Assembly: GCA_026169195.1 (NCBI GenBank) | Contig: JAPFEH010000088.1 | Coordinates: forward strand, 1 to 44,753 | DNA length: 44,753 nt | DNA from: Dysosmobacter sp. | Lineage (GTDB): Bacteria; Bacillota; Clostridia; Oscillospirales; Oscillospiraceae | Direction: 5' to 3' | Shown here: one piece after another, positions 1 to 44,753 of the stretch | How positions within the stretch are numbered: the first letter of the stretch is position 1 | Layout: each line of letters begins with the position of its first letter | Translations under genes and position numbers: made by a program | The notes under the pieces: model-generated | What the model saw: the letters and a program-made list of their open reading frames with translations, nothing else | Databases searched by the model: none | Told to the model about the DNA's origin: nothing

Positions 1-75
1 ATCTTTCACCACAGCCTCTACGACCTTTTGCTTAAACTCTGCTGTGTACCGTTTGTTTGGTATCCCTTTTGGCAT
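1..75 (-). CDS. IS3-family transposase OrfA, N-terminal fragment (runs off window)
   Basis: Reverse-strand ATG at 75 begins MPKGIPNKRYTAEFKQK, the typical opening of IS3/IS150-group OrfA helix-turn-helix proteins, which bind the IS ends and supply the upstream half of the frameshifted OrfAB transposase. Only 25 codons are present; the rest lies beyond base 1. The ribosome-binding site (GGGGTG at 84-89 read in reverse, 8 bases from the ATG) sits inside a long inverted repeat at 83-131. Family assignment rests on this short N-terminus and the adjacent terminal repeat. Confidence 0.7.
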   Translation of the reverse strand, partial: MPKGIPNKRYTAEFKQKVVEAVVKD

Positions 76-82
76 AAATAAA

Positions 83-131
83 GCACCCCATTTGTTATTC
101 AGTATACCATACTGTCTAACAAATGGGGTGC
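83..131 (-). repeat. Long inverted repeat at the IS end, covering the transposase ribosome site
   Basis: Arms 83-97 and 117-131 are perfectly complementary over 15 bp (GCACCCCATTTGTTA and its complement). Inside them CAGTAT (100-105) pairs with ATACTG (109-114) around a 3-base loop. The transposase ribosome site lies in the arm nearest the gene. A transcript entering from outside could fold and hide it. Confidence 0.8.
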
Positions 132-174
132 AGTTCACTTTCGATTGATCCCTGTTTTTCCTTTGCAATGCCGG

Positions 175-3126
175 TTATCCAAGCAGATAACGGTATTTGT
201 TCAAAACGGTCAGAATCAGGATTTCCACATCGGCGGGCAAATCGTTTTGCATGTCCAGATCTGCCTCAAAAACCCGATCGTTGAGCCGGACCAGAACCTT
301 ACTGCCGCCAAGGGGCAGGAAGCCGGCGTTCTTCACACTTTCATCAAAGCCTTCACGGGAGTGGAACAGGGTGAATTTATCCCGGTAGGGGGCGGAATCA
401 TACGGGCAGAAGACCGCGCAGTTTCCGCACTCATTGCACATCCGGTCCACATGGAGGATCTGATGACGGCCATCCGGCAGTTCGATGACCACATTGGCGC
501 GGTTGGGACAGACGTCCGCGCAAACCTGACAAACCACGTTGCAGGTCAGGCAGCGGTCGCCTTCACACTTTGCGGATTCGCACAGAATTCCCTTTTTGGC
601 AATAGCTTCGGCACGGGTGGCCTTGGCGCTTTCCGGCATCCGGAAGGTGTGAACCTGACCGATCACGGCATTGGCAAAGCCCTGTGCGTCTGCAATGCCC
701 TCCACCACAGTGGCAGGCCCGCGCATGGCGTCGCCGCCTGCGTAAACGCCTTCAAGGTTGGTTTTGAAGTCCGGAGTTCCCTTTTCATCCACGTTGATGC
801 CATTGGCGGTAAAGAGTTCGGATTCCACATGCTCGCCCACAGCAGAGATCACGGTGTCGCAGGGGATCTCCACGAATTCTCCGGTTGGGACGGGCTTGCG
901 GCGGCCCTTGCTGTCCGGCTCGCCCAGTTTCATTTTTTCGCATTTCAGGATACCGCCGGCCTGTTCCACAGGTGCGGCCAGTTCCATAAACTGTACGCCG
1001 TCGGCAATGGCCAGCTCCAGCTCCTCAGCGTCGGCGGGCATATACTTCTTCGTGCGGCGGTAGACCAGCGTGGCGGATGCGGCGCCGGCCCGCAGAGCGG
1101 CACGGGCAGCGTCCATAGCGGTGTTGCCGCCGCCCACCACGGCCACATGACCCAGCGAGACCGTTTTGCCGGCCTTCAGATCCTTCAGCCAGCCGATGAC
1201 AGGCACTACATTGCCGGGAATATCCAGCTTTCCGGCCTTCCACGCGCCAACGGCGAAGAAAATATGGGTGTAGCCCATGGATTTCAATTCGGCGACAGAA
1301 GGAGCGGGGGTGTTCAGCTTGACTTCCACCCCCATTTTGAACATCAGCGCCACATCTTTGTCGATGGTATCGTCACTGATGCGGAAGGCGGGGATCACCT
1401 GCCGGACTACACCGCCCAGAACATCGGACTTTTCAAAGATGGTAACAGGGATTCCGGCACGGCCGATGAAATACGCGGCAGACATTCCGGTGGGGCCGCC
1501 GCCTACCACCGCTACACGGATCTTGGTGTCGGCGGGGGCGGGTTTTGTAAGCTTGTTCATATACTGGTCAAAGCCCTTTTCCGCTGCCACCAGCTTGGTA
1601 GCGCGAATCTGCACGGACTGGTCATAGTAATTCCGGGTGCATTTGGTCTGGCAGCGATGGGTGCAGATGGTACCGGTAATGAAGGGCAGGGCATTTTTCT
1701 CCGTGATGACCCGGAGAGCAGAGGCGTAGCGGCCCTTGCGGCACAGCTCGATATATTCGGGAATGTCCTGCTGGATGGGACAGCCGCCTTTACAGGGAGC
1801 GGTAAAGCAGTCTATCAGCGGAACCTTTTCATAGAGCTTGCGGCGGGGGAGCGGCTTGATATCCTTGAGATGATATTTGTCAGAGCGGGCAGCCAGCGCC
1901 AATGCCTCGATCCCCTCTACATCGACACCGGTGAAGGGCTTGAAATCCAAGGCATCCAGTTTGTCTCCGATCTGGACAAAGCGCTGGTAGCCGCCGGGCT
2001 TCAATTCCGTAGTTGCCATGGTAACGGGCCAGATCCCCAAAGAGAAGAGCTTGCCGATATTGAACGCATCTGCGCCGCCGGCGTAGGAGATCCGCAGCTT
2101 TCCGTCGAATTCCCGGGAGATCCGGGCAGCCATGGCGGTAGTCAGCGGGAACAGGCTCTTGCCGGCCATATACATCTCTTCGCTGGGAAGCTCCCCCTGC
2201 GTTACATCCACGGGAAAGGTGTTGGAAAGCTTCAGCCCGAACTCCAGACCATTGGCGGCAGCCAGATCCTGCAGGCGGCGGAACATCGGCACAGCATCCT
2301 CATACTGGAGGTCTTCCTTGAAGTGGTGGTCATCAAAAGCAATATAGTCATAGCCCATGCTGTCCAGAATGGAGCGGGCTGTCTCGTAGCCCAGAATCGT
2401 GGGATTGCACTTGACAAAGGTGTGCAGGTGCTTTTTTTCGATCAGGTAACCGGCAATACGCTCGATCTCGTCCGGAGGACAGCCGTGCAGGGTGGAAACC
2501 GTGACGCTGCCGGAGACGTGCGGGGAGATGGTTTCAATATAAGCGCTCTCGCCGGGGAAGAATTCCTTCAAGACGCGAATGCACTCTTGGAAAATGGGAG
2601 TGGAACCGGCGTCGATCATGCCATTTAAGAACGTGTCGATCTTCTCGCTCTGGATACCCGCCAAGTCGTATCCAACGGACATATTGAATATGAATCCGTT
2701 TGGATCGCCCAGACCGTAGACCTTGGCCATGATCTTGAGAGCGCACCAAGCCTTTACATATTCCTCAAAGGCCTGCTGGACATACAGCTCCGTGGACCAC
2801 TCGCAGTTATAGCATTCATCCTCGGCCAGAATGCAGGGACGGTTGATGCAGGCAGCCAGATCTGCGCCGTCCATTTTCTGAACGGTTTTCAGCTCAAAAA
2901 AACGGGCGCCGCCAAAATAGCCGGCAATGATATTCTGCGCCAATTGGGTATTGGGGCCTGCGGCGGGACCAAAGGGCGTTTCGATGGTCTCACCGAAGAT
3001 GGGCAGCTTTTTGGTGCCGGCCTTATAAGGCTTATGGACGCCAAATACCGAGCCCTCCCGCTGATATTCAGTCGTGACCCAGATCATCAATTCCCGGAAG
3101 GGAATGGGGATCATACATTCAGACAT
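175..3126 (-). CDS. ygfK: YgfK-type FAD/Fe-S oxidoreductase (putative selenate reductase family)
   Basis: About 983 residues from the ATG at 3126, preceded by AGGAGG 8 bases away (a GTG just upstream is less well placed). The N-terminal ~430 residues are dihydroorotate-dehydrogenase-like. A glutamate-synthase-small-subunit-like part follows, with a cysteine cluster starting APCKGGCP near residue 443 and continuing through CTHRCQTKC. Then come an FAD site (VAVVGGGPTGMSAA, ~540) and an NADPH site (VAVVGGGNTAMDAAR, ~660). The C-terminus is ferredoxin-like, with CLTCNVVCQVCADVCP and CNECGNCAVFCP for [4Fe-4S] clusters. YgfK was once called a selenate reductase subunit; homologues belong to the anaerobic purine/urate degradation gene set of gut bacteria. 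It is co-directional with ssnA 79 bases upstream, which supports the same role. The actual substrate is inferred, not shown. Confidence 0.9.
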   Translation of the reverse strand: MSECMIPIPFRELMIWVTTEYQREGSVFGVHKPYKAGTKKLPIFGETIETPFGPAAGPNTQLAQNIIAGYFGGARFFELKTVQKMDGADLAACINRPCILAEDECYNCEWSTELYVQQAFEEYVKAWCALKIMAKVYGLGDPNGFIFNMSVGYDLAGIQSEKIDTFLNGMIDAGSTPIFQECIRVLKEFFPGESAYIETISPHVSGSVTVSTLHGCPPDEIERIAGYLIEKKHLHTFVKCNPTILGYETARSILDSMGYDYIAFDDHHFKEDLQYEDAVPMFRRLQDLAAANGLEFGLKLSNTFPVDVTQGELPSEEMYMAGKSLFPLTTAMAARISREFDGKLRISYAGGADAFNIGKLFSLGIWPVTMATTELKPGGYQRFVQIGDKLDALDFKPFTGVDVEGIEALALAARSDKYHLKDIKPLPRRKLYEKVPLIDCFTAPCKGGCPIQQDIPEYIELCRKGRYASALRVITEKNALPFITGTICTHRCQTKCTRNYYDQSVQIRATKLVAAEKGFDQYMNKLTKPAPADTKIRVAVVGGGPTGMSAAYFIGRAGIPVTIFEKSDVLGGVVRQVIPAFRISDDTIDKDVALMFKMGVEVKLNTPAPSVAELKSMGYTHIFFAVGAWKAGKLDIPGNVVPVIGWLKDLKAGKTVSLGHVAVVGGGNTAMDAARAALRAGAASATLVYRRTKKYMPADAEELELAIADGVQFMELAAPVEQAGGILKCEKMKLGEPDSKGRRKPVPTGEFVEIPCDTVISAVGEHVESELFTANGINVDEKGTPDFKTNLEGVYAGGDAMRGPATVVEGIADAQGFANAVIGQVHTFRMPESAKATRAEAIAKKGILCESAKCEGDRCLTCNVVCQVCADVCPNRANVVIELPDGRHQILHVDRMCNECGNCAVFCPYDSAPYRDKFTLFHSREGFDESVKNAGFLPLGGSKVLVRLNDRVFEADLDMQNDLPADVEILILTVLNKYRYLLG

Positions 3127-3205
3127 CACAAATTCCTCCTTAAAATCGGGTTTGCAGCTTCTCCGGATCGGAGAAGAACGTACGGACAGCTGTACTGCGA
3201 GCCGG

Positions 3206-4549
3206 TTAATATTCGCAATGGTTCAGCCTGCCCCACAGTTTTTTGGAGACTTCCAGAATTCTGGCGTTGACGGCTTCCTCGTCGATTTCCGTCAGCACCC
3301 GGTCTTTCATCAAAATCCTCCCGTTGATCATGGTGGTTTGACACTGCCGGCCGGTCATGCCGAAGAGCATGTGACCGTCGATATTGGCATCGGAGAAGGG
3401 GGTGAAGGGCTTGTAGTCCATGACGATCACGTCGGCTGCCGCGCCGGGTTTCAAAACGCCCAGCGTGGGGAAGCCGGCCCGTTCCGCCATTTTGGCATTG
3501 TTTTTGAACAGCATGTCGGTCACCTCACACCAGCCCACACCGGGCAGGCAGGCGTTATGCCGCTGAGAGCACAGGGCGACCTTGATGGATTCCAGCATAT
3601 CATTGGTATAAGCGTCGGTGCCCATCCCGATGAGGATTCCCTTTTTGTAAAGCTGCAAAACAGGAGAGATGCCCACGGCGTTGCCCATGTTGGATTCCGG
3701 ATTATTGACGCACATGGTATCGGTGGCTTTGATGATGTCCATTTCCGCGGTATTGACATGGATGCAATGACCCAGTATGGTTTTTGGTCCCAGAATCCCG
3801 TGATCCTGCAGCCGCTGAACGGGGCGGCGGCCGTAGTTCTGGAGAGAGTCATACACATCGTTCATGCCCTCGGATACATGAATGTGATAACCGACGCGGC
3901 CGTTGTTGGCCTCGTTCATGCGGTCAAAGGTCTTATCGGAAATGGTGAACAGGGCATGACCGCCGAACATGGGCTTGAGCATGTCGCTGGGATTTTTTTC
4001 GCACCAGTCGATAAAGTCCTTGTTTTCCTGCACAGACTGCATGGACTTTTCCTCGCCGTCCCGATCACTGACCTCATAACAGAGACTGGCTCTCATACCG
4101 AATTCCTTGGTGACCTCAGCAATTTCCATCAGGGAACCGGGGATTTCACAGAAGGAGGCGTGGTGGTCAAAAATCGTGGTGACGCCCTGCTTGATCGAGT
4201 CGATTACCAAGGCCTGCGCAGAAGCCCGGGTAGCTGCCAGATCCAGATTCCGGTCGATATACCACCATTGGCCGTCTAGCACCTCATAAAAATTGGCAGG
4301 AGCGTAACCGTCAATGGAAAGCCCGCGGGCCAAGGCAGAATAAATGTGTGTATGGGCGTTGATCAACCCCGGCATGATGACGCCGCCTCTGGCGTCTACA
4401 AATTCCGCCTGTGGATATCTGGCTTTTAATTCTGTGGTGGTGCCGACTGCCACGATCGTTCCGCCATCCGTGACCACGCCGCCATCACACAGATAGCCGA
4501 TGCTATCGGGATCCCGGGTGATGACGTTTCCGTTTGCCAGTAAGATCAT
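3206..4549 (-). CDS. ssnA: SsnA-type amidohydrolase
   Basis: 447 residues, ATG at 4549 with GGAGG at 4557-4561. It is a metal-dependent hydrolase of the amidohydrolase superfamily (guanine deaminase/TrzN relatives). Visible metal ligands are NAHTHIYS (~65), the HIHVSEG segment (~225), the LGHCIHV region (~260) and GTDAYTNDM (~320). The C-terminal strand ends PGAAADVIVMDY, as in cytosine/guanine deaminases. In Enterobacteria and many gut Firmicutes ssnA sits beside ygfK in the purine degradation cluster, as here. The pair probably forms one transcript starting near 4695 that runs through a regulated leader at 4581-4695. The precise reaction of SsnA is not fixed by sequence. Confidence 0.9.
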   Translation of the reverse strand: MILLANGNVITRDPDSIGYLCDGGVVTDGGTIVAVGTTTELKARYPQAEFVDARGGVIMPGLINAHTHIYSALARGLSIDGYAPANFYEVLDGQWWYIDRNLDLAATRASAQALVIDSIKQGVTTIFDHHASFCEIPGSLMEIAEVTKEFGMRASLCYEVSDRDGEEKSMQSVQENKDFIDWCEKNPSDMLKPMFGGHALFTISDKTFDRMNEANNGRVGYHIHVSEGMNDVYDSLQNYGRRPVQRLQDHGILGPKTILGHCIHVNTAEMDIIKATDTMCVNNPESNMGNAVGISPVLQLYKKGILIGMGTDAYTNDMLESIKVALCSQRHNACLPGVGWCEVTDMLFKNNAKMAERAGFPTLGVLKPGAAADVIVMDYKPFTPFSDANIDGHMLFGMTGRQCQTTMINGRILMKDRVLTEIDEEAVNARILEVSKKLWGRLNHCEY

Positions 4550-4580
4550 AAGAAAACCTCCTTGCGTGTCTGGTTGTCAG

Positions 4581-4695
4581 AAAATAAAAAAGGCGCTTCA
4601 AACCTTCTGCTGGTTTGAAACACCTATCAAAGAAGGAATGATAGGTGTCAGCCCGTGCGCGCGGCACTCCGTTGCAGCTATCATTCTTTGCTTGT
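4581..4695 (-). promoter_or_regulatory. Attenuator / candidate riboswitch leader of ssnA-ygfK
   Basis: Read on the reverse strand there is a 9-bp stem (4678-4686 with 4636-4644) closing a compact domain with an inner GTGC/GCAC hairpin. The descending arm of that stem overlaps 4639-4648, which is fully complementary to 4620-4629 (10 bp). That second stem in turn overlaps the 5' arm of a terminator (4612-4624 pairing with 4592-4604, then a U-tract from 4591 to 4581). So the aptamer stem plus terminator and the antiterminator are mutually exclusive. This is the layout of a transcriptional OFF switch, stabilised when the first stem is held closed. I do not match it to a major riboswitch class with certainty. 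I recall a bioinformatically described ssnA RNA motif, and this may be a member. Confidence 0.7.
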
Positions 4696-4701
4696 ACTTG
4701 T

Positions 4702-4730
4702 ATTGTAACGAAGAAAAGGCTGAAATGCAA
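4702..4730 (-). promoter_or_regulatory. Promoter of the ssnA-ygfK unit
   Basis: Reverse strand TTGCAT (4725-4730), a 17-base spacer, then TACAAT (4702-4707). This puts the RNA start near 4695, just ahead of the aptamer-like domain. Confidence 0.6.
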
Positions 4731-4740
4731 GAAGGGCGGC

Positions 4741-4771
4741 TAAAAAAATTTTAGACTGCTTTTTGTGCAGT
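4741..4771 (-). terminator. Hairpin with U-tract upstream of the ssnA promoter
   Basis: Reverse strand ACTGC/GCAGT stem with an A-rich loop, followed by CTAAAATTTTTTTA. It would stop reverse transcripts arriving from the symporter side. It lies just after a sequence resembling the 3' core of a glycine riboswitch (4765-4785). Confidence 0.45.
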
Positions 4772-4856
4772 TTGCCTGAGAGCAGCCGCCTTCAAGGACA
4801 GGGGAAGGGTCTGGGTTGGAATGAACGAAAAAGATTCCTCTGGAAAACGATTTTCC

Positions 4857-4884
4857 TTGCTTTTTTTCGTGGTTCAGATACAAT
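4857..4884 (+). promoter_or_regulatory. Promoter of the AGCS symporter, with a dyad over the -10
   Basis: TTGCTT (4857-4862), 16-base spacer, TACAAT (4879-4884). The -10 is embedded in an inverted repeat, CAGATAC (4875-4881) and GTATCTG (4890-4896), which could be a repressor operator. Confidence 0.5.
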
Positions 4885-4917
4885 ATAAGGTATCTGTGAG
4901 AAAGAGAGTGTAGAAGA

Positions 4918-6330
4918 ATGACAAAGATGCTCGATGCCCTGATCCTGAAGATCAGCGACTTCCTGTACATGCCGTGGGTACCGCTGTTTTTGATTGCGGC
5001 TGGCGTGACATTTACGATCGCGACCAGATTTGTACAGCTGCGGATGCTGCGGGAATCCATCCGTGTGGTCATGGAAAAGCCGAAAACAAAAGGCGGCATG
5101 TCCTCCTTTGGCGCTTTGATGATCTCAACTGCCTCCAGAGTCGGCACCGGCAATATTGTCGGTGTGGCGCAGGCCATTTGCCTTGGCGGTGTGGGCGCCG
5201 TCTTTTGGATGTGGTTCATCGCCATTTTCGGCGGAGCTTCCGCTTTTGTGGAATCCACACTGGCGCAGATCTATAAGCGCAAAAATCCGGATGGTTCCAG
5301 CTATGGCGGCCCCTCCTATTATATGGAAAGCGCCTTGAAGCAGCGCTGGCTGGGCGTGGTTTTTGCGGTGTTTATCATCCTGACCTATGCGGTGGGCTAT
5401 AATGCGCTGGCTTCTTACAATCTGCAGTCCGCCTTTGCCGGATTCGGCTTTTATGACGCGTCGGTGACGCCCATGCTCATGGGGTTGGTGCTGGCGGTGC
5501 TGTTTTTGGTTTGTATCGTGGGCGGCGGCAGGCGGCTGAGCAAGGTCACCGGAGTGATGGTGCCGGTAATGGGCGTGATTTATATTCTGGTGGCGTTGGT
5601 GATCGTGCTGCTGAACCTTGGTAGGCTGCCCGGGATGTTTGCCGCGATTTTGCAGGATGCCTTCAATTTTAAGGCGATTTTCGGCGGCTTTACCGGTTCC
5701 TGCCTGATGTACGGCATTAAGCGCGGTCTGTATTCCAATGAAGCCGGCATGGGCTCTGCTCCCAACGCGGCGGCATCGGCCGACGTTTCCCATCCGGTCA
5801 AGCAGGGTCTGGTGCAGATGCTCAGTGTGTTCATTGATACGCTGCTGATTTGTACCGCCACGGCGTTTATGTGCCTGCTCTCCGGCGTGGCTCCTGCGGA
5901 GGAGCTGGCCGGTGCTCCCTATGTGCAGGCAGCGCTGCAAAACGTAATGGGCGGATTTGGCCCCGTGTTCATTGCCATTTCCATGACACTGTTTGCGTTT
6001 ACAACGCTGATTGGAAACTACTATTATTGTGAGGGCTGCCTGCGGTTCATCCTGCGGCGCCAGCCCGGCAAACGGTTCATGGCCGGATTCCGCATGGTGG
6101 CCGCAGTGATCGTGTTTGTGGGCGCCATTGCCAGCATGGGTTTGGTATGGAATCTGGCGGATTTGACGCAGGGATTGATGGTGATGACCAATATTCCGGT
6201 GATCCTGCTGCTGATTAAACCTGCTGTGGCAGCGCTGAAAGACTATCAGCGCCAGCGGAAGGCGGGACAGGATCCGGTTTTCCATGCGGCAGATATCGGT
6301 CTGGACGGGGAAACAGAATTTTGGAATTGA
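4918..6330 (+). CDS. Sodium:alanine/glycine symporter (AGCS family)
   Basis: 470 residues, about the usual AGCS length, a multi-pass inner-membrane carrier importing small neutral amino acids with Na+. Family signatures include FGALMISTASRVGTGNIVGVAQAI near residue 65-85 (the conserved glycine-rich helix; written in two parts it is STASRVGTGN and IVGVAQAI), FVESTLAQIYKRK (~107) and the GLYSNEAGMGSAPNAAA segment (~275). The ribosome site is weak (GAGAG region), so the ATG at 4918 is chosen from family alignment. The gene stands alone, between a promoter at 4857 and a terminator at 6332. Alanine, glycine or glutamine specificity cannot be told apart here. Confidence 0.9.
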   Translation: MTKMLDALILKISDFLYMPWVPLFLIAAGVTFTIATRFVQLRMLRESIRVVMEKPKTKGGMSSFGALMISTASRVGTGNIVGVAQAICLGGVGAVFWMWFIAIFGGASAFVESTLAQIYKRKNPDGSSYGGPSYYMESALKQRWLGVVFAVFIILTYAVGYNALASYNLQSAFAGFGFYDASVTPMLMGLVLAVLFLVCIVGGGRRLSKVTGVMVPVMGVIYILVALVIVLLNLGRLPGMFAAILQDAFNFKAIFGGFTGSCLMYGIKRGLYSNEAGMGSAPNAAASADVSHPVKQGLVQMLSVFIDTLLICTATAFMCLLSGVAPAEELAGAPYVQAALQNVMGGFGPVFIAISMTLFAFTTLIGNYYYCEGCLRFILRRQPGKRFMAGFRMVAAVIVFVGAIASMGLVWNLADLTQGLMVMTNIPVILLLIKPAVAALKDYQRQRKAGQDPVFHAADIGLDGETEFWN

Positions 6331-6331
6331 C

Positions 6332-6360
6332 AAAAAGGACGGCCATTGGCCGTCCTTTTT
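6332..6360. terminator. Bidirectional terminator after the symporter
   Basis: AAAAAGGACGGCC, short loop, GGCCGTCCTTTTT. The A-run and T-run make it usable from both strands, so it can also serve the reverse ECF/anti-sigma unit ending at 6486. Confidence 0.85.
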
Positions 6361-6485
6361 CGAATTTCCACGTTTCCGTTTGTGCTTCCGGAGCAGAAGC
6401 CCGGGCAGGCGAATGCAGACCGATTCATGGGGTGACAGGAAAAGATGCGTTGCAGGACATAGTGATCCCGTGGAATGGTATGGTT

Positions 6486-7340
6486 TCAGCTTTTTGGCTG
6501 AAACGGGCAATCATAGCGAATATACACGTCAAATCCGTCATGCCGCGTCTGCCCGTTTTCTTCTGCGGTGGCTGTAAACCAAGAAGTTTCCACAAGAATC
6601 ACAGCAGGGTCATCGGGATCGTAATATACGGCTGCATCCTTTTGATTGCTTGCAAGCTCCCCTGTCGGTATGGTGTCAGTTCCGGTAAATACCGCTGTTC
6701 CCGCAAATTCAAATCCGTCAGGGACCTCCCCTTCGATGCGTTTTCCATATAGAGCATCCATTTCGTCATAATATTCTTTTGTCACATCGGGACGATCATC
6801 ATCGTACTGTGCACTCCACATGGAGATGTAATATTCATGATTGCAGCAAACAAGTTTTTTGCCCCGAAGCCGGACATCTACATACCGCACATAGGCATGA
6901 TGCGGTTCCGTTCTGTTTAGTGTTCCTGTTTCGTCGACCGTTCCATCCGTCCAGACCTGCTGATAAACGTAGACCCATTCCGGCATATCTGGATTGGTGT
7001 AGTATGGGCAGTCATCAAAACCTCCAACGCTGGCTTCGCCTGCGTACATAAACCCGTCGGGCAATTCGTTGGATACTGCTATATGCGGAGAAATGCAATA
7101 ATTGACTCCATTTACAGTGAGTGAGGGAGGACGAGCCTCGTCATGGACGGTATCGTTGGGCGTCTCCGCAGGCTGATGAACTGCCATCCGGATTGCCAGA
7201 CCAACCACAAGACACAGGCAGGCGGCCACAGCACCCCATTTGAGCCAGACGGGCCTCTTAGTTTTGCGATATTCTTCTGCCTCTTTCACGTGCTTTTCAT
7301 GGATGTCACCGAGGACCTCATACAAGCGTTCATTCGTCAT
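6486..7340 (-). CDS. Membrane-anchored anti-sigma-factor-like protein
   Basis: 284 residues. The N-terminal ~30 residues are cytosolic and charged, followed by one membrane segment (LKWGAVAACLCLVVGLAI, ~33-50) and a long extracytoplasmic part rich in Asp, Tyr and Thr. Its start overlaps the stop of the ECF sigma gene by 4 bases (7337-7340), so the two are translationally coupled. That arrangement, a short cytosolic domain plus a single anchor, is typical of anti-sigma factors that hold their sigma at the membrane. No zinc (ZAS) HxxxCxxC motif is visible. I infer the role from context and topology; the outer domain is not one I recognise. Confidence 0.65.
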   Translation of the reverse strand: MTNERLYEVLGDIHEKHVKEAEEYRKTKRPVWLKWGAVAACLCLVVGLAIRMAVHQPAETPNDTVHDEARPPSLTVNGVNYCISPHIAVSNELPDGFMYAGEASVGGFDDCPYYTNPDMPEWVYVYQQVWTDGTVDETGTLNRTEPHHAYVRYVDVRLRGKKLVCCNHEYYISMWSAQYDDDRPDVTKEYYDEMDALYGKRIEGEVPDGFEFAGTAVFTGTDTIPTGELASNQKDAAVYYDPDDPAVILVETSWFTATAEENGQTRHDGFDVYIRYDCPFQPKS

Positions 7341-7897
7341 AGTTCAAAGCCCCGTTCCAACAGGTAGTTGTGTAATTTCAGGCGGATGCGGCTGAGGGTT
7401 GCTGATACGGCGCCATCGCTCATGCCATGTCTCTTGGCGATCTCTAAGATGCTGTCGGTGTACCAGTATCGTCTGATAAAGATGCTTCGTTTTTCCGGCG
7501 AAAGGGTATCCAGAAAGGCATCTATGGTATTTACAAGCTCCTTGCGGGTGATCTCTTGCTCGACATCATCCTTGCCGGATACCAGATCAGAGAGCTCGTT
7601 CAGGACCGCAGGCAGCTCTCCGCCGCCGCGTTTTTTGGCAGTGTTATGCTTGTAGCGGTTCAGCGATAAGTTCCGGACAATCTTTCCAAGGAATGTTGAC
7701 AAAATATTGGGCCTGTGGGGTGGCATAGAGTTCCATGCGTTCATATACGTATCGTTCACACATTCCTCTGCGTCCTCGCAGCTGCCCAGTATGTTCTTGG
7801 CGATCGAGGTGCAGTAGTTGCCGTACTGATCGGCAGTGGCAAGGATGGCCTGCTCATTTCTATCCCAGTATAACTGGACGATCTCCGCATCATCCAT
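7337..7897 (-). CDS. ECF-type RNA polymerase sigma factor
   Basis: 186 residues with region 2 (ATADQYGNYCTSIAKNIL, then DAEECVNDTYMNAWNSMPP, ~22-60) and region 4 (LSPEKRSIFIRRYWY with the helix-turn-helix SILEIAKRHGMSDGAVSATLSRIR, ~130-175; second helix GMSDGAVSATLSRIR). It directs RNA polymerase to a small regulon, probably including its own promoter. Upstream (about 7940-7970, reverse strand) there is an AACGTTGTGTATATAG sequence that could be an ECF-type -10 region. It is coupled with the anti-sigma-like gene downstream. Confidence 0.88.
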   Translation of the reverse strand: MDDAEIVQLYWDRNEQAILATADQYGNYCTSIAKNILGSCEDAEECVNDTYMNAWNSMPPHRPNILSTFLGKIVRNLSLNRYKHNTAKKRGGGELPAVLNELSDLVSGKDDVEQEITRKELVNTIDAFLDTLSPEKRSIFIRRYWYTDSILEIAKRHGMSDGAVSATLSRIRLKLHNYLLERGFEL

Positions 7898-8090
7898 CAG
7901 CGTTCACCCCGCTTTCCTGTTTGCCCGTTCACCTATATACACAACGTTTGAAGGAACATCTTACACAGTTTCAAATGTTTTTTATATTGCCGCAGCCGTT
8001 CTATGGGAAAGCGGGGCGACCGCGCATGTGTCCGGAGATGAAGGGCTTTGCCGCCATGGGAAGGAGCAGATTGTCTTGTAAGGGGGCGGA

Positions 8091-8426
8091 TTACAGCTCG
8101 GTATATTTGACCGCCCGTCCCCGCGCTTTTTCCACCGGATATTTGGCGGCGTTCTTGGTGACCTTTTCATTCAGGATTTGATCCAGATCCAGTCCGCACA
8201 CATCGGCCATCAAAATACAGTAGCTCAGGACATCTGCCAATTCCTCCCGAAGCCGCTCCCGGTTGTCCGGACAGTCCAGATCGGTGCCGCTCCACTGGAA
8301 CAGCTCCAAAAGCTCGGCGGCTTCCAGACTCAGAGAGATCGCCAGATCTTTGGGGGTATGGAACGGACGCCAGTCCCGGTCATCCCGGAATTGCAGCACC
8401 CGCCGGATCGTTTCATCACGCAGCAT
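8091..8426 (-). CDS. MazG-like nucleotide pyrophosphohydrolase
   Basis: 111 residues from the ATG at 8426, which has GGAGGGG close upstream; a longer frame back to 8498 overlaps rsmH and adds an unrelated tail. The all-alpha NTP-pyrophosphatase signature is clear: SLSLEAAELLELFQW (~30-44) and REELADVLSYCILMAD (~63-78), supplying the acidic Mg2+ ligands (ExxE...ExxD). The length fits the RS21-C6/YvdC type that cleaves non-canonical dNTPs to monophosphates. It follows rsmH by 14 bases and is probably co-transcribed with it. Confidence 0.88.
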   Translation of the reverse strand: MLRDETIRRVLQFRDDRDWRPFHTPKDLAISLSLEAAELLELFQWSGTDLDCPDNRERLREELADVLSYCILMADVCGLDLDQILNEKVTKNAAKYPVEKARGRAVKYTEL

Positions 8427-8440
8427 CGGCTTCCCCTCCT

Positions 8441-9478
8441 TTATGCCCGGACAGCCCACCGGAGCTTGGTGGATCTGGCACGGGGATTCCGGAAACATTC
8501 CTCTGCGGACGGGCGGGTGACCTCTTCGGAGATCTCGCTGTACAGCCCTTCCCGCAGGTGCTGCTTAAAAGCCTTCTTCACCAACCGGTCCTCACCGGAG
8601 TGGAACGTCAGGATCGCGGCACGGCCGCCGGACTTCAAAACGCCGGGGAGCTTTTCCAGAAAGTCATATAAAACCTCGAATTCACTGTTTACGTCAATGC
8701 GAAGAGCCTGAAAGGTTCGCTGACAAGATTTTTTCACAGCGTCCTTTCGCTCTCCGGCAGGCAGGAAGGAGAGGGCCTTTTCGATCACAGCGGCCAGCTG
8801 ACGGGTGGTCTCAATGGCTTCGCCATGCCGGAATGTCTGGATGATGGCATTTGCGATCTGGTCCGCATACGGCTCATCCGCATTTTCCGTCAGCATGGCG
8901 GACAGCTCGGATTCCTCCAGTTCCCGCAGCCGCTTGGATGCGGGCGTTCCGGAAGTGGGATCCAGCCGGAGATCCAGCGGGCCGTCGTGCTTGAAGGTGA
9001 AGCCGCGTTCCGGATTGTCGATCTGCATCGAGGAAACGCCCAGATCTGCCAGAACAAAATCGAACCGGATACCGGGAGCGACCTGATCCAGCCGGGAAAA
9101 ATTCATCCTCCGGATGGTGAGGAGCTCGGGGCCGTATCCGGCAGCCTCCAGACGCCTGCGCGTTTTTTCCGATTCAATGGGATCCACATCCGTGGCATAG
9201 AGATGGCCCTGCCCCTGCAGCTGCTCCAGCATACGCTGAGTGTGCCCGCCATATCCAAGGGTGGCGTCATAACCGATTTGTCCGGGGCGGATTTCCAGCA
9301 CCTGCAGAATTTCCGGAACCATGATGGGGATGTGCATTCCGGCAGGAGTTTTTCCGCTTTGAATGATTTTTTCAACCTCTGCCTGATACCGTTCGGGGTC
9401 CAGTTCTTTATATTTTTCCCGGTAGCTCCGGGGATGGGTGCCTTTGTAGCGGACACGCCGCTGGTGTTTCTGCTCCAT
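8441..9478 (-). CDS. rsmH: RsmH-family 16S rRNA (cytosine-N4) methyltransferase
   Basis: 345 residues. The SAM-binding Rossmann signature GYDATLGYGGHTQRML (~65-80), LADLGVSSMQIDNPERGF (~145-163) and DLRLDP motifs are those of RsmH (MraW), which methylates N4 of C1402 in 16S rRNA. The C-terminus has LTFHSGEDRLVKKAF (~292) and the family-typical RNPRARSTKLR ending. An unusual basic N-terminal extension of ~45 residues (KHQRRVRYKGTHPRSYREKY) precedes the core. It is not in a cell-division (dcw) cluster, so it may be a second, stand-alone RsmH-like copy. AAAGGAG lies 10 bases before the ATG. Confidence 0.88.
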   Translation of the reverse strand: MEQKHQRRVRYKGTHPRSYREKYKELDPERYQAEVEKIIQSGKTPAGMHIPIMVPEILQVLEIRPGQIGYDATLGYGGHTQRMLEQLQGQGHLYATDVDPIESEKTRRRLEAAGYGPELLTIRRMNFSRLDQVAPGIRFDFVLADLGVSSMQIDNPERGFTFKHDGPLDLRLDPTSGTPASKRLRELEESELSAMLTENADEPYADQIANAIIQTFRHGEAIETTRQLAAVIEKALSFLPAGERKDAVKKSCQRTFQALRIDVNSEFEVLYDFLEKLPGVLKSGGRAAILTFHSGEDRLVKKAFKQHLREGLYSEISEEVTRPSAEECFRNPRARSTKLRWAVRA

Positions 9479-9599
9479 ATTCGTTCAGCTCCTTTGTTCA
9501 ATCATAGCATAGCCGGAAAAATGAGATGCATGGGGATCCGGCGATACCACGGCAAATGGTGGCATCGGCATCATTTTTGACGGCTCCCTCATGAGAAAG

Positions 9600-9633
9600 C
9601 AGGCACCCGTATGACAAGCGATACGGGTGCCTG
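9600..9633 (-). terminator. Terminator after glyA
   Basis: A 13-bp perfect stem, CAGGCACCCGTAT (9600-9612) with its complement at 9621-9633, 26 bases beyond the glyA stop. The following T-run on the reverse strand is weak (GCTTTCTC). Confidence 0.65.
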
Positions 9634-9658
9634 AACGTTTTCCGGCGGCTGCGGGGGA

Positions 9659-10903
9659 TCAGTAGATGGGGAATTTCTGACAGAGCGCATCCACTTCGGC
9701 GCGGACCTGAGCGGCGTTGGCGTCAAAGTCCTGTGCCACCATTGCCATCCATCGGGCGATTTTCACCATCTCCGGTTCTTGGAAGCCGCGGGAGGTGACA
9801 GCGGGCGTGCCGACCCGGATACCGCTGGTGACAAAGGGCTTTTCCGGATCGTTGGGAATGGCGTTTTTATTGACGGTGATCTGAACCTCGTCCAGACGGT
9901 GTTCAAATTCCTTGCCGGTGATGTGGAACGGCCGCAGATCCACCAGACACAGATGATTGTCTGTGCCGCCGGACACCAGCCGGAATCCGTTTTTCACCAG
10001 CTCCTCCGCCAATACCTGCGCGTTTTTTACCACCTGCTGGCCGTATGCCTTGAATTCGGGCTTCAGCGCTTCACCTAAGCATACGGCTTTTGCGGCAATG
10101 ATGTGTTCCAGAGGGCCGCCTTGTGTGCCGGGGAATACGGCAGAGTTGATTTTCTTATAGATCGCCTCGTCATTGCAGAGGATCAGACCACCCCGGGGGC
10201 CGCGCAGGGTTTTATGGGTGGTGGTGGTCACCACGTCGGCATAGGGGACCGGAGAAGGATGGACGCCGGCAGCCACCAGACCGGCGATGTGCGCCATATC
10301 TACCATCAGATAAGCGCCCACCTCATCGGCGATCGCACGGAAACGGGGGAAATCCAAGGTTCTGGGATAGGCGCTGGCGCCGGCCAGAATCAGCTTGGGA
10401 TGATGCTGCTTTGCCAGCGCTTCCACCTGATCGTAGTCGATCACTTCGGAGGAGTCCTCCACGCCGTAAGCAACGATATGAAAATATTTTCCGGAGATGT
10501 TGACGGGGCTGCCATGGCTCAGATGACCGCCGTGGGCCAGATTCATGCTGAGCACGGTGTCGCCGGGCTGCAGCAGGGCAAAGAAGGCGGCCAGATTGGC
10601 GTTGGCGCCGGAATGCGGCTGAACATTGGCAAATTTGCTGCCGAAGAGCTGGCAGGCCCGATTTCTGGCGATCTCTTCTGTGATGTCCACCGCGTAGCAG
10701 CCGCCGTAATAGCGTTTTCCGGGATAGCCCTCAGCGTATTTGTTGGTCAGGCAGGTGCCCATGGTCAGCATAACGGCTTCGCTGACAATATTCTCGGATG
10801 CGATCAGTTCAATATTGTGGCGTTCCCGATCAAATTCCTTTTGGATCGAGGCGCCTACCTCGGGATCATATTGGGAGATGAAATCCATGGTTTGCTGGAT
10901 CAT
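9659..10903 (-). CDS. glyA: Serine hydroxymethyltransferase
   Basis: 414 residues, standard bacterial length. It interconverts serine and glycine with tetrahydrofolate, producing 5,10-methylene-THF in the cytosol. Motifs: [14 protein letters not shown] near the N-terminus, [14 protein letters not shown] (~56), [12 protein letters not shown] (~94), and the PLP lysine in [14 protein letters not shown] (~228). AGGAGG precedes the ATG at 10903. The 5-formyl-THF cyclo-ligase gene lies 113 bases upstream on the same strand, so the one-carbon genes are neighbours and might share transcripts. Confidence 0.97.
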
Positions 10904-11016
10904 GGGAAGCTCCTCCTTGTGTAGATTTTACCGCCGCGGAACATGCGGCTTCGATATAGTGTTTATTTTATATGGTACGGCGGCATTTTACAAGCCCAAT
11001 CTGCGAATGGCTGCGC

Positions 11017-11604
11017 TCAGCACAGACGGGCGGGGGTGCCGTCTTCATAAAGCGCGCATTCTGTCAGTACCCAAGGGACCGGATAGTCATGCGGTTCCAG
11101 CGGGATCTCGTCCCGAATCAGTTTTTCCCGGCACAAAAGAACCGTGCCGCCGCGATAGTGGGCAAGAAAGCGGTCATAGTAACCGCCGCCGCGGCCGAGC
11201 CGATGACCCGGATGATTGCAGGTCAGGCAGGGCAGGACGGCAAAGTCCACCGCGTCGATGGGGACGGATGGCGCGCTGTCAGGCGGCTCCAAAATACCGT
11301 ACGCGCCTGCGGAAAGCTGGGCAAGCGCTGTGATTTGCCGCAGCTCCATGGAGCCGTTGGAAGAACAGCGCGGAACGCAGAGTCGTTTTCCGGATGCCAG
11401 CGCATCCTCCAGAACGGGAACGGTGTCGATTTCCTGCTCCGTACCCACGAAGCAAAAAACGGTTTCCGCTGTCCGGTATTCCGGCAGGGACAGCAGGCGG
11501 GCCGTGATGGCGCGGCTGCTCTCTGCCCGGTAACGGGCGGACAGAGAACGCGTCAACTTCCGCATGGTGCAGCGCAGATGTTGTTTTTCTTCAGCTTTGG
11601 TCAT
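11017..11604 (-). CDS. 5-formyltetrahydrofolate cyclo-ligase
   Basis: 195 residues from ATG 11604, which has AGGAGG upstream; the frame extends to 11655 but lacks a site there. It converts 5-formyl-THF plus ATP to 5,10-methenyl-THF. Motifs are the N-terminal basic helix (KLTRSLSARYRAESSRAI), the PxxR-type region VPRC, and the substrate/Mg loop GHRLGRGGGYYDRFL (~133-147). The start codon overlaps the end of dinB by 14 bases, so it is translationally coupled to it. With glyA downstream this makes a folate pair. Confidence 0.93.
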   Translation of the reverse strand: MTKAEEKQHLRCTMRKLTRSLSARYRAESSRAITARLLSLPEYRTAETVFCFVGTEQEIDTVPVLEDALASGKRLCVPRCSSNGSMELRQITALAQLSAGAYGILEPPDSAPSVPIDAVDFAVLPCLTCNHPGHRLGRGGGYYDRFLAHYRGGTVLLCREKLIRDEIPLEPHDYPVPWVLTECALYEDGTPARLC

Positions 11605-12814
11605 GGGGGGGATCCTCCTCTTTGGGGGTTTTACAGGTTCCGAAGGCAATGGCATGGCTGCCGTATTTTTGCCGGATCTGATCCATGGCTCCCTCTAATT
11701 TTTCCTGCTTTTCTTTTTTCGGCGCGGCGGGAGCCGTGAATAAATCTACCTGCTCATAGGCATCCTCAGCGCGAACCAGATGGATCGCCGTGACCGTCAT
11801 GGCACGGACCGGAGAGGGAGGGGACCAGAGCTGCTCTGCCAGACTCATGGCGGTATCGGTCAGCTCGCGGATCAAGTGTGTGGGAGAGGGCAGCTGCCGC
11901 TGTCGGGAACGGTCATGAAACTGCGGGTCCCGAATGGTGAGCTGAAGGCCTCCAGCATACAATCCGGCATGCCGGAGACGCGTAGCTACGGAATCCGACA
12001 GCAGGGAGATCCCCCGGTAGATCTGCGGCTTCGTTGTCAGGTTATCGGGAAATGTGGTTCCGTTCCCAACCGATTTGACCGGCTCTGATTCGTATCGGGA
12101 CCGGACCGGATCTGCGTCGCATCCATTTGCATACTGGTACAGCTGGATTCCCATTTTTCCCATGAGCTGCTCCAGCATCTCCGGCTGGCAGGCAGCCAGC
12201 TGACCGATGGTAGAGATGCCGTACTGCCCCAGCAGCTTTCGGGCTGCGCCGCCGACATATAAAAGATCCCCGACCGGCAGGGGCCAGACGATTTCTTTCC
12301 AGTTTTCCCGGGAAATAACCGTGGTGGCGTCGGGCTTCCGGTAGTCGCTGCCCAGTTTGGCAAAGACCTTGTTGAAGCTGACACCCACAGAAAGCGTCAG
12401 TCCCAGCTCCTGTTTGATCCGCATACGCAATGCGTCTGCCAGCGCCTTGGCATCTCCGCCGAACAGGTGCAGGGTGTGTGTGACATCCAGCCAGCTCTCG
12501 TCGATACCGAACGGCTCCACCAAGTCGGTATACTGGTCATAAACGGCATTGACCTGTCGGGAGACCTGACGATAAAGATCGTGATGGGGAGGCAGAAGCA
12601 CCAGCTCCGGACATTTCTTTTTTGCCTGCCAAATGGTTTCCGCTGTTTTGACGCCAAACCGTTTGGCAGGTTCGTTTTTTGCCAGAATGATCCCGTGGCG
12701 GGACTGGGGATCTCCGCAGACTGCGGTGGGGACCCGCTGCAGGTCCGGACGGCTGCGCAGCTCCACGGAGGCATAAAAACAGTTCAAATCACAATGAAGG
12801 ATTACCCGGTTCAT
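11591..12814 (-). CDS. dinB: DNA polymerase IV (Y-family, DinB)
   Basis: 407 residues. An error-prone translesion polymerase. The palm has CDLNCFYASVE (~8-18, first metal aspartate) and PFGIDESWLDVT (~100, catalytic Asp-Glu; the consensus SIDEAYLD reads GIDESWLD here, common in Firmicute Pol IV). VGVSFNKVFAKLGSDYRKPD (~143-162; core FNKVFAKLGSDYRKPD) binds template/primer and is followed by the helix-hairpin-helix thumb and little finger (~240-350). The C-terminal ~40 residues are lysine-rich and do not end in a clear beta-clamp pentapeptide, though QVDLF (~372) fits the QLxLF clamp motif. It leads the transcript with the folate cyclo-ligase. Confidence 0.93.
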   Translation of the reverse strand: MNRVILHCDLNCFYASVELRSRPDLQRVPTAVCGDPQSRHGIILAKNEPAKRFGVKTAETIWQAKKKCPELVLLPPHHDLYRQVSRQVNAVYDQYTDLVEPFGIDESWLDVTHTLHLFGGDAKALADALRMRIKQELGLTLSVGVSFNKVFAKLGSDYRKPDATTVISRENWKEIVWPLPVGDLLYVGGAARKLLGQYGISTIGQLAACQPEMLEQLMGKMGIQLYQYANGCDADPVRSRYESEPVKSVGNGTTFPDNLTTKPQIYRGISLLSDSVATRLRHAGLYAGGLQLTIRDPQFHDRSRQRQLPSPTHLIRELTDTAMSLAEQLWSPPSPVRAMTVTAIHLVRAEDAYEQVDLFTAPAAPKKEKQEKLEGAMDQIRQKYGSHAIAFGTCKTPKEEDPPHDQS

Positions 12815-12891
12815 AGTGGTTCCTCCTTCTGAGAAACATGGACATGGGATATGATAGCACGTTTGTTCGCCAAAGAAAAGCCGTAATCTGC

Positions 12892-12926
12892 AAAAAAACG
12901 GTGCGGCGCACTAGGGCGCCGCACCG
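12892..12926 (-). terminator. Terminator of ribU
   Basis: GCGCCGCACCG (12916-12926) pairs with 12899-12909, followed on the reverse strand by seven Ts (12892-12898). Strong intrinsic terminator. Confidence 0.9.
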
Positions 12927-12946
12927 CTTGGAGCAGGAATGCGCTG

Positions 12947-13675
12947 TTATAGAATTCCCATCAAAACCAGAGCCAGCGTGACAAAGGTGGCCAGCAGGGT
13001 CAGGGAGAACAGCAGGAAGCCGGGGTTCAGCTTACAATTCCGGGGATCGGAGGAACCGCTGACAGAGGGCAGCTCGCAGCGGCTGCCGGATGCGGGAACC
13101 AGTCTGGCCCGCCGCAGGGCAGACACCACAGGCTTGTAGAGCAGCAGGATCAGCGCCATGTTCAGCCCGCCCTTGACCAGATTGAAGGGCAGGAAGATGG
13201 GCACCAGCATTTCGACGATCTTCTCGCGCTCGATCCCCATGTACAGGGGCGTGATGAGATAATTCCACAGCAGCATCACCGCTGTCAGCACAACAATTCC
13301 GAGAGAAAGACCGAGGACAGCGCCTTTCTTGGTGTGGACCTTCTTATAGACAAAGGAGGCGGTGCAGCAGAAAGAAACGGTGGCCAGCATATTCATGATG
13401 CAGCCGATGATGCCGGTATCGCTGTAAGTAAACATTTCCACCACGGCCACCACCATGGAGATGACGGCGGCGGCCAGAGGGCCGAACACGAAACCGCCGA
13501 TACAGATGACGGTATCCTTCAAATCCAGCTGTAAAAAACCGGAGATCTGCGGCAGTGCTTTGCTCAGGAGCATGACCACATAGGAGATTGCAGTCAGCAT
13601 ACCAAGCGAGGTAATGGTTTTCACATTGGTGCGGGGCTTGGTGACAAGGATGACGTTGGAATTGGGATCGGACAT
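12947..13675 (-). CDS. ribU: Riboflavin transporter RibU (ECF S component)
   Basis: 242 residues from the ATG at 13675 with AAAGGAG upstream; a longer frame to 13732 runs into the leader and is unlikely. Six hydrophobic segments; the N-terminal TSLGMLTAISYVVMLL and the LDLKDTVICIGGFVFGPLAA segment (~72-92; core DLKDTVICIGGFVFGP) are RibU features. It binds flavin and works with the shared EcfAA'T energising module, not encoded here. The C-terminal ~50 residues after the last core helix add a low-complexity Ser/Pro linker and one more membrane helix (LFSLTLLATFVTLALVLM). An FMN riboswitch precedes it, confirming the substrate class. Confidence 0.95.
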   Translation of the reverse strand: MSDPNSNVILVTKPRTNVKTITSLGMLTAISYVVMLLSKALPQISGFLQLDLKDTVICIGGFVFGPLAAAVISMVVAVVEMFTYSDTGIIGCIMNMLATVSFCCTASFVYKKVHTKKGAVLGLSLGIVVLTAVMLLWNYLITPLYMGIEREKIVEMLVPIFLPFNLVKGGLNMALILLLYKPVVSALRRARLVPASGSRCELPSVSGSSDPRNCKLNPGFLLFSLTLLATFVTLALVLMGIL

Positions 13676-13742
13676 AAAAATACACTCCTTTGTTGTTTTG
13701 AAAACACCCTGGATGCTTTGACTTCGCTCCAAGGTGAATCAA

Positions 13743-13768
13743 CAACAAAAGAGTGCGCAAAAGCGCAC
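13743..13768 (-). terminator. Expression-platform terminator of the FMN leader
   Basis: Reverse strand GTGCGC, TTTT loop, GCGCAC, then TCTTTTGTTG. It sits between the FMN aptamer and the ribU start, so ligand binding would favour premature termination. Confidence 0.75.
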
Positions 13769-13789
13769 GGCTTTGCCGTACCCATCTTC

Positions 13790-13900
13790 TTCCATCCAGA
13801 CTGTAACTGTTGGTCCCGGAGTTTCACCGGGTCAGCGGATATCGAGGATATCCGGTCGCGGACTTTACCGCCAGTGGGGAATTACGCCCCGCCCTGAAGA
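13790..13900 (-). promoter_or_regulatory. FMN riboswitch (RFN element)
   Basis: The reverse strand carries the conserved RFN blocks in order: TTCAGGGCGGGGCG, GGCGGTAAAGTCCGCGACC, CGGTGAAACTCCGGGACC, and ACAGTTACAGTCTGGATGG followed by GAAGA. It binds FMN and represses the riboflavin importer downstream. All the conserved junction sequences are intact. Confidence 0.97.
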
Positions 13901-13977
13901 CAAAGTATTCAGTTGCTTTCTGTGCGTTATTATACAACCGCTGAATGAAAAATGCAACCCTTTTTTCAGGGACGGAC

Positions 13978-14006
13978 TTTACAAATTGAAACGGATGTTC
14001 TATACT
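13978..14006 (+). promoter_or_regulatory. Promoter of the SLOG-fold gene
   Basis: TTTACA (13978-13983), 17-base spacer, TATACT (14001-14006); each box matches consensus at 5 of 6 positions. Confidence 0.7.
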
Positions 14007-14038
14007 GGGGTTACCATGAAGAAAAGGGGAGGAGAAGG

Positions 14039-14548
14039 ATGCGGGCCAGACAGGAATCCTGCTGTTTTACCGGGCATCGGCCCGCCAAACTGCCTTGGGG
14101 ATATCGGGAGGAGGATGTTCGCTGCAGAATGCTGAAGCAGAGGCTGGCGGATGCTGTGGAAAGTGCGTATGAAGAAGGGTACCGTCATTTCCTCTGCGGT
14201 ATGGCGCAAGGCTGTGATCTGTATTTTTGCGAGTGTGTGCTGGCGCTGCGGGAGCAGCATCCTGAGGTCACGGTCGAAGCCGCGATCCCCTGCCCCACAC
14301 AGGCGGACCATTGGCCGGCGGACCAGAGGGCGCGCTATGAGCGTCTGGTGAATGCCTGCGATTTTGAGACGATGGTTTCAGCCCGATATACAGCTGCCTG
14401 TATGCAGCGGCGTGACCGCTATATGGTGGATCACGCGTCCCTGCTGATCGCGGCATTTGATGGCTCTCCCGGCGGAACACGGTATACGGTGGAATATGCT
14501 ATGCGGAGAGGGCTGAGCATTGTAGATCTGCCGGTTTTGGCAGAATGA
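14039..14548 (+). CDS. DUF1273/YpsA-like SLOG-fold protein
   Basis: 169 residues from the ATG at 14039 (GGGGAGG upstream); a longer frame to 13952 starts before the promoter and is rejected. Opening CCFTGHRPAKLPWGY (~7-21) is the hallmark of the DUF1273/YpsA family in the SLOG nucleotide-sensing superfamily. FLCGMAQGCDLYFCE (~55) holds the glycine-containing nucleotide loop, and DGSPGGTRYTVEYA (~142) is the second conserved loop. YpsA influences cell division in Bacillus; other SLOG proteins sense or make nucleotide signals. The ligand here is unknown. It stands alone between a good promoter and the next gene's promoter. Confidence 0.85.
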   Translation: MRARQESCCFTGHRPAKLPWGYREEDVRCRMLKQRLADAVESAYEEGYRHFLCGMAQGCDLYFCECVLALREQHPEVTVEAAIPCPTQADHWPADQRARYERLVNACDFETMVSARYTAACMQRRDRYMVDHASLLIAAFDGSPGGTRYTVEYAMRRGLSIVDLPVLAE

Positions 14549-14592
14549 CGGGATTTTCTGCATTTTTTTACAGGAATTTAACGGTTTTCCGC

Positions 14593-14622
14593 TTGTGATT
14601 TTTTCTTTTGATCCGCTATACT
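14593..14622 (+). promoter_or_regulatory. Promoter of the small orphan gene
   Basis: TTGTGA (14593-14598), 18-base spacer, TATACT (14617-14622), 22 bases before the ATG at 14644. Confidence 0.55.
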
Positions 14623-14643
14623 AAAGAAAAGGCGGTGAAAACC

Positions 14644-14841
14644 ATGGATGTCACAAGACAGATTCGCCAGCTGGAAGCGGCTGGCTTTTCAGAGGATGTT
14701 CTGGATCGGGCCATTGCGTTGGCCGGGGCCAACCGGCTGGCATATCAGATGCTGCATCAGGCTGTGGCCTGTCGGGGCTTGACGCCGGTGGATGCCTTGC
14801 GTTCTTTAGAATCCGGAAATCTTCGATTGGAGGAGCTGTGA
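14644..14841 (+). CDS. Small hypothetical protein (65 residues)
   Basis: ATG at 14644 preceded by AAGGCGGTGAAAACC. The product begins MDVTRQIRQLEAAGFS and looks entirely helical, with a charged C-terminus (LESGNLRLEEL). No transmembrane segment, signal or cysteine motif is visible. Its own promoter at 14593 and a near-perfect terminator at 14888 support it as a real monocistronic gene. I do not recognise the family. Confidence 0.6.
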   Translation: MDVTRQIRQLEAAGFSEDVLDRAIALAGANRLAYQMLHQAVACRGLTPVDALRSLESGNLRLEEL

Positions 14842-14887
14842 AGAGAGCGGACCGGATTTCCGGCGGAGAGAAACAATAGAAACAGAA

Positions 14888-14922
14888 GAAGCGGAGGACT
14901 GCCTGTCCTCCGCTTCTTTTTT
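14888..14922 (+). terminator. Terminator of the small orphan gene
   Basis: GAAGCGGAGGAC, five-base loop, GTCCTCCGCTTC, then six Ts. Perfect 12-bp stem. Confidence 0.92.
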
Positions 14923-14989
14923 GATGGGTTCTGTGATCTCTGAACATTCCGTATGGATGGCGCTTTTACCGGAAACGGTGTTTTTTCAA

Positions 14990-15028
14990 CGCAGAAAACA
15001 GACACTCTGCCGGATACCGGCAGAGTGT
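14990..15028 (-). terminator. Terminator of the MarR-led operon
   Basis: ACACTCTGCCGG (15002-15013) with its complement at 15017-15028 and a 3-base loop; on the reverse strand CTGTTTTCTG follows. It lies 9 bases beyond the PAP2 stop. Confidence 0.8.
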
Positions 15029-15036
15029 GATGCGCC

Positions 15037-15711
15037 TTATTGTCTGGGTGCGGGATGCCGCCCGAACGTGAGATAATAAGCGAGAACGCAGATGGGGATT
15101 GCCGCCAGTACATCCACAATGGAATGCTGCTTGAGAAAAACGGTCGACGCACAAATCAAGACCCCGGTGATACCAAAGGCCAGCCGCCAAGCAGTCGTTT
15201 GAAACCGCCGGATATGGAGCGAGGCGCACCAGACTGCGGCAGAACCGATGACGTGAATGGAGGGGCAGACGTTGGTGTGGGTGTCGAATTGATAAAAATA
15301 GAATAGAAAGCGGGTGAACAGATTGTCCCGCTGGAACGATGCGGGGCGCAGCTCCTGACAGGTGGGAAAGATCAGGTAAATCAGCATTGCCGCGGAATAG
15401 GACAATATGATGAACCACATGAAGCGGCGAAAGACCGTTACATCACAAAGCAGCGTGTAAAGATGCATTCCTGCCAGATAGACAAACCAGAATAAATAGG
15501 GGATCAGGAAGAACTCGCAAAAGGGGATCAGGTCATCCAGCGTGCAGTATATGGGAAAATAGGAGGTGACCGGAGAGAGGCGTTCCACAAAGAGAAAGAA
15601 ACAGCCGAAAACCGGCCAATACAGCAGCAGCTTCAGATGCCGGAACTCCGGTGTATTGAGTTTGGAAAAACGGAATTTCCGATAGTCGGGGGTTACTGAG
15701 CCAGTGTGCAT
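15037..15711 (-). CDS. PAP2-family membrane phosphatase
   Basis: 224 residues with about six membrane helices. The PAP2 catalytic pieces are CPSIHVIGSAAVW (~150, the PSxH nucleophile-assisting motif) and KQHSIVDVLAAI (~194, the second conserved His-Asp region). Family members dephosphorylate phosphatidate, undecaprenyl-PP or lysolipids at the membrane face, or act as inositol-phosphoceramide-type transferases. The start at 15711 overlaps the glycosyltransferase stop by 19 bases, so the two are coupled. Generating diacylglycerol for that enzyme is the simplest reading (inference). Confidence 0.82.
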   Translation of the reverse strand: MHTGSVTPDYRKFRFSKLNTPEFRHLKLLLYWPVFGCFFLFVERLSPVTSYFPIYCTLDDLIPFCEFFLIPYLFWFVYLAGMHLYTLLCDVTVFRRFMWFIILSYSAAMLIYLIFPTCQELRPASFQRDNLFTRFLFYFYQFDTHTNVCPSIHVIGSAAVWCASLHIRRFQTTAWRLAFGITGVLICASTVFLKQHSIVDVLAAIPICVLAYYLTFGRHPAPRQ

Positions 15712-16850
15712 GAAACGCGCTCCTTTGGAATGGGGATTGCACTTCCGGCACGGATCACATGTGCCGCGATCTCTGCTGCAGGAGAGTGGTCAGGATAAGA
15801 AAAACGCTGCTGCATTTGATTCAAAGCCGCTTCATCTCCCATCAGGGAAATGGCTTTCGCAGCCAGCTCCTCCGTTGTGGCGGCAGTGACCGCCGTTCCG
15901 CGCTCAATAAAAAAGCGCATGTTATAAGCCTCGCATCCCGCTACCGCATCGACGAAAAGCATGGGCAGATGCTTGTGGGCAGCCTCGGTGACGCTGATCC
16001 CGCCGGGCTTGGTGAGATACAGGTCGGCGCTGTCCATCATGCGGGGGATGTCGTTGACATAACTGTAAATATGGACGCGGGGCGTTTGCGCGTGATCCCG
16101 ATCCAAATGCTTGCGCAGACGCTGGTTTGTGCCGCAGATCACAGAGACATGGCTGTTTTCCGGCAGAGATTCCGCAATCTGCCGCACCAGCGTACGGATC
16201 GGACCGCAGCCCATGCTGCCGCACATGACCATGAGATGGCGGCTTTCCGGAGGAAGACCGCAGCTTTCTTTGGCTGCGGCCTGCGGTATGGTTTGAAAAA
16301 AGGCCCGTCGGATCGGGATACCGCTGGCAACCAGCTTTTCTTCCGGAATTCCGCAGCTGACAAATTCCCCTGCAATGGACGCGTCCGGGATAAAGTAGGT
16401 ATCCAGTGTGCTCTGCCCGCAGCTGGGGCTGCAGGTGTAATCGGTTGCAACGAAGTAGGTACGTGCGGAAAGAGAATGCCTGCGGAGGATCTCTGATACG
16501 ATCAGCGCGGAGAATACGTGGGTGCAGATGATGGCGTCATAGCCGTTTTCGCTGATGAAACGGTGCAGCCGGTCCGCGCCCGCCGTCAGGATCTTGTAGA
16601 TGCCGGAGTCGGTTTTGAAAACGCCGGGATGTTCCTCGGAATACCGGTAGCCGAAGCGAAATAAACCGGGCATATAGCGGTAGATGCGGACAAAGCCGAA
16701 GGAGATCATGTGGGAGATCCATGGGGAGATGAACCGAAACGCGTCGTCCATCTCGCAGGGGATCTGATTGGCTTGAAATTCTTCCAAAAGGGCTTTTCCG
16801 CAGGAATTATGCCCTTCTCCGGTATTGCAGCTTAAAATCAAAACGCGCAT
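15693..16850 (-). CDS. Diacylglycerol glycosyltransferase-like protein (MGDG-synthase/UgtP type, GT28)
   Basis: 385 residues from ATG 16850 with GGAGGAG upstream. N-terminal RVLILSCNTGEGHNSCGKAL (~2-21; core SCNTGEGHNS) is the MGDG-synthase/UgtP signature. The C-terminal half has VMCGSMGCGP (~208) and LTKPGGISVTEAAHKHLPM (~278-296), the nucleotide-sugar site. Such enzymes transfer glucose or galactose from UDP-sugar to diacylglycerol on the cytoplasmic face. Its neighbours are a CrtO-like acyltransferase upstream (13-base overlap) and a PAP2 phosphatase downstream (19-base overlap), which suggests a glycolipid pathway. Confidence 0.88.
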   Translation of the reverse strand: MRVLILSCNTGEGHNSCGKALLEEFQANQIPCEMDDAFRFISPWISHMISFGFVRIYRYMPGLFRFGYRYSEEHPGVFKTDSGIYKILTAGADRLHRFISENGYDAIICTHVFSALIVSEILRRHSLSARTYFVATDYTCSPSCGQSTLDTYFIPDASIAGEFVSCGIPEEKLVASGIPIRRAFFQTIPQAAAKESCGLPPESRHLMVMCGSMGCGPIRTLVRQIAESLPENSHVSVICGTNQRLRKHLDRDHAQTPRVHIYSYVNDIPRMMDSADLYLTKPGGISVTEAAHKHLPMLFVDAVAGCEAYNMRFFIERGTAVTAATTEELAAKAISLMGDEAALNQMQQRFSYPDHSPAAEIAAHVIRAGSAIPIPKERVSCTLAQ

Positions 16851-17320
16851 GAAATCTCCTCCAGACAATGTTTACGTGCCGCGCTTTTCTGGAGGCACAT
16901 AAGTCTTGGGCGGTTATACCGCTGGATGATGATAAAAACAGCGTTGCCCAGCAGGTTCAAGATGCTGAGAATAAAACCGCCCATGCCGCGCCAGAGCTTC
17001 ATGCAATACAGACCTGTCAGGCAGAGCACAAAATGAGTCAGCTCTGCGATGCAGGTTTCCTGCACCATGCGGGGCAGCTGCTCCCGGTAATCAGCGCTCA
17101 GCCGTTTTCCGGGCATCAAGTCCGGCAGGATACGGCTCATATCCGGCACCTTGCTTTGCCAGACCTTGATGTGCAGGCGGTTATAAATGGTCCCTCTTTT
17201 TTCAAAGGCAAAGGACCGGTAAGGGAAAAGATCTCCCCGAAACCACTGCTTTGGGAGAAGGCGACCCAGAATAAACGCGGTAAGACCGGTCAGGGACAGA
17301 TAGCTGATGCAAAGCAGCAT
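16838..17320 (-). CDS. CrtO-like glycosyl acyltransferase
   Basis: 160 residues, close to Staphylococcus CrtO (about 165), with 3-4 membrane helices. Shared motifs are FAFEKRGTIYNRLHIKVWQSK (~37-57; core FEKRGTIYNRLHIKVW), the ETCIAELTHF helix (~89) and IIIQRYNRPRL (~128), equivalent to the ETxxAELxH and QRYNRPRL of CrtO. CrtO acylates the glucose of a carotenoid glycoside (staphyloxanthin). No carotenoid genes are in this window, so here the acceptor is more likely the sugar of a glycolipid made by the adjacent glycosyltransferase. That is inference. Confidence 0.78.
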   Translation of the reverse strand: MLLCISYLSLTGLTAFILGRLLPKQWFRGDLFPYRSFAFEKRGTIYNRLHIKVWQSKVPDMSRILPDLMPGKRLSADYREQLPRMVQETCIAELTHFVLCLTGLYCMKLWRGMGGFILSILNLLGNAVFIIIQRYNRPRLMCLQKSAARKHCLEEISCAF

Positions 17321-17326
17321 GAGAGA

Positions 17327-18346
17327 TCAACCTCCAAACTCCATGTTGGCGTAAACACGCTCCATCCGTTCGTCCGGGAACCGTTCGTCTATCAGTTCCC
17401 AGAAACTGTTCTCAGGAGGAATGCCTTGGATGCGTCCGGACCAGCGCCAAACCGTGACGAGGGACATGATGCAATTGAAAATCAAAAAGGCCGTCACACA
17501 CCATGTCGAGATCTTTCCTGCACGGTTTGGGAGTTTTAAGATCCATTTTGCCATGCGGGGATAAATATCTTTGATCCAGAAAACGCCCAGAATGCCCCAG
17601 AAGCAGGAATAAAGCAGACAGATCCGGCCATTGAGGTTGAACGGCATGGCGCTGTAATCCCACGAGCGGGAACCAAATAACACCTCTTGTCCCCATGAGC
17701 AAAGATATTCTACCACGCTGCCTACCAGCATTCCGCCCAGAAAGGAGAGCCATCTGCCACGGTTTCGGAACCGGTACAAGGCCACAGTCAGCGCTACGGC
17801 GCCGGAGCCGTATAACAGATTAAAGGGACCGTAAATCAGGCCGGCGCGGCTTTCCAGATAGCCGTGGCGCAGAAGGCACCAGATCGATTCCACGACCACG
17901 CCGGCAAAACTGCCCACAAAGCATACCAACAGCAGTTTGTATAAGTTGATCCCCTGCGCAAAATGTCTGGTCTGCTGCTCTGCCCAATCAATGGTGCCGT
18001 TCGCCGGAGGATTGGGGAGATACCACTTTCTGTCGCGGCTTTTCCGCATGTCCCGGAACCGCGCGCTCAGTTCGTCCTCCATGGCCAGCGTTCTCTGATA
18101 AGCCTGCTTGAGGTTTCCTCCTGCGTATTTCAAGGAATCAATGGTTTCCCGGGCCTGCTGATCCAGATTCGGGTTTTGTGCATGATCCATGGGCTCCTGC
18201 GCGAGACTCTGGTAACTGGATTCCAGCTCCTTTTCAGCGCGCTCTACCACATCGAGAAGATCTGCGCTGGCCTGCCGCAAAGAGAGCTGGGCGGGTGCGG
18301 CGGCGCCGGAAAGCTGCTGATCGGAAGGTGTTTGCGTTGTTTTCAT
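17327..18346 (-). CDS. Membrane protein of the putative ABC-transporter type IV family
   Basis: 339 residues. The N-terminal ~125 are soluble, with Gln/Glu-rich, coiled-coil-like helices (SLRQASADLLDVVERAEKEL; cut here). From ~135 there are about five membrane helices, beginning NLYKLLLVCFVGSFAGVVVE and continuing LIYGPFNLLYGSGAVAL, GGMLVGSVVEYLCSW and WDYSAMPFNLNGRICLLYS. The YGPFxxxYG and WDYS motifs are those of the family labelled putative ABC-transporter type IV, for which I know no proven transport. It lies between MarR and the CrtO-like gene (11 and 6 bases apart). Confidence 0.72.
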   Translation of the reverse strand: MKTTQTPSDQQLSGAAAPAQLSLRQASADLLDVVERAEKELESSYQSLAQEPMDHAQNPNLDQQARETIDSLKYAGGNLKQAYQRTLAMEDELSARFRDMRKSRDRKWYLPNPPANGTIDWAEQQTRHFAQGINLYKLLLVCFVGSFAGVVVESIWCLLRHGYLESRAGLIYGPFNLLYGSGAVALTVALYRFRNRGRWLSFLGGMLVGSVVEYLCSWGQEVLFGSRSWDYSAMPFNLNGRICLLYSCFWGILGVFWIKDIYPRMAKWILKLPNRAGKISTWCVTAFLIFNCIMSLVTVWRWSGRIQGIPPENSFWELIDERFPDERMERVYANMEFGG

Positions 18347-18357
18347 ACAAATGCTCC

Positions 18358-18843
18358 TTATCCGTCGGCAGTGAGAGCGGGGGAGCCGCTGTGCTGCCGT
18401 CCGCTGGCGTATTCTGTCAGATTTGGCATTTCCATCAGATTTTGCTGCATGCGCTCCAGCAGAGCTTTGAAGGTGCAGAACTCTTCAGGAGAGATGCCAT
18501 CCGCAAGCTCCGAAATAAAAAATGCGGTGGATTTGGCCAACCGCTCTGTGATGGGGGCGGCCTGTTTAGTCAGATGCAGGTGCGATACCCGACTGTCCTT
18601 CGGATCCCGGTGCGTCTCAATGTATCCCTCACGGCGCAGCGTTTCCAAACTGCGGCTGACCATGCTGGGAGAAAGATGACAATGCTCTGCAATGAAATGG
18701 GCCGTATTCTCACAGGGATGATAAAACAGGGAGAGCAGGCACAGCATTTCGCTCCGCTTGATTCCCAGCGGTGCGACAGAGCGGTAACAATATTGCTGAT
18801 AGGCTGCTTCCACGTGCTTGAAAATTCCAAATATGTCCTTCAC
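18358..18843 (-). CDS. MarR-family transcriptional regulator
   Basis: 161 residues from a GTG at 18843 (GGGGAA 7 bases upstream). A TTG at 18912 would extend it by 23 residues and cannot be excluded. The winged helix is clear: MLCLLSLFYHPCENTAHFIAE, then HLSPSMVSRSLETLRREGYIE (recognition helix) and the wing DPKDSRVSHLHLT (~80-92). MarR proteins are usually ligand-responsive repressors of their own operon. This one is first of five closely packed genes and has a palindromic CTATATAG stretch at 18931-18938 beside the -10, a plausible self-operator. Confidence 0.9.
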   Translation of the reverse strand: MKDIFGIFKHVEAAYQQYCYRSVAPLGIKRSEMLCLLSLFYHPCENTAHFIAEHCHLSPSMVSRSLETLRREGYIETHRDPKDSRVSHLHLTKQAAPITERLAKSTAFFISELADGISPEEFCTFKALLERMQQNLMEMPNLTEYASGRQHSGSPALTADG

Positions 18844-18936
18844 AAGAAGATTCCCCACTTTGTATGTCTGGGCTTTGGCTGCGGGTGCGCAAAGAAATCC
18901 TTGAATTTTCAACGATCTCCAAAGCTTTATCTATAT

Positions 18937-18965
18937 AGTATGGAGAATGGAGCGCCGCTTGTCAA
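18937..18965 (-). promoter_or_regulatory. Promoter of the MarR-led operon
   Basis: Reverse strand TTGACA (18960-18965), 17-base spacer, CATACT (18937-18942). The dyad CTATATAG at 18931-18938 overlaps the -10 side and could be the MarR site. Confidence 0.65.
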
Positions 18966-19021
18966 CTGCTTCGACGGAAATTTACAGTTCATTCATAGTT
19001 GTGAGAGGCGATTTTCGCCTG

Positions 19022-19050
19022 AAAAAAACCGCCATACAGGCGGTTTTTTT
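19022..19050. terminator. Bidirectional terminator
   Basis: AAAAAAACCGCC, ATACA loop, GGCGGTTTTTTT. It separates the MarR operon promoter from the lipoprotein gene and terminates the latter on the reverse strand. Confidence 0.85.
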
Positions 19051-19119
19051 CAGATCGGATCGGAAACGAATTCCCGATCTTCCGATTTCTTCACAGGAAA
19101 GTGGTCAGAATGAATCCAG

Positions 19120-20004
19120 TCATCGGGACAGGTCAAGCACAGCGCCGTTTTCCAGCACGATAGGGGGAAGCTCGGTGTCATCCCCGTATAGATCCGGTCG
19201 GGCCAGCAAATAGGTTTCCAGCTGCTTCCGATTCTGGAATGCGGTTGCTTGAAAAGGACCGTCCGGACCGTATTTCTCCACAAACAAAAGTCCGTCCTCC
19301 GTTTCAACAAGAACACCGGTATGTCCCACAAAGCGGAGTGCGTCGAAGGGGGAGTGCAGATAGACTTCGATCAGAGAAAGGCCGCCGGAGCTGTCAATTT
19401 GCAGGCCGCGCTCTTCCCACGCCTCTTGGATACAAGCCAGATGGGACTCGATTGTATCAGAACCTTCCACGGATACACTGTTGAAGAGGGTGATGAAGTC
19501 GGCGCGGGCTTCCGGGGTGAGCTGGTAGGTGTCCAGCGTGTCGATGGCCTCCACATCGAACATCAAGAACGTATCTGCTTCATTGGCGGAGCCGTTGGTC
19601 TGAATCTGGTCGCCCAGCAGCAGGAAAGCGGTCAGCCGGCAGTTGGCCTCAGGAAAAAGGGTTCCGTCCGGCAATTCCTTATAGGTAAAGGACAGGCTGC
19701 TGTAATCGACAAAATCGCCGTCCATGGGGACAAAGCCGTCGGGCAGAGACGGCGCAGTGACCCGACTGTTAAAATCATCCGCCCAGACCAGCAGTGTATC
19801 CGTTCGTTCCTGAGAGATACCATGTGTTTGCAGGCAGGAGATCACGGTCTCCCGGGAAGCATCGTCTGTCAGGTTCGTATACAGAACCGGCTCCGGCTCC
19901 TGAGAGGGAGCGTTTGTTTCCGGAACAGAGGGAGCGGCGCCGCAGCCTGCCAGAGACAGCGCCAGCAGGATGGTGAGAGCACTGACACGGGTGAATTTTT
20001 TCAT
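19120..20004 (-). CDS. DUF4300-like lipoprotein
   Basis: 294 residues. Signal peptide with lipobox LAGC (Cys ~21), then an acidic Pro/Glu linker and a globular domain beginning YTNLTDDASRETVISCLQ. That opening resembles DUF4300, a family of surface lipoproteins. There is a cysteine in the mature domain (NCRL) and another in SHLACIQEAW, possibly a disulfide. Function is unknown. It would be anchored on the outer face of the membrane. It appears monocistronic, followed by the terminator at 19022. Confidence 0.8.
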   Translation of the reverse strand: MKKFTRVSALTILLALSLAGCGAAPSVPETNAPSQEPEPVLYTNLTDDASRETVISCLQTHGISQERTDTLLVWADDFNSRVTAPSLPDGFVPMDGDFVDYSSLSFTYKELPDGTLFPEANCRLTAFLLLGDQIQTNGSANEADTFLMFDVEAIDTLDTYQLTPEARADFITLFNSVSVEGSDTIESHLACIQEAWEERGLQIDSSGGLSLIEVYLHSPFDALRFVGHTGVLVETEDGLLFVEKYGPDGPFQATAFQNRKQLETYLLARPDLYGDDTELPPIVLENGAVLDLSR

Positions 20005-20461
20005 GGTTTACAAAGTCCTTTCTATGAGTCTCTGACGAAATGGAGAGCAGAGAGCTGTATTCACGGGAAGAGATGCAGTGAAAAATCCCGTTATTAAGAC
20101 GCGGCAGCAGCGAAAAAGGTGACAGCTGCGCTGCTTTTTGGAATGGAGCGTGGATCAGTTCTCCCGCTTACCTGTTGGACTGATGGATGCTGACTCCGTT
20201 ATTTTCGCTGAAACGGCCTGTGTTCAAGCATGGAAAGAAGCATGAAAGTATGATATAATCATATAAAATTCGGAACATTTTGATGGTAGTTCCTCTGTAT
20301 AAATAAAACTGGCCTTTTATAAGGAGGCCATCCGTATGAGAACATAACATTGCTGAGAGCTGCCCGATGCAGATAAATACCGTCTATGCTGTTATATTGA
20401 AAACTCCTGCTGACAGAAGAGAGAACGATAAATCCTGAATTTGACAAAGGAGCGTGGTGAC
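20005..20461 (+). other. Intergenic stretch with a long leader for the next lipoprotein gene
   Basis: No convincing protein gene in 457 bases. It holds a promoter at 20231-20259, a GGAAC/GTTCC hairpin (20272-20294), a small hairpin (TGGCCT/AGGCCA) around 20312-20332 that carries AAGGAGG, and a three-codon reading frame (ATG AGA ACA TAA) starting at 20336. A degenerate repeat shared with 21041-21072 lies at 20152-20184. Confidence 0.5.
20231..20259 (+). promoter_or_regulatory. Promoter with extended -10
   Basis: TGGAAA (20231-20236), 17-base spacer, TGATATAAT (extended -10, TATAAT at 20254-20259). It would drive the lipoprotein gene at 20462 through a leader of nearly 200 bases. Confidence 0.6.
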
Positions 20462-20914
20462 ATGAAAAAAACAATAGCGTTGCTCTCCTTGCTGGTGTCC
20501 ATGCTTGGGCTGGCCGGCTGCAACGGAAAAACAGTCCATATCGACTTTCCATTTGAGGTCGGAGAGGTTGAAACCATTGAACTGTACCGCTATGCGGAAG
20601 CACCTGCTTCGGCAGAAAAGAAAGTGATTGATGCGGAAGAAACGATAAAAGACTTGTATGATATGTTTGAGCGTTTAACTTTAAAACTCAAAAAGGTAGA
20701 AGAAACGGAAGAAGCAACGATAACCGGTTTCCGATTGAATCTGTCCGACGGAACAGTCTACGAATTGATTTATAGCTGCTATGGAGTAAAGAATGGGAAT
20801 CTCAAATCCTCAACAGGTAATTTTGAATACTTTACAAGTGCAGACATTGGATCTTATTGGAACAGTATTGACCTTGAAGCAGTTGCCGTTGAAGAAAGCG
20901 AGCTGCCGAAGTAA
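20462..20914 (+). CDS. Small lipoprotein of unknown function
   Basis: 150 residues from ATG 20462 with AAAGGAG 9 bases upstream. Signal peptide MKKTIALLSLLVSMLGLAGC gives a lipobox at LAGC (Cys 20). The mature part is a small acidic domain with a predicted beta-rich core (FRLNLSDGTVYELIYSCYG) and a charged helix (LTLKLKKVEETEEATI). I do not recognise the family. Its base composition is more AT-rich than its neighbours and it is flanked by a degenerate repeat (20152-20184, 21041-21072), so it may have been acquired or shuffled. Confidence 0.72.
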   Translation: MKKTIALLSLLVSMLGLAGCNGKTVHIDFPFEVGEVETIELYRYAEAPASAEKKVIDAEETIKDLYDMFERLTLKLKKVEETEEATITGFRLNLSDGTVYELIYSCYGVKNGNLKSSTGNFEYFTSADIGSYWNSIDLEAVAVEESELPK

Positions 20915-21151
20915 GCTGACCGCTTCCGGTTTAATGAGCTGAGTTGATGTGGAAAGGCGCATACGAAACCTGCATTATCAGTGCGTTGGGATACACAGTT
21001 TGGCTGGCTAAATCAGAATCAGCTCAGAGGGGAAAAGGGAGGATCAGCTCTCTTTTTACCCTTTGGACTGATTTGAACAATAAACAACCTCCCTCCGTCA
21101 TTTTGGCGAAGGGAGGCGCTTCTCTGCGCGAACAGCCCGATAAATTTGAAT

Positions 21152-21565
21152 TTAACGACATAATGTTTCTGGTCTTCTCCCAATTCCTTTTTTCTGATTT
21201 TCAAGTTGAAGTGTAAGCCTGTTTGACAAAATCGGGAAATGATATTTTGCTGACAGCGCGATCCCCAATTCCAATAGTTGAATAGAAATTTCCAATGGCA
21301 ATTCATCAGAATTGTCAACTGCCCACCATGGAAATGCCTTGCAGGAATGTTCCTTTTCTGCTATTAGAAACATATAACCGATTAATCGATCATCTCGAAA
21401 TACAAAAAGATATTGTGGAAGCGTTCCTGCTTGAGATTTGTCCATTTCCTTTTTGATTGTCTTTAGCTTTCCGTAAGCAGGACGAAAACCTAGTTGAAGC
21501 AACTGTTCCAGAACAGCATCTTTCTTTTCGCTTGGTATATCCAGATAATTGCAAAACTTTATCAT
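21152..21565 (-). CDS. Hypothetical protein
   Basis: 137 residues from ATG 21565, with GGAGG 5 bases upstream; an extension to 21664 lacks a site and runs through an AT-rich intergenic segment. The product has an N-terminal helical part (SEKKDAVLEQLLQLGFRPAY) and a strand-rich middle (QYLFVFRDDRLIGYMFLIAE), then WWAVDNSDELPLEISIQLLE. The middle strand pair looks somewhat like the core of a GNAT fold, but the acetyl-CoA loop is absent, so I give no function. AT-rich like the adjacent lipoprotein region. Confidence 0.6.
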   Translation of the reverse strand: MIKFCNYLDIPSEKKDAVLEQLLQLGFRPAYGKLKTIKKEMDKSQAGTLPQYLFVFRDDRLIGYMFLIAEKEHSCKAFPWWAVDNSDELPLEISIQLLELGIALSAKYHFPILSNRLTLQLENQKKGIGRRPETLCR

Positions 21566-21701
21566 GAATACCTCCACAAATTCAAATTTATTGTTCGGCT
21601 TTACTTTACCATATTTTTTATGCCGCCACCAATCTGTAGTGAGATCGGCGGAGTTTGGGCCCATCAGTCCTAAAGTAAACAGAGATGATCAGCTTGCAGA
21701 A

Positions 21702-21730
21702 TTGACATTCCAAAAGCGGTATTTTATAAT
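21702..21730 (+). promoter_or_regulatory. Consensus promoter of lplA
   Basis: TTGACA (21702-21707), exactly 17 bases, TATAAT (21725-21730): a full consensus sigma-A promoter, 42 bases before the ATG at 21772. Confidence 0.88.
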
Positions 21731-21771
21731 GAAAGCCATCTTTGGAACAAGTGGAAGGCAGGTCATGGAAC

Positions 21772-22779
21772 ATGGCAGAAACGGTGTTTTATTTGGAGAC
21801 GGGATCGCTGGATCCGGCTTATAATCTTGCGTTTGAAGAGTTTGTGCTGACCAACCGCAGAGAGGGGGCATATCTGCTGCTGTGGCAGAATGACAATACC
21901 ATTGTCATCGGCCAGAATCAAAATGCAGAAGCGGAGATCAACCGTCCGTTTGTGGAGGCACATCGTATTCATGTGGTGCGCCGGTCGACCGGAGGCGGTG
22001 CGGTGTACCACGACCTTGGAAATTTGAATTATTCCTTCATTACCGATGTGGGCTGCGCCGAAGAGCTGACCATGGAACGCTTTACCCGACCTGTGGTGGA
22101 GGCGTTAAAAGCACTGGGGCTTCAGGCAGAGGCATCCGGACGGAATGATATTCTGGTGGAGGGGAAAAAGGTTTCCGGAACAGCTCAACGGGTAACGCGG
22201 GACCGCATCCTGCACCACGGAACGCTGCTGTTTGACGCGGACCCCGCTATGGTGGCGGGGGCGCTGCATGTAGATCCGGAAAAATTCCGCTCCAAAAGTG
22301 CGAAATCGGTTCGGGGGCGGATCGGGAACATCCGCACCTTTTTGAAAGAGGATATGGACCTGCCGGCTTTTTGGACATACCTGAAAACCGCGCTGGCAGG
22401 CAGCGGTCTGACAGAAACGACTCTGACGCCGCAGGAACTGGAAGCGGTAGAGACGCTGAGAGCGAACAAGTATGCTACATGGGAGTGGACATACGGCCGT
22501 TCGCCCCGATATAACATGGAAAACAAGCGCTACTGGACCGGCGGCTGTCTGGAGGTGCGGGCGGACGTGGCCCACGGCATGGTGGAGGAGATCGTCTTTT
22601 ACGGGGATTTTCTGGCAGTCCGGAGTATGGAAGAGATCACAGCGGCTCTGCGGGGCTGCGCGTTCCGGACGGAAGCCTTCGGAGCCGTCTTGGATCGCTT
22701 TGCCCTGCATGAATTTTTCGGAGCCATTACCAGAGAGGAAATTCTGGAGACGGTTTTTTATGCCAGCTCTGCGGACTGA
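21772..22779 (+). CDS. lplA: Lipoate-protein ligase
   Basis: 336 residues from ATG 21772; a TTG at 21742 is in frame but would lie almost at the transcript start. It attaches lipoate via lipoyl-AMP to the lysine of E2 or GcvH domains. Motifs are NLAFEEFV at the N-terminus, VIGQNQNAEAEIN (~45), the RRSTGGGAVYHDLGNLNYSF loop (~68-87) and catalytic lysine in EGKKVSGTAQ (~130). A C-terminal accessory domain follows (~245-336), as in LplA of full length. No target protein is encoded nearby. Confidence 0.93.
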   Translation: MAETVFYLETGSLDPAYNLAFEEFVLTNRREGAYLLLWQNDNTIVIGQNQNAEAEINRPFVEAHRIHVVRRSTGGGAVYHDLGNLNYSFITDVGCAEELTMERFTRPVVEALKALGLQAEASGRNDILVEGKKVSGTAQRVTRDRILHHGTLLFDADPAMVAGALHVDPEKFRSKSAKSVRGRIGNIRTFLKEDMDLPAFWTYLKTALAGSGLTETTLTPQELEAVETLRANKYATWEWTYGRSPRYNMENKRYWTGGCLEVRADVAHGMVEEIVFYGDFLAVRSMEEITAALRGCAFRTEAFGAVLDRFALHEFFGAITREEILETVFYASSAD

Positions 22780-22836
22780 ATCCATCGGGCAGGGCTGCCG
22801 GACCGGAATGCTGCTGTGCATAGATTCATCATCGGA

Positions 22837-22872
22837 AATGGTCCCCTCCTGTCAGCAGGAGGGGACCATTTT
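22837..22872. terminator. Bidirectional terminator between lplA and serC
   Basis: AATGGTCCCCTCCTG (22837-22851), 4-base loop, CAGGAGGGGACCATT, TT. Fifteen-bp stem placed between convergent genes. Confidence 0.85.
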
Positions 22873-22901
22873 ATGCGGAACAGCGGAGAACGGATTTGGA
22901 A

Positions 22902-23990
22902 TCAGGCGTGTTCCGCCTCATATTTTTTCAAAAATGCCACCAGTGCCTCCACGCCTTCCTTGGGCATGGCGTTGTAAATGGATGCCCGCAGGCCTCCGAC
23001 GGATTTGTGCCCTTTCAGGTTGTCAAAGCCGGCAGCCTTGGATGCTGCTACGACATCGGCATCCTGCTCCTTGCTGGGGGTCACAAAGGGAACATTCATC
23101 AAGGAGCGGTCCTCTTTTCGAACAGCGCCGGTGAAGAACCTGCTCTGATCCAGAAAATCATAAAGGACAGCGGCTTTTTCCTCATTCCGGCGGGCCTGCG
23201 CCTCCAGACCGCCGCGGTCCAGCAGATATTTGAATACCTTGCCGCAGCAGTAAATCGCCCAGCAGTTGGGGGTGTTATACAGGGAGTCGGCGTCGGCGTG
23301 GGTTTTATAGTTCATATAAACAGGCGTTTTGGGGTCCAGATCGTCCCGCAGCAGATCCTCCCGGATGATGACGACCGCCATACCGGCGGGACCTACATTT
23401 TTCTGCACACCGGCCCAGATGAGACCGTATTTGGAAACATCGCAGGGGCGGGAGAGGAACATGGAGGACTGATCTGCCACCAGAATCTTCCCCTTGGTGT
23501 CGGGCAGGGTGGAATACGTGGTTCCGTTGATGGTTTCATTTTCGCAGATATAGACATAGTCGGCATCCTCCGGAATCTCCAGATCGGAGCAATCCGGAAT
23601 GTAGGAATAATTTCGGTCGGCGGAAGAGGCAACGATGCGGACGTCTCCGTATTTTTTCGCCTCGGCGATGGCCTTTTTGCTCCACGCGCCGGTTTCAACA
23701 TAGCAGGCAGTGCCGTTTTTCATCAAGTTCATGGGAACCATGGCAAACTGCAGCGTACCGCCGCCCTGAACGAACAAAACCTTATATTCAGGGGGGATGC
23801 CCATCAGCTTCCGCAGATCGGCTTCTGCCTCGTCCCGAATCTGCTGAAATACCTTGGAGCGGTGGCTCATCTCCATCACGCACATACCGCTGCCGCGATA
23901 ATTCATCATCTCTGCTGCGATCTCCTCCAGAACCGGCTCCGGCATCATGGCGGGGCCTGCGGAGAAGTTATAGCTGCGACCGTATTTCAT
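22902..23990 (-). CDS. serC: Phosphoserine aminotransferase
   Basis: 362 residues from ATG 23990 with GGAGGAATTTTCT upstream; a longer frame to 24041 is less likely. It transfers the glutamate amino group to 3-phosphohydroxypyruvate (serine synthesis) and can act in pyridoxine synthesis. Motifs are YNFSAGPAMMPEPVL at the start, FVQGGGTLQFAMVPMNL (~75) and the PLP lysine in WAGVQKNVGPAGM (~195). The C-terminus HKSVGGLRASIYNAMP is family-typical. No serA is seen beside it. Confidence 0.96.
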   Translation of the reverse strand: MKYGRSYNFSAGPAMMPEPVLEEIAAEMMNYRGSGMCVMEMSHRSKVFQQIRDEAEADLRKLMGIPPEYKVLFVQGGGTLQFAMVPMNLMKNGTACYVETGAWSKKAIAEAKKYGDVRIVASSADRNYSYIPDCSDLEIPEDADYVYICENETINGTTYSTLPDTKGKILVADQSSMFLSRPCDVSKYGLIWAGVQKNVGPAGMAVVIIREDLLRDDLDPKTPVYMNYKTHADADSLYNTPNCWAIYCCGKVFKYLLDRGGLEAQARRNEEKAAVLYDFLDQSRFFTGAVRKEDRSLMNVPFVTPSKEQDADVVAASKAAGFDNLKGHKSVGGLRASIYNAMPKEGVEALVAFLKKYEAEHA

Positions 23991-24149
23991 AGAAAATTCC
24001 TCCGGTTTCTTGTGTTTTGAATCGCCGCGGTTTTGCCGCAAAGGAAAGCCGCCTGTGTGGCCGTATAACGGTGTTCTGCCCCAGTATACGCCAGAAAAGC
24101 CGGGGAATCAACCGCTTCCCCAAATTTTCTCCGGTTGAAAGAGAAGGAG

Positions 24150-24178
24150 TTGCTTTCTGGGAAAAAACGGGATAAAAT
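24150..24178 (+). promoter_or_regulatory. Promoter of the ClC gene
   Basis: TTGCTT (24150-24155), 17 bases, TAAAAT (24173-24178), about 110 bases before the TTG start. Confidence 0.55.
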
Positions 24179-24288
24179 AGAAAACAAGAATGCGAATATC
24201 CAGTATGACCGGCACTTTTTCAGCGTTTCCGCAGACATGCAAAGGGGAAGCGGAGGATGGCCGGCGTAAAGGTTCAGGAGGCGGTTGA

Positions 24289-25608
24289 TTGAATACGTGG
24301 AACCGTTTTATGGCGTGGGTGCTCCATGTCAGACTCTATATCAAGGCACTGGTCAAATGGCTGGTGCTTGCGGTGACCGTGGGGGTCTTATGCGGCGGGA
24401 TCGGGTCTGCCTTCCACATCGGTGTACACCATGCTGCGCTTTTGCGGGGTGAATATCCGTGGCTTTTGTGGTGCCTGCCTGCGCTGGGTCTTGCGATTGT
24501 CGGTTTTTATAAGCTGACGAAAACGGAGGGGCAGGGAACCAATGACGTCATTGATGAGGTCAGTCTGGGGAAGGGATTGTCTTTGTGGCTGCTGCCGGCA
24601 ATCTTTTTGGGAACCATTCTGACGCATCTGGGCGGAGGATCTGCCGGTCGGGAAGGCGCAGCATTGCAGATGGGCGGAACGATCGGCTATCACACCGGAC
24701 GGTTGTTCGGCATGGATGACCGTGATATGCGCACTGCCACCATGGCTGGAATGGCAGCCTTTTTTTCTGCCCTGTTCGGGACGCCTTTGGCGGCCACGGT
24801 GTTTGCTATGGCGGTTGTCAGCATCGGCGTGATGTACCATGCGGCGCTGATCCCCTGCCTGACGGCGTCGCTGGTGGCGTTTGGCGTATCCTTGCTGATG
24901 GGCGTGGAGCCGACGCGGTTTCAGGTGGAAATGCCGGGGCTGGATCCGGGAATGCTGGTCCGGACGGCTGTGCTGGCGGCGCTGTGTGCCCTGCTTTCCG
25001 TGCTGTTCTGCAGAACCATTCATTTTGCCGAGCATCGGATGCACAGGTGGTTTCCGAATACGTGGCTGCAGGTACTGGCTGGCGGCTTTGCCATCGTGGC
25101 GCTGACCTGTCTTTGCGGCACCACGGATTACAACGGCGCCGGTATGGAGGTCATCACTGCGGCTGTAGAACAGGGAACCGCCCGTCCGGAGGCGTTTTTG
25201 CTGAAGCTGCTCTTTACCGCCGTGACGCTGTCCGCCGGTTTCAAGGGCGGAGAGGTTGTGCCCTCCTTTTTTGTGGGGGCGACCTTTGGCTGTGTAGCGG
25301 GGCCGCTGCTGGGACTTCCTGCCGGTTTTGCGGCGGCGCTGGGATTGATCGGTGTGTTCTGCGGCGCTACGAATTGTCCGATCGCCTCTATTTTTCTGGC
25401 GGTGGAATTATTCGGAGACGGAGGCTTGCTGTATTTTGCGCTGGTCTGCGGCATCAGCTATATGCTTTCAGGATATAACGGCCTTTATTCCAGCCAAACG
25501 ATCTTGTATTCCAAATTGAAGGCGGAGTATATCAATGTGCATACCAACGCCTATCATGCCGGAGAACCGCATCCGGCTCCGCCTGAGAAGGGCAGCATCA
25601 AAGAATAA
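24289..25608 (+). CDS. ClC-family chloride channel/antiporter
   Basis: 439 residues starting at TTG 24289, with AGGAGG 7 bases upstream; no ATG is better placed. A multi-pass membrane protein. The first anion-selectivity segment reads GGGSAGREGAALQMGG (~115-130), where the usual GREGP is GREGA; the gating glutamate is kept. The later helices show LFTAVTLSAGFKGGEVVPSF (~308-327) and GVFCGATNCPIASIFLAVEL (~362). It moves chloride or fluoride, with or without proton exchange. Its stop overlaps the hairpin that carries the ribosome site of the next gene. Confidence 0.92.
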   Translation: MNTWNRFMAWVLHVRLYIKALVKWLVLAVTVGVLCGGIGSAFHIGVHHAALLRGEYPWLLWCLPALGLAIVGFYKLTKTEGQGTNDVIDEVSLGKGLSLWLLPAIFLGTILTHLGGGSAGREGAALQMGGTIGYHTGRLFGMDDRDMRTATMAGMAAFFSALFGTPLAATVFAMAVVSIGVMYHAALIPCLTASLVAFGVSLLMGVEPTRFQVEMPGLDPGMLVRTAVLAALCALLSVLFCRTIHFAEHRMHRWFPNTWLQVLAGGFAIVALTCLCGTTDYNGAGMEVITAAVEQGTARPEAFLLKLLFTAVTLSAGFKGGEVVPSFFVGATFGCVAGPLLGLPAGFAAALGLIGVFCGATNCPIASIFLAVELFGDGGLLYFALVCGISYMLSGYNGLYSSQTILYSKLKAEYINVHTNAYHAGEPHPAPPEKGSIKE

Positions 25609-25660
25609 AAAAAGCCTCCTGCGGCACACTGTCTCAAAAGACGTTGCGCAGGAGGTTTTT
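25609..25660 (+). terminator. Terminator-like hairpin whose 3' arm is the next gene's ribosome site
   Basis: CCTCCTGCG (25615-25623) pairs with CGCAGGAGG (25647-25655); an inner GTCT/AGAC stem and flanking A5/T5 runs complete it. AGGAGG at 25650-25655 is the Shine-Dalgarno of the DUF421 gene (ATG 25661). Confidence 0.75.
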
Positions 25661-26353
25661 ATGACCATGGATCTGATTCAGTTGGGGCAGACGGTTCTGG
25701 CTGCACTGCTGTCCATTGTGGCGATTTTTCTGCTGACAAAGCTGATGGGGACAAAGCAGGTTTCCCAGATGACGATGTTTGACTATGTGGTAGGAATCAC
25801 CATCGGTTCGATCGCGGCAGAACTGGCAACGGAGCTGGAGGATCCGGTCAGACCGCTGGCGGCGATGATCGTATACGGTTTCACGGCGGTAGGGATCTCT
25901 GTGCTGACCAACAAATCCATCCGGCTCCGGACGGCTGTGACGGGAAAGCCGCTGGTTCTGCTGGAAAATGGTGTGATTTATCGGGAAAATCTGAAAAAAG
26001 CGCGGTTGGATCTTCATGAATTTCTCACCTACTGCCGGATTGGAGGCTGGTTTGACCTGAATCAGCTGCAGTCGGCAGTTCTGGAGCACAATGGTGTGGT
26101 GAGCTTTCTGCCGAAAGAGACGGAGCGTCCGGCTACACCATCGGATCTGAATCTGCACCCTGCGCAGTCCTCCGTTCAGATCCCCTTTGTCATGGACGGC
26201 GTCCTTTTGGCGGACAATGTCCGGCAGGCGGGAAAGGAAGAGAGCTGGGTGCGGAGAAGTCTTCTGCGGCAGGGGTATCAGGATGCTGCGGATGTGCTGC
26301 TGGCGCTGTGGGACGGCGGCGAGAAGCTGACGGTTTTTCCGATGAAACCTTGA
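25661..26353 (+). CDS. DUF421 (YetF-like) membrane protein
   Basis: 230 residues from ATG 25661. Three N-terminal membrane helices (TVLAALLSIVAIFLLTKLMG; VVGITIGSIAAELATEL; PLAAMIVYGFTAVGISVL) are followed by a cytosolic domain with the DUF421 signature GKPLVLLENGVIYRENLKKA (~103) and LHEFLTYCRIGGWFDL. The family is widespread in spore-formers (YetF, YdfS, YkjA types in Bacillus, tied to the spore membrane) but its biochemistry is unresolved. It follows the ClC gene by 52 bases, through the hairpin at 25609-25660, so its expression probably depends on read-through and unfolding. Confidence 0.88.
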   Translation: MTMDLIQLGQTVLAALLSIVAIFLLTKLMGTKQVSQMTMFDYVVGITIGSIAAELATELEDPVRPLAAMIVYGFTAVGISVLTNKSIRLRTAVTGKPLVLLENGVIYRENLKKARLDLHEFLTYCRIGGWFDLNQLQSAVLEHNGVVSFLPKETERPATPSDLNLHPAQSSVQIPFVMDGVLLADNVRQAGKEESWVRRSLLRQGYQDAADVLLALWDGGEKLTVFPMKP

Positions 26354-26382
26354 TGCAGAGGATCAAAGAATCCTGCTATTAA

Positions 26383-26426
26383 AAAACCATCCCGAAACCG
26401 CCAAACAACGGTTTCGGGATGGTTTT
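26383..26426. terminator. Bidirectional terminator between DUF421 and csaB-fusion genes
   Basis: AAAACCATCCCGAAACCG (26383-26400) and its complement (26409-26426): 18-bp perfect stem, convergent genes on either side. Confidence 0.88.
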
Positions 26427-26455
26427 GCAGCAGATGGTGAAAAGAGGCGGCGGAA

Positions 26456-28681
26456 TCACAGTTCCAGAAGCTGTCTGGCTGCGGCCACATTGTTCTGCTC
26501 CAGATCCTGCAGATGCTGGACAGCGGCTGCCTGCATTTCGGGATGAGCAGAGCGGGCCACAGCGCGATCGATCATCGTGCGCAGGACATCGTCTGTGAGC
26601 GCGTCCAGATCTACAAACAGATCCTGACCGATATACCGCAAAAAGGCGGACACCTTGGGGTCGTATACCACGCCGGCCAGAGGAATCCCCTGCCCGGCGG
26701 CGAAAATCAAGGCGTGAAGCCGCATCGATACCACTGCCTCCATGCGGCTCAGGGCGCCGATGATGGTTCCGGCGCCTCCGGCGTCATCCAGAAAATAGTG
26801 AGGAATCGTCAACCCCTGAGCCGCCAGCTGATTGGCGCCGGGGTCCTGATGCTTTTCCACGGACATGAAAACGGGGGTCAGACCGTAGGTCTCGTAAGCG
26901 TATTGCGCCGCCCGTCCGAACAGGGGAGCCTTTTCCTCAAAGCCCTTCCACTTCCGAAGGGCAAAGCACAGATAACGGCCGCGGGGAGGGATTCCGGCCC
27001 GCAGCATAACGCTGTCAATGGCGTCATCCGAAGCACGGGGAAGCGTCAGTGCAGGGTCTGCCGTTAAAACGATGTTCGGAACGGTCACACCCATAGCCAG
27101 AAGTTCAGCCTGAGAGTCCGGCTCCCGCAGAGTGATGATATCCACGTAGCGGTTCAGCACATTTGCTGCCAGCTTCCGGTGATTTTCCCGGGTAACAGGA
27201 CCGATGCCGCAGCCATACATCTGCACTTGGCAGCCGGCCCTTTTGGCGGCGCGGATGTTGAGAAGATAGAACCACAGGGAGCGGCGGGAGGTGACGTCCT
27301 GAATGAGACTGCCGCCGCCGTTGATATAGAGCTTGGCGTGCCGCATGGCCTGCTGCCAGACCGGAACCGCCATACGGCTGACAGACCGCACCCGGTAAGT
27401 GAGCCGGGTGCTTTTGGGATCCTTGCTGAGAACGGTAACCGGCATATCCGGATCAATGGAGCGCATTTCCTGCAAAATTGCCTCCAGAATGGCATCGTCT
27501 CCGGCATTGCCCCGTCCGTAAGCGCCGCAGATCACCACGCCGTCCCTGCTTTTTTTCGGGCGGCTGTGCCGGCGAAGGATCTCCTGATAGATATGCAGCT
27601 GGGTGTCCACGGTATTCCGGATGGAAAAGCGGGCAGAAGCTTTCGCATACAGCTTTTCGCCCAACGCGGCTCGCAGGGCATCATCCTTCCCCATGGCAGC
27701 CAGATGATTGCCCAGAGTGTTCCAGTCTCCCGGCTGAAACAGAAATCCGTTGACGCCGGTGTCGATCAGATCAGGGATTCCGCCCACGGCAGTTGCCACC
27801 GTGGCCAGATGAAAGCGGGCGCCTTCTGTCAGAGCGTAGGGGAAGGTTTCGGACAGAGAGGTCAGCGCATTGATATCCAATGCGGAGTAGAAACGGTCCA
27901 TGCCGCCGGAGATCCAGCCGGCGAAGGTCACCTGCTGTGCTACGCCCAGTTCTTCGGCCAGTGCCTCCAGTTTTGCGCGTTCCTCCCCGTCGCCGGCGAT
28001 CACCAGCCGCAGGCGGGGGCATTGATGATATCCGGCGGCAAAGCCGCGAATCAATGTGGACATATCCTTGACGGGATTCAAACGGGCTGCGATCCCGATC
28101 ACCACACTGTCATCATTTACGTCCGCACCCAGCCCGCGCAGATAGGTCAGACGGTCTCCCTGCGGCGGAGGCGGCGTAAAATCCAGACCGTTATAAATGG
28201 TATAGAAGCGATCCGGCGGAAAGCCTCTGGAGATCAGCAGATCCACCATTGCATCGGAAACGCCGATGCGATAATCCAGATGCCGCAGCGCCCAGGCATT
28301 GATCGTGCCGAAAGTCAGGCGGCTGAGGGGCCGCCCCAGATAATCCAGCTTATAATCACTGTGGACGGTGGAGACCACCGGCAGACCGGTGGAGGACCGC
28401 AGCAGCGCCCCCACCATATTGGCGCGTGCGCCGTGGCAGTGGATGAGCTGGTATCCGCCATGCTGGATATAGTCCGTCAGCTGGCGGCGCAGCTTCGGGA
28501 TATTGTTGCCGCCCATGATGATGGTCGGAATGTGCAGAGCACGCGCCTCGTCGGCAAAGGGGCCGTCCCGAAAGCAGACCAGCTGGGCCGTGATGGTTTC
28601 GTTGAGATGCTGCAGCAGACTCAGTACATGGGTTTTGGCGCCTCCGGAGTCGCCGCCGCTGATGAGATGGATGACCTTCAA
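26456..28681 (-). CDS. csaB: GT4 glycosyltransferase fused to CsaB pyruvyltransferase
   Basis: About 741 residues from a TTG at 28681 (GGGAGG 9 bases upstream). The frame extends to 28762, but that part overlaps the divergent promoter of the DUF4330 gene. Residues 1-~365 form a GT-B, GT4-type transferase: HLISGGDSGGAKTHVLSLL at the start and GARFHLATVATAVGGIPDLI in the donor half. From ~375 the protein is a polysaccharide pyruvyltransferase: GAYGRGNAGDDAILEAIL, INGGGSLIQDVTSRRS and VSMRLHALIFAAGQGIPLAG. CsaB adds ketal pyruvate to secondary cell-wall polymer, the ligand of SLH domains. The SLH nucleotidase at 31580 is a natural client of such a wall. Confidence 0.9.
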   Translation of the reverse strand: MKVIHLISGGDSGGAKTHVLSLLQHLNETITAQLVCFRDGPFADEARALHIPTIIMGGNNIPKLRRQLTDYIQHGGYQLIHCHGARANMVGALLRSSTGLPVVSTVHSDYKLDYLGRPLSRLTFGTINAWALRHLDYRIGVSDAMVDLLISRGFPPDRFYTIYNGLDFTPPPPQGDRLTYLRGLGADVNDDSVVIGIAARLNPVKDMSTLIRGFAAGYHQCPRLRLVIAGDGEERAKLEALAEELGVAQQVTFAGWISGGMDRFYSALDINALTSLSETFPYALTEGARFHLATVATAVGGIPDLIDTGVNGFLFQPGDWNTLGNHLAAMGKDDALRAALGEKLYAKASARFSIRNTVDTQLHIYQEILRRHSRPKKSRDGVVICGAYGRGNAGDDAILEAILQEMRSIDPDMPVTVLSKDPKSTRLTYRVRSVSRMAVPVWQQAMRHAKLYINGGGSLIQDVTSRRSLWFYLLNIRAAKRAGCQVQMYGCGIGPVTRENHRKLAANVLNRYVDIITLREPDSQAELLAMGVTVPNIVLTADPALTLPRASDDAIDSVMLRAGIPPRGRYLCFALRKWKGFEEKAPLFGRAAQYAYETYGLTPVFMSVEKHQDPGANQLAAQGLTIPHYFLDDAGGAGTIIGALSRMEAVVSMRLHALIFAAGQGIPLAGVVYDPKVSAFLRYIGQDLFVDLDALTDDVLRTMIDRAVARSAHPEMQAAAVQHLQDLEQNNVAAARQLLEL

Positions 28682-28713
28682 GGGTGAAGACCTCCCTTTT
28701 CGAGAAAATGGTC

Positions 28714-28742
28714 TTGAGAAATCATAAAAAATAGTATACAAT
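28714..28742 (+). promoter_or_regulatory. Promoter of the DUF4330 gene
   Basis: TTGAGA (28714-28719), 17 bases, TACAAT (28737-28742), 31 bases before the ATG at 28774. It lies inside the N-terminal extension of the reverse csaB frame, which argues for the internal TTG start there. Confidence 0.65.
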
Positions 28743-28773
28743 ACTTTCCGAACATTGTCCATAGGAGGAAAGT

Positions 28774-29262
28774 ATGGAACAGAAAGCGAAGCGAATCGGA
28801 AAATTTAATGTTGTGGATATCATTGCTGTGGTGTTGATTCTGGCGGTGGCGGCGTTCGCGGCATATAAGCTGCTGGGGCCGGATGATACTGTCAGTGCCC
28901 GGCGGGAAATGACAAGGGTGACTTATACCGTCAAGGTAGAAGGTGTTCCGGCAGAGCTGTATGAAAACTGCGCGGCTCATCTGCCCTCTCCCCTGATGGC
29001 CTCCGGTGCCTTGGTGGGCGGGGAAATCGTGGCGGTGGAGCAGGAGCCGTATTATGTATTGGACGCCGGCGGAAACTGGGTGGAGGACCCCGGCCATGTG
29101 ACGCTGTTGTTTACGGCGGAGACAGAAACACCCACTGCCGAAGTCATGACCACCAAGGTGGGGGAGCAGGAGGTTCGCATCGGAAAGACGGATTACATCC
29201 TCAAAAGTGAATTCATCGAATTTTCTGGCGGCATCATCGTGGATGTACAGTGGGGAGAATAA
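28774..29262 (+). CDS. DUF4330 membrane-anchored protein
   Basis: 162 residues, ATG 28774 with AGGAGG. One N-terminal membrane helix (VVDIIAVVLILAVAAFAAYKLL; the central part is IIAVVLILAVAAFAAY) and an outer beta-rich domain starting YTVKVEGVPAELYENC. The layout matches DUF4330, a family I know only as often near cell-wall polysaccharide genes. It is divergent from the GT4-CsaB fusion, which suggests a role at the envelope, but no activity can be assigned. Confidence 0.82.
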   Translation: MEQKAKRIGKFNVVDIIAVVLILAVAAFAAYKLLGPDDTVSARREMTRVTYTVKVEGVPAELYENCAAHLPSPLMASGALVGGEIVAVEQEPYYVLDAGGNWVEDPGHVTLLFTAETETPTAEVMTTKVGEQEVRIGKTDYILKSEFIEFSGGIIVDVQWGE

Positions 29263-29270
29263 CCATTTCA

Positions 29271-29298
29271 AAAGAGCACCGGAGCTCCGGTGCTCTTT
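29271..29298. terminator. Palindromic terminator
   Basis: AAAGAGCACCGGAG joined directly to its complement: a 28-base perfect palindrome ending in TTT. It separates the DUF4330 and GNAT genes. Confidence 0.8.
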
Positions 29299-29322
29299 CC
29301 GTTTTTCAGGAGGTATGATATT

Positions 29323-29856
29323 ATGATAACATTGGAGCGCATCACACAGCCGGAACATCCGCTGTATGCCCGGGCGATGGAGCTGTACAAGCTCAGCTTT
29401 CCGGACCATGAGCAGCGGGAGCCTGCTTCACAGGCGCGGATCTTACATGATGAGGACTATCATTTTACGCTGGTGCGCGATGAGGGACGTTTTCTGGGGA
29501 TTGCCCTGTATTGGGAGATGCCGGAGGCACGGTATCTGGAGCACTTCTGCATCCTTCCGGAAGCCAGAAACGGCGGCTGCGGGCGGCAGGTCCTATCCCT
29601 CCTGCAGCAGACCGGCAGGCCCTTGATTTTAGAGATCGACCCGCCGGTGGAGGAAATTTCCCGCCGGCGAAAAGGGTTTTATGAGCGGTGCGGTTTTGTG
29701 GAAAACCCGTTTCCCCATGTCCACCCACCGTATCACCCTGAAAACTCCGGACATCCGCTTCAGGTCCTCAGTTCGCCCCGATGTCTTACACGGGAGGAAT
29801 ACGAGATGTTTGCCGCATACCTGAGGAGCCGGGTCATGGCAGGAGCGTTTGCTTAA
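29323..29856 (+). CDS. GNAT-family N-acetyltransferase
   Basis: 177 residues from ATG 29323 with AGGAGG 9 bases upstream. The acetyl-CoA loop reads LEHFCILPEARNGGCGRQVLS (~70-90; key part ILPEARNGGCGRQVL, the R/Q-x-x-G-x-G/A motif), and RRKGFYERCGFVENP (~118) is the typical beta6-alpha4 end. The substrate is unknown. It follows the terminator at 29271 without an obvious promoter, though a few read-through transcripts may reach it. Confidence 0.87.
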   Translation: MITLERITQPEHPLYARAMELYKLSFPDHEQREPASQARILHDEDYHFTLVRDEGRFLGIALYWEMPEARYLEHFCILPEARNGGCGRQVLSLLQQTGRPLILEIDPPVEEISRRRKGFYERCGFVENPFPHVHPPYHPENSGHPLQVLSSPRCLTREEYEMFAAYLRSRVMAGAFA

Positions 29857-29862
29857 TCCAAC

Positions 29863-29904
29863 AGGACTGCCGCAGGATTTCAGATCCTGCGGCAGTCCTG
29901 TTTT
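29863..29904. terminator. Terminator between the GNAT gene and hydA
   Basis: AGGACTGCCGCAGGAT (29863-29878), 5-base loop, complement to 29899, then GTTTT. Sixteen-bp stem between convergent genes. Confidence 0.88.
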
Positions 29905-29936
29905 CCTTGTGAACAGCGGTGCTCCGGTGGCTTTGC

Positions 29937-31319
29937 TCAAAGGGTGCATTTGCCGCGGGCTATATATCTGCCCTGCGGTTCCCGATCCAGAACGCTGCCG
30001 TTTTCTACACAGAGATGTCCGCGCAGCCATACCTGCCGGATGCCGCCTGCGGTCACAAATCCCTCATATGGATTGTAATCCACATTGGCGATGCAATCCT
30101 CTGACCGGATCACATGGCTGCTGCCGGGATCGTAAACCACGATGTCTGCGTCGCTGCCGGCGGCCAGACGGCCCTTGCGGGGGAAGAGGCCATACATCCG
30201 GGCCGGATCTTCGCTTAAAAGCCGGCACATCCGCTGGAGGGTAATGCGCTTTTTGGCTACACCATAGGAATAGATCAGTTCGCCGCGGGTCTCCACTCCG
30301 GGCAGGCCGCCGGGAATCTTGGTGAAATCATCACGTCCGGCGTCCTTCTGCGCCAGAGTGAAGGAACAGTGATCGGTGGAAATGGTCTGGATCTCACCGC
30401 GGCGCAGGGCCTTCCACAAAAGCTCCTGCTGACCCTTTTCCCGTAGAGGGGGCGCACAGACATAGCGTGCGGCCTGAGAATAATCTTCGTTGAAGTACAG
30501 GCTGTCATCCAGCAGCAGATATTGGGGGCAGGTTTCCACATAGACCGTCTGTCCCCGCTCCCGCGCGTGCTGCACTTCCTTCAAGGCCTCCTGATTGGTG
30601 AGGTGGACGATCACCACGGGGGCATCGGCAGCCTGAGCGATGCGCAGCAGACGGCTGACGGCCTCCGCCTCCATTGCCATGGGGCGGGTCAGAGGGTGGC
30701 TGGCAGGCGTCCGTTCACCGGCAGCCTGACGCTCGGCGATCATGCCGTCGATCACGCCGGCGTTTTCACAATGAACGCCGCACAGGCCGCCCAGACTTTT
30801 CAGCTCCTTCAAGGCCCAGTACATGTCCCGGTCGCCCACCATCATGGCAGGATAGGTCATGTACATTTTGAAGGAGGAAACGCCTTGAGCGAACATATCC
30901 TTCAGTTCTGCACGGATGGATTCATTCCAATCATCAATGGTCATATGGAAGCCGTAATCGCAGAACGTCTGTCCATCGGCCTTTTGATGCCACAGCTGTA
31001 ATCCGTGGTGCAGGCTTTCCCCCTTGTTGGGGCAGGCGAAATCAAGGATGGTCGTGGTGCCGCCCCGCAAAGCGGCCCGGCTTCCCGTATAGAAATTGTC
31101 CGCAGTTGTGGTGCCTGCTACATCCAGATCAAAATGGGTGTGAGCGTCAATAAAGCCGGGAAACAGAAGACAGCCGGTCACATCGATCACCTGCGTGTCC
31201 GCGTCTGCATCCAGCTTCCGGTCAACACGGAGGATTTTCTCGTGTTCGATCAGCAGGTCGGCGCGTCTGGCTCCGCTGCCGGAAACTACGGTACCGCCTT
31301 TGAGCAGCTTTTTCATCAT
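29937..31319 (-). CDS. hydA: Dihydropyrimidinase / hydantoinase
   Basis: 460 residues. GGAG stands 5 bases before ATG 31319 (another ATG at 31316; a GTG at 31325 overlaps the site). A binuclear-metal amidohydrolase: HxH in FIDAHTHFDLD (~56), the carbamylated lysine in SSFKMYMTY (~150), and HCEN, VHLTN and STDHCS (~180, 237, 312) as further ligands. It opens cyclic amide rings (dihydropyrimidines, hydantoins, allantoin-like compounds). HydA/HyuA-type enzymes are part of the anaerobic purine degradation set with ygfK and ssnA; here it is 25 kb from those two. Length matches the family. Confidence 0.9.
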   Translation of the reverse strand: MMKKLLKGGTVVSGSGARRADLLIEHEKILRVDRKLDADADTQVIDVTGCLLFPGFIDAHTHFDLDVAGTTTADNFYTGSRAALRGGTTTILDFACPNKGESLHHGLQLWHQKADGQTFCDYGFHMTIDDWNESIRAELKDMFAQGVSSFKMYMTYPAMMVGDRDMYWALKELKSLGGLCGVHCENAGVIDGMIAERQAAGERTPASHPLTRPMAMEAEAVSRLLRIAQAADAPVVIVHLTNQEALKEVQHARERGQTVYVETCPQYLLLDDSLYFNEDYSQAARYVCAPPLREKGQQELLWKALRRGEIQTISTDHCSFTLAQKDAGRDDFTKIPGGLPGVETRGELIYSYGVAKKRITLQRMCRLLSEDPARMYGLFPRKGRLAAGSDADIVVYDPGSSHVIRSEDCIANVDYNPYEGFVTAGGIRQVWLRGHLCVENGSVLDREPQGRYIARGKCTL

Positions 31320-31579
31320 CAACACTCCATTTCTGCGGCCGGAGGCCGCCTTGCGGTATTTCTATGTGTTTATTTTTATAGTATATCATGCCAAAGAGGG
31401 AATTTCCAGAGAAGGCAGAGAAAATCCGTTAGGGGACCGTTCATGGCCGGAAGAAATTTTGGAGAATCCGGAAAAATCCGTAAAAATCCGTAAAATTAGG
31501 GTACCCATTTGGGAGAGATATGGTATAATACAGCCAACAGGCGGATGCTGAATGCCTGAATTTTGAAGGGGGTAAAAGA
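31320..31579 (+). promoter_or_regulatory. Divergent control region, phased A-tracts and promoter of the nucleotidase gene
   Basis: Contains an extended -10 TGGTATAAT (TATAAT at 31524-31529) with a poor -35. A run of three A-tracts spaced exactly 10 bases apart (31472-31476, 31482-31486, 31492-31495) lies upstream, each followed by TCCG or TTAGG. Such phased A-tracts bend DNA and can act as an UP element. No protein gene is seen here. Confidence 0.6.
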
Positions 31580-33760
31580 ATGAAGACAAAGAAGTTGCTG
31601 TCTCTGCTGATGGCACTGGTCATGGTAGTTTCCCTGACCGTTACAGCCAATGCTGCAGAGACCGGTGAGACCGACCTGAAGGGCGCCATTGTGCTGCTGC
31701 ACACCAATGACGTTCATGGAGCGATCTCTGAGTATGCCAAGGTATCTGCGCTGAAGGATACCTATGAGAAGATGGGCGCTTATGTCCTGCTGATGGACGC
31801 CGGTGACTTTATTCAGGGTGACCCCTCGGTCAGTCTGTCTCAGGGCGCTACGGCTGTGGAGCTGATGAACATGGCCGGCTATGATGTGGCTGCTGTGGGT
31901 AATCACGAGCTTGATTATGGTTATGCCAATCTGGCGGAACTGGCGGAGGATGCCAAGTTCCCGCTGGTAGCGGCCAATATGCAGTATAAGGGGAAAACGG
32001 CGTTTGAGGATCACATGATCTTTACCAGCCCCAATGGCGTGAAGATCGGTGTGTTCGGTCTGGCAACGCCGGAAACCGCGACAAAAGCCAATCCCGCAAA
32101 GATCAAGGATGTGACCTTCCTGAGCGGGGAAAAGCTGTTTGACTGTGCGCAGGCACAGGTGGATGCGCTGAAGGCGGAAAAGTGTGATATCATCGTCTGT
32201 CTGGGGCATCTGGGCATTGATGCGGAATCTGCCGGCAACCGCTCCATTGATCTTTTGAAGGAAGTGGAGGGCATCGATATTTTCATCGACGGCCATTCCC
32301 ACTCCGATCTGAATGCGATCATGGAGGTTACGAATAAGACCGGCATGGTGGGCGACACCCTGCTGACATCCACCGGCACCAAGCTGAACAATGTAGGCGT
32401 TGTGGTGATCGCGGATGACGGTGCCATGACCATGCAGTTTGCGCTGAAGGATTTGACCGTCACTCCCGATCAGACGGTGGCGGACCGTGCCGCGGCCATT
32501 CAGGCGGAAATCGACAAGGAATACGGTACCGTGTTTGCAAAGACTGAGGTGGAACTCAACGGTGTGAAGGCGGAAGTCCGTACCGGTGAGACGAATCTGG
32601 GCGATCTGATTACCGATGCGCTGGTCTGGGGCGCCAAGGATGCCGGCATCAAGGTGGATGCGGCTGTGACCAACGGCGGCGGCATCCGGGCGTCCATTGC
32701 AAAGGGCGATATCACCAAGAAGGATGTCAATACCGTACTGCCCTTTGGAAACACATTGAGCATTGTGAAGCTGACCGGCGCGGAGCTGCTGGAAGCGCTG
32801 GAGGCATCCACGTACTGCACGCCTGAGACCATTGGCGGTTTCCCGCAGGTTTCCGGCATCACCTTCACAGTGGACACCACCAAAGCCTTCGATCAGGGAG
32901 ATCTGTATCCCGGCTCCACCTATCATGCGCCCAAGACCATCAACCGTGTGACGATCCAGACGGTGGGCGGCAAGGCGTTTGATCCCAAGGCCACTTATAC
33001 CATTGCGACCAACGACTTTATGGCCGCCGGCGGTGATACCTATTATGCGTTCAACGCCGCGGGCTTTGTGGATACCGGTGTTCCGATGGATGAAGTGGTC
33101 ATGAGCTACATCAAGGAAGAACTGAAGGGTGTTGTTACCGCGAAGGATTACGGCACGCCGGATGAACGCATCACCGTGGTCAAGGGCCTGCCCTTTACCG
33201 ATGTGCCTGCGGATGCTGCCTACTATGATGAACTGAAGTATGTCTATGAAAATGACATCTTCAAGGGATATACGGAGACCAGCTTTGGCCCCGACAATAC
33301 ACTCAACCGCGGTCAGATGGTCACAGTGCTGTGGCGGATGAACGGCTCTCCCGAGCCGAAGACCGCCTGCCCCTTTGGCGATGTGACAGCCAACTCTCCC
33401 TTCCGCAAGGCCATCGCATGGGCGGCGGAGAACGGATTGACCAATGGCTATACCGCCACGACCTTCGCACCCGGACAGGCAATCTCCCGTCAGCAGTTCC
33501 TGACGATCCTGTACCGCTATGCCCAGTTTATGAAGTATGACGTATCCGTCGGAGAAAAGACCAGCCTCTCCGCCTATGAGGACGCGGGTAAGGTCAGCGA
33601 GACCTTTGTTCCTGCCATGCAGTGGGCCTGCGGTTCCGGCGTCTTGGAAGCAGAAAAGACGCTGACGCCCGCGGAGCCTGCCCTGCGGTATCAGGTGGCT
33701 GAGTTCCTCGCACGCTTCTGCCAGAAGGTTGTCCCTGACGAGACACAGGCGGCCGCTTGA
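31580..33760 (+). CDS. SLH-domain 5'-nucleotidase / UDP-sugar hydrolase
   Basis: 726 residues, ATG 31580 with AAGGGGG 7 bases upstream. A signal peptide (to ~25) is followed by a calcineurin-like phosphatase domain (LLHTNDVHG ~40, DAGDFIQGDP ~73, GNHELDYG ~113, DGHSHSD ~237). Then comes the 5'-nucleotidase C-terminal domain (~290-525), with TNGGGIRASIAKGDIT at ~370. Three SLH repeats end it (~540-720): YDELKYVYENDIFKGYTETS, FRKAIAWAAENGLTNGYTAT and FVPAMQWACGSGVLEAEKTL. It hydrolyses extracellular nucleotides and is held on the wall by SLH binding to pyruvylated polymer, which the upstream CsaB fusion could make. Confidence 0.95.
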   Translation: MKTKKLLSLLMALVMVVSLTVTANAAETGETDLKGAIVLLHTNDVHGAISEYAKVSALKDTYEKMGAYVLLMDAGDFIQGDPSVSLSQGATAVELMNMAGYDVAAVGNHELDYGYANLAELAEDAKFPLVAANMQYKGKTAFEDHMIFTSPNGVKIGVFGLATPETATKANPAKIKDVTFLSGEKLFDCAQAQVDALKAEKCDIIVCLGHLGIDAESAGNRSIDLLKEVEGIDIFIDGHSHSDLNAIMEVTNKTGMVGDTLLTSTGTKLNNVGVVVIADDGAMTMQFALKDLTVTPDQTVADRAAAIQAEIDKEYGTVFAKTEVELNGVKAEVRTGETNLGDLITDALVWGAKDAGIKVDAAVTNGGGIRASIAKGDITKKDVNTVLPFGNTLSIVKLTGAELLEALEASTYCTPETIGGFPQVSGITFTVDTTKAFDQGDLYPGSTYHAPKTINRVTIQTVGGKAFDPKATYTIATNDFMAAGGDTYYAFNAAGFVDTGVPMDEVVMSYIKEELKGVVTAKDYGTPDERITVVKGLPFTDVPADAAYYDELKYVYENDIFKGYTETSFGPDNTLNRGQMVTVLWRMNGSPEPKTACPFGDVTANSPFRKAIAWAAENGLTNGYTATTFAPGQAISRQQFLTILYRYAQFMKYDVSVGEKTSLSAYEDAGKVSETFVPAMQWACGSGVLEAEKTLTPAEPALRYQVAEFLARFCQKVVPDETQAAA

Positions 33761-33799
33761 GGGAAGCTTTCTGAAAACCGCCATTTGAATCACGTGCAA

Positions 33800-33839
33800 A
33801 AAGTCCGGAGAACCGTTTTCCAGCGGTTCTCCGGACTTT
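33800..33839 (+). terminator. Terminator of the nucleotidase gene
   Basis: AAAGTCCGGAGAACCG (33800-33815), 8-base loop, complement at 33824-33839. Sixteen-bp stem ending in TTTC. Confidence 0.85.
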
Positions 33840-33876
33840 CATATAGAGATTTTCTGATCTGCGGCCAGCCCCCGTT

Positions 33877-33911
33877 TTGCGACGGTTTTTCCGGAAGGCC
33901 TGCCCTATAAT
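33877..33911 (+). promoter_or_regulatory. Candidate spoIIG-type promoter
   Basis: TTGCGA (33877-33882) and TATAAT (33906-33911) are 23 bases apart. The Bacillus spoIIG promoter also has an abnormally long spacer (22) and depends on Spo0A. No clean TGTCGAA box is visible, so the Spo0A link is tentative. Confidence 0.45.
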
Positions 33912-33940
33912 GATGGTGTCTTGGCGGGGGAGGTGCTTGG

Positions 33941-34897
33941 ATGACGGTCGTTTATGCAGATTCTGTCTTTTTTCTCAACGGGATCATGGATTATCTGCTC
34001 TGTCTGGTGACAGCCCGTCTGGCAGGGGTTCCCCTTCGCCGGTGGAGGTATGCGGCTGCGGCGCTTCTGGGAGGCGCGTACGCCGTGGCGGTGTTTTTGC
34101 CGGGGTTTCGCTTTCTGGCCTGCTGGCCGGGGAAACTGGCGGTTGGCGCGGTGATGGCAGTGATCGCCTTTGGCGGGGAACCGCATTTGCTGCGGTTGAC
34201 GCTGCTGTTTTTTGCTCTTTCCTGCGGGCTGGCGGGTACGGTGCTGGGACTGGGACTGCTTTCAAACAGCACTCTGCCGCGGGCCAATGGAATCTTTTAT
34301 ACCGATGTCAATCTCCAAGTTCTGGTATTGTCTGCCGCGGCGGTGTATCTGCTGGTGCGTGTGGTGTTCCGGGCGGCAGCCCGCCATGGACTGCGGGGAG
34401 AGTATTTGCCGGTGCGGGTCTGCATCGGCGGCCGGACGGAAGAGTTGTCCGCTCTGTGGGACAGCGGCAATCAGCTGCGGGAGCCGGGCAGTGGACGGCA
34501 GGTTCTGGTGGTAGCGCCCGGGAGCCTGAACGCGATCCTGCCGCCGCCTGTTTTGCGTCTGCTGACAGAAGAATGCCTCCGGGATCCGGCTGCGCTGCTG
34601 GAGCCGCTGCGGGCGGCGGCTCCGGTACTGCGTCCCAGACTGATTCCCTACCATGCGGTAGGCACACCGGCGGGACTGCTGCTGGCAATTCGAACAGAGT
34701 ATGTGGAAATCTGCGGCACCTGTATACCGGAGGCGGCGGCAGCGCTGTCTCCCACGGCATTGGGGCCGGATTATTCTGCTCTTTGGGGCGGTGAGATCAG
34801 AAAGGGAGGAGCGCATGAAGCTGTTGGGACGCATTTGGCAATGGCTGCGGGTGCAGCTGGGCATGGTTCCGGCCATCCATTACATCGGAGGAAGTGA
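33941..34897 (+). CDS. spoIIGA: Sigma-E processing peptidase SpoIIGA
   Basis: 318 residues, ATG 33941 with GGGGGAGG upstream. Five N-terminal membrane helices (~1-140) and a cytosolic aspartic-protease domain with the active-site motif [12 protein letters not shown] (~167) are those of SpoIIGA, which cleaves pro-sigma-E in the mother cell during sporulation. The last ~27 codons run past the sigE start, so 83 bases are read in two frames. Homologues usually end near the [18 protein letters not shown] segment (~275-292), so the tail [20 protein letters not shown] is likely extra. Confidence 0.93.
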
Positions 34898-35513
34898 TAC
34901 CCTGCCGCCGCCGCTGGGGAAGGAGCGGGAAGCGGAGCTGCTGGGGCGGCTGGAAGATCCGGAGGCCAGAAAGGAACTGATTGAACATAATCTGCGTCTG
35001 GTGGTGTACATCGCAAGACGGTTTGAAAACACCGGAATCGGCATTGAAGATCTGATTTCGATTGGAACGATCGGTTTGATCAAAGCGGTTGGGACGTACC
35101 GTGCAGACAAAAAAATCAAGCTGGCAACCTATGCGTCCCGCTGCATTGAAAATGAGATTTTAATGTATCTGCGTAAAAACGCCAACCGGAGGGGCGAGGT
35201 TTCCTTTGACGAACCCTTGAATACCGACTGGGATGGCAATGAGCTGCTGCTTTCCGACGTGCTGGGGACGGATGCCGACGTTGTTATGCGGCCGATCGAG
35301 GAGGACGTGGATCGAAGCCTGCTGGCAGCGGCGATCAGTCTGCTTTCCCCTCGGGAAAAGGAGATCATTACCATGCGTTTTGGTTTGGGGGGCAGGCAGG
35401 AGCAGACCCAGAAAGAAGTGGCCGACCAGTTGGGAATTTCCCAATCCTACATTTCCAGACTGGAAAAACGGATCATTCAGCGGCTGAAAAAGGAAATTTT
35501 GCGGCTGTCCTAA
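34815..35513 (+). CDS. sigE: Sporulation sigma factor sigma-E (pro-form)
   Basis: 232 residues from ATG 34815, with AGGGAGGA 4 bases upstream. The N-terminal [15 protein letters not shown] pro-segment keeps it inactive at the membrane until SpoIIGA cuts. Regions follow in order: 2 ([16 protein letters not shown], then [16 protein letters not shown], and [20 protein letters not shown] ~118-137) and 4 ([17 protein letters not shown] with [20 protein letters not shown]). It directs early mother-cell transcription. In many Clostridia sigG follows sigE; here valS follows. Confidence 0.96.
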
Positions 35514-35515
35514 GC

Positions 35516-35544
35516 TTGACAATCTGTATCGGGTATACTATACT
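35516..35544 (+). promoter_or_regulatory. Promoter of valS
   Basis: TTGACA (35516-35521), 17 bases, TATACT (35539-35544). It sits just after the sigE stop, giving a transcript that begins near 35550 with the T-box. Confidence 0.8.
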
Positions 35545-35554
35545 GTAACGGTAT

Positions 35555-35806
35555 ATGGAAAACTGCGAAGATGGGGAGCAGTATCCGGTGCGTGAAAGCA
35601 AAGAGAGGGAGCGGATGGTGAAAGCTCCCGTGCAGCGGCCGGTGAAGTCGTCCCGGAGCATCGGGCTGAACAAGCAGTAAGCCGCGACGGAATCCCTCCG
35701 TTATCCGGGAAGAACGCTTTGCGTTGTTGAGTGCGGGTTTTCCCGAATTCAGGTGGTACCACGGATCATTGTTCGCCCTGAGCCTTTTGGCTCAGGGCGT
35801 TTTTTT
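35555..35806 (+). promoter_or_regulatory. T-box leader of valS
   Basis: The T-box sequence AGGTGGTACCACGG is at 35751-35764, and the Stem I region covers about 35555-35690. Antiterminator pairing competes with the terminator at 35774-35806. A GTC triplet at 35647-35649 in GGTGAAGTC could be the valine specifier, but I could not fold Stem I fully. It senses uncharged tRNA(Val) and allows valS transcription. Confidence 0.92.
35774..35806 (+). terminator. T-box terminator
   Basis: CGCCCTGAGCC, TTTT loop, GGCTCAGGGCG, then TTTTTTT. It is disrupted by the antiterminator when uncharged tRNA is bound. Confidence 0.92.
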
Positions 35807-35961
35807 GTGGTCTGCGGGGCAGACATTCCTCATTTACAGACGCGGCGCCTGCTGAAATGATCGATTGCGGCGGTGCGGGCTTCTGATGGATGAAGGATAC
35901 GGGACGCAGAAAACATGCAGAAAAATGGTTTCCAAAGATTTAGAACAGGAGAGACGAACGT

Positions 35962-38598
35962 ATGAAAAAAGAACTGCCCAAGGTGTATGAACCCCAGCAG
36001 GTGGAGGATCGCATCTACAAGATGTGGGAGGAGGGCAACTGCTTTGCCAGCACGCCTGATCCGGAGAAAAAGCCCTTTTCCATTGTTATGCCGCCCCCCA
36101 ATGTGACGGGACAGCTGCACATGGGACATGCGCTGGACTGCACTCTGCAGGACATCCTGACCCGTTTTAAGCGGATGCAGGGCTACGAAGCCCTGTGGGT
36201 CCCCGGTACCGACCACGCCGGCATTGCCACGCAGATCAAGGTGGAAGAGGATCTTCGGGTCAAGGAAGGAAAGACCCGGTACGATCTGGGCCGCGAAAAA
36301 TTCCTCCAGCGGGTATGGAAATGGAAGGAGGAGTACGGCAACCGGATCGTGGAGCAGCAGAAAAAGATGGGCGTTTCCTGCGACTGGAGCCGTTCCCGCT
36401 TTACCATGGACGAAGGCTGCTCCAAGGCTGTGCGGGAGACGTTCTGCGAATTGTATGATAAGGGCCTGATCTATAAGGGCAGCCGTATCATCAACTGGTG
36501 CCCCCATTGCATCACCGCCCTTTCCGACGCGGAGGTGGAGTATCAGGACAAGCCCGGACACCTGTGGCATATCCGTTATCCTCTGGCAGACGGATCCGGT
36601 GATCTGGTGGTGGCAACGACGCGTCCGGAGACCATGATGGGCGATACCGGCGTGGCAGTGAATCCGGAGGATGAGCGGTTCAAACACCTGATCGGCAAGA
36701 GCTGCATCCTGCCCATTATGAACCGGGAGATCCCCATTGTGGCAGACGAGTATGTGGAGCTGGGATTCGGCACCGGCGCCGTAAAGATGACGCCGGCCCA
36801 TGACCCCAATGACTTTGAGGTGGGTCTGCGCCATCATCTGGAAGTCATCCGCTGCATCGGCGATGACGGACGCATCAACGAAAACGGCGGCCCTTACAAT
36901 GGAATGGACCGTTACGAATGCCGCAAGCAGATTGTGAAGGACCTGGAGGAGCAGGGCTATCTGGTGAAAACCGAGCCGTACAGCCACAATGTCGGCACCT
37001 GCTACCGCTGCCATAATGATGTGGAGCCGCTCATTTCCGCCCAGTGGTTTGTCAAGATGGAGCCTCTGGCAAAAGAGGCTCTGCGGGTGGTGCAGGAAGG
37101 GGAGGTAAAATTTGTCCCCGAGCGCTTCGCCAAGACTTACACCAATTGGATGGAAAATGTTCATGACTGGTGCATTTCCCGTCAGCTGTGGTGGGGACAC
37201 CAGATTCCGGCGTGGTATTGTGATGCGTGCGGACATATCAATGTCAGCCGTGAGGACCCCACGCAGTGTGAACGGTGCGGCTGCACGCAGTTGACCCGGG
37301 ATCCGGATGTGCTGGATACGTGGTTCAGCTCTGCCCTGTGGCCGTTCTCGACGCTGGGCTGGCCGGAAAAGACCGCCGATCTGGAATACTATTATCCCAC
37401 CAGCGTCATGGTGACCGGATATGATATCATTTTCTTCTGGGTGGCCCGCATGATTTTCTCCGGCTGCGAGCAGATGAAGAAGATTCCCTTCCACACCGTT
37501 TTGATCCATGGTCTGGTTCGGGACGATAAGGGCCGCAAGATGTCCAAGTCTTTGGGCAACGGCATTGACCCGCTGGAAATGGCGGAGCAGTACGGCGCCG
37601 ATGCCCTGCGGTTTAACCTGATTACCGGCAACAGCCCCGGAAATGATACCCGCTTCTATACGGAAAAGTGCGAGGCCATGCGGAACTTTGCCAATAAGAT
37701 CTGGAATGCCAGCCGGTTTGTCATGATGAATCTTACCATTGAACACTGTGCGCTGCCCGAGGCGGACCAGCTGGCTCCGGAGGATCAGTGGATACTCTCC
37801 AAGCTGAATACGCTGATCAAAGAGGTCACGGAAAATCTGGATGCCTACGAGATCGGTGTGGCATCTGCCAAGGTTTATGATTTCATTTGGGACACCTATT
37901 GCGACTGGTATATTGAGCTGACCAAGACCCGTCTGAACGGAGAGGACGAGGCGGCCAAGCTGACGGCGCAGAATGTGCTGTGCTATGTGCTGACGGAGCT
38001 TTTGAAGCTGCTGCATCCCTTCATGCCCTTCATCACGGAGGAGATTTTCCAGGCGCTGCCTCATGAGGGGAACTTTATCATGACGGCCCAGTGGCCCGTC
38101 TGGCGGGAGACCCTCAACTTCCCCGAGGAAGAAAACGCCATGGAAGCGGTCATGGACACCATCAAGGCGATTCGTGCCCGCCGGGCGGAGATGAACGTGC
38201 CTCCCTCCAAAAAGGCAGAGGTGCTGCTGGTGACATCGACACCGGAAATTTATCAGCAGGGTCTGCACTTTATGCAGCGGCTTGCCTATGCCAGTGAAGT
38301 GCGGTTTGCCGACACTGCGCCGGCGGATATCAATGGGCTGGTGACGGTCGTCACCCACAACGCCACAGCTTATCTGCCCCTCAGCGAGCTGGTGGATCTG
38401 GCTGCGGAACGGGAGCGCATTGCCAAGGAAATTGAAAAGGCACAGAACGGCCTGCGCATCGTAGAGCAAAAGCTTTCCAATGAAAAGTTTGTGGCGCGTG
38501 CGCCGGAAGCGGTGGTCAATGCGGAAAAGGAAAAGGCTGCCAAATTCCGGGAATTGATCGCCAAGCTGGAGGAATCGTCCAAAGCCATGGAAGGCTGA
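35962..38598 (+). CDS. valS: Valyl-tRNA synthetase
   Basis: 878 residues, ATG 35962 with AGGAGAG upstream. Class I synthetase charging tRNA(Val). The HIGH box is [10 protein letters not shown] (~50) and KMSKS is in [16 protein letters not shown] (~525). The editing domain (~190-340) contains [17 protein letters not shown]. The anticodon-binding domain (~600-760) and the C-terminal coiled-coil arm (~815-878, [19 protein letters not shown]) are complete. A T-box leader controls it. The next 100 bases hold a terminator, and the foreign island begins about 250 bases further on. Confidence 0.98.
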
Positions 38599-38845
38599 GT
38601 GCTATAGAACGAGCGCGAGATGCGTTTTGCTGCAGGCAAAACCTTGGCGCAGGGGGAATTTACTTGCCCCGAGCATATAAAATCTCGTGCGGAGACCAAA
38701 ACAAAAGCACCTGCGAAAGCAGGTGCTTTTGTTTTGTAAAAGAGGAGCAACAAAGTGAGTGCACTTTGACTTTTGTAAAAAGCCGGAGCCAAAGAGGAAG
38801 ACGTCGAACTCAGCGGCTGCCCCTTTAACAAAAGGGGCAATTACC
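38599..38845. ncRNA. Structured intergenic element with strong hairpin, unassigned
   Basis: No gene on the valS strand. GCGAGAT (38619-38625) could pair with ATCTCGT (38681-38688), enclosing GTTTTGC/GGCAAAAC and GGGGGAATT...CTTGCCCC hairpins. This three-stem shape is followed by the 17-bp hairpin at 38698-38735 and further short inverted repeats. The reverse reading continues into the recombinase tail. It could be a small RNA, a terminator complex or an interspersed repeat; I cannot decide from one copy. Confidence 0.35.
38698..38735. terminator. Very strong bidirectional hairpin after valS
   Basis: AAAACAAAAGCACCTGC, GAAA loop, GCAGGTGCTTTTGTTTT: 17-bp perfect stem with a GNRA-type loop. 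It terminates valS and would shield it from the island on the reverse strand. Confidence 0.85.
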
Positions 38846-39800
38846 AAGTTGCCAAGTTCATCCCAGATTATCTCCGTTCTGTCCTCGGAGTAAAAAATAT
38901 CGCCACCGCTTATCGTTATATAGATAAATCTTATCGACGCAATACTCCATCACCGCATCGCGGGTCTTCGGGTGTCGAAGTCCGCCCTCATGAACTTATC
39001 GAAATATGACTTGATGCTGTGCCCAGCCTCAGTGGCCTAGTTCAGAGCGGCTTTCTGTTCCTCGAGCTGCACAAGCCTGCCGGTCACAAAATCGCTCAGG
39101 ATGCCCTTCTCGATGACCTTCAGCAGGTTTGCCATGGACTTTTCCACGTCTCGGCGTTTTGCCCCCAGCCCATCAAGATAATGCGTGTTCTGATAGTTAT
39201 CCCGATAGTACGCCGCAGCATCCACCGCCAATGACGCGAGATTCTCCGTGTTCTCCAACAGACCGAGGAGCAGTATCGTCACAAGCTCCTTGACTTGCTC
39301 CTTGCGTATTTGTTCTTGTCACACTGCTTGGCTGTCTGGGACTTGCAATAGTAATAATATTATTTTCGCTCCGTCTTGCTGGTGCCGTGGATGCCCTGCA
39401 TGCTCGCACCGCACTCCCCGCAGAACAGCTTTCCGGTCAGCCAATAGCGAGGAACCTCGATATCGTCCATCCCTCATGCACGCTGCAAACCCTTGTGTTT
39501 GTTCAATGTAAACCGCGCCTGCACCTCGTTGAACGTGTTCGCGTCTATCAACGCCGACATCCCGTCCGGAACCACGATGTCACCATGACGATACTCGTCT
39601 ATATAAGCTAGATTTTGCAGCATCTTGTTCATGGTCTTGACGTCGAACTTGGCACCTCGGGTTGTACACAGCCCCTGCGCGTTAAACTCGTCGCATATCG
39701 TCTGCATAGCCTTACCAGCAACGTACTCCACGAACATCCTCTGCACGAACGGTGCCGTGTCCTCGTGCGCTCGAACTGCCGCCCCGACTTTTCTTTTGTC
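38845..39800 (-). pseudogene. Large serine recombinase, decayed; catalytic domain missing
   Basis: Reverse-strand pieces line up in order. AHEDTAPFVQRMFVEYVAGK and FNAQGLCTTRGAKFDVKTMN belong to the recombinase domain, continuing through 39474-39800. A zinc-ribbon follows with FCGECGASMQGIHGTSKTER, then an in-frame TAA near 39360, YYYYCKSQTAKQCDKN and a frameshift near 39304. The coiled-coil end (39037-39282) contains LLGLLENTENLASLAVDA and finishes at a TAG at 39037. A further frame-broken tail (DAVMEYCVDKIYLYNDK, WDELGNLVI) reaches ~38845. The N-terminal resolvase domain with the serine nucleophile is absent, so it cannot recombine. Confidence 0.75.
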
Positions 39801-40093
39801 GCAATGGTTTGTTCACCATTTGTATTCGTAATTCGAAACCCATGAATGATTCGATTGCGCGTATCGACAAGGTCATCAAACAATTGAACTATTACGTCAG
39901 GTAGCTTTCCATCCACATAGTTTTTAATAGATCCCGATGTCTTGTCAATCAATGCGTACCGTGATGCCGAATCGTCTATTCTCAACACGTTTTCAATACC
40001 GTTATTTGAGCTGAACACGCTAATTGCCGTACCAAGTAACACTCTATATCGATTTGTGGGCAATGATTGACGTGTCAGCGTTGCGTCATACAT
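39797..40093 (-). pseudogene. HEPN-like protein, 3' truncated by recombinase debris
   Basis: Starts MYDATLTRQSLPTNRYRV at 40093, overlapping the specificity-subunit stop by 8 bases (ATGTATGA), with GGAAGG upstream. It reads sensibly for about 98 residues to EQTIATKEK. The segment LFDDLVDTRNRIIHGFRI carries RNRIIH, the R-x4-H motif of HEPN nucleases and toxin-like proteins. After ~39797 the recombinase frame begins, so its end was lost or replaced. As the last gene of the RM operon it may have been an accessory effector; its activity is not established. Confidence 0.6.
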
Positions 40094-41168
40094 TACGACC
40101 TTCCACACAACCTAATCCAGAAAGAGTGCTACCCGATACCTGCATCATTTGCAACATGTATTCGTCCATATATACCCAGTCGGGATTGCCATCTTGCGTA
40201 ACGGGAAGTGAAACAGATAGTAACTTTGCCTTATCCCACACGCATTTATCGTCATAGCTGAACTTGTCTTTAATAGATTTCTCAATGACTGTAGACAAAA
40301 ACATCAACGTAAACGCTGATTCGATACTCATCTTAGGCTTGACTAAATATGCATCCCACAAAACACCTGTCTTCTGTGGTTGTGCATAAACATCGCCTGT
40401 CGCAATAGCACCATTTTGCACAATATCAATCGTCATTTCAGCCGCATCAAAATCAGCTTCGCGCCCGTAATACATGATACCGTTGTTTCCGTGTTTGGCA
40501 TTCACCAATGGAAGATTGAATTCTTCATTCCGCTCTTCTGAAACATCTAACACCTTGTTAAAATTGGGCTTTTTAATATCAAGTTGCAGTTTTTCGAACA
40601 AATCACCAATGACAAATTCGCGCCACTCAGACACGTCTAAGACATGCTTATCACCATCAGCGTGACTCAAATTCTCAAGGCTCGCTTCGGATTCCTGCAT
40701 GACCTCCGACATGTATTCATTCATGTACGACCAGTCAGGGCTGCCATCGACATCAACAGGGAGTTTGATTCGCTCCTCCTTCAATAAATCAGGAAATAGC
40801 CCATAGTTATACGGGTATTTATGCGTTATTGTTTGCAGGCATGAGGTAAGAAACATACAAGTCATCGGACTGTATTCACGCGTATCTATGTAATAAATAT
40901 CACGCCCTGACAAAAATGGCTCAGCTTGATAGAAAAAAGTCGCATTTTCCGCGCCCCACGTTATGACCCCGGATGGACTTGGCTCCACGTCATCAACCAT
41001 CTGCACACGACATTTAATACCGTTATCAAATTTCGTTCTCACAACATATGGAACGCCATCGTCAGCCTCGATAACCTGCCGATTATGCAAAACCGTTGGT
41101 TTGACAAAATTTGAAAACAAATCACCGACACGGAATTCTTTCCACTCGCTTGTATCAATCTTCGCCAT
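40086..41168 (-). CDS. Type IIB/I specificity subunit (two target-recognition domains)
   Basis: 360 residues from ATG 41168, overlapping the methyltransferase stop by 14 bases. Two tandem halves each begin EW(K/R)EFxxGDLF (EWKEFRVGDLF ~8; EWREFVIGDLF ~182) and end with a PxDxDGxPDWxYMxEYM-like segment (KLPVDVDGSPDWSYMNEYM ~137, SLPVTQDGNPDWVYMDEYM ~325). So there are two target-recognition domains with conserved helical spacers. This is the S-subunit or BcgI-B plan (BcgI-B is about 341 residues). The gene looks intact, unlike its neighbours. Confidence 0.85.
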   Translation of the reverse strand: MAKIDTSEWKEFRVGDLFSNFVKPTVLHNRQVIEADDGVPYVVRTKFDNGIKCRVQMVDDVEPSPSGVITWGAENATFFYQAEPFLSGRDIYYIDTREYSPMTCMFLTSCLQTITHKYPYNYGLFPDLLKEERIKLPVDVDGSPDWSYMNEYMSEVMQESEASLENLSHADGDKHVLDVSEWREFVIGDLFEKLQLDIKKPNFNKVLDVSEERNEEFNLPLVNAKHGNNGIMYYGREADFDAAEMTIDIVQNGAIATGDVYAQPQKTGVLWDAYLVKPKMSIESAFTLMFLSTVIEKSIKDKFSYDDKCVWDKAKLLSVSLPVTQDGNPDWVYMDEYMLQMMQVSGSTLSGLGCVEGRNV

Positions 41169-42957
41169 CACCGTCACCACCTTTCCGCATCGAAACAGTC
41201 ACGGTATCGTCATCTGCACTCACTCCACTCGAATACATCGCAGTCGTCATCAGTTTCTCACCAAACGCCTTCGCATCGATTCCCCTTTGGAACATCAAGT
41301 AATCCATCGCGGTCTTGCGGAAATCTTCCTCAAAAATCTCGAACGGCTTCTGCGGCATCTGATAGGACAGATGCTTGGCAGGATTCACCCACTGACAAGT
41401 AGCATCACCGGACTGCTTCTCTATGACTTCGACCCAATGAGCCTCAATGGCCTCCCATTTACCGTAAACGTCATGACGCCCTTTGTTCTTGACCGTCGCC
41501 AGCCCGTCCGATTCCATGTAACAGGCAAAGAACTCCTTGCCTTCTTGACCAACACCGGCTTCGAAAACGAAAATACTCGTTGTAACACCAACACCAAAGA
41601 ACAAGTCTTCCGGCAACTTAATGACCTTGCGTAGACGATGGTTCTTCAAAATACGCTTCATCTGCGTCTTGCTTGCCTTTTCCAGTTTCTTATCAGGCAA
41701 GATAAACGCACACTGAGTGTGAGCGGCAACGCTATCCAATACATTTTCAACGATAGTCATGCAACCATATTTGTTCTCATAAGGCGGATTCATCAATACC
41801 TTCGTGATAGGCTTGTCTTTCATCCATTCGCAAGCCGCATCAGTACGAGCGTCCATTTGCTCGAGATTTGTCTTACCATCTTTGTGGATCAGCATGTTTG
41901 CACATGCAAGTGCATAAATCTCACGGTCAAACTCGATACCGTACAGATGCTTTGACTTAATCTTGTCAGCGGCGTCCGTCTGCATCCCACCAGCCTCGCG
42001 AATCATGTTCGCCATCGCCTTCACAAGGAAGCCGCCGGAACCGCATGTTGCATCCAGCACATAATCGTCTCTGTTCACATCGAGAATCTTATACATAAAG
42101 TCCGTGATATGTTCGGGTGTGAAAATCTGCCCCGACTCAGACTTCTTCTTGTATCGGTTGAACTCGTTAAAGAAGATGCCCATTACATCCTCGCCGCGCC
42201 ATTCATATGAATTGACACACTCAGAAATCTCAACAACCCAATCAATGAAATTATTGATAGCCTGCTGATTGTCTGTCGTGTTCATCTTGATATCGGAATA
42301 TTCCTGCAACAAGATGTCAATTTTCGCGTTCTGTTTGTGACTGTTTTCCAGTGATTTCGAAAGTATCGAATGAATCGCTGTATGGAATGTCACATATCCC
42401 ATATCTTTCAAACGCTTCAAACCAGCGCCATAACGCTCGGCAACCAGTGCACACGCAGTGAAAATCATGCGGTGATACAAGTTCTTGATTCCGAATTCGA
42501 AATGCAGACCGTTGTTAATCTTAGCCGTCAACTGATAGATACGCTCTTTGTCGATACTATCGACCATATAAAGAGACAGATAATAACCAACGCTCTGCAA
42601 CTTATCAGGCGTCTTGACTTCTTCCTCGCCCTTGAACACGCGGACATCCTCGCCATTATACAGAATGCCGACAACCTTCTCATATTGTGTTTGCATGATG
42701 CGCACGTTCTTCAACACTTCGTCCACTTGTGCCTGCCCAAGTGCAATGCGTGTAGCCTTGGTTTCCAAGACCACAGCCACATCATTCTTATTGTTCGGCA
42801 AATACCAGCCGTCAGGCTTGTCAGCCACGCCTGGAAATCCAAGATGATTGAACGTGGTCAACTGTCCGACACCCGAACGAGCCACGTCGCTATCTACAAA
42901 TCCAAGAATACCCCTCGCTTCATCACGAACAGCATCTTCTGTCATGGTCTTCGCCAT
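41155..42957 (-). CDS. Nuclease-methyltransferase fusion subunit (BcgI-A-like / type I-like M)
   Basis: 600 residues. The N-terminal ~130 contain KNDVAVVLETKATR (D59, E65, K67), a PD-(D/E)xK nuclease-type triad, in a restriction-endonuclease-like domain. From ~230 a gamma-class N6-adenine methyltransferase follows: SESGQIFTPEHITDFMYK (~273), SAM motif DATCGSGGFLVKAM (~302) and catalytic NPPY (~390). No separate HsdR or helicase is present, so cutting and methylation appear to be in one chain with a separate S subunit, as in type IIB BcgI (A subunit about 637 residues). The start is 17 bases after the RHH gene stop. Confidence 0.88.
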   Translation of the reverse strand: MAKTMTEDAVRDEARGILGFVDSDVARSGVGQLTTFNHLGFPGVADKPDGWYLPNNKNDVAVVLETKATRIALGQAQVDEVLKNVRIMQTQYEKVVGILYNGEDVRVFKGEEEVKTPDKLQSVGYYLSLYMVDSIDKERIYQLTAKINNGLHFEFGIKNLYHRMIFTACALVAERYGAGLKRLKDMGYVTFHTAIHSILSKSLENSHKQNAKIDILLQEYSDIKMNTTDNQQAINNFIDWVVEISECVNSYEWRGEDVMGIFFNEFNRYKKKSESGQIFTPEHITDFMYKILDVNRDDYVLDATCGSGGFLVKAMANMIREAGGMQTDAADKIKSKHLYGIEFDREIYALACANMLIHKDGKTNLEQMDARTDAACEWMKDKPITKVLMNPPYENKYGCMTIVENVLDSVAAHTQCAFILPDKKLEKASKTQMKRILKNHRLRKVIKLPEDLFFGVGVTTSIFVFEAGVGQEGKEFFACYMESDGLATVKNKGRHDVYGKWEAIEAHWVEVIEKQSGDATCQWVNPAKHLSYQMPQKPFEIFEEDFRKTAMDYLMFQRGIDAKAFGEKLMTTAMYSSGVSADDDTVTVSMRKGGDGDGED

Positions 42958-42974
42958 ATCTCAAAACTCCTCCT

Positions 42975-43229
42975 TTACCACTCATGATTCGCGATGTACT
43001 CGTCCGCAGCCAACCGGAAGAACGCGCTCAAGCTCAAGCCGTGAGCCTTCGCAATCGCCGTCAAACGATCCTTATCGCTTTTCGTCATGGAGACGAGGGC
43101 GGTAGCGCGGGCACCATCTTCGACGGTATCCACAGTGACAGCCTTCGCTTCCTTCACTTCATGTTCCTTCGCGGCAGCGGCCTCAAATCCGTCGAGTATT
43201 GCTGCCATATCTTGCTTCTTCTTAGCCAT
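42975..43229 (-). CDS. Small ribbon-helix-helix DNA-binding protein (ParG/Omega-like)
   Basis: 84 residues, ATG 43229 with AAGGAGG. A flexible, acidic N-terminal half (AAAAKEHEVKEAKAV) leads to a C-terminal RHH domain ARATALVSMTKSDKDRL, then IAKAHGLSLSAFFRLAADEY. The size and layout match type Ib partition proteins (ParG) or RHH autorepressors. A palindrome (43243-43259) lies just upstream of its ribosome site and a near copy (43818-43834) sits at the promoter of the whole operon, as expected for an RHH autorepressor. It leads directly into the RM genes, so it may also control them. Confidence 0.78.
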   Translation of the reverse strand: MAKKKQDMAAILDGFEAAAAKEHEVKEAKAVTVDTVEDGARATALVSMTKSDKDRLTAIAKAHGLSLSAFFRLAADEYIANHEW

Positions 43230-43242
43230 ATATGCCTCCTTT

Positions 43243-43259
43243 TAGATATTTAATATCTA
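43243..43259. promoter_or_regulatory. Operator-like palindrome before the RHH gene
   Basis: TAGATATTTAATATCTA, a perfect 8-bp dyad around one central base. It is repeated with one change at 43818-43834. Confidence 0.65.
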
Positions 43260-43267
43260 TTGAATGT

Positions 43268-43782
43268 CTATTCCTTCAAAACTTTATGCTCGAATGGGAG
43301 ACCAGCAAGGGTGCTCATCATCTGGCACATCTTCCGCACCGCTTCGGAGGCGATGCCGTACTTATCTACGAACACGACGGACTTCTACAAGCCCTGCGCC
43401 TGCACGATAGCCTCGGACTGCGGAACCGTCACGACGTTCTCTGCTCACGGCTTCTTGCCTAGCCACTCCATGAACGGCGTGCACATGTGGAACCGGTTTG
43501 TGCCGTTCGCCACAATCACGATAGGAGCATTCATCTTCTTCGCTACGATGGAAACCATCCACGTAAACGGCTCGATGTCGTTCGGAGTAGGGTACACCGG
43601 AATGACCACTACGTTGCCCTCCGAGTCATCGACCTTTTTAGAGCGGAGTGAATCTGAATACTGCCTGTCCAGAGAATAAAGTGACGTGCGCGGCCTCTGA
43701 TGTACATAACTCTCGGATAACTTAGCGGCGATAACGGACTTACCTGCACCGCCTTTCTCACAAACAGCTACGATTGTCCCAT
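43268..43782 (-). pseudogene. ParA-like partition ATPase with premature stops
   Basis: The reverse frame from ATG 43782 has, after a probable one-base deletion right behind the start codon, VAVCEKGGAGKSVIAAKLSE, a deviant Walker A (KGGAGKS) at the N-terminus. IVIVANGTNRF follows, then an in-frame TGA after EWLGKKP, AENVVTVPQSEAIVQAQGL, an in-frame TAG, and SVVFVDKYGIASEAVRKMCQ to KVLKE. Both stops interrupt otherwise collinear, sensible sequence. The size (about 170) is that of small ParF/ParA proteins that pair with RHH partners. Clearly non-functional now. Confidence 0.7.
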
Positions 43783-43817
43783 AATGATTACCTTCTACAT
43801 ATCAAGTATATATCCAA

Positions 43818-43834
43818 TAGATACTTAATATCTA
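43818..43834. promoter_or_regulatory. Operator-like palindrome at the operon start
   Basis: TAGATACTTAATATCTA, a near-perfect copy of 43243-43259, starting 2 bases downstream of the -10 box on the reverse strand. Confidence 0.65.
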
Positions 43835-43835
43835 A

Positions 43836-43865
43836 ATTATAAGATGTTTTTTAGCTATTTGTCAA
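43836..43865 (-). promoter_or_regulatory. Promoter of the ParA/RHH/RM operon
   Basis: Reverse strand TTGACA (43860-43865), 18 bases, TATAAT (43836-43841): full consensus boxes. The operator at 43818 overlaps the start of transcription. Confidence 0.8.
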
Positions 43866-43885
43866 TATCGTCTTGACAAACTGTG

Positions 43886-43956
43886 ATGGTCACAAATGAC
43901 CATTTGTTGCCTCTAAAATGGTCAAATGCTGGTCAAATTTGGCCACTGGTGACCAG
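43886..43956. repeat. Cluster of TGGTCA half-sites upstream of the operon
   Basis: ATGGTCA/TGACCAT inverted pair (43886-43903), then TGGTCA at 43919 and 43930, TGGCCA at 43940 and CTGGTGACCAG at 43946-43956. Steps of about 10-11 bases put several on one face of the helix. Could be a partition centromere, an iteron-type origin fragment or an operator set. Confidence 0.6.
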
Positions 43957-43985
43957 CTACGCAATTTCACCCATCGCCTCGGCTT

Positions 43986-44075
43986 TCAGCTCATGCTGTT
44001 GAACGCAATCATGTTGCGAATCTGACAGGAAATATCCTGATTGGTTGTCGAAATTCGCGCATATCCGTAAATCAT
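43986..44075 (-). pseudogene. Small serine resolvase/invertase, N-terminal stub
   Basis: ATG 44075 begins MIYGYARISTTNQDISCQ, the N-terminus of Tn3/Hin-type serine resolvases, with the nucleophile serine in RIST. It ends after 29 codons (...IRNMIAFNSMS, TGA). The remainder is missing, so it is inactive. Confidence 0.7.
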
Positions 44076-44166
44076 GTTCTCGACTCCATGTGTATTTTTA
44101 TCCGCATTTAGACGCGCCTTCAATTGGATACAGAGCAATGGAGGCACAGATCTATCATGCGATAGG

Positions 44167-44219
44167 CGACATATGTATATGAATTTAGAGGTATCCTCTA
44201 AATTCATATACATATGTCG
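44167..44219. repeat. Perfect 25-bp inverted repeat, 3-base loop
   Basis: Arms 44167-44191 and 44195-44219 are exactly complementary, with TAT between them. It lies just upstream of the resolvase stub (reverse strand) and about 125 bases before the integrase fragment. It is AT-rich, has no T-run typical of a terminator, and is not part of a gene I can read. Confidence 0.85.
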
Positions 44220-44232
44220 TCTGAAATCATCA

Positions 44233-44345
44233 TCAATCGCCAAACGGCCCGAGAAGTTCGTTCAATGCATCAGGATTCTTACTGGTGCCCATACCATGCG
44301 TTCCGATATAAGCTCGAATCTCGCCCAGCAGACCGCTACTCAGCG
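44233..44345 (-). pseudogene. C-terminal fragment of an unrecognised protein
   Basis: The reverse frame gives LLGEIRAYIGTHGMGTSKNP then DALNELLGPFGD and a stop at 44233. It reads like a real protein end but is cut at about 44345, where the forward strand becomes integrase. Family not recognised. Confidence 0.35.
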
Positions 44346-44556
44346 TACTCACGCCCTCACGAGTGGGGTGGACGCCAAGACCCTCTCCGGCATTCTGGGT
44401 CACACCAACGTGTCCTTCACTCTGGACACCTACACCCATGTGACGCCGGATATGCAGAAAGCTGCCAGCGATGTGGTGGGCGGCTTTCTGGAACAGATCT
44501 TCGGGAAGGAGCTGAAACCATGGCAAAGAGACGCAAGCAGGGCACCGGCACCGTAA
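44340..44556 (+). pseudogene. Tyrosine recombinase (integrase), C-terminal fragment
   Basis: Forward frame ALTSGVDAKTLSGILGHTNV and SFTLDTYTHVTPDMQKAA, with the box II LGHT and the nucleophile tyrosine in TYTHV, as in phage-type integrases. The N-terminal DNA-binding part and the catalytic RHxxR arginines are missing, since the upstream DNA is unrelated from ~44345. It ends 36 bases inside the next integrase. Confidence 0.75.
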
Positions 44557-44753
44557 GGCAGCGCAAGGACGGCCGCTGGGAGGGACGGGCGGTCATCGGC
44601 TATGATGAAAAAGGTCTGCCCAAAACCAAACGGGAGTGTCAGGAAAAGCTGAAAACGCTGTTGGAGACCGTGAGCGGTCCCAAAGCGGAGAGGATCCGCC
44701 CCGACATGGCCTTTGCAGAGTGGCTGGACTTATGGTATCAGAATTGGCCCAAC
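44520..44753 (+). CDS. Tyrosine recombinase / site-specific integrase, N-terminus (runs off window)
   Basis: ATG 44520 with AAGGAG 8 bases upstream. Begins MAKRRKQGTGTVRQRKDGRW, then EGRAVIGYDEKGLPKTKREC, an AP2-like arm-binding N-terminal domain typical of Tn916/ICE integrases, followed by the start of a SAM-like core-binding domain (MAFAEWLDLWYQNW). The codon style returns to that of the host region. It overlaps the preceding integrase fragment's stop, so two integrase genes stood in tandem. Confidence 0.85.
   Translation, partial: MAKRRKQGTGTVRQRKDGRWEGRAVIGYDEKGLPKTKRECQEKLKTLLETVSGPKAERIRPDMAFAEWLDLWYQNWPN

Follow-up and report, generated by a model that had tools for sequence, protein, structure and literature searches.

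Ligand-ON purine riboswitches that act by antitermination are known, for example the adenine class. The ssnA RNA (Rfam RF03031), a cis-regulatory family, is reportedly taken from a 2017 list of 224 candidate RNAs. A literature search, with most subscription papers outside its reach, found no published ligand for this RNA, and "ssnA" does not occur in the main text of three papers on riboswitches (PMC7373994, PMC7266159, and PMC10043782). The xanthine-I (NMT1) riboswitch is described as binding both xanthine and uric acid (PMC7373994, PMC8266621) and as being confined to Proteobacteria, where it acts mostly by sequestration of the ribosome site (PMC7373994).

In the reductive breakdown of uric acid, XdhD is described as converting uric acid to yanthine, YgfK together with SsnA as converting yanthine to ureidomethyl-hydantoin, and HyuA as opening the latter (PMC12507026). 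The place of yanthine in the pathway was reported in 2025, in a paper whose main text does not contain the word "riboswitch" (PMC12507026). According to a commentary, uric acid induces ygfK, ssnA, and other pathway genes in gut bacteria that are distant from those studied here (PMC12990295). In other Clostridia, the reconstructed regulon of the Sigma-54 activator DioR is described as including ygeW-ygfK-ssnA-ygeY (PMC6615313). Control by DioR is based on protein and DNA; in the family studied here, an RNA leader may do that job.

We analyzed such a leader in Dysosmobacter sp. (assembly GCA_026169195.1, contig JAPFEH010000088.1). Positions refer to the window, i.e., the whole stretch of 44,753 nt that was analyzed (positions 1 to 44,753). 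The element itself is already known; the switch reading, the link to the pathway, and the wider gene set are new here.

RESULTS

The leader of ssnA-ygfK is an ssnA RNA

An Rfam scan of the window gave a single match to the ssnA RNA, in the leader of ssnA (Table 1). The score of 61.1 bits compares with a gathering cutoff of 37.3, all 48 model positions are covered, and no other Rfam family matched the leader at an E value of ≤1. We conclude that the element belongs to an already catalogued kind of RNA. A first-pass annotation of this DNA had proposed an Rfam comparison that included the ssnA motif but had held that the aptamer-like domain fits no major known class; the comparison identified RF03031 and does not support the latter statement. 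Every feature of the family that was checked is present in the window, namely, P1 at model positions 8 to 12 and 35 to 39, the P2 hairpin, the conserved internal loop (all nine P1 and P2 pairs are standard), and the gene context, with the RNA ending 90 bases before the ssnA start codon. The core does not differ from that of RF03031. The Rfam model pairs P1 and P2 only; the competing stem, the antiterminator, the terminator, and the polarity are added here.

The leader resembles the xanthine-I riboswitch in being a small RNA with conserved junctions and a link to purine breakdown, but RF03031 was its only match at an E value of ≤1, and the NMT1 model was presumably among the 4227 Rfam models. 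It is like the adenine-class ON riboswitches in principle, in that a ligand-stabilized aptamer stem would displace a competing stem; sequence and structure differ, and there was no second Rfam match.

Both genes behind the leader were identified with protein profiles. SsnA scored 608.3 bits with NF005540 (cutoff, 444) and 536.6 bits with TIGR03314 (cutoff, 455.5), and YgfK scored 1307.4 bits with TIGR03315 (cutoff, 835.3); the contig starts at window position 1. SsnA and YgfK belong to the reductive uric-acid pathway, which supports the connection to purine or urate breakdown that had been suggested from the DNA. Elsewhere in the window there are a dihydropyrimidinase/HyuA-like gene (29937-31325, minus strand; TIGR02033, 564.8 bits) and two further RNA elements above their cutoffs, an FMN riboswitch (13780-13905, minus strand; 113.8 bits) and a T-box leader (35559-35783, plus strand; 109.3 bits).

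Table 1. Features of the ssnA-ygfK locus, in window coordinates
Feature	Position	Strand	Basis
-35 hexamer TTGCAT	4725..4730	-	read from sequence
-10 hexamer TACAAT, 17-nt spacer	4702..4707	-	read from sequence
ssnA RNA (Rfam RF03031), aptamer-like domain	4640..4687	-	61.1 bits, model positions 1-48 of 48
P1, 5′ arm UAGCU, Rfam positions 8-12	4676..4680	-	Rfam model, pair changes
P1, 3′ arm GGCUG, Rfam positions 35-39	4649..4653	-	Rfam model, pair changes
Conserved internal loop G-N-A-A-C/G-G-N-A, positions 13-20	4668..4675	-	invariant positions
P2, 5′ arm GUGC	4664..4667	-	pair changes in relatives
P2, 3′ arm GCAC	4655..4658	-	pair changes in relatives
Competing (first) stem, 5′ arm; 4678-4680 common to P1	4678..4686	-	leader fold, alignment
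Competing (first) stem, 3′ arm, common to antiterminator	4636..4644	-	leader fold, alignment
Antiterminator, 5′ arm; starts at first base after P1	4639..4648	-	pair check, alignment
Antiterminator, 3′ arm; overlaps terminator 5′ arm	4620..4629	-	pair check, alignment
Intrinsic terminator hairpin, 14 pairs	4591..4625	-	pattern scan, pair check, alignment
U-tract of terminator, from 4590 down	4585..4590	-	read from sequence
Shine-Dalgarno AAGGAGG	4557..4563	-	read from sequence
ssnA, aminohydrolase of reductive urate breakdown	3206..4549	-	NF005540, TIGR03314
ygfK, flavin/Fe-S reductase of reductive urate breakdown	175..3129	-	TIGR03315

Distribution of the RNA and collection of related leaders

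The ssnA RNA occurs in 53 of 119 genomes of relatives, and SsnA scored above the cutoff in 51; 50 genomes have both, adjacent to each other. The gene adjoins the RNA in 52 of the 53 genomes, in two of which (G004 and G052) the contig breaks off within ssnA. For G039 it is the RNA that sits at a contig end, and G106, from another family, has ssnA without the RNA. Larger samples, which overlap and were searched with strict filters that lose weak matches, gave a match in 110 of 400 genomes of the family (103 above the cutoff), 9 of 295 of the order, and 4 of 398 of the phylum (the window's own genome included; 2 above the cutoff). A pattern scan of genome contigs yielded at least 118 stretches. 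The 80 of these that carry a listed title come mostly from uncultured Oscillospiraceae and other Clostridia and include Oscillibacter, Flavonifractor, Intestinimonas, Dysosmobacter, and Gemmiger. Flavonifractor plautii ATCC 29863 has the RNA at locus L113.

For comparative analysis we used 170 leaders. They come from 210 sites, each with no more than three mismatches to the motif (a filter that favors the conserved letters), which correspond to 172 distinct leaders; L071 and L154, in which the match lies inside other coding DNA, were removed. No site was obtained for L007 (RNA at the contig end), L040, or L041, and some loci found later are outside the 170. The weak matches L040/L230 and L041/L231 from outside the family, as well as L227 and L229, were rejected as false, there being no ssnA homologue in the fetched stretch. 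In L039/L232 (genome G730, which belongs to a different family), the 5′ half of the aptamer is repeated imperfectly 44 bases upstream of the complete aptamer.

P1 and the competing stem share bases and exclude each other

The 111-nt leader folds with an energy of -40.2 kcal/mol, compared to a mean of -26.26 kcal/mol for shuffled sequences (z, -4.54; 0 of 200 shuffles were as good). Its minimum-energy fold contains the stem that the first-pass annotation had placed first, in which AAUGAUAG pairs with CUAUCAUU (4678-4685/4637-4644) and one G-C pair (G4686-C4636) is added, for nine standard pairs. The annotation's other structural proposals also held up: the arms of this stem are 33 nt apart, the inner GTGC/GCAC hairpin is P2, and the antiterminator has 10 of 10 standard pairs. 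The terminator, proposed as 4612-4624/4592-4604 with a U-tract, is one pair longer (4612-4625/4591-4604; 14 standard pairs), and a pattern scan recovered the same hairpin. The promoter, from which the RNA start is expected near 4695, had been called good. It fell below the threshold of our promoter scan, but the pattern TTGnnn-15..19-TAnnnT is found at the same place in 126 of 170 related leaders, compared to a mean of 12.4 in shuffled flanks.

The first stem had been thought to close the aptamer domain. The stem kept across the family is instead P1 (4676-4680/4649-4653), which the first-pass annotation did not mention and which matters most. The same UAG is used by P1 and by the first stem, such that their full forms are mutually exclusive. 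Since this UAG is common to both, the first stem looks like an alternative, ligand-free fold, and because P1 and the first stem exclude each other, formation of the aptamer would free the antiterminator.

P1 pair 9-38 is standard in all 170 leaders (157.1 would be expected if the two sides were independent) and occurs as AU in 124, GU in 30, GC in 15, and UA in 1. An AU pair replaces GC at 10-37 in 2 of the 170; in P2, UA replaces CG at 24-30 in 8 leaders, and CG replaces UA at 22-32 in 1. Pair 8-39 of P1 is weak, being standard in 129 of 170 leaders, which is not above independence. In 54 diverse leaders, four of the nine P1 and P2 pairs have changes on both sides, and the covariation score is 0.132 versus 0.100; none of 500 shuffles reached either value. 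The count of further pair types is unexceptional (reached by 80 of 500 shuffles), and versions of P1 and P2 slid from their true placement had up to 13 cells changed on both sides versus 10 for the true placement. Many core letters are fixed by the genome-contig scan pattern and the site filter; positions 8, 9, and 39 are free of both, and position 38 is free of the scan pattern.

Positions 13, 15, 16, 18, 20, and 34 are invariant in the 170 leaders, letters that the site filter and the scan pattern favor. The internal loop and G34 (4654) are together the probable ligand pocket. At core position 17, 26 of the 170 leaders have G rather than C, and 25 of these 26 have A9 and A19; the G might mark a ligand variant.

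We assessed the first stem in an alignment of window-type leaders, comprising 34 of 35 selected reference leaders (L127 was left out). Both conservation and covariation of this stem, the absence of which the first-pass annotation had named as evidence against its scheme, were present: 93.4% of cells are paired, 12 cells are changed on both sides, and the covariation score is 0.213 versus 0.128, with neither the score nor the 12 cells reached in 500 shuffles. By a stricter count, three pairs are changed on both sides, which 63 of 500 shuffles reach. In the same alignment the antiterminator is 95.9% paired, with two pairs changed on both sides, a slight excess over shuffles (54 of 500 match it), and the terminator is 99.8% paired, with four such pairs (0 of 500). 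Across the family, 117 of 161 leaders contain a competing stem that extends to positions 8 to 10 and has 5 bp or more, versus 1024 of 1717 swapped joins. This stem thus appears to be a feature of some groups and not of the family, and it is weakly supported outside the window's genus. The first stem probably does not serve as the aptamer stem; P1 is the one conserved family-wide.

Aptamer formation disfavors the terminator

In the window, the combination of competing stem, P2, and terminator has an energy of -32.6 kcal/mol, that of aptamer, antiterminator, and upper terminator -27.9 kcal/mol, and that of aptamer and full terminator -26.0 kcal/mol. From these values the antiterminator is preferred once the aptamer is formed, and binding must add about 5 kcal/mol.

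The terminators in related leaders were identified with a rule that finds none in 8 of the 170 leaders (two of these, L020 and L057, show one by eye). It replaced an earlier finder that reported terminators in 102 of 170 leaders and missed obvious ones. In L073, L104, L117, L136, and L166, no terminator was found and the ribosome site lies close behind the aptamer, an arrangement that suggests translational control.

We determined, leader by leader, the coupling energy, defined as the shift in terminator preference caused by aptamer formation; one further leader could not be scored, leaving 161. In 139 of these the terminator leaves room for the aptamer, and here the coupling was antagonistic (>0.5 kcal/mol) in 110, neutral in 24, and favorable in 5, counts that are not independent because the leaders are mutually related. 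The median was +1.93 kcal/mol, and the value for the window was +3.76 kcal/mol. For a null, the heads of leaders were joined to unrelated terminators taken from these loci (305 terminators, 400 joins, 325 scored); of the scored joins, 82 (25%) were above +0.5 and 70 (22%) below -0.5, with a median of 0. Joins of one leader to another were rejected as a null since heads and tails share sequence (185 of 317 antagonistic). Coupling was the last of the measures run in succession (equilibrium, sequestration, pairing counts, coupling); it had not been preset, and its null was run once.

The antagonism was seen in 31 of 37 window-like leaders, none of which was below -0.5, in 60 of 61 leaders of the CUAUCACUC type, and in 5 of 7 of the GATAGATG type, with one related leader neutral. 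The 33 other platforms were mixed, with 14 antagonistic and 5 favorable. In five leaders (L112, L119, L216, L125, and L181) the terminator directly adjoins P1 and no antiterminator is visible; the coupling was -0.14 in L112, 0.04 in L119, and -2.0 in L181.

In the 22 further leaders, basal terminator pairs bar the aptamer altogether; this is no excess over the null (22 of 161 leaders versus 52 of 377). Nor was there an excess of pairing with the core at a loose threshold of 0.3 (23 of 162 leaders versus 93 of 600 null joins). The last six bases of the terminator paired with aptamer bases at a mean probability of >0.8 in 16 of 162 leaders versus 15 of 600 null joins, and at >0.6 in 21 versus 41. 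The terminators of L151, L156, L036, L110, L141, L115, and L084 use different parts of the aptamer; those of L220, L222, and L215 make similar use of it, as judged by eye. An antiterminator that is compatible with the aptamer exists in 124 of the 137 leaders whose terminator is separate; 1 leader has one made only from aptamer bases, and 12 have neither kind. Of the 124, 17 also have a possible antiterminator made from aptamer bases.

Two cruder measures were set aside. With the aptamer forced in a full-length equilibrium fold, the terminator probability dropped by >0.1 in 55 of 162 leaders, rose in 7, and was about unchanged in 100, including the window; this test is too blunt, the terminators being very stable. 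Because the terminator persists at equilibrium with the aptamer forced, switching would need cotranscriptional kinetics or the energy of ligand binding. With the aptamer forced in an intermediate-length proxy for cotranscriptional folding, sequestration of a terminator arm was gained in 18 of 162 leaders, lost in 32, the window among them, and between these in 112. This measure is noisy and, if anything, contrary to an ON switch.

The coupling of aptamer and expression platform that is expected of a riboswitch is thus seen in the coupling energies and their symmetric null, with the cruder measures neutral or against. A ligand-ON polarity is suggested by the predominance of antagonistic couplings, given that the aptamer favors the terminator in so few leaders and that the null is symmetric. 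This polarity would be the opposite of that implied by the first-pass scheme, in which the ligand stabilizes the first stem and so leads to termination.

Genes behind the RNA

Going downstream from the RNA, the first gene with a homologue in the E. coli urate region is ssnA in 161 of the 170 leaders, hyuA in two, and YgfT-like in one; ygfK is the second gene in 31 of 33 loci with room downstream. In L107, which is on the same contig as L219, the gene directly behind the RNA encodes an electron-transfer subunit (NF004862), with a YgfT-like gene after it. The same arrangement occurs in L215 and L217, which belong to different genomes, and it is possible that this operon is a source of reducing power for YgfK. 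In L149 and L170 the RNA precedes a gene for a DUF6198/YczE-like membrane protein, divergent from a Xan_ur_permease gene; it was profile-scanned in L170 (2937-3569), and in L149 it was judged by sequence, with a frame that looks broken. The RNA of L097, L109, L161, and L168 lies at the end of the fetched stretch. The presence of the RNA before hyuA, the electron-transfer operon, and the DUF6198 gene suggests further members of the pathway.

DISCUSSION

The first-pass annotation's central proposal, a riboswitch-like transcription attenuator before ssnA-ygfK with overlapping antiterminator and terminator, is supported by our analysis. We consider it likely that the leader is an RF03031 ligand-ON transcription riboswitch that controls ssnA-ygfK, the operon of reductive uric-acid breakdown. 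In the ligand-free state, the competing stem (4678-4686/4636-4644) would deprive P1 of its UAG and hold the 5′ arm of the antiterminator, such that the terminator (4591-4625) would form and transcription would stop. A ligand, probably uric acid or yanthine (2,8-dioxopurine), would bind the internal loop (4668-4675) and stabilize P1. P1 would then consume the UAG, the antiterminator (4639-4648/4620-4629) would form right beside P1, the terminator's lower half would be unable to pair, and the operon would be transcribed. Family membership, the stems and their mutual exclusion, the compatible changes in both P1 and its competitor, the gene association, and the sign of the coupling underlying this scheme were computed; binding of a small molecule, the identity of that molecule, and a rise in expression are predictions.

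The same stems could be read with the opposite sign. The first stem would close the aptamer, the ligand would stabilize it, the antiterminator would be lost, and an end product would thereby shut the operon. Such a reading agrees with the presence of the first stem in the minimum-energy fold, with its compatible changes in the 34 window-type leaders, and with the lean of the sequestration proxy (32 versus 18 of 162 leaders). It would also account for L181, whose antiterminator is built solely from aptamer bases, for the possible second antiterminator of this kind in 17 of 137 leaders, and for the 5 of 139 leaders with favorable coupling. However, pair 9-38 of P1 is kept without exception, whereas a stem like the one first proposed is found in only 117 of 161 leaders; antagonistic couplings outnumber favorable ones by 110 to 5 against a symmetric null; and it would be odd for a substrate to silence its own breakdown pathway. 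We therefore regard ligand-OFF control as unlikely.

We give no better a chance to a protein target, i.e., a hairpin in which an RNA-binding antiterminator protein would stabilize P1 and likewise turn the operon on. The core, a hairpin of about 30 nt with an asymmetric internal loop, resembles the targets of BglG-type antiterminators in size. Against such a target, among the 28 largest gene clusters around 90 flanked loci from the matches listed in the pattern scan, none other than ssnA and ygfK was located downstream in the orientation of the RNA in more than two loci. Apart from these two, the most frequent neighbor (21 loci) is a gene that is mostly divergent and presumably encodes a YheO-like PAS/HTH DNA-binding regulator. 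It is more improbable still that the leader is a conserved attenuator with no ligand at all, either constitutive or dependent on temperature or Mg. Terminators do dominate the equilibrium folds, and the ligand itself is putative, but the six invariant unpaired bases (partly favored by the filter) and the pair changes on both sides in a small core that recurs in combination with widely differing terminators are what would be expected of an aptamer.

For the ligand-ON riboswitch that we favor, a short list of ligands can now be drawn up because the enzymes behind the RNA were assigned in 2025. Since ssnA and ygfK act in uric-acid breakdown and are induced by uric acid elsewhere, an inducer resembling the substrate is expected, and the likeliest ligands would be urate or yanthine. 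In our judgment urate is the leading candidate, if a tentative one. Yanthine, a purine isomer, seems a less probable choice; on that reading ssnA RNAs would be yanthine riboswitches that switch on the genes consuming it, namely, ssnA-ygfK and hyuA, together with supporting genes. What probability remains goes to another purine or to an intermediate further along the pathway. The analysis thus offers a few candidate ligands and a predicted direction of response for an RNA family for which we found no published ligand.

If the proposed mechanism is true, it would bear on microbial use of urate in gout and would supply an RNA that could serve directly as a sensor of urate or yanthine. It would also explain when many gut Oscillospiraceae break down uric acid anaerobically.
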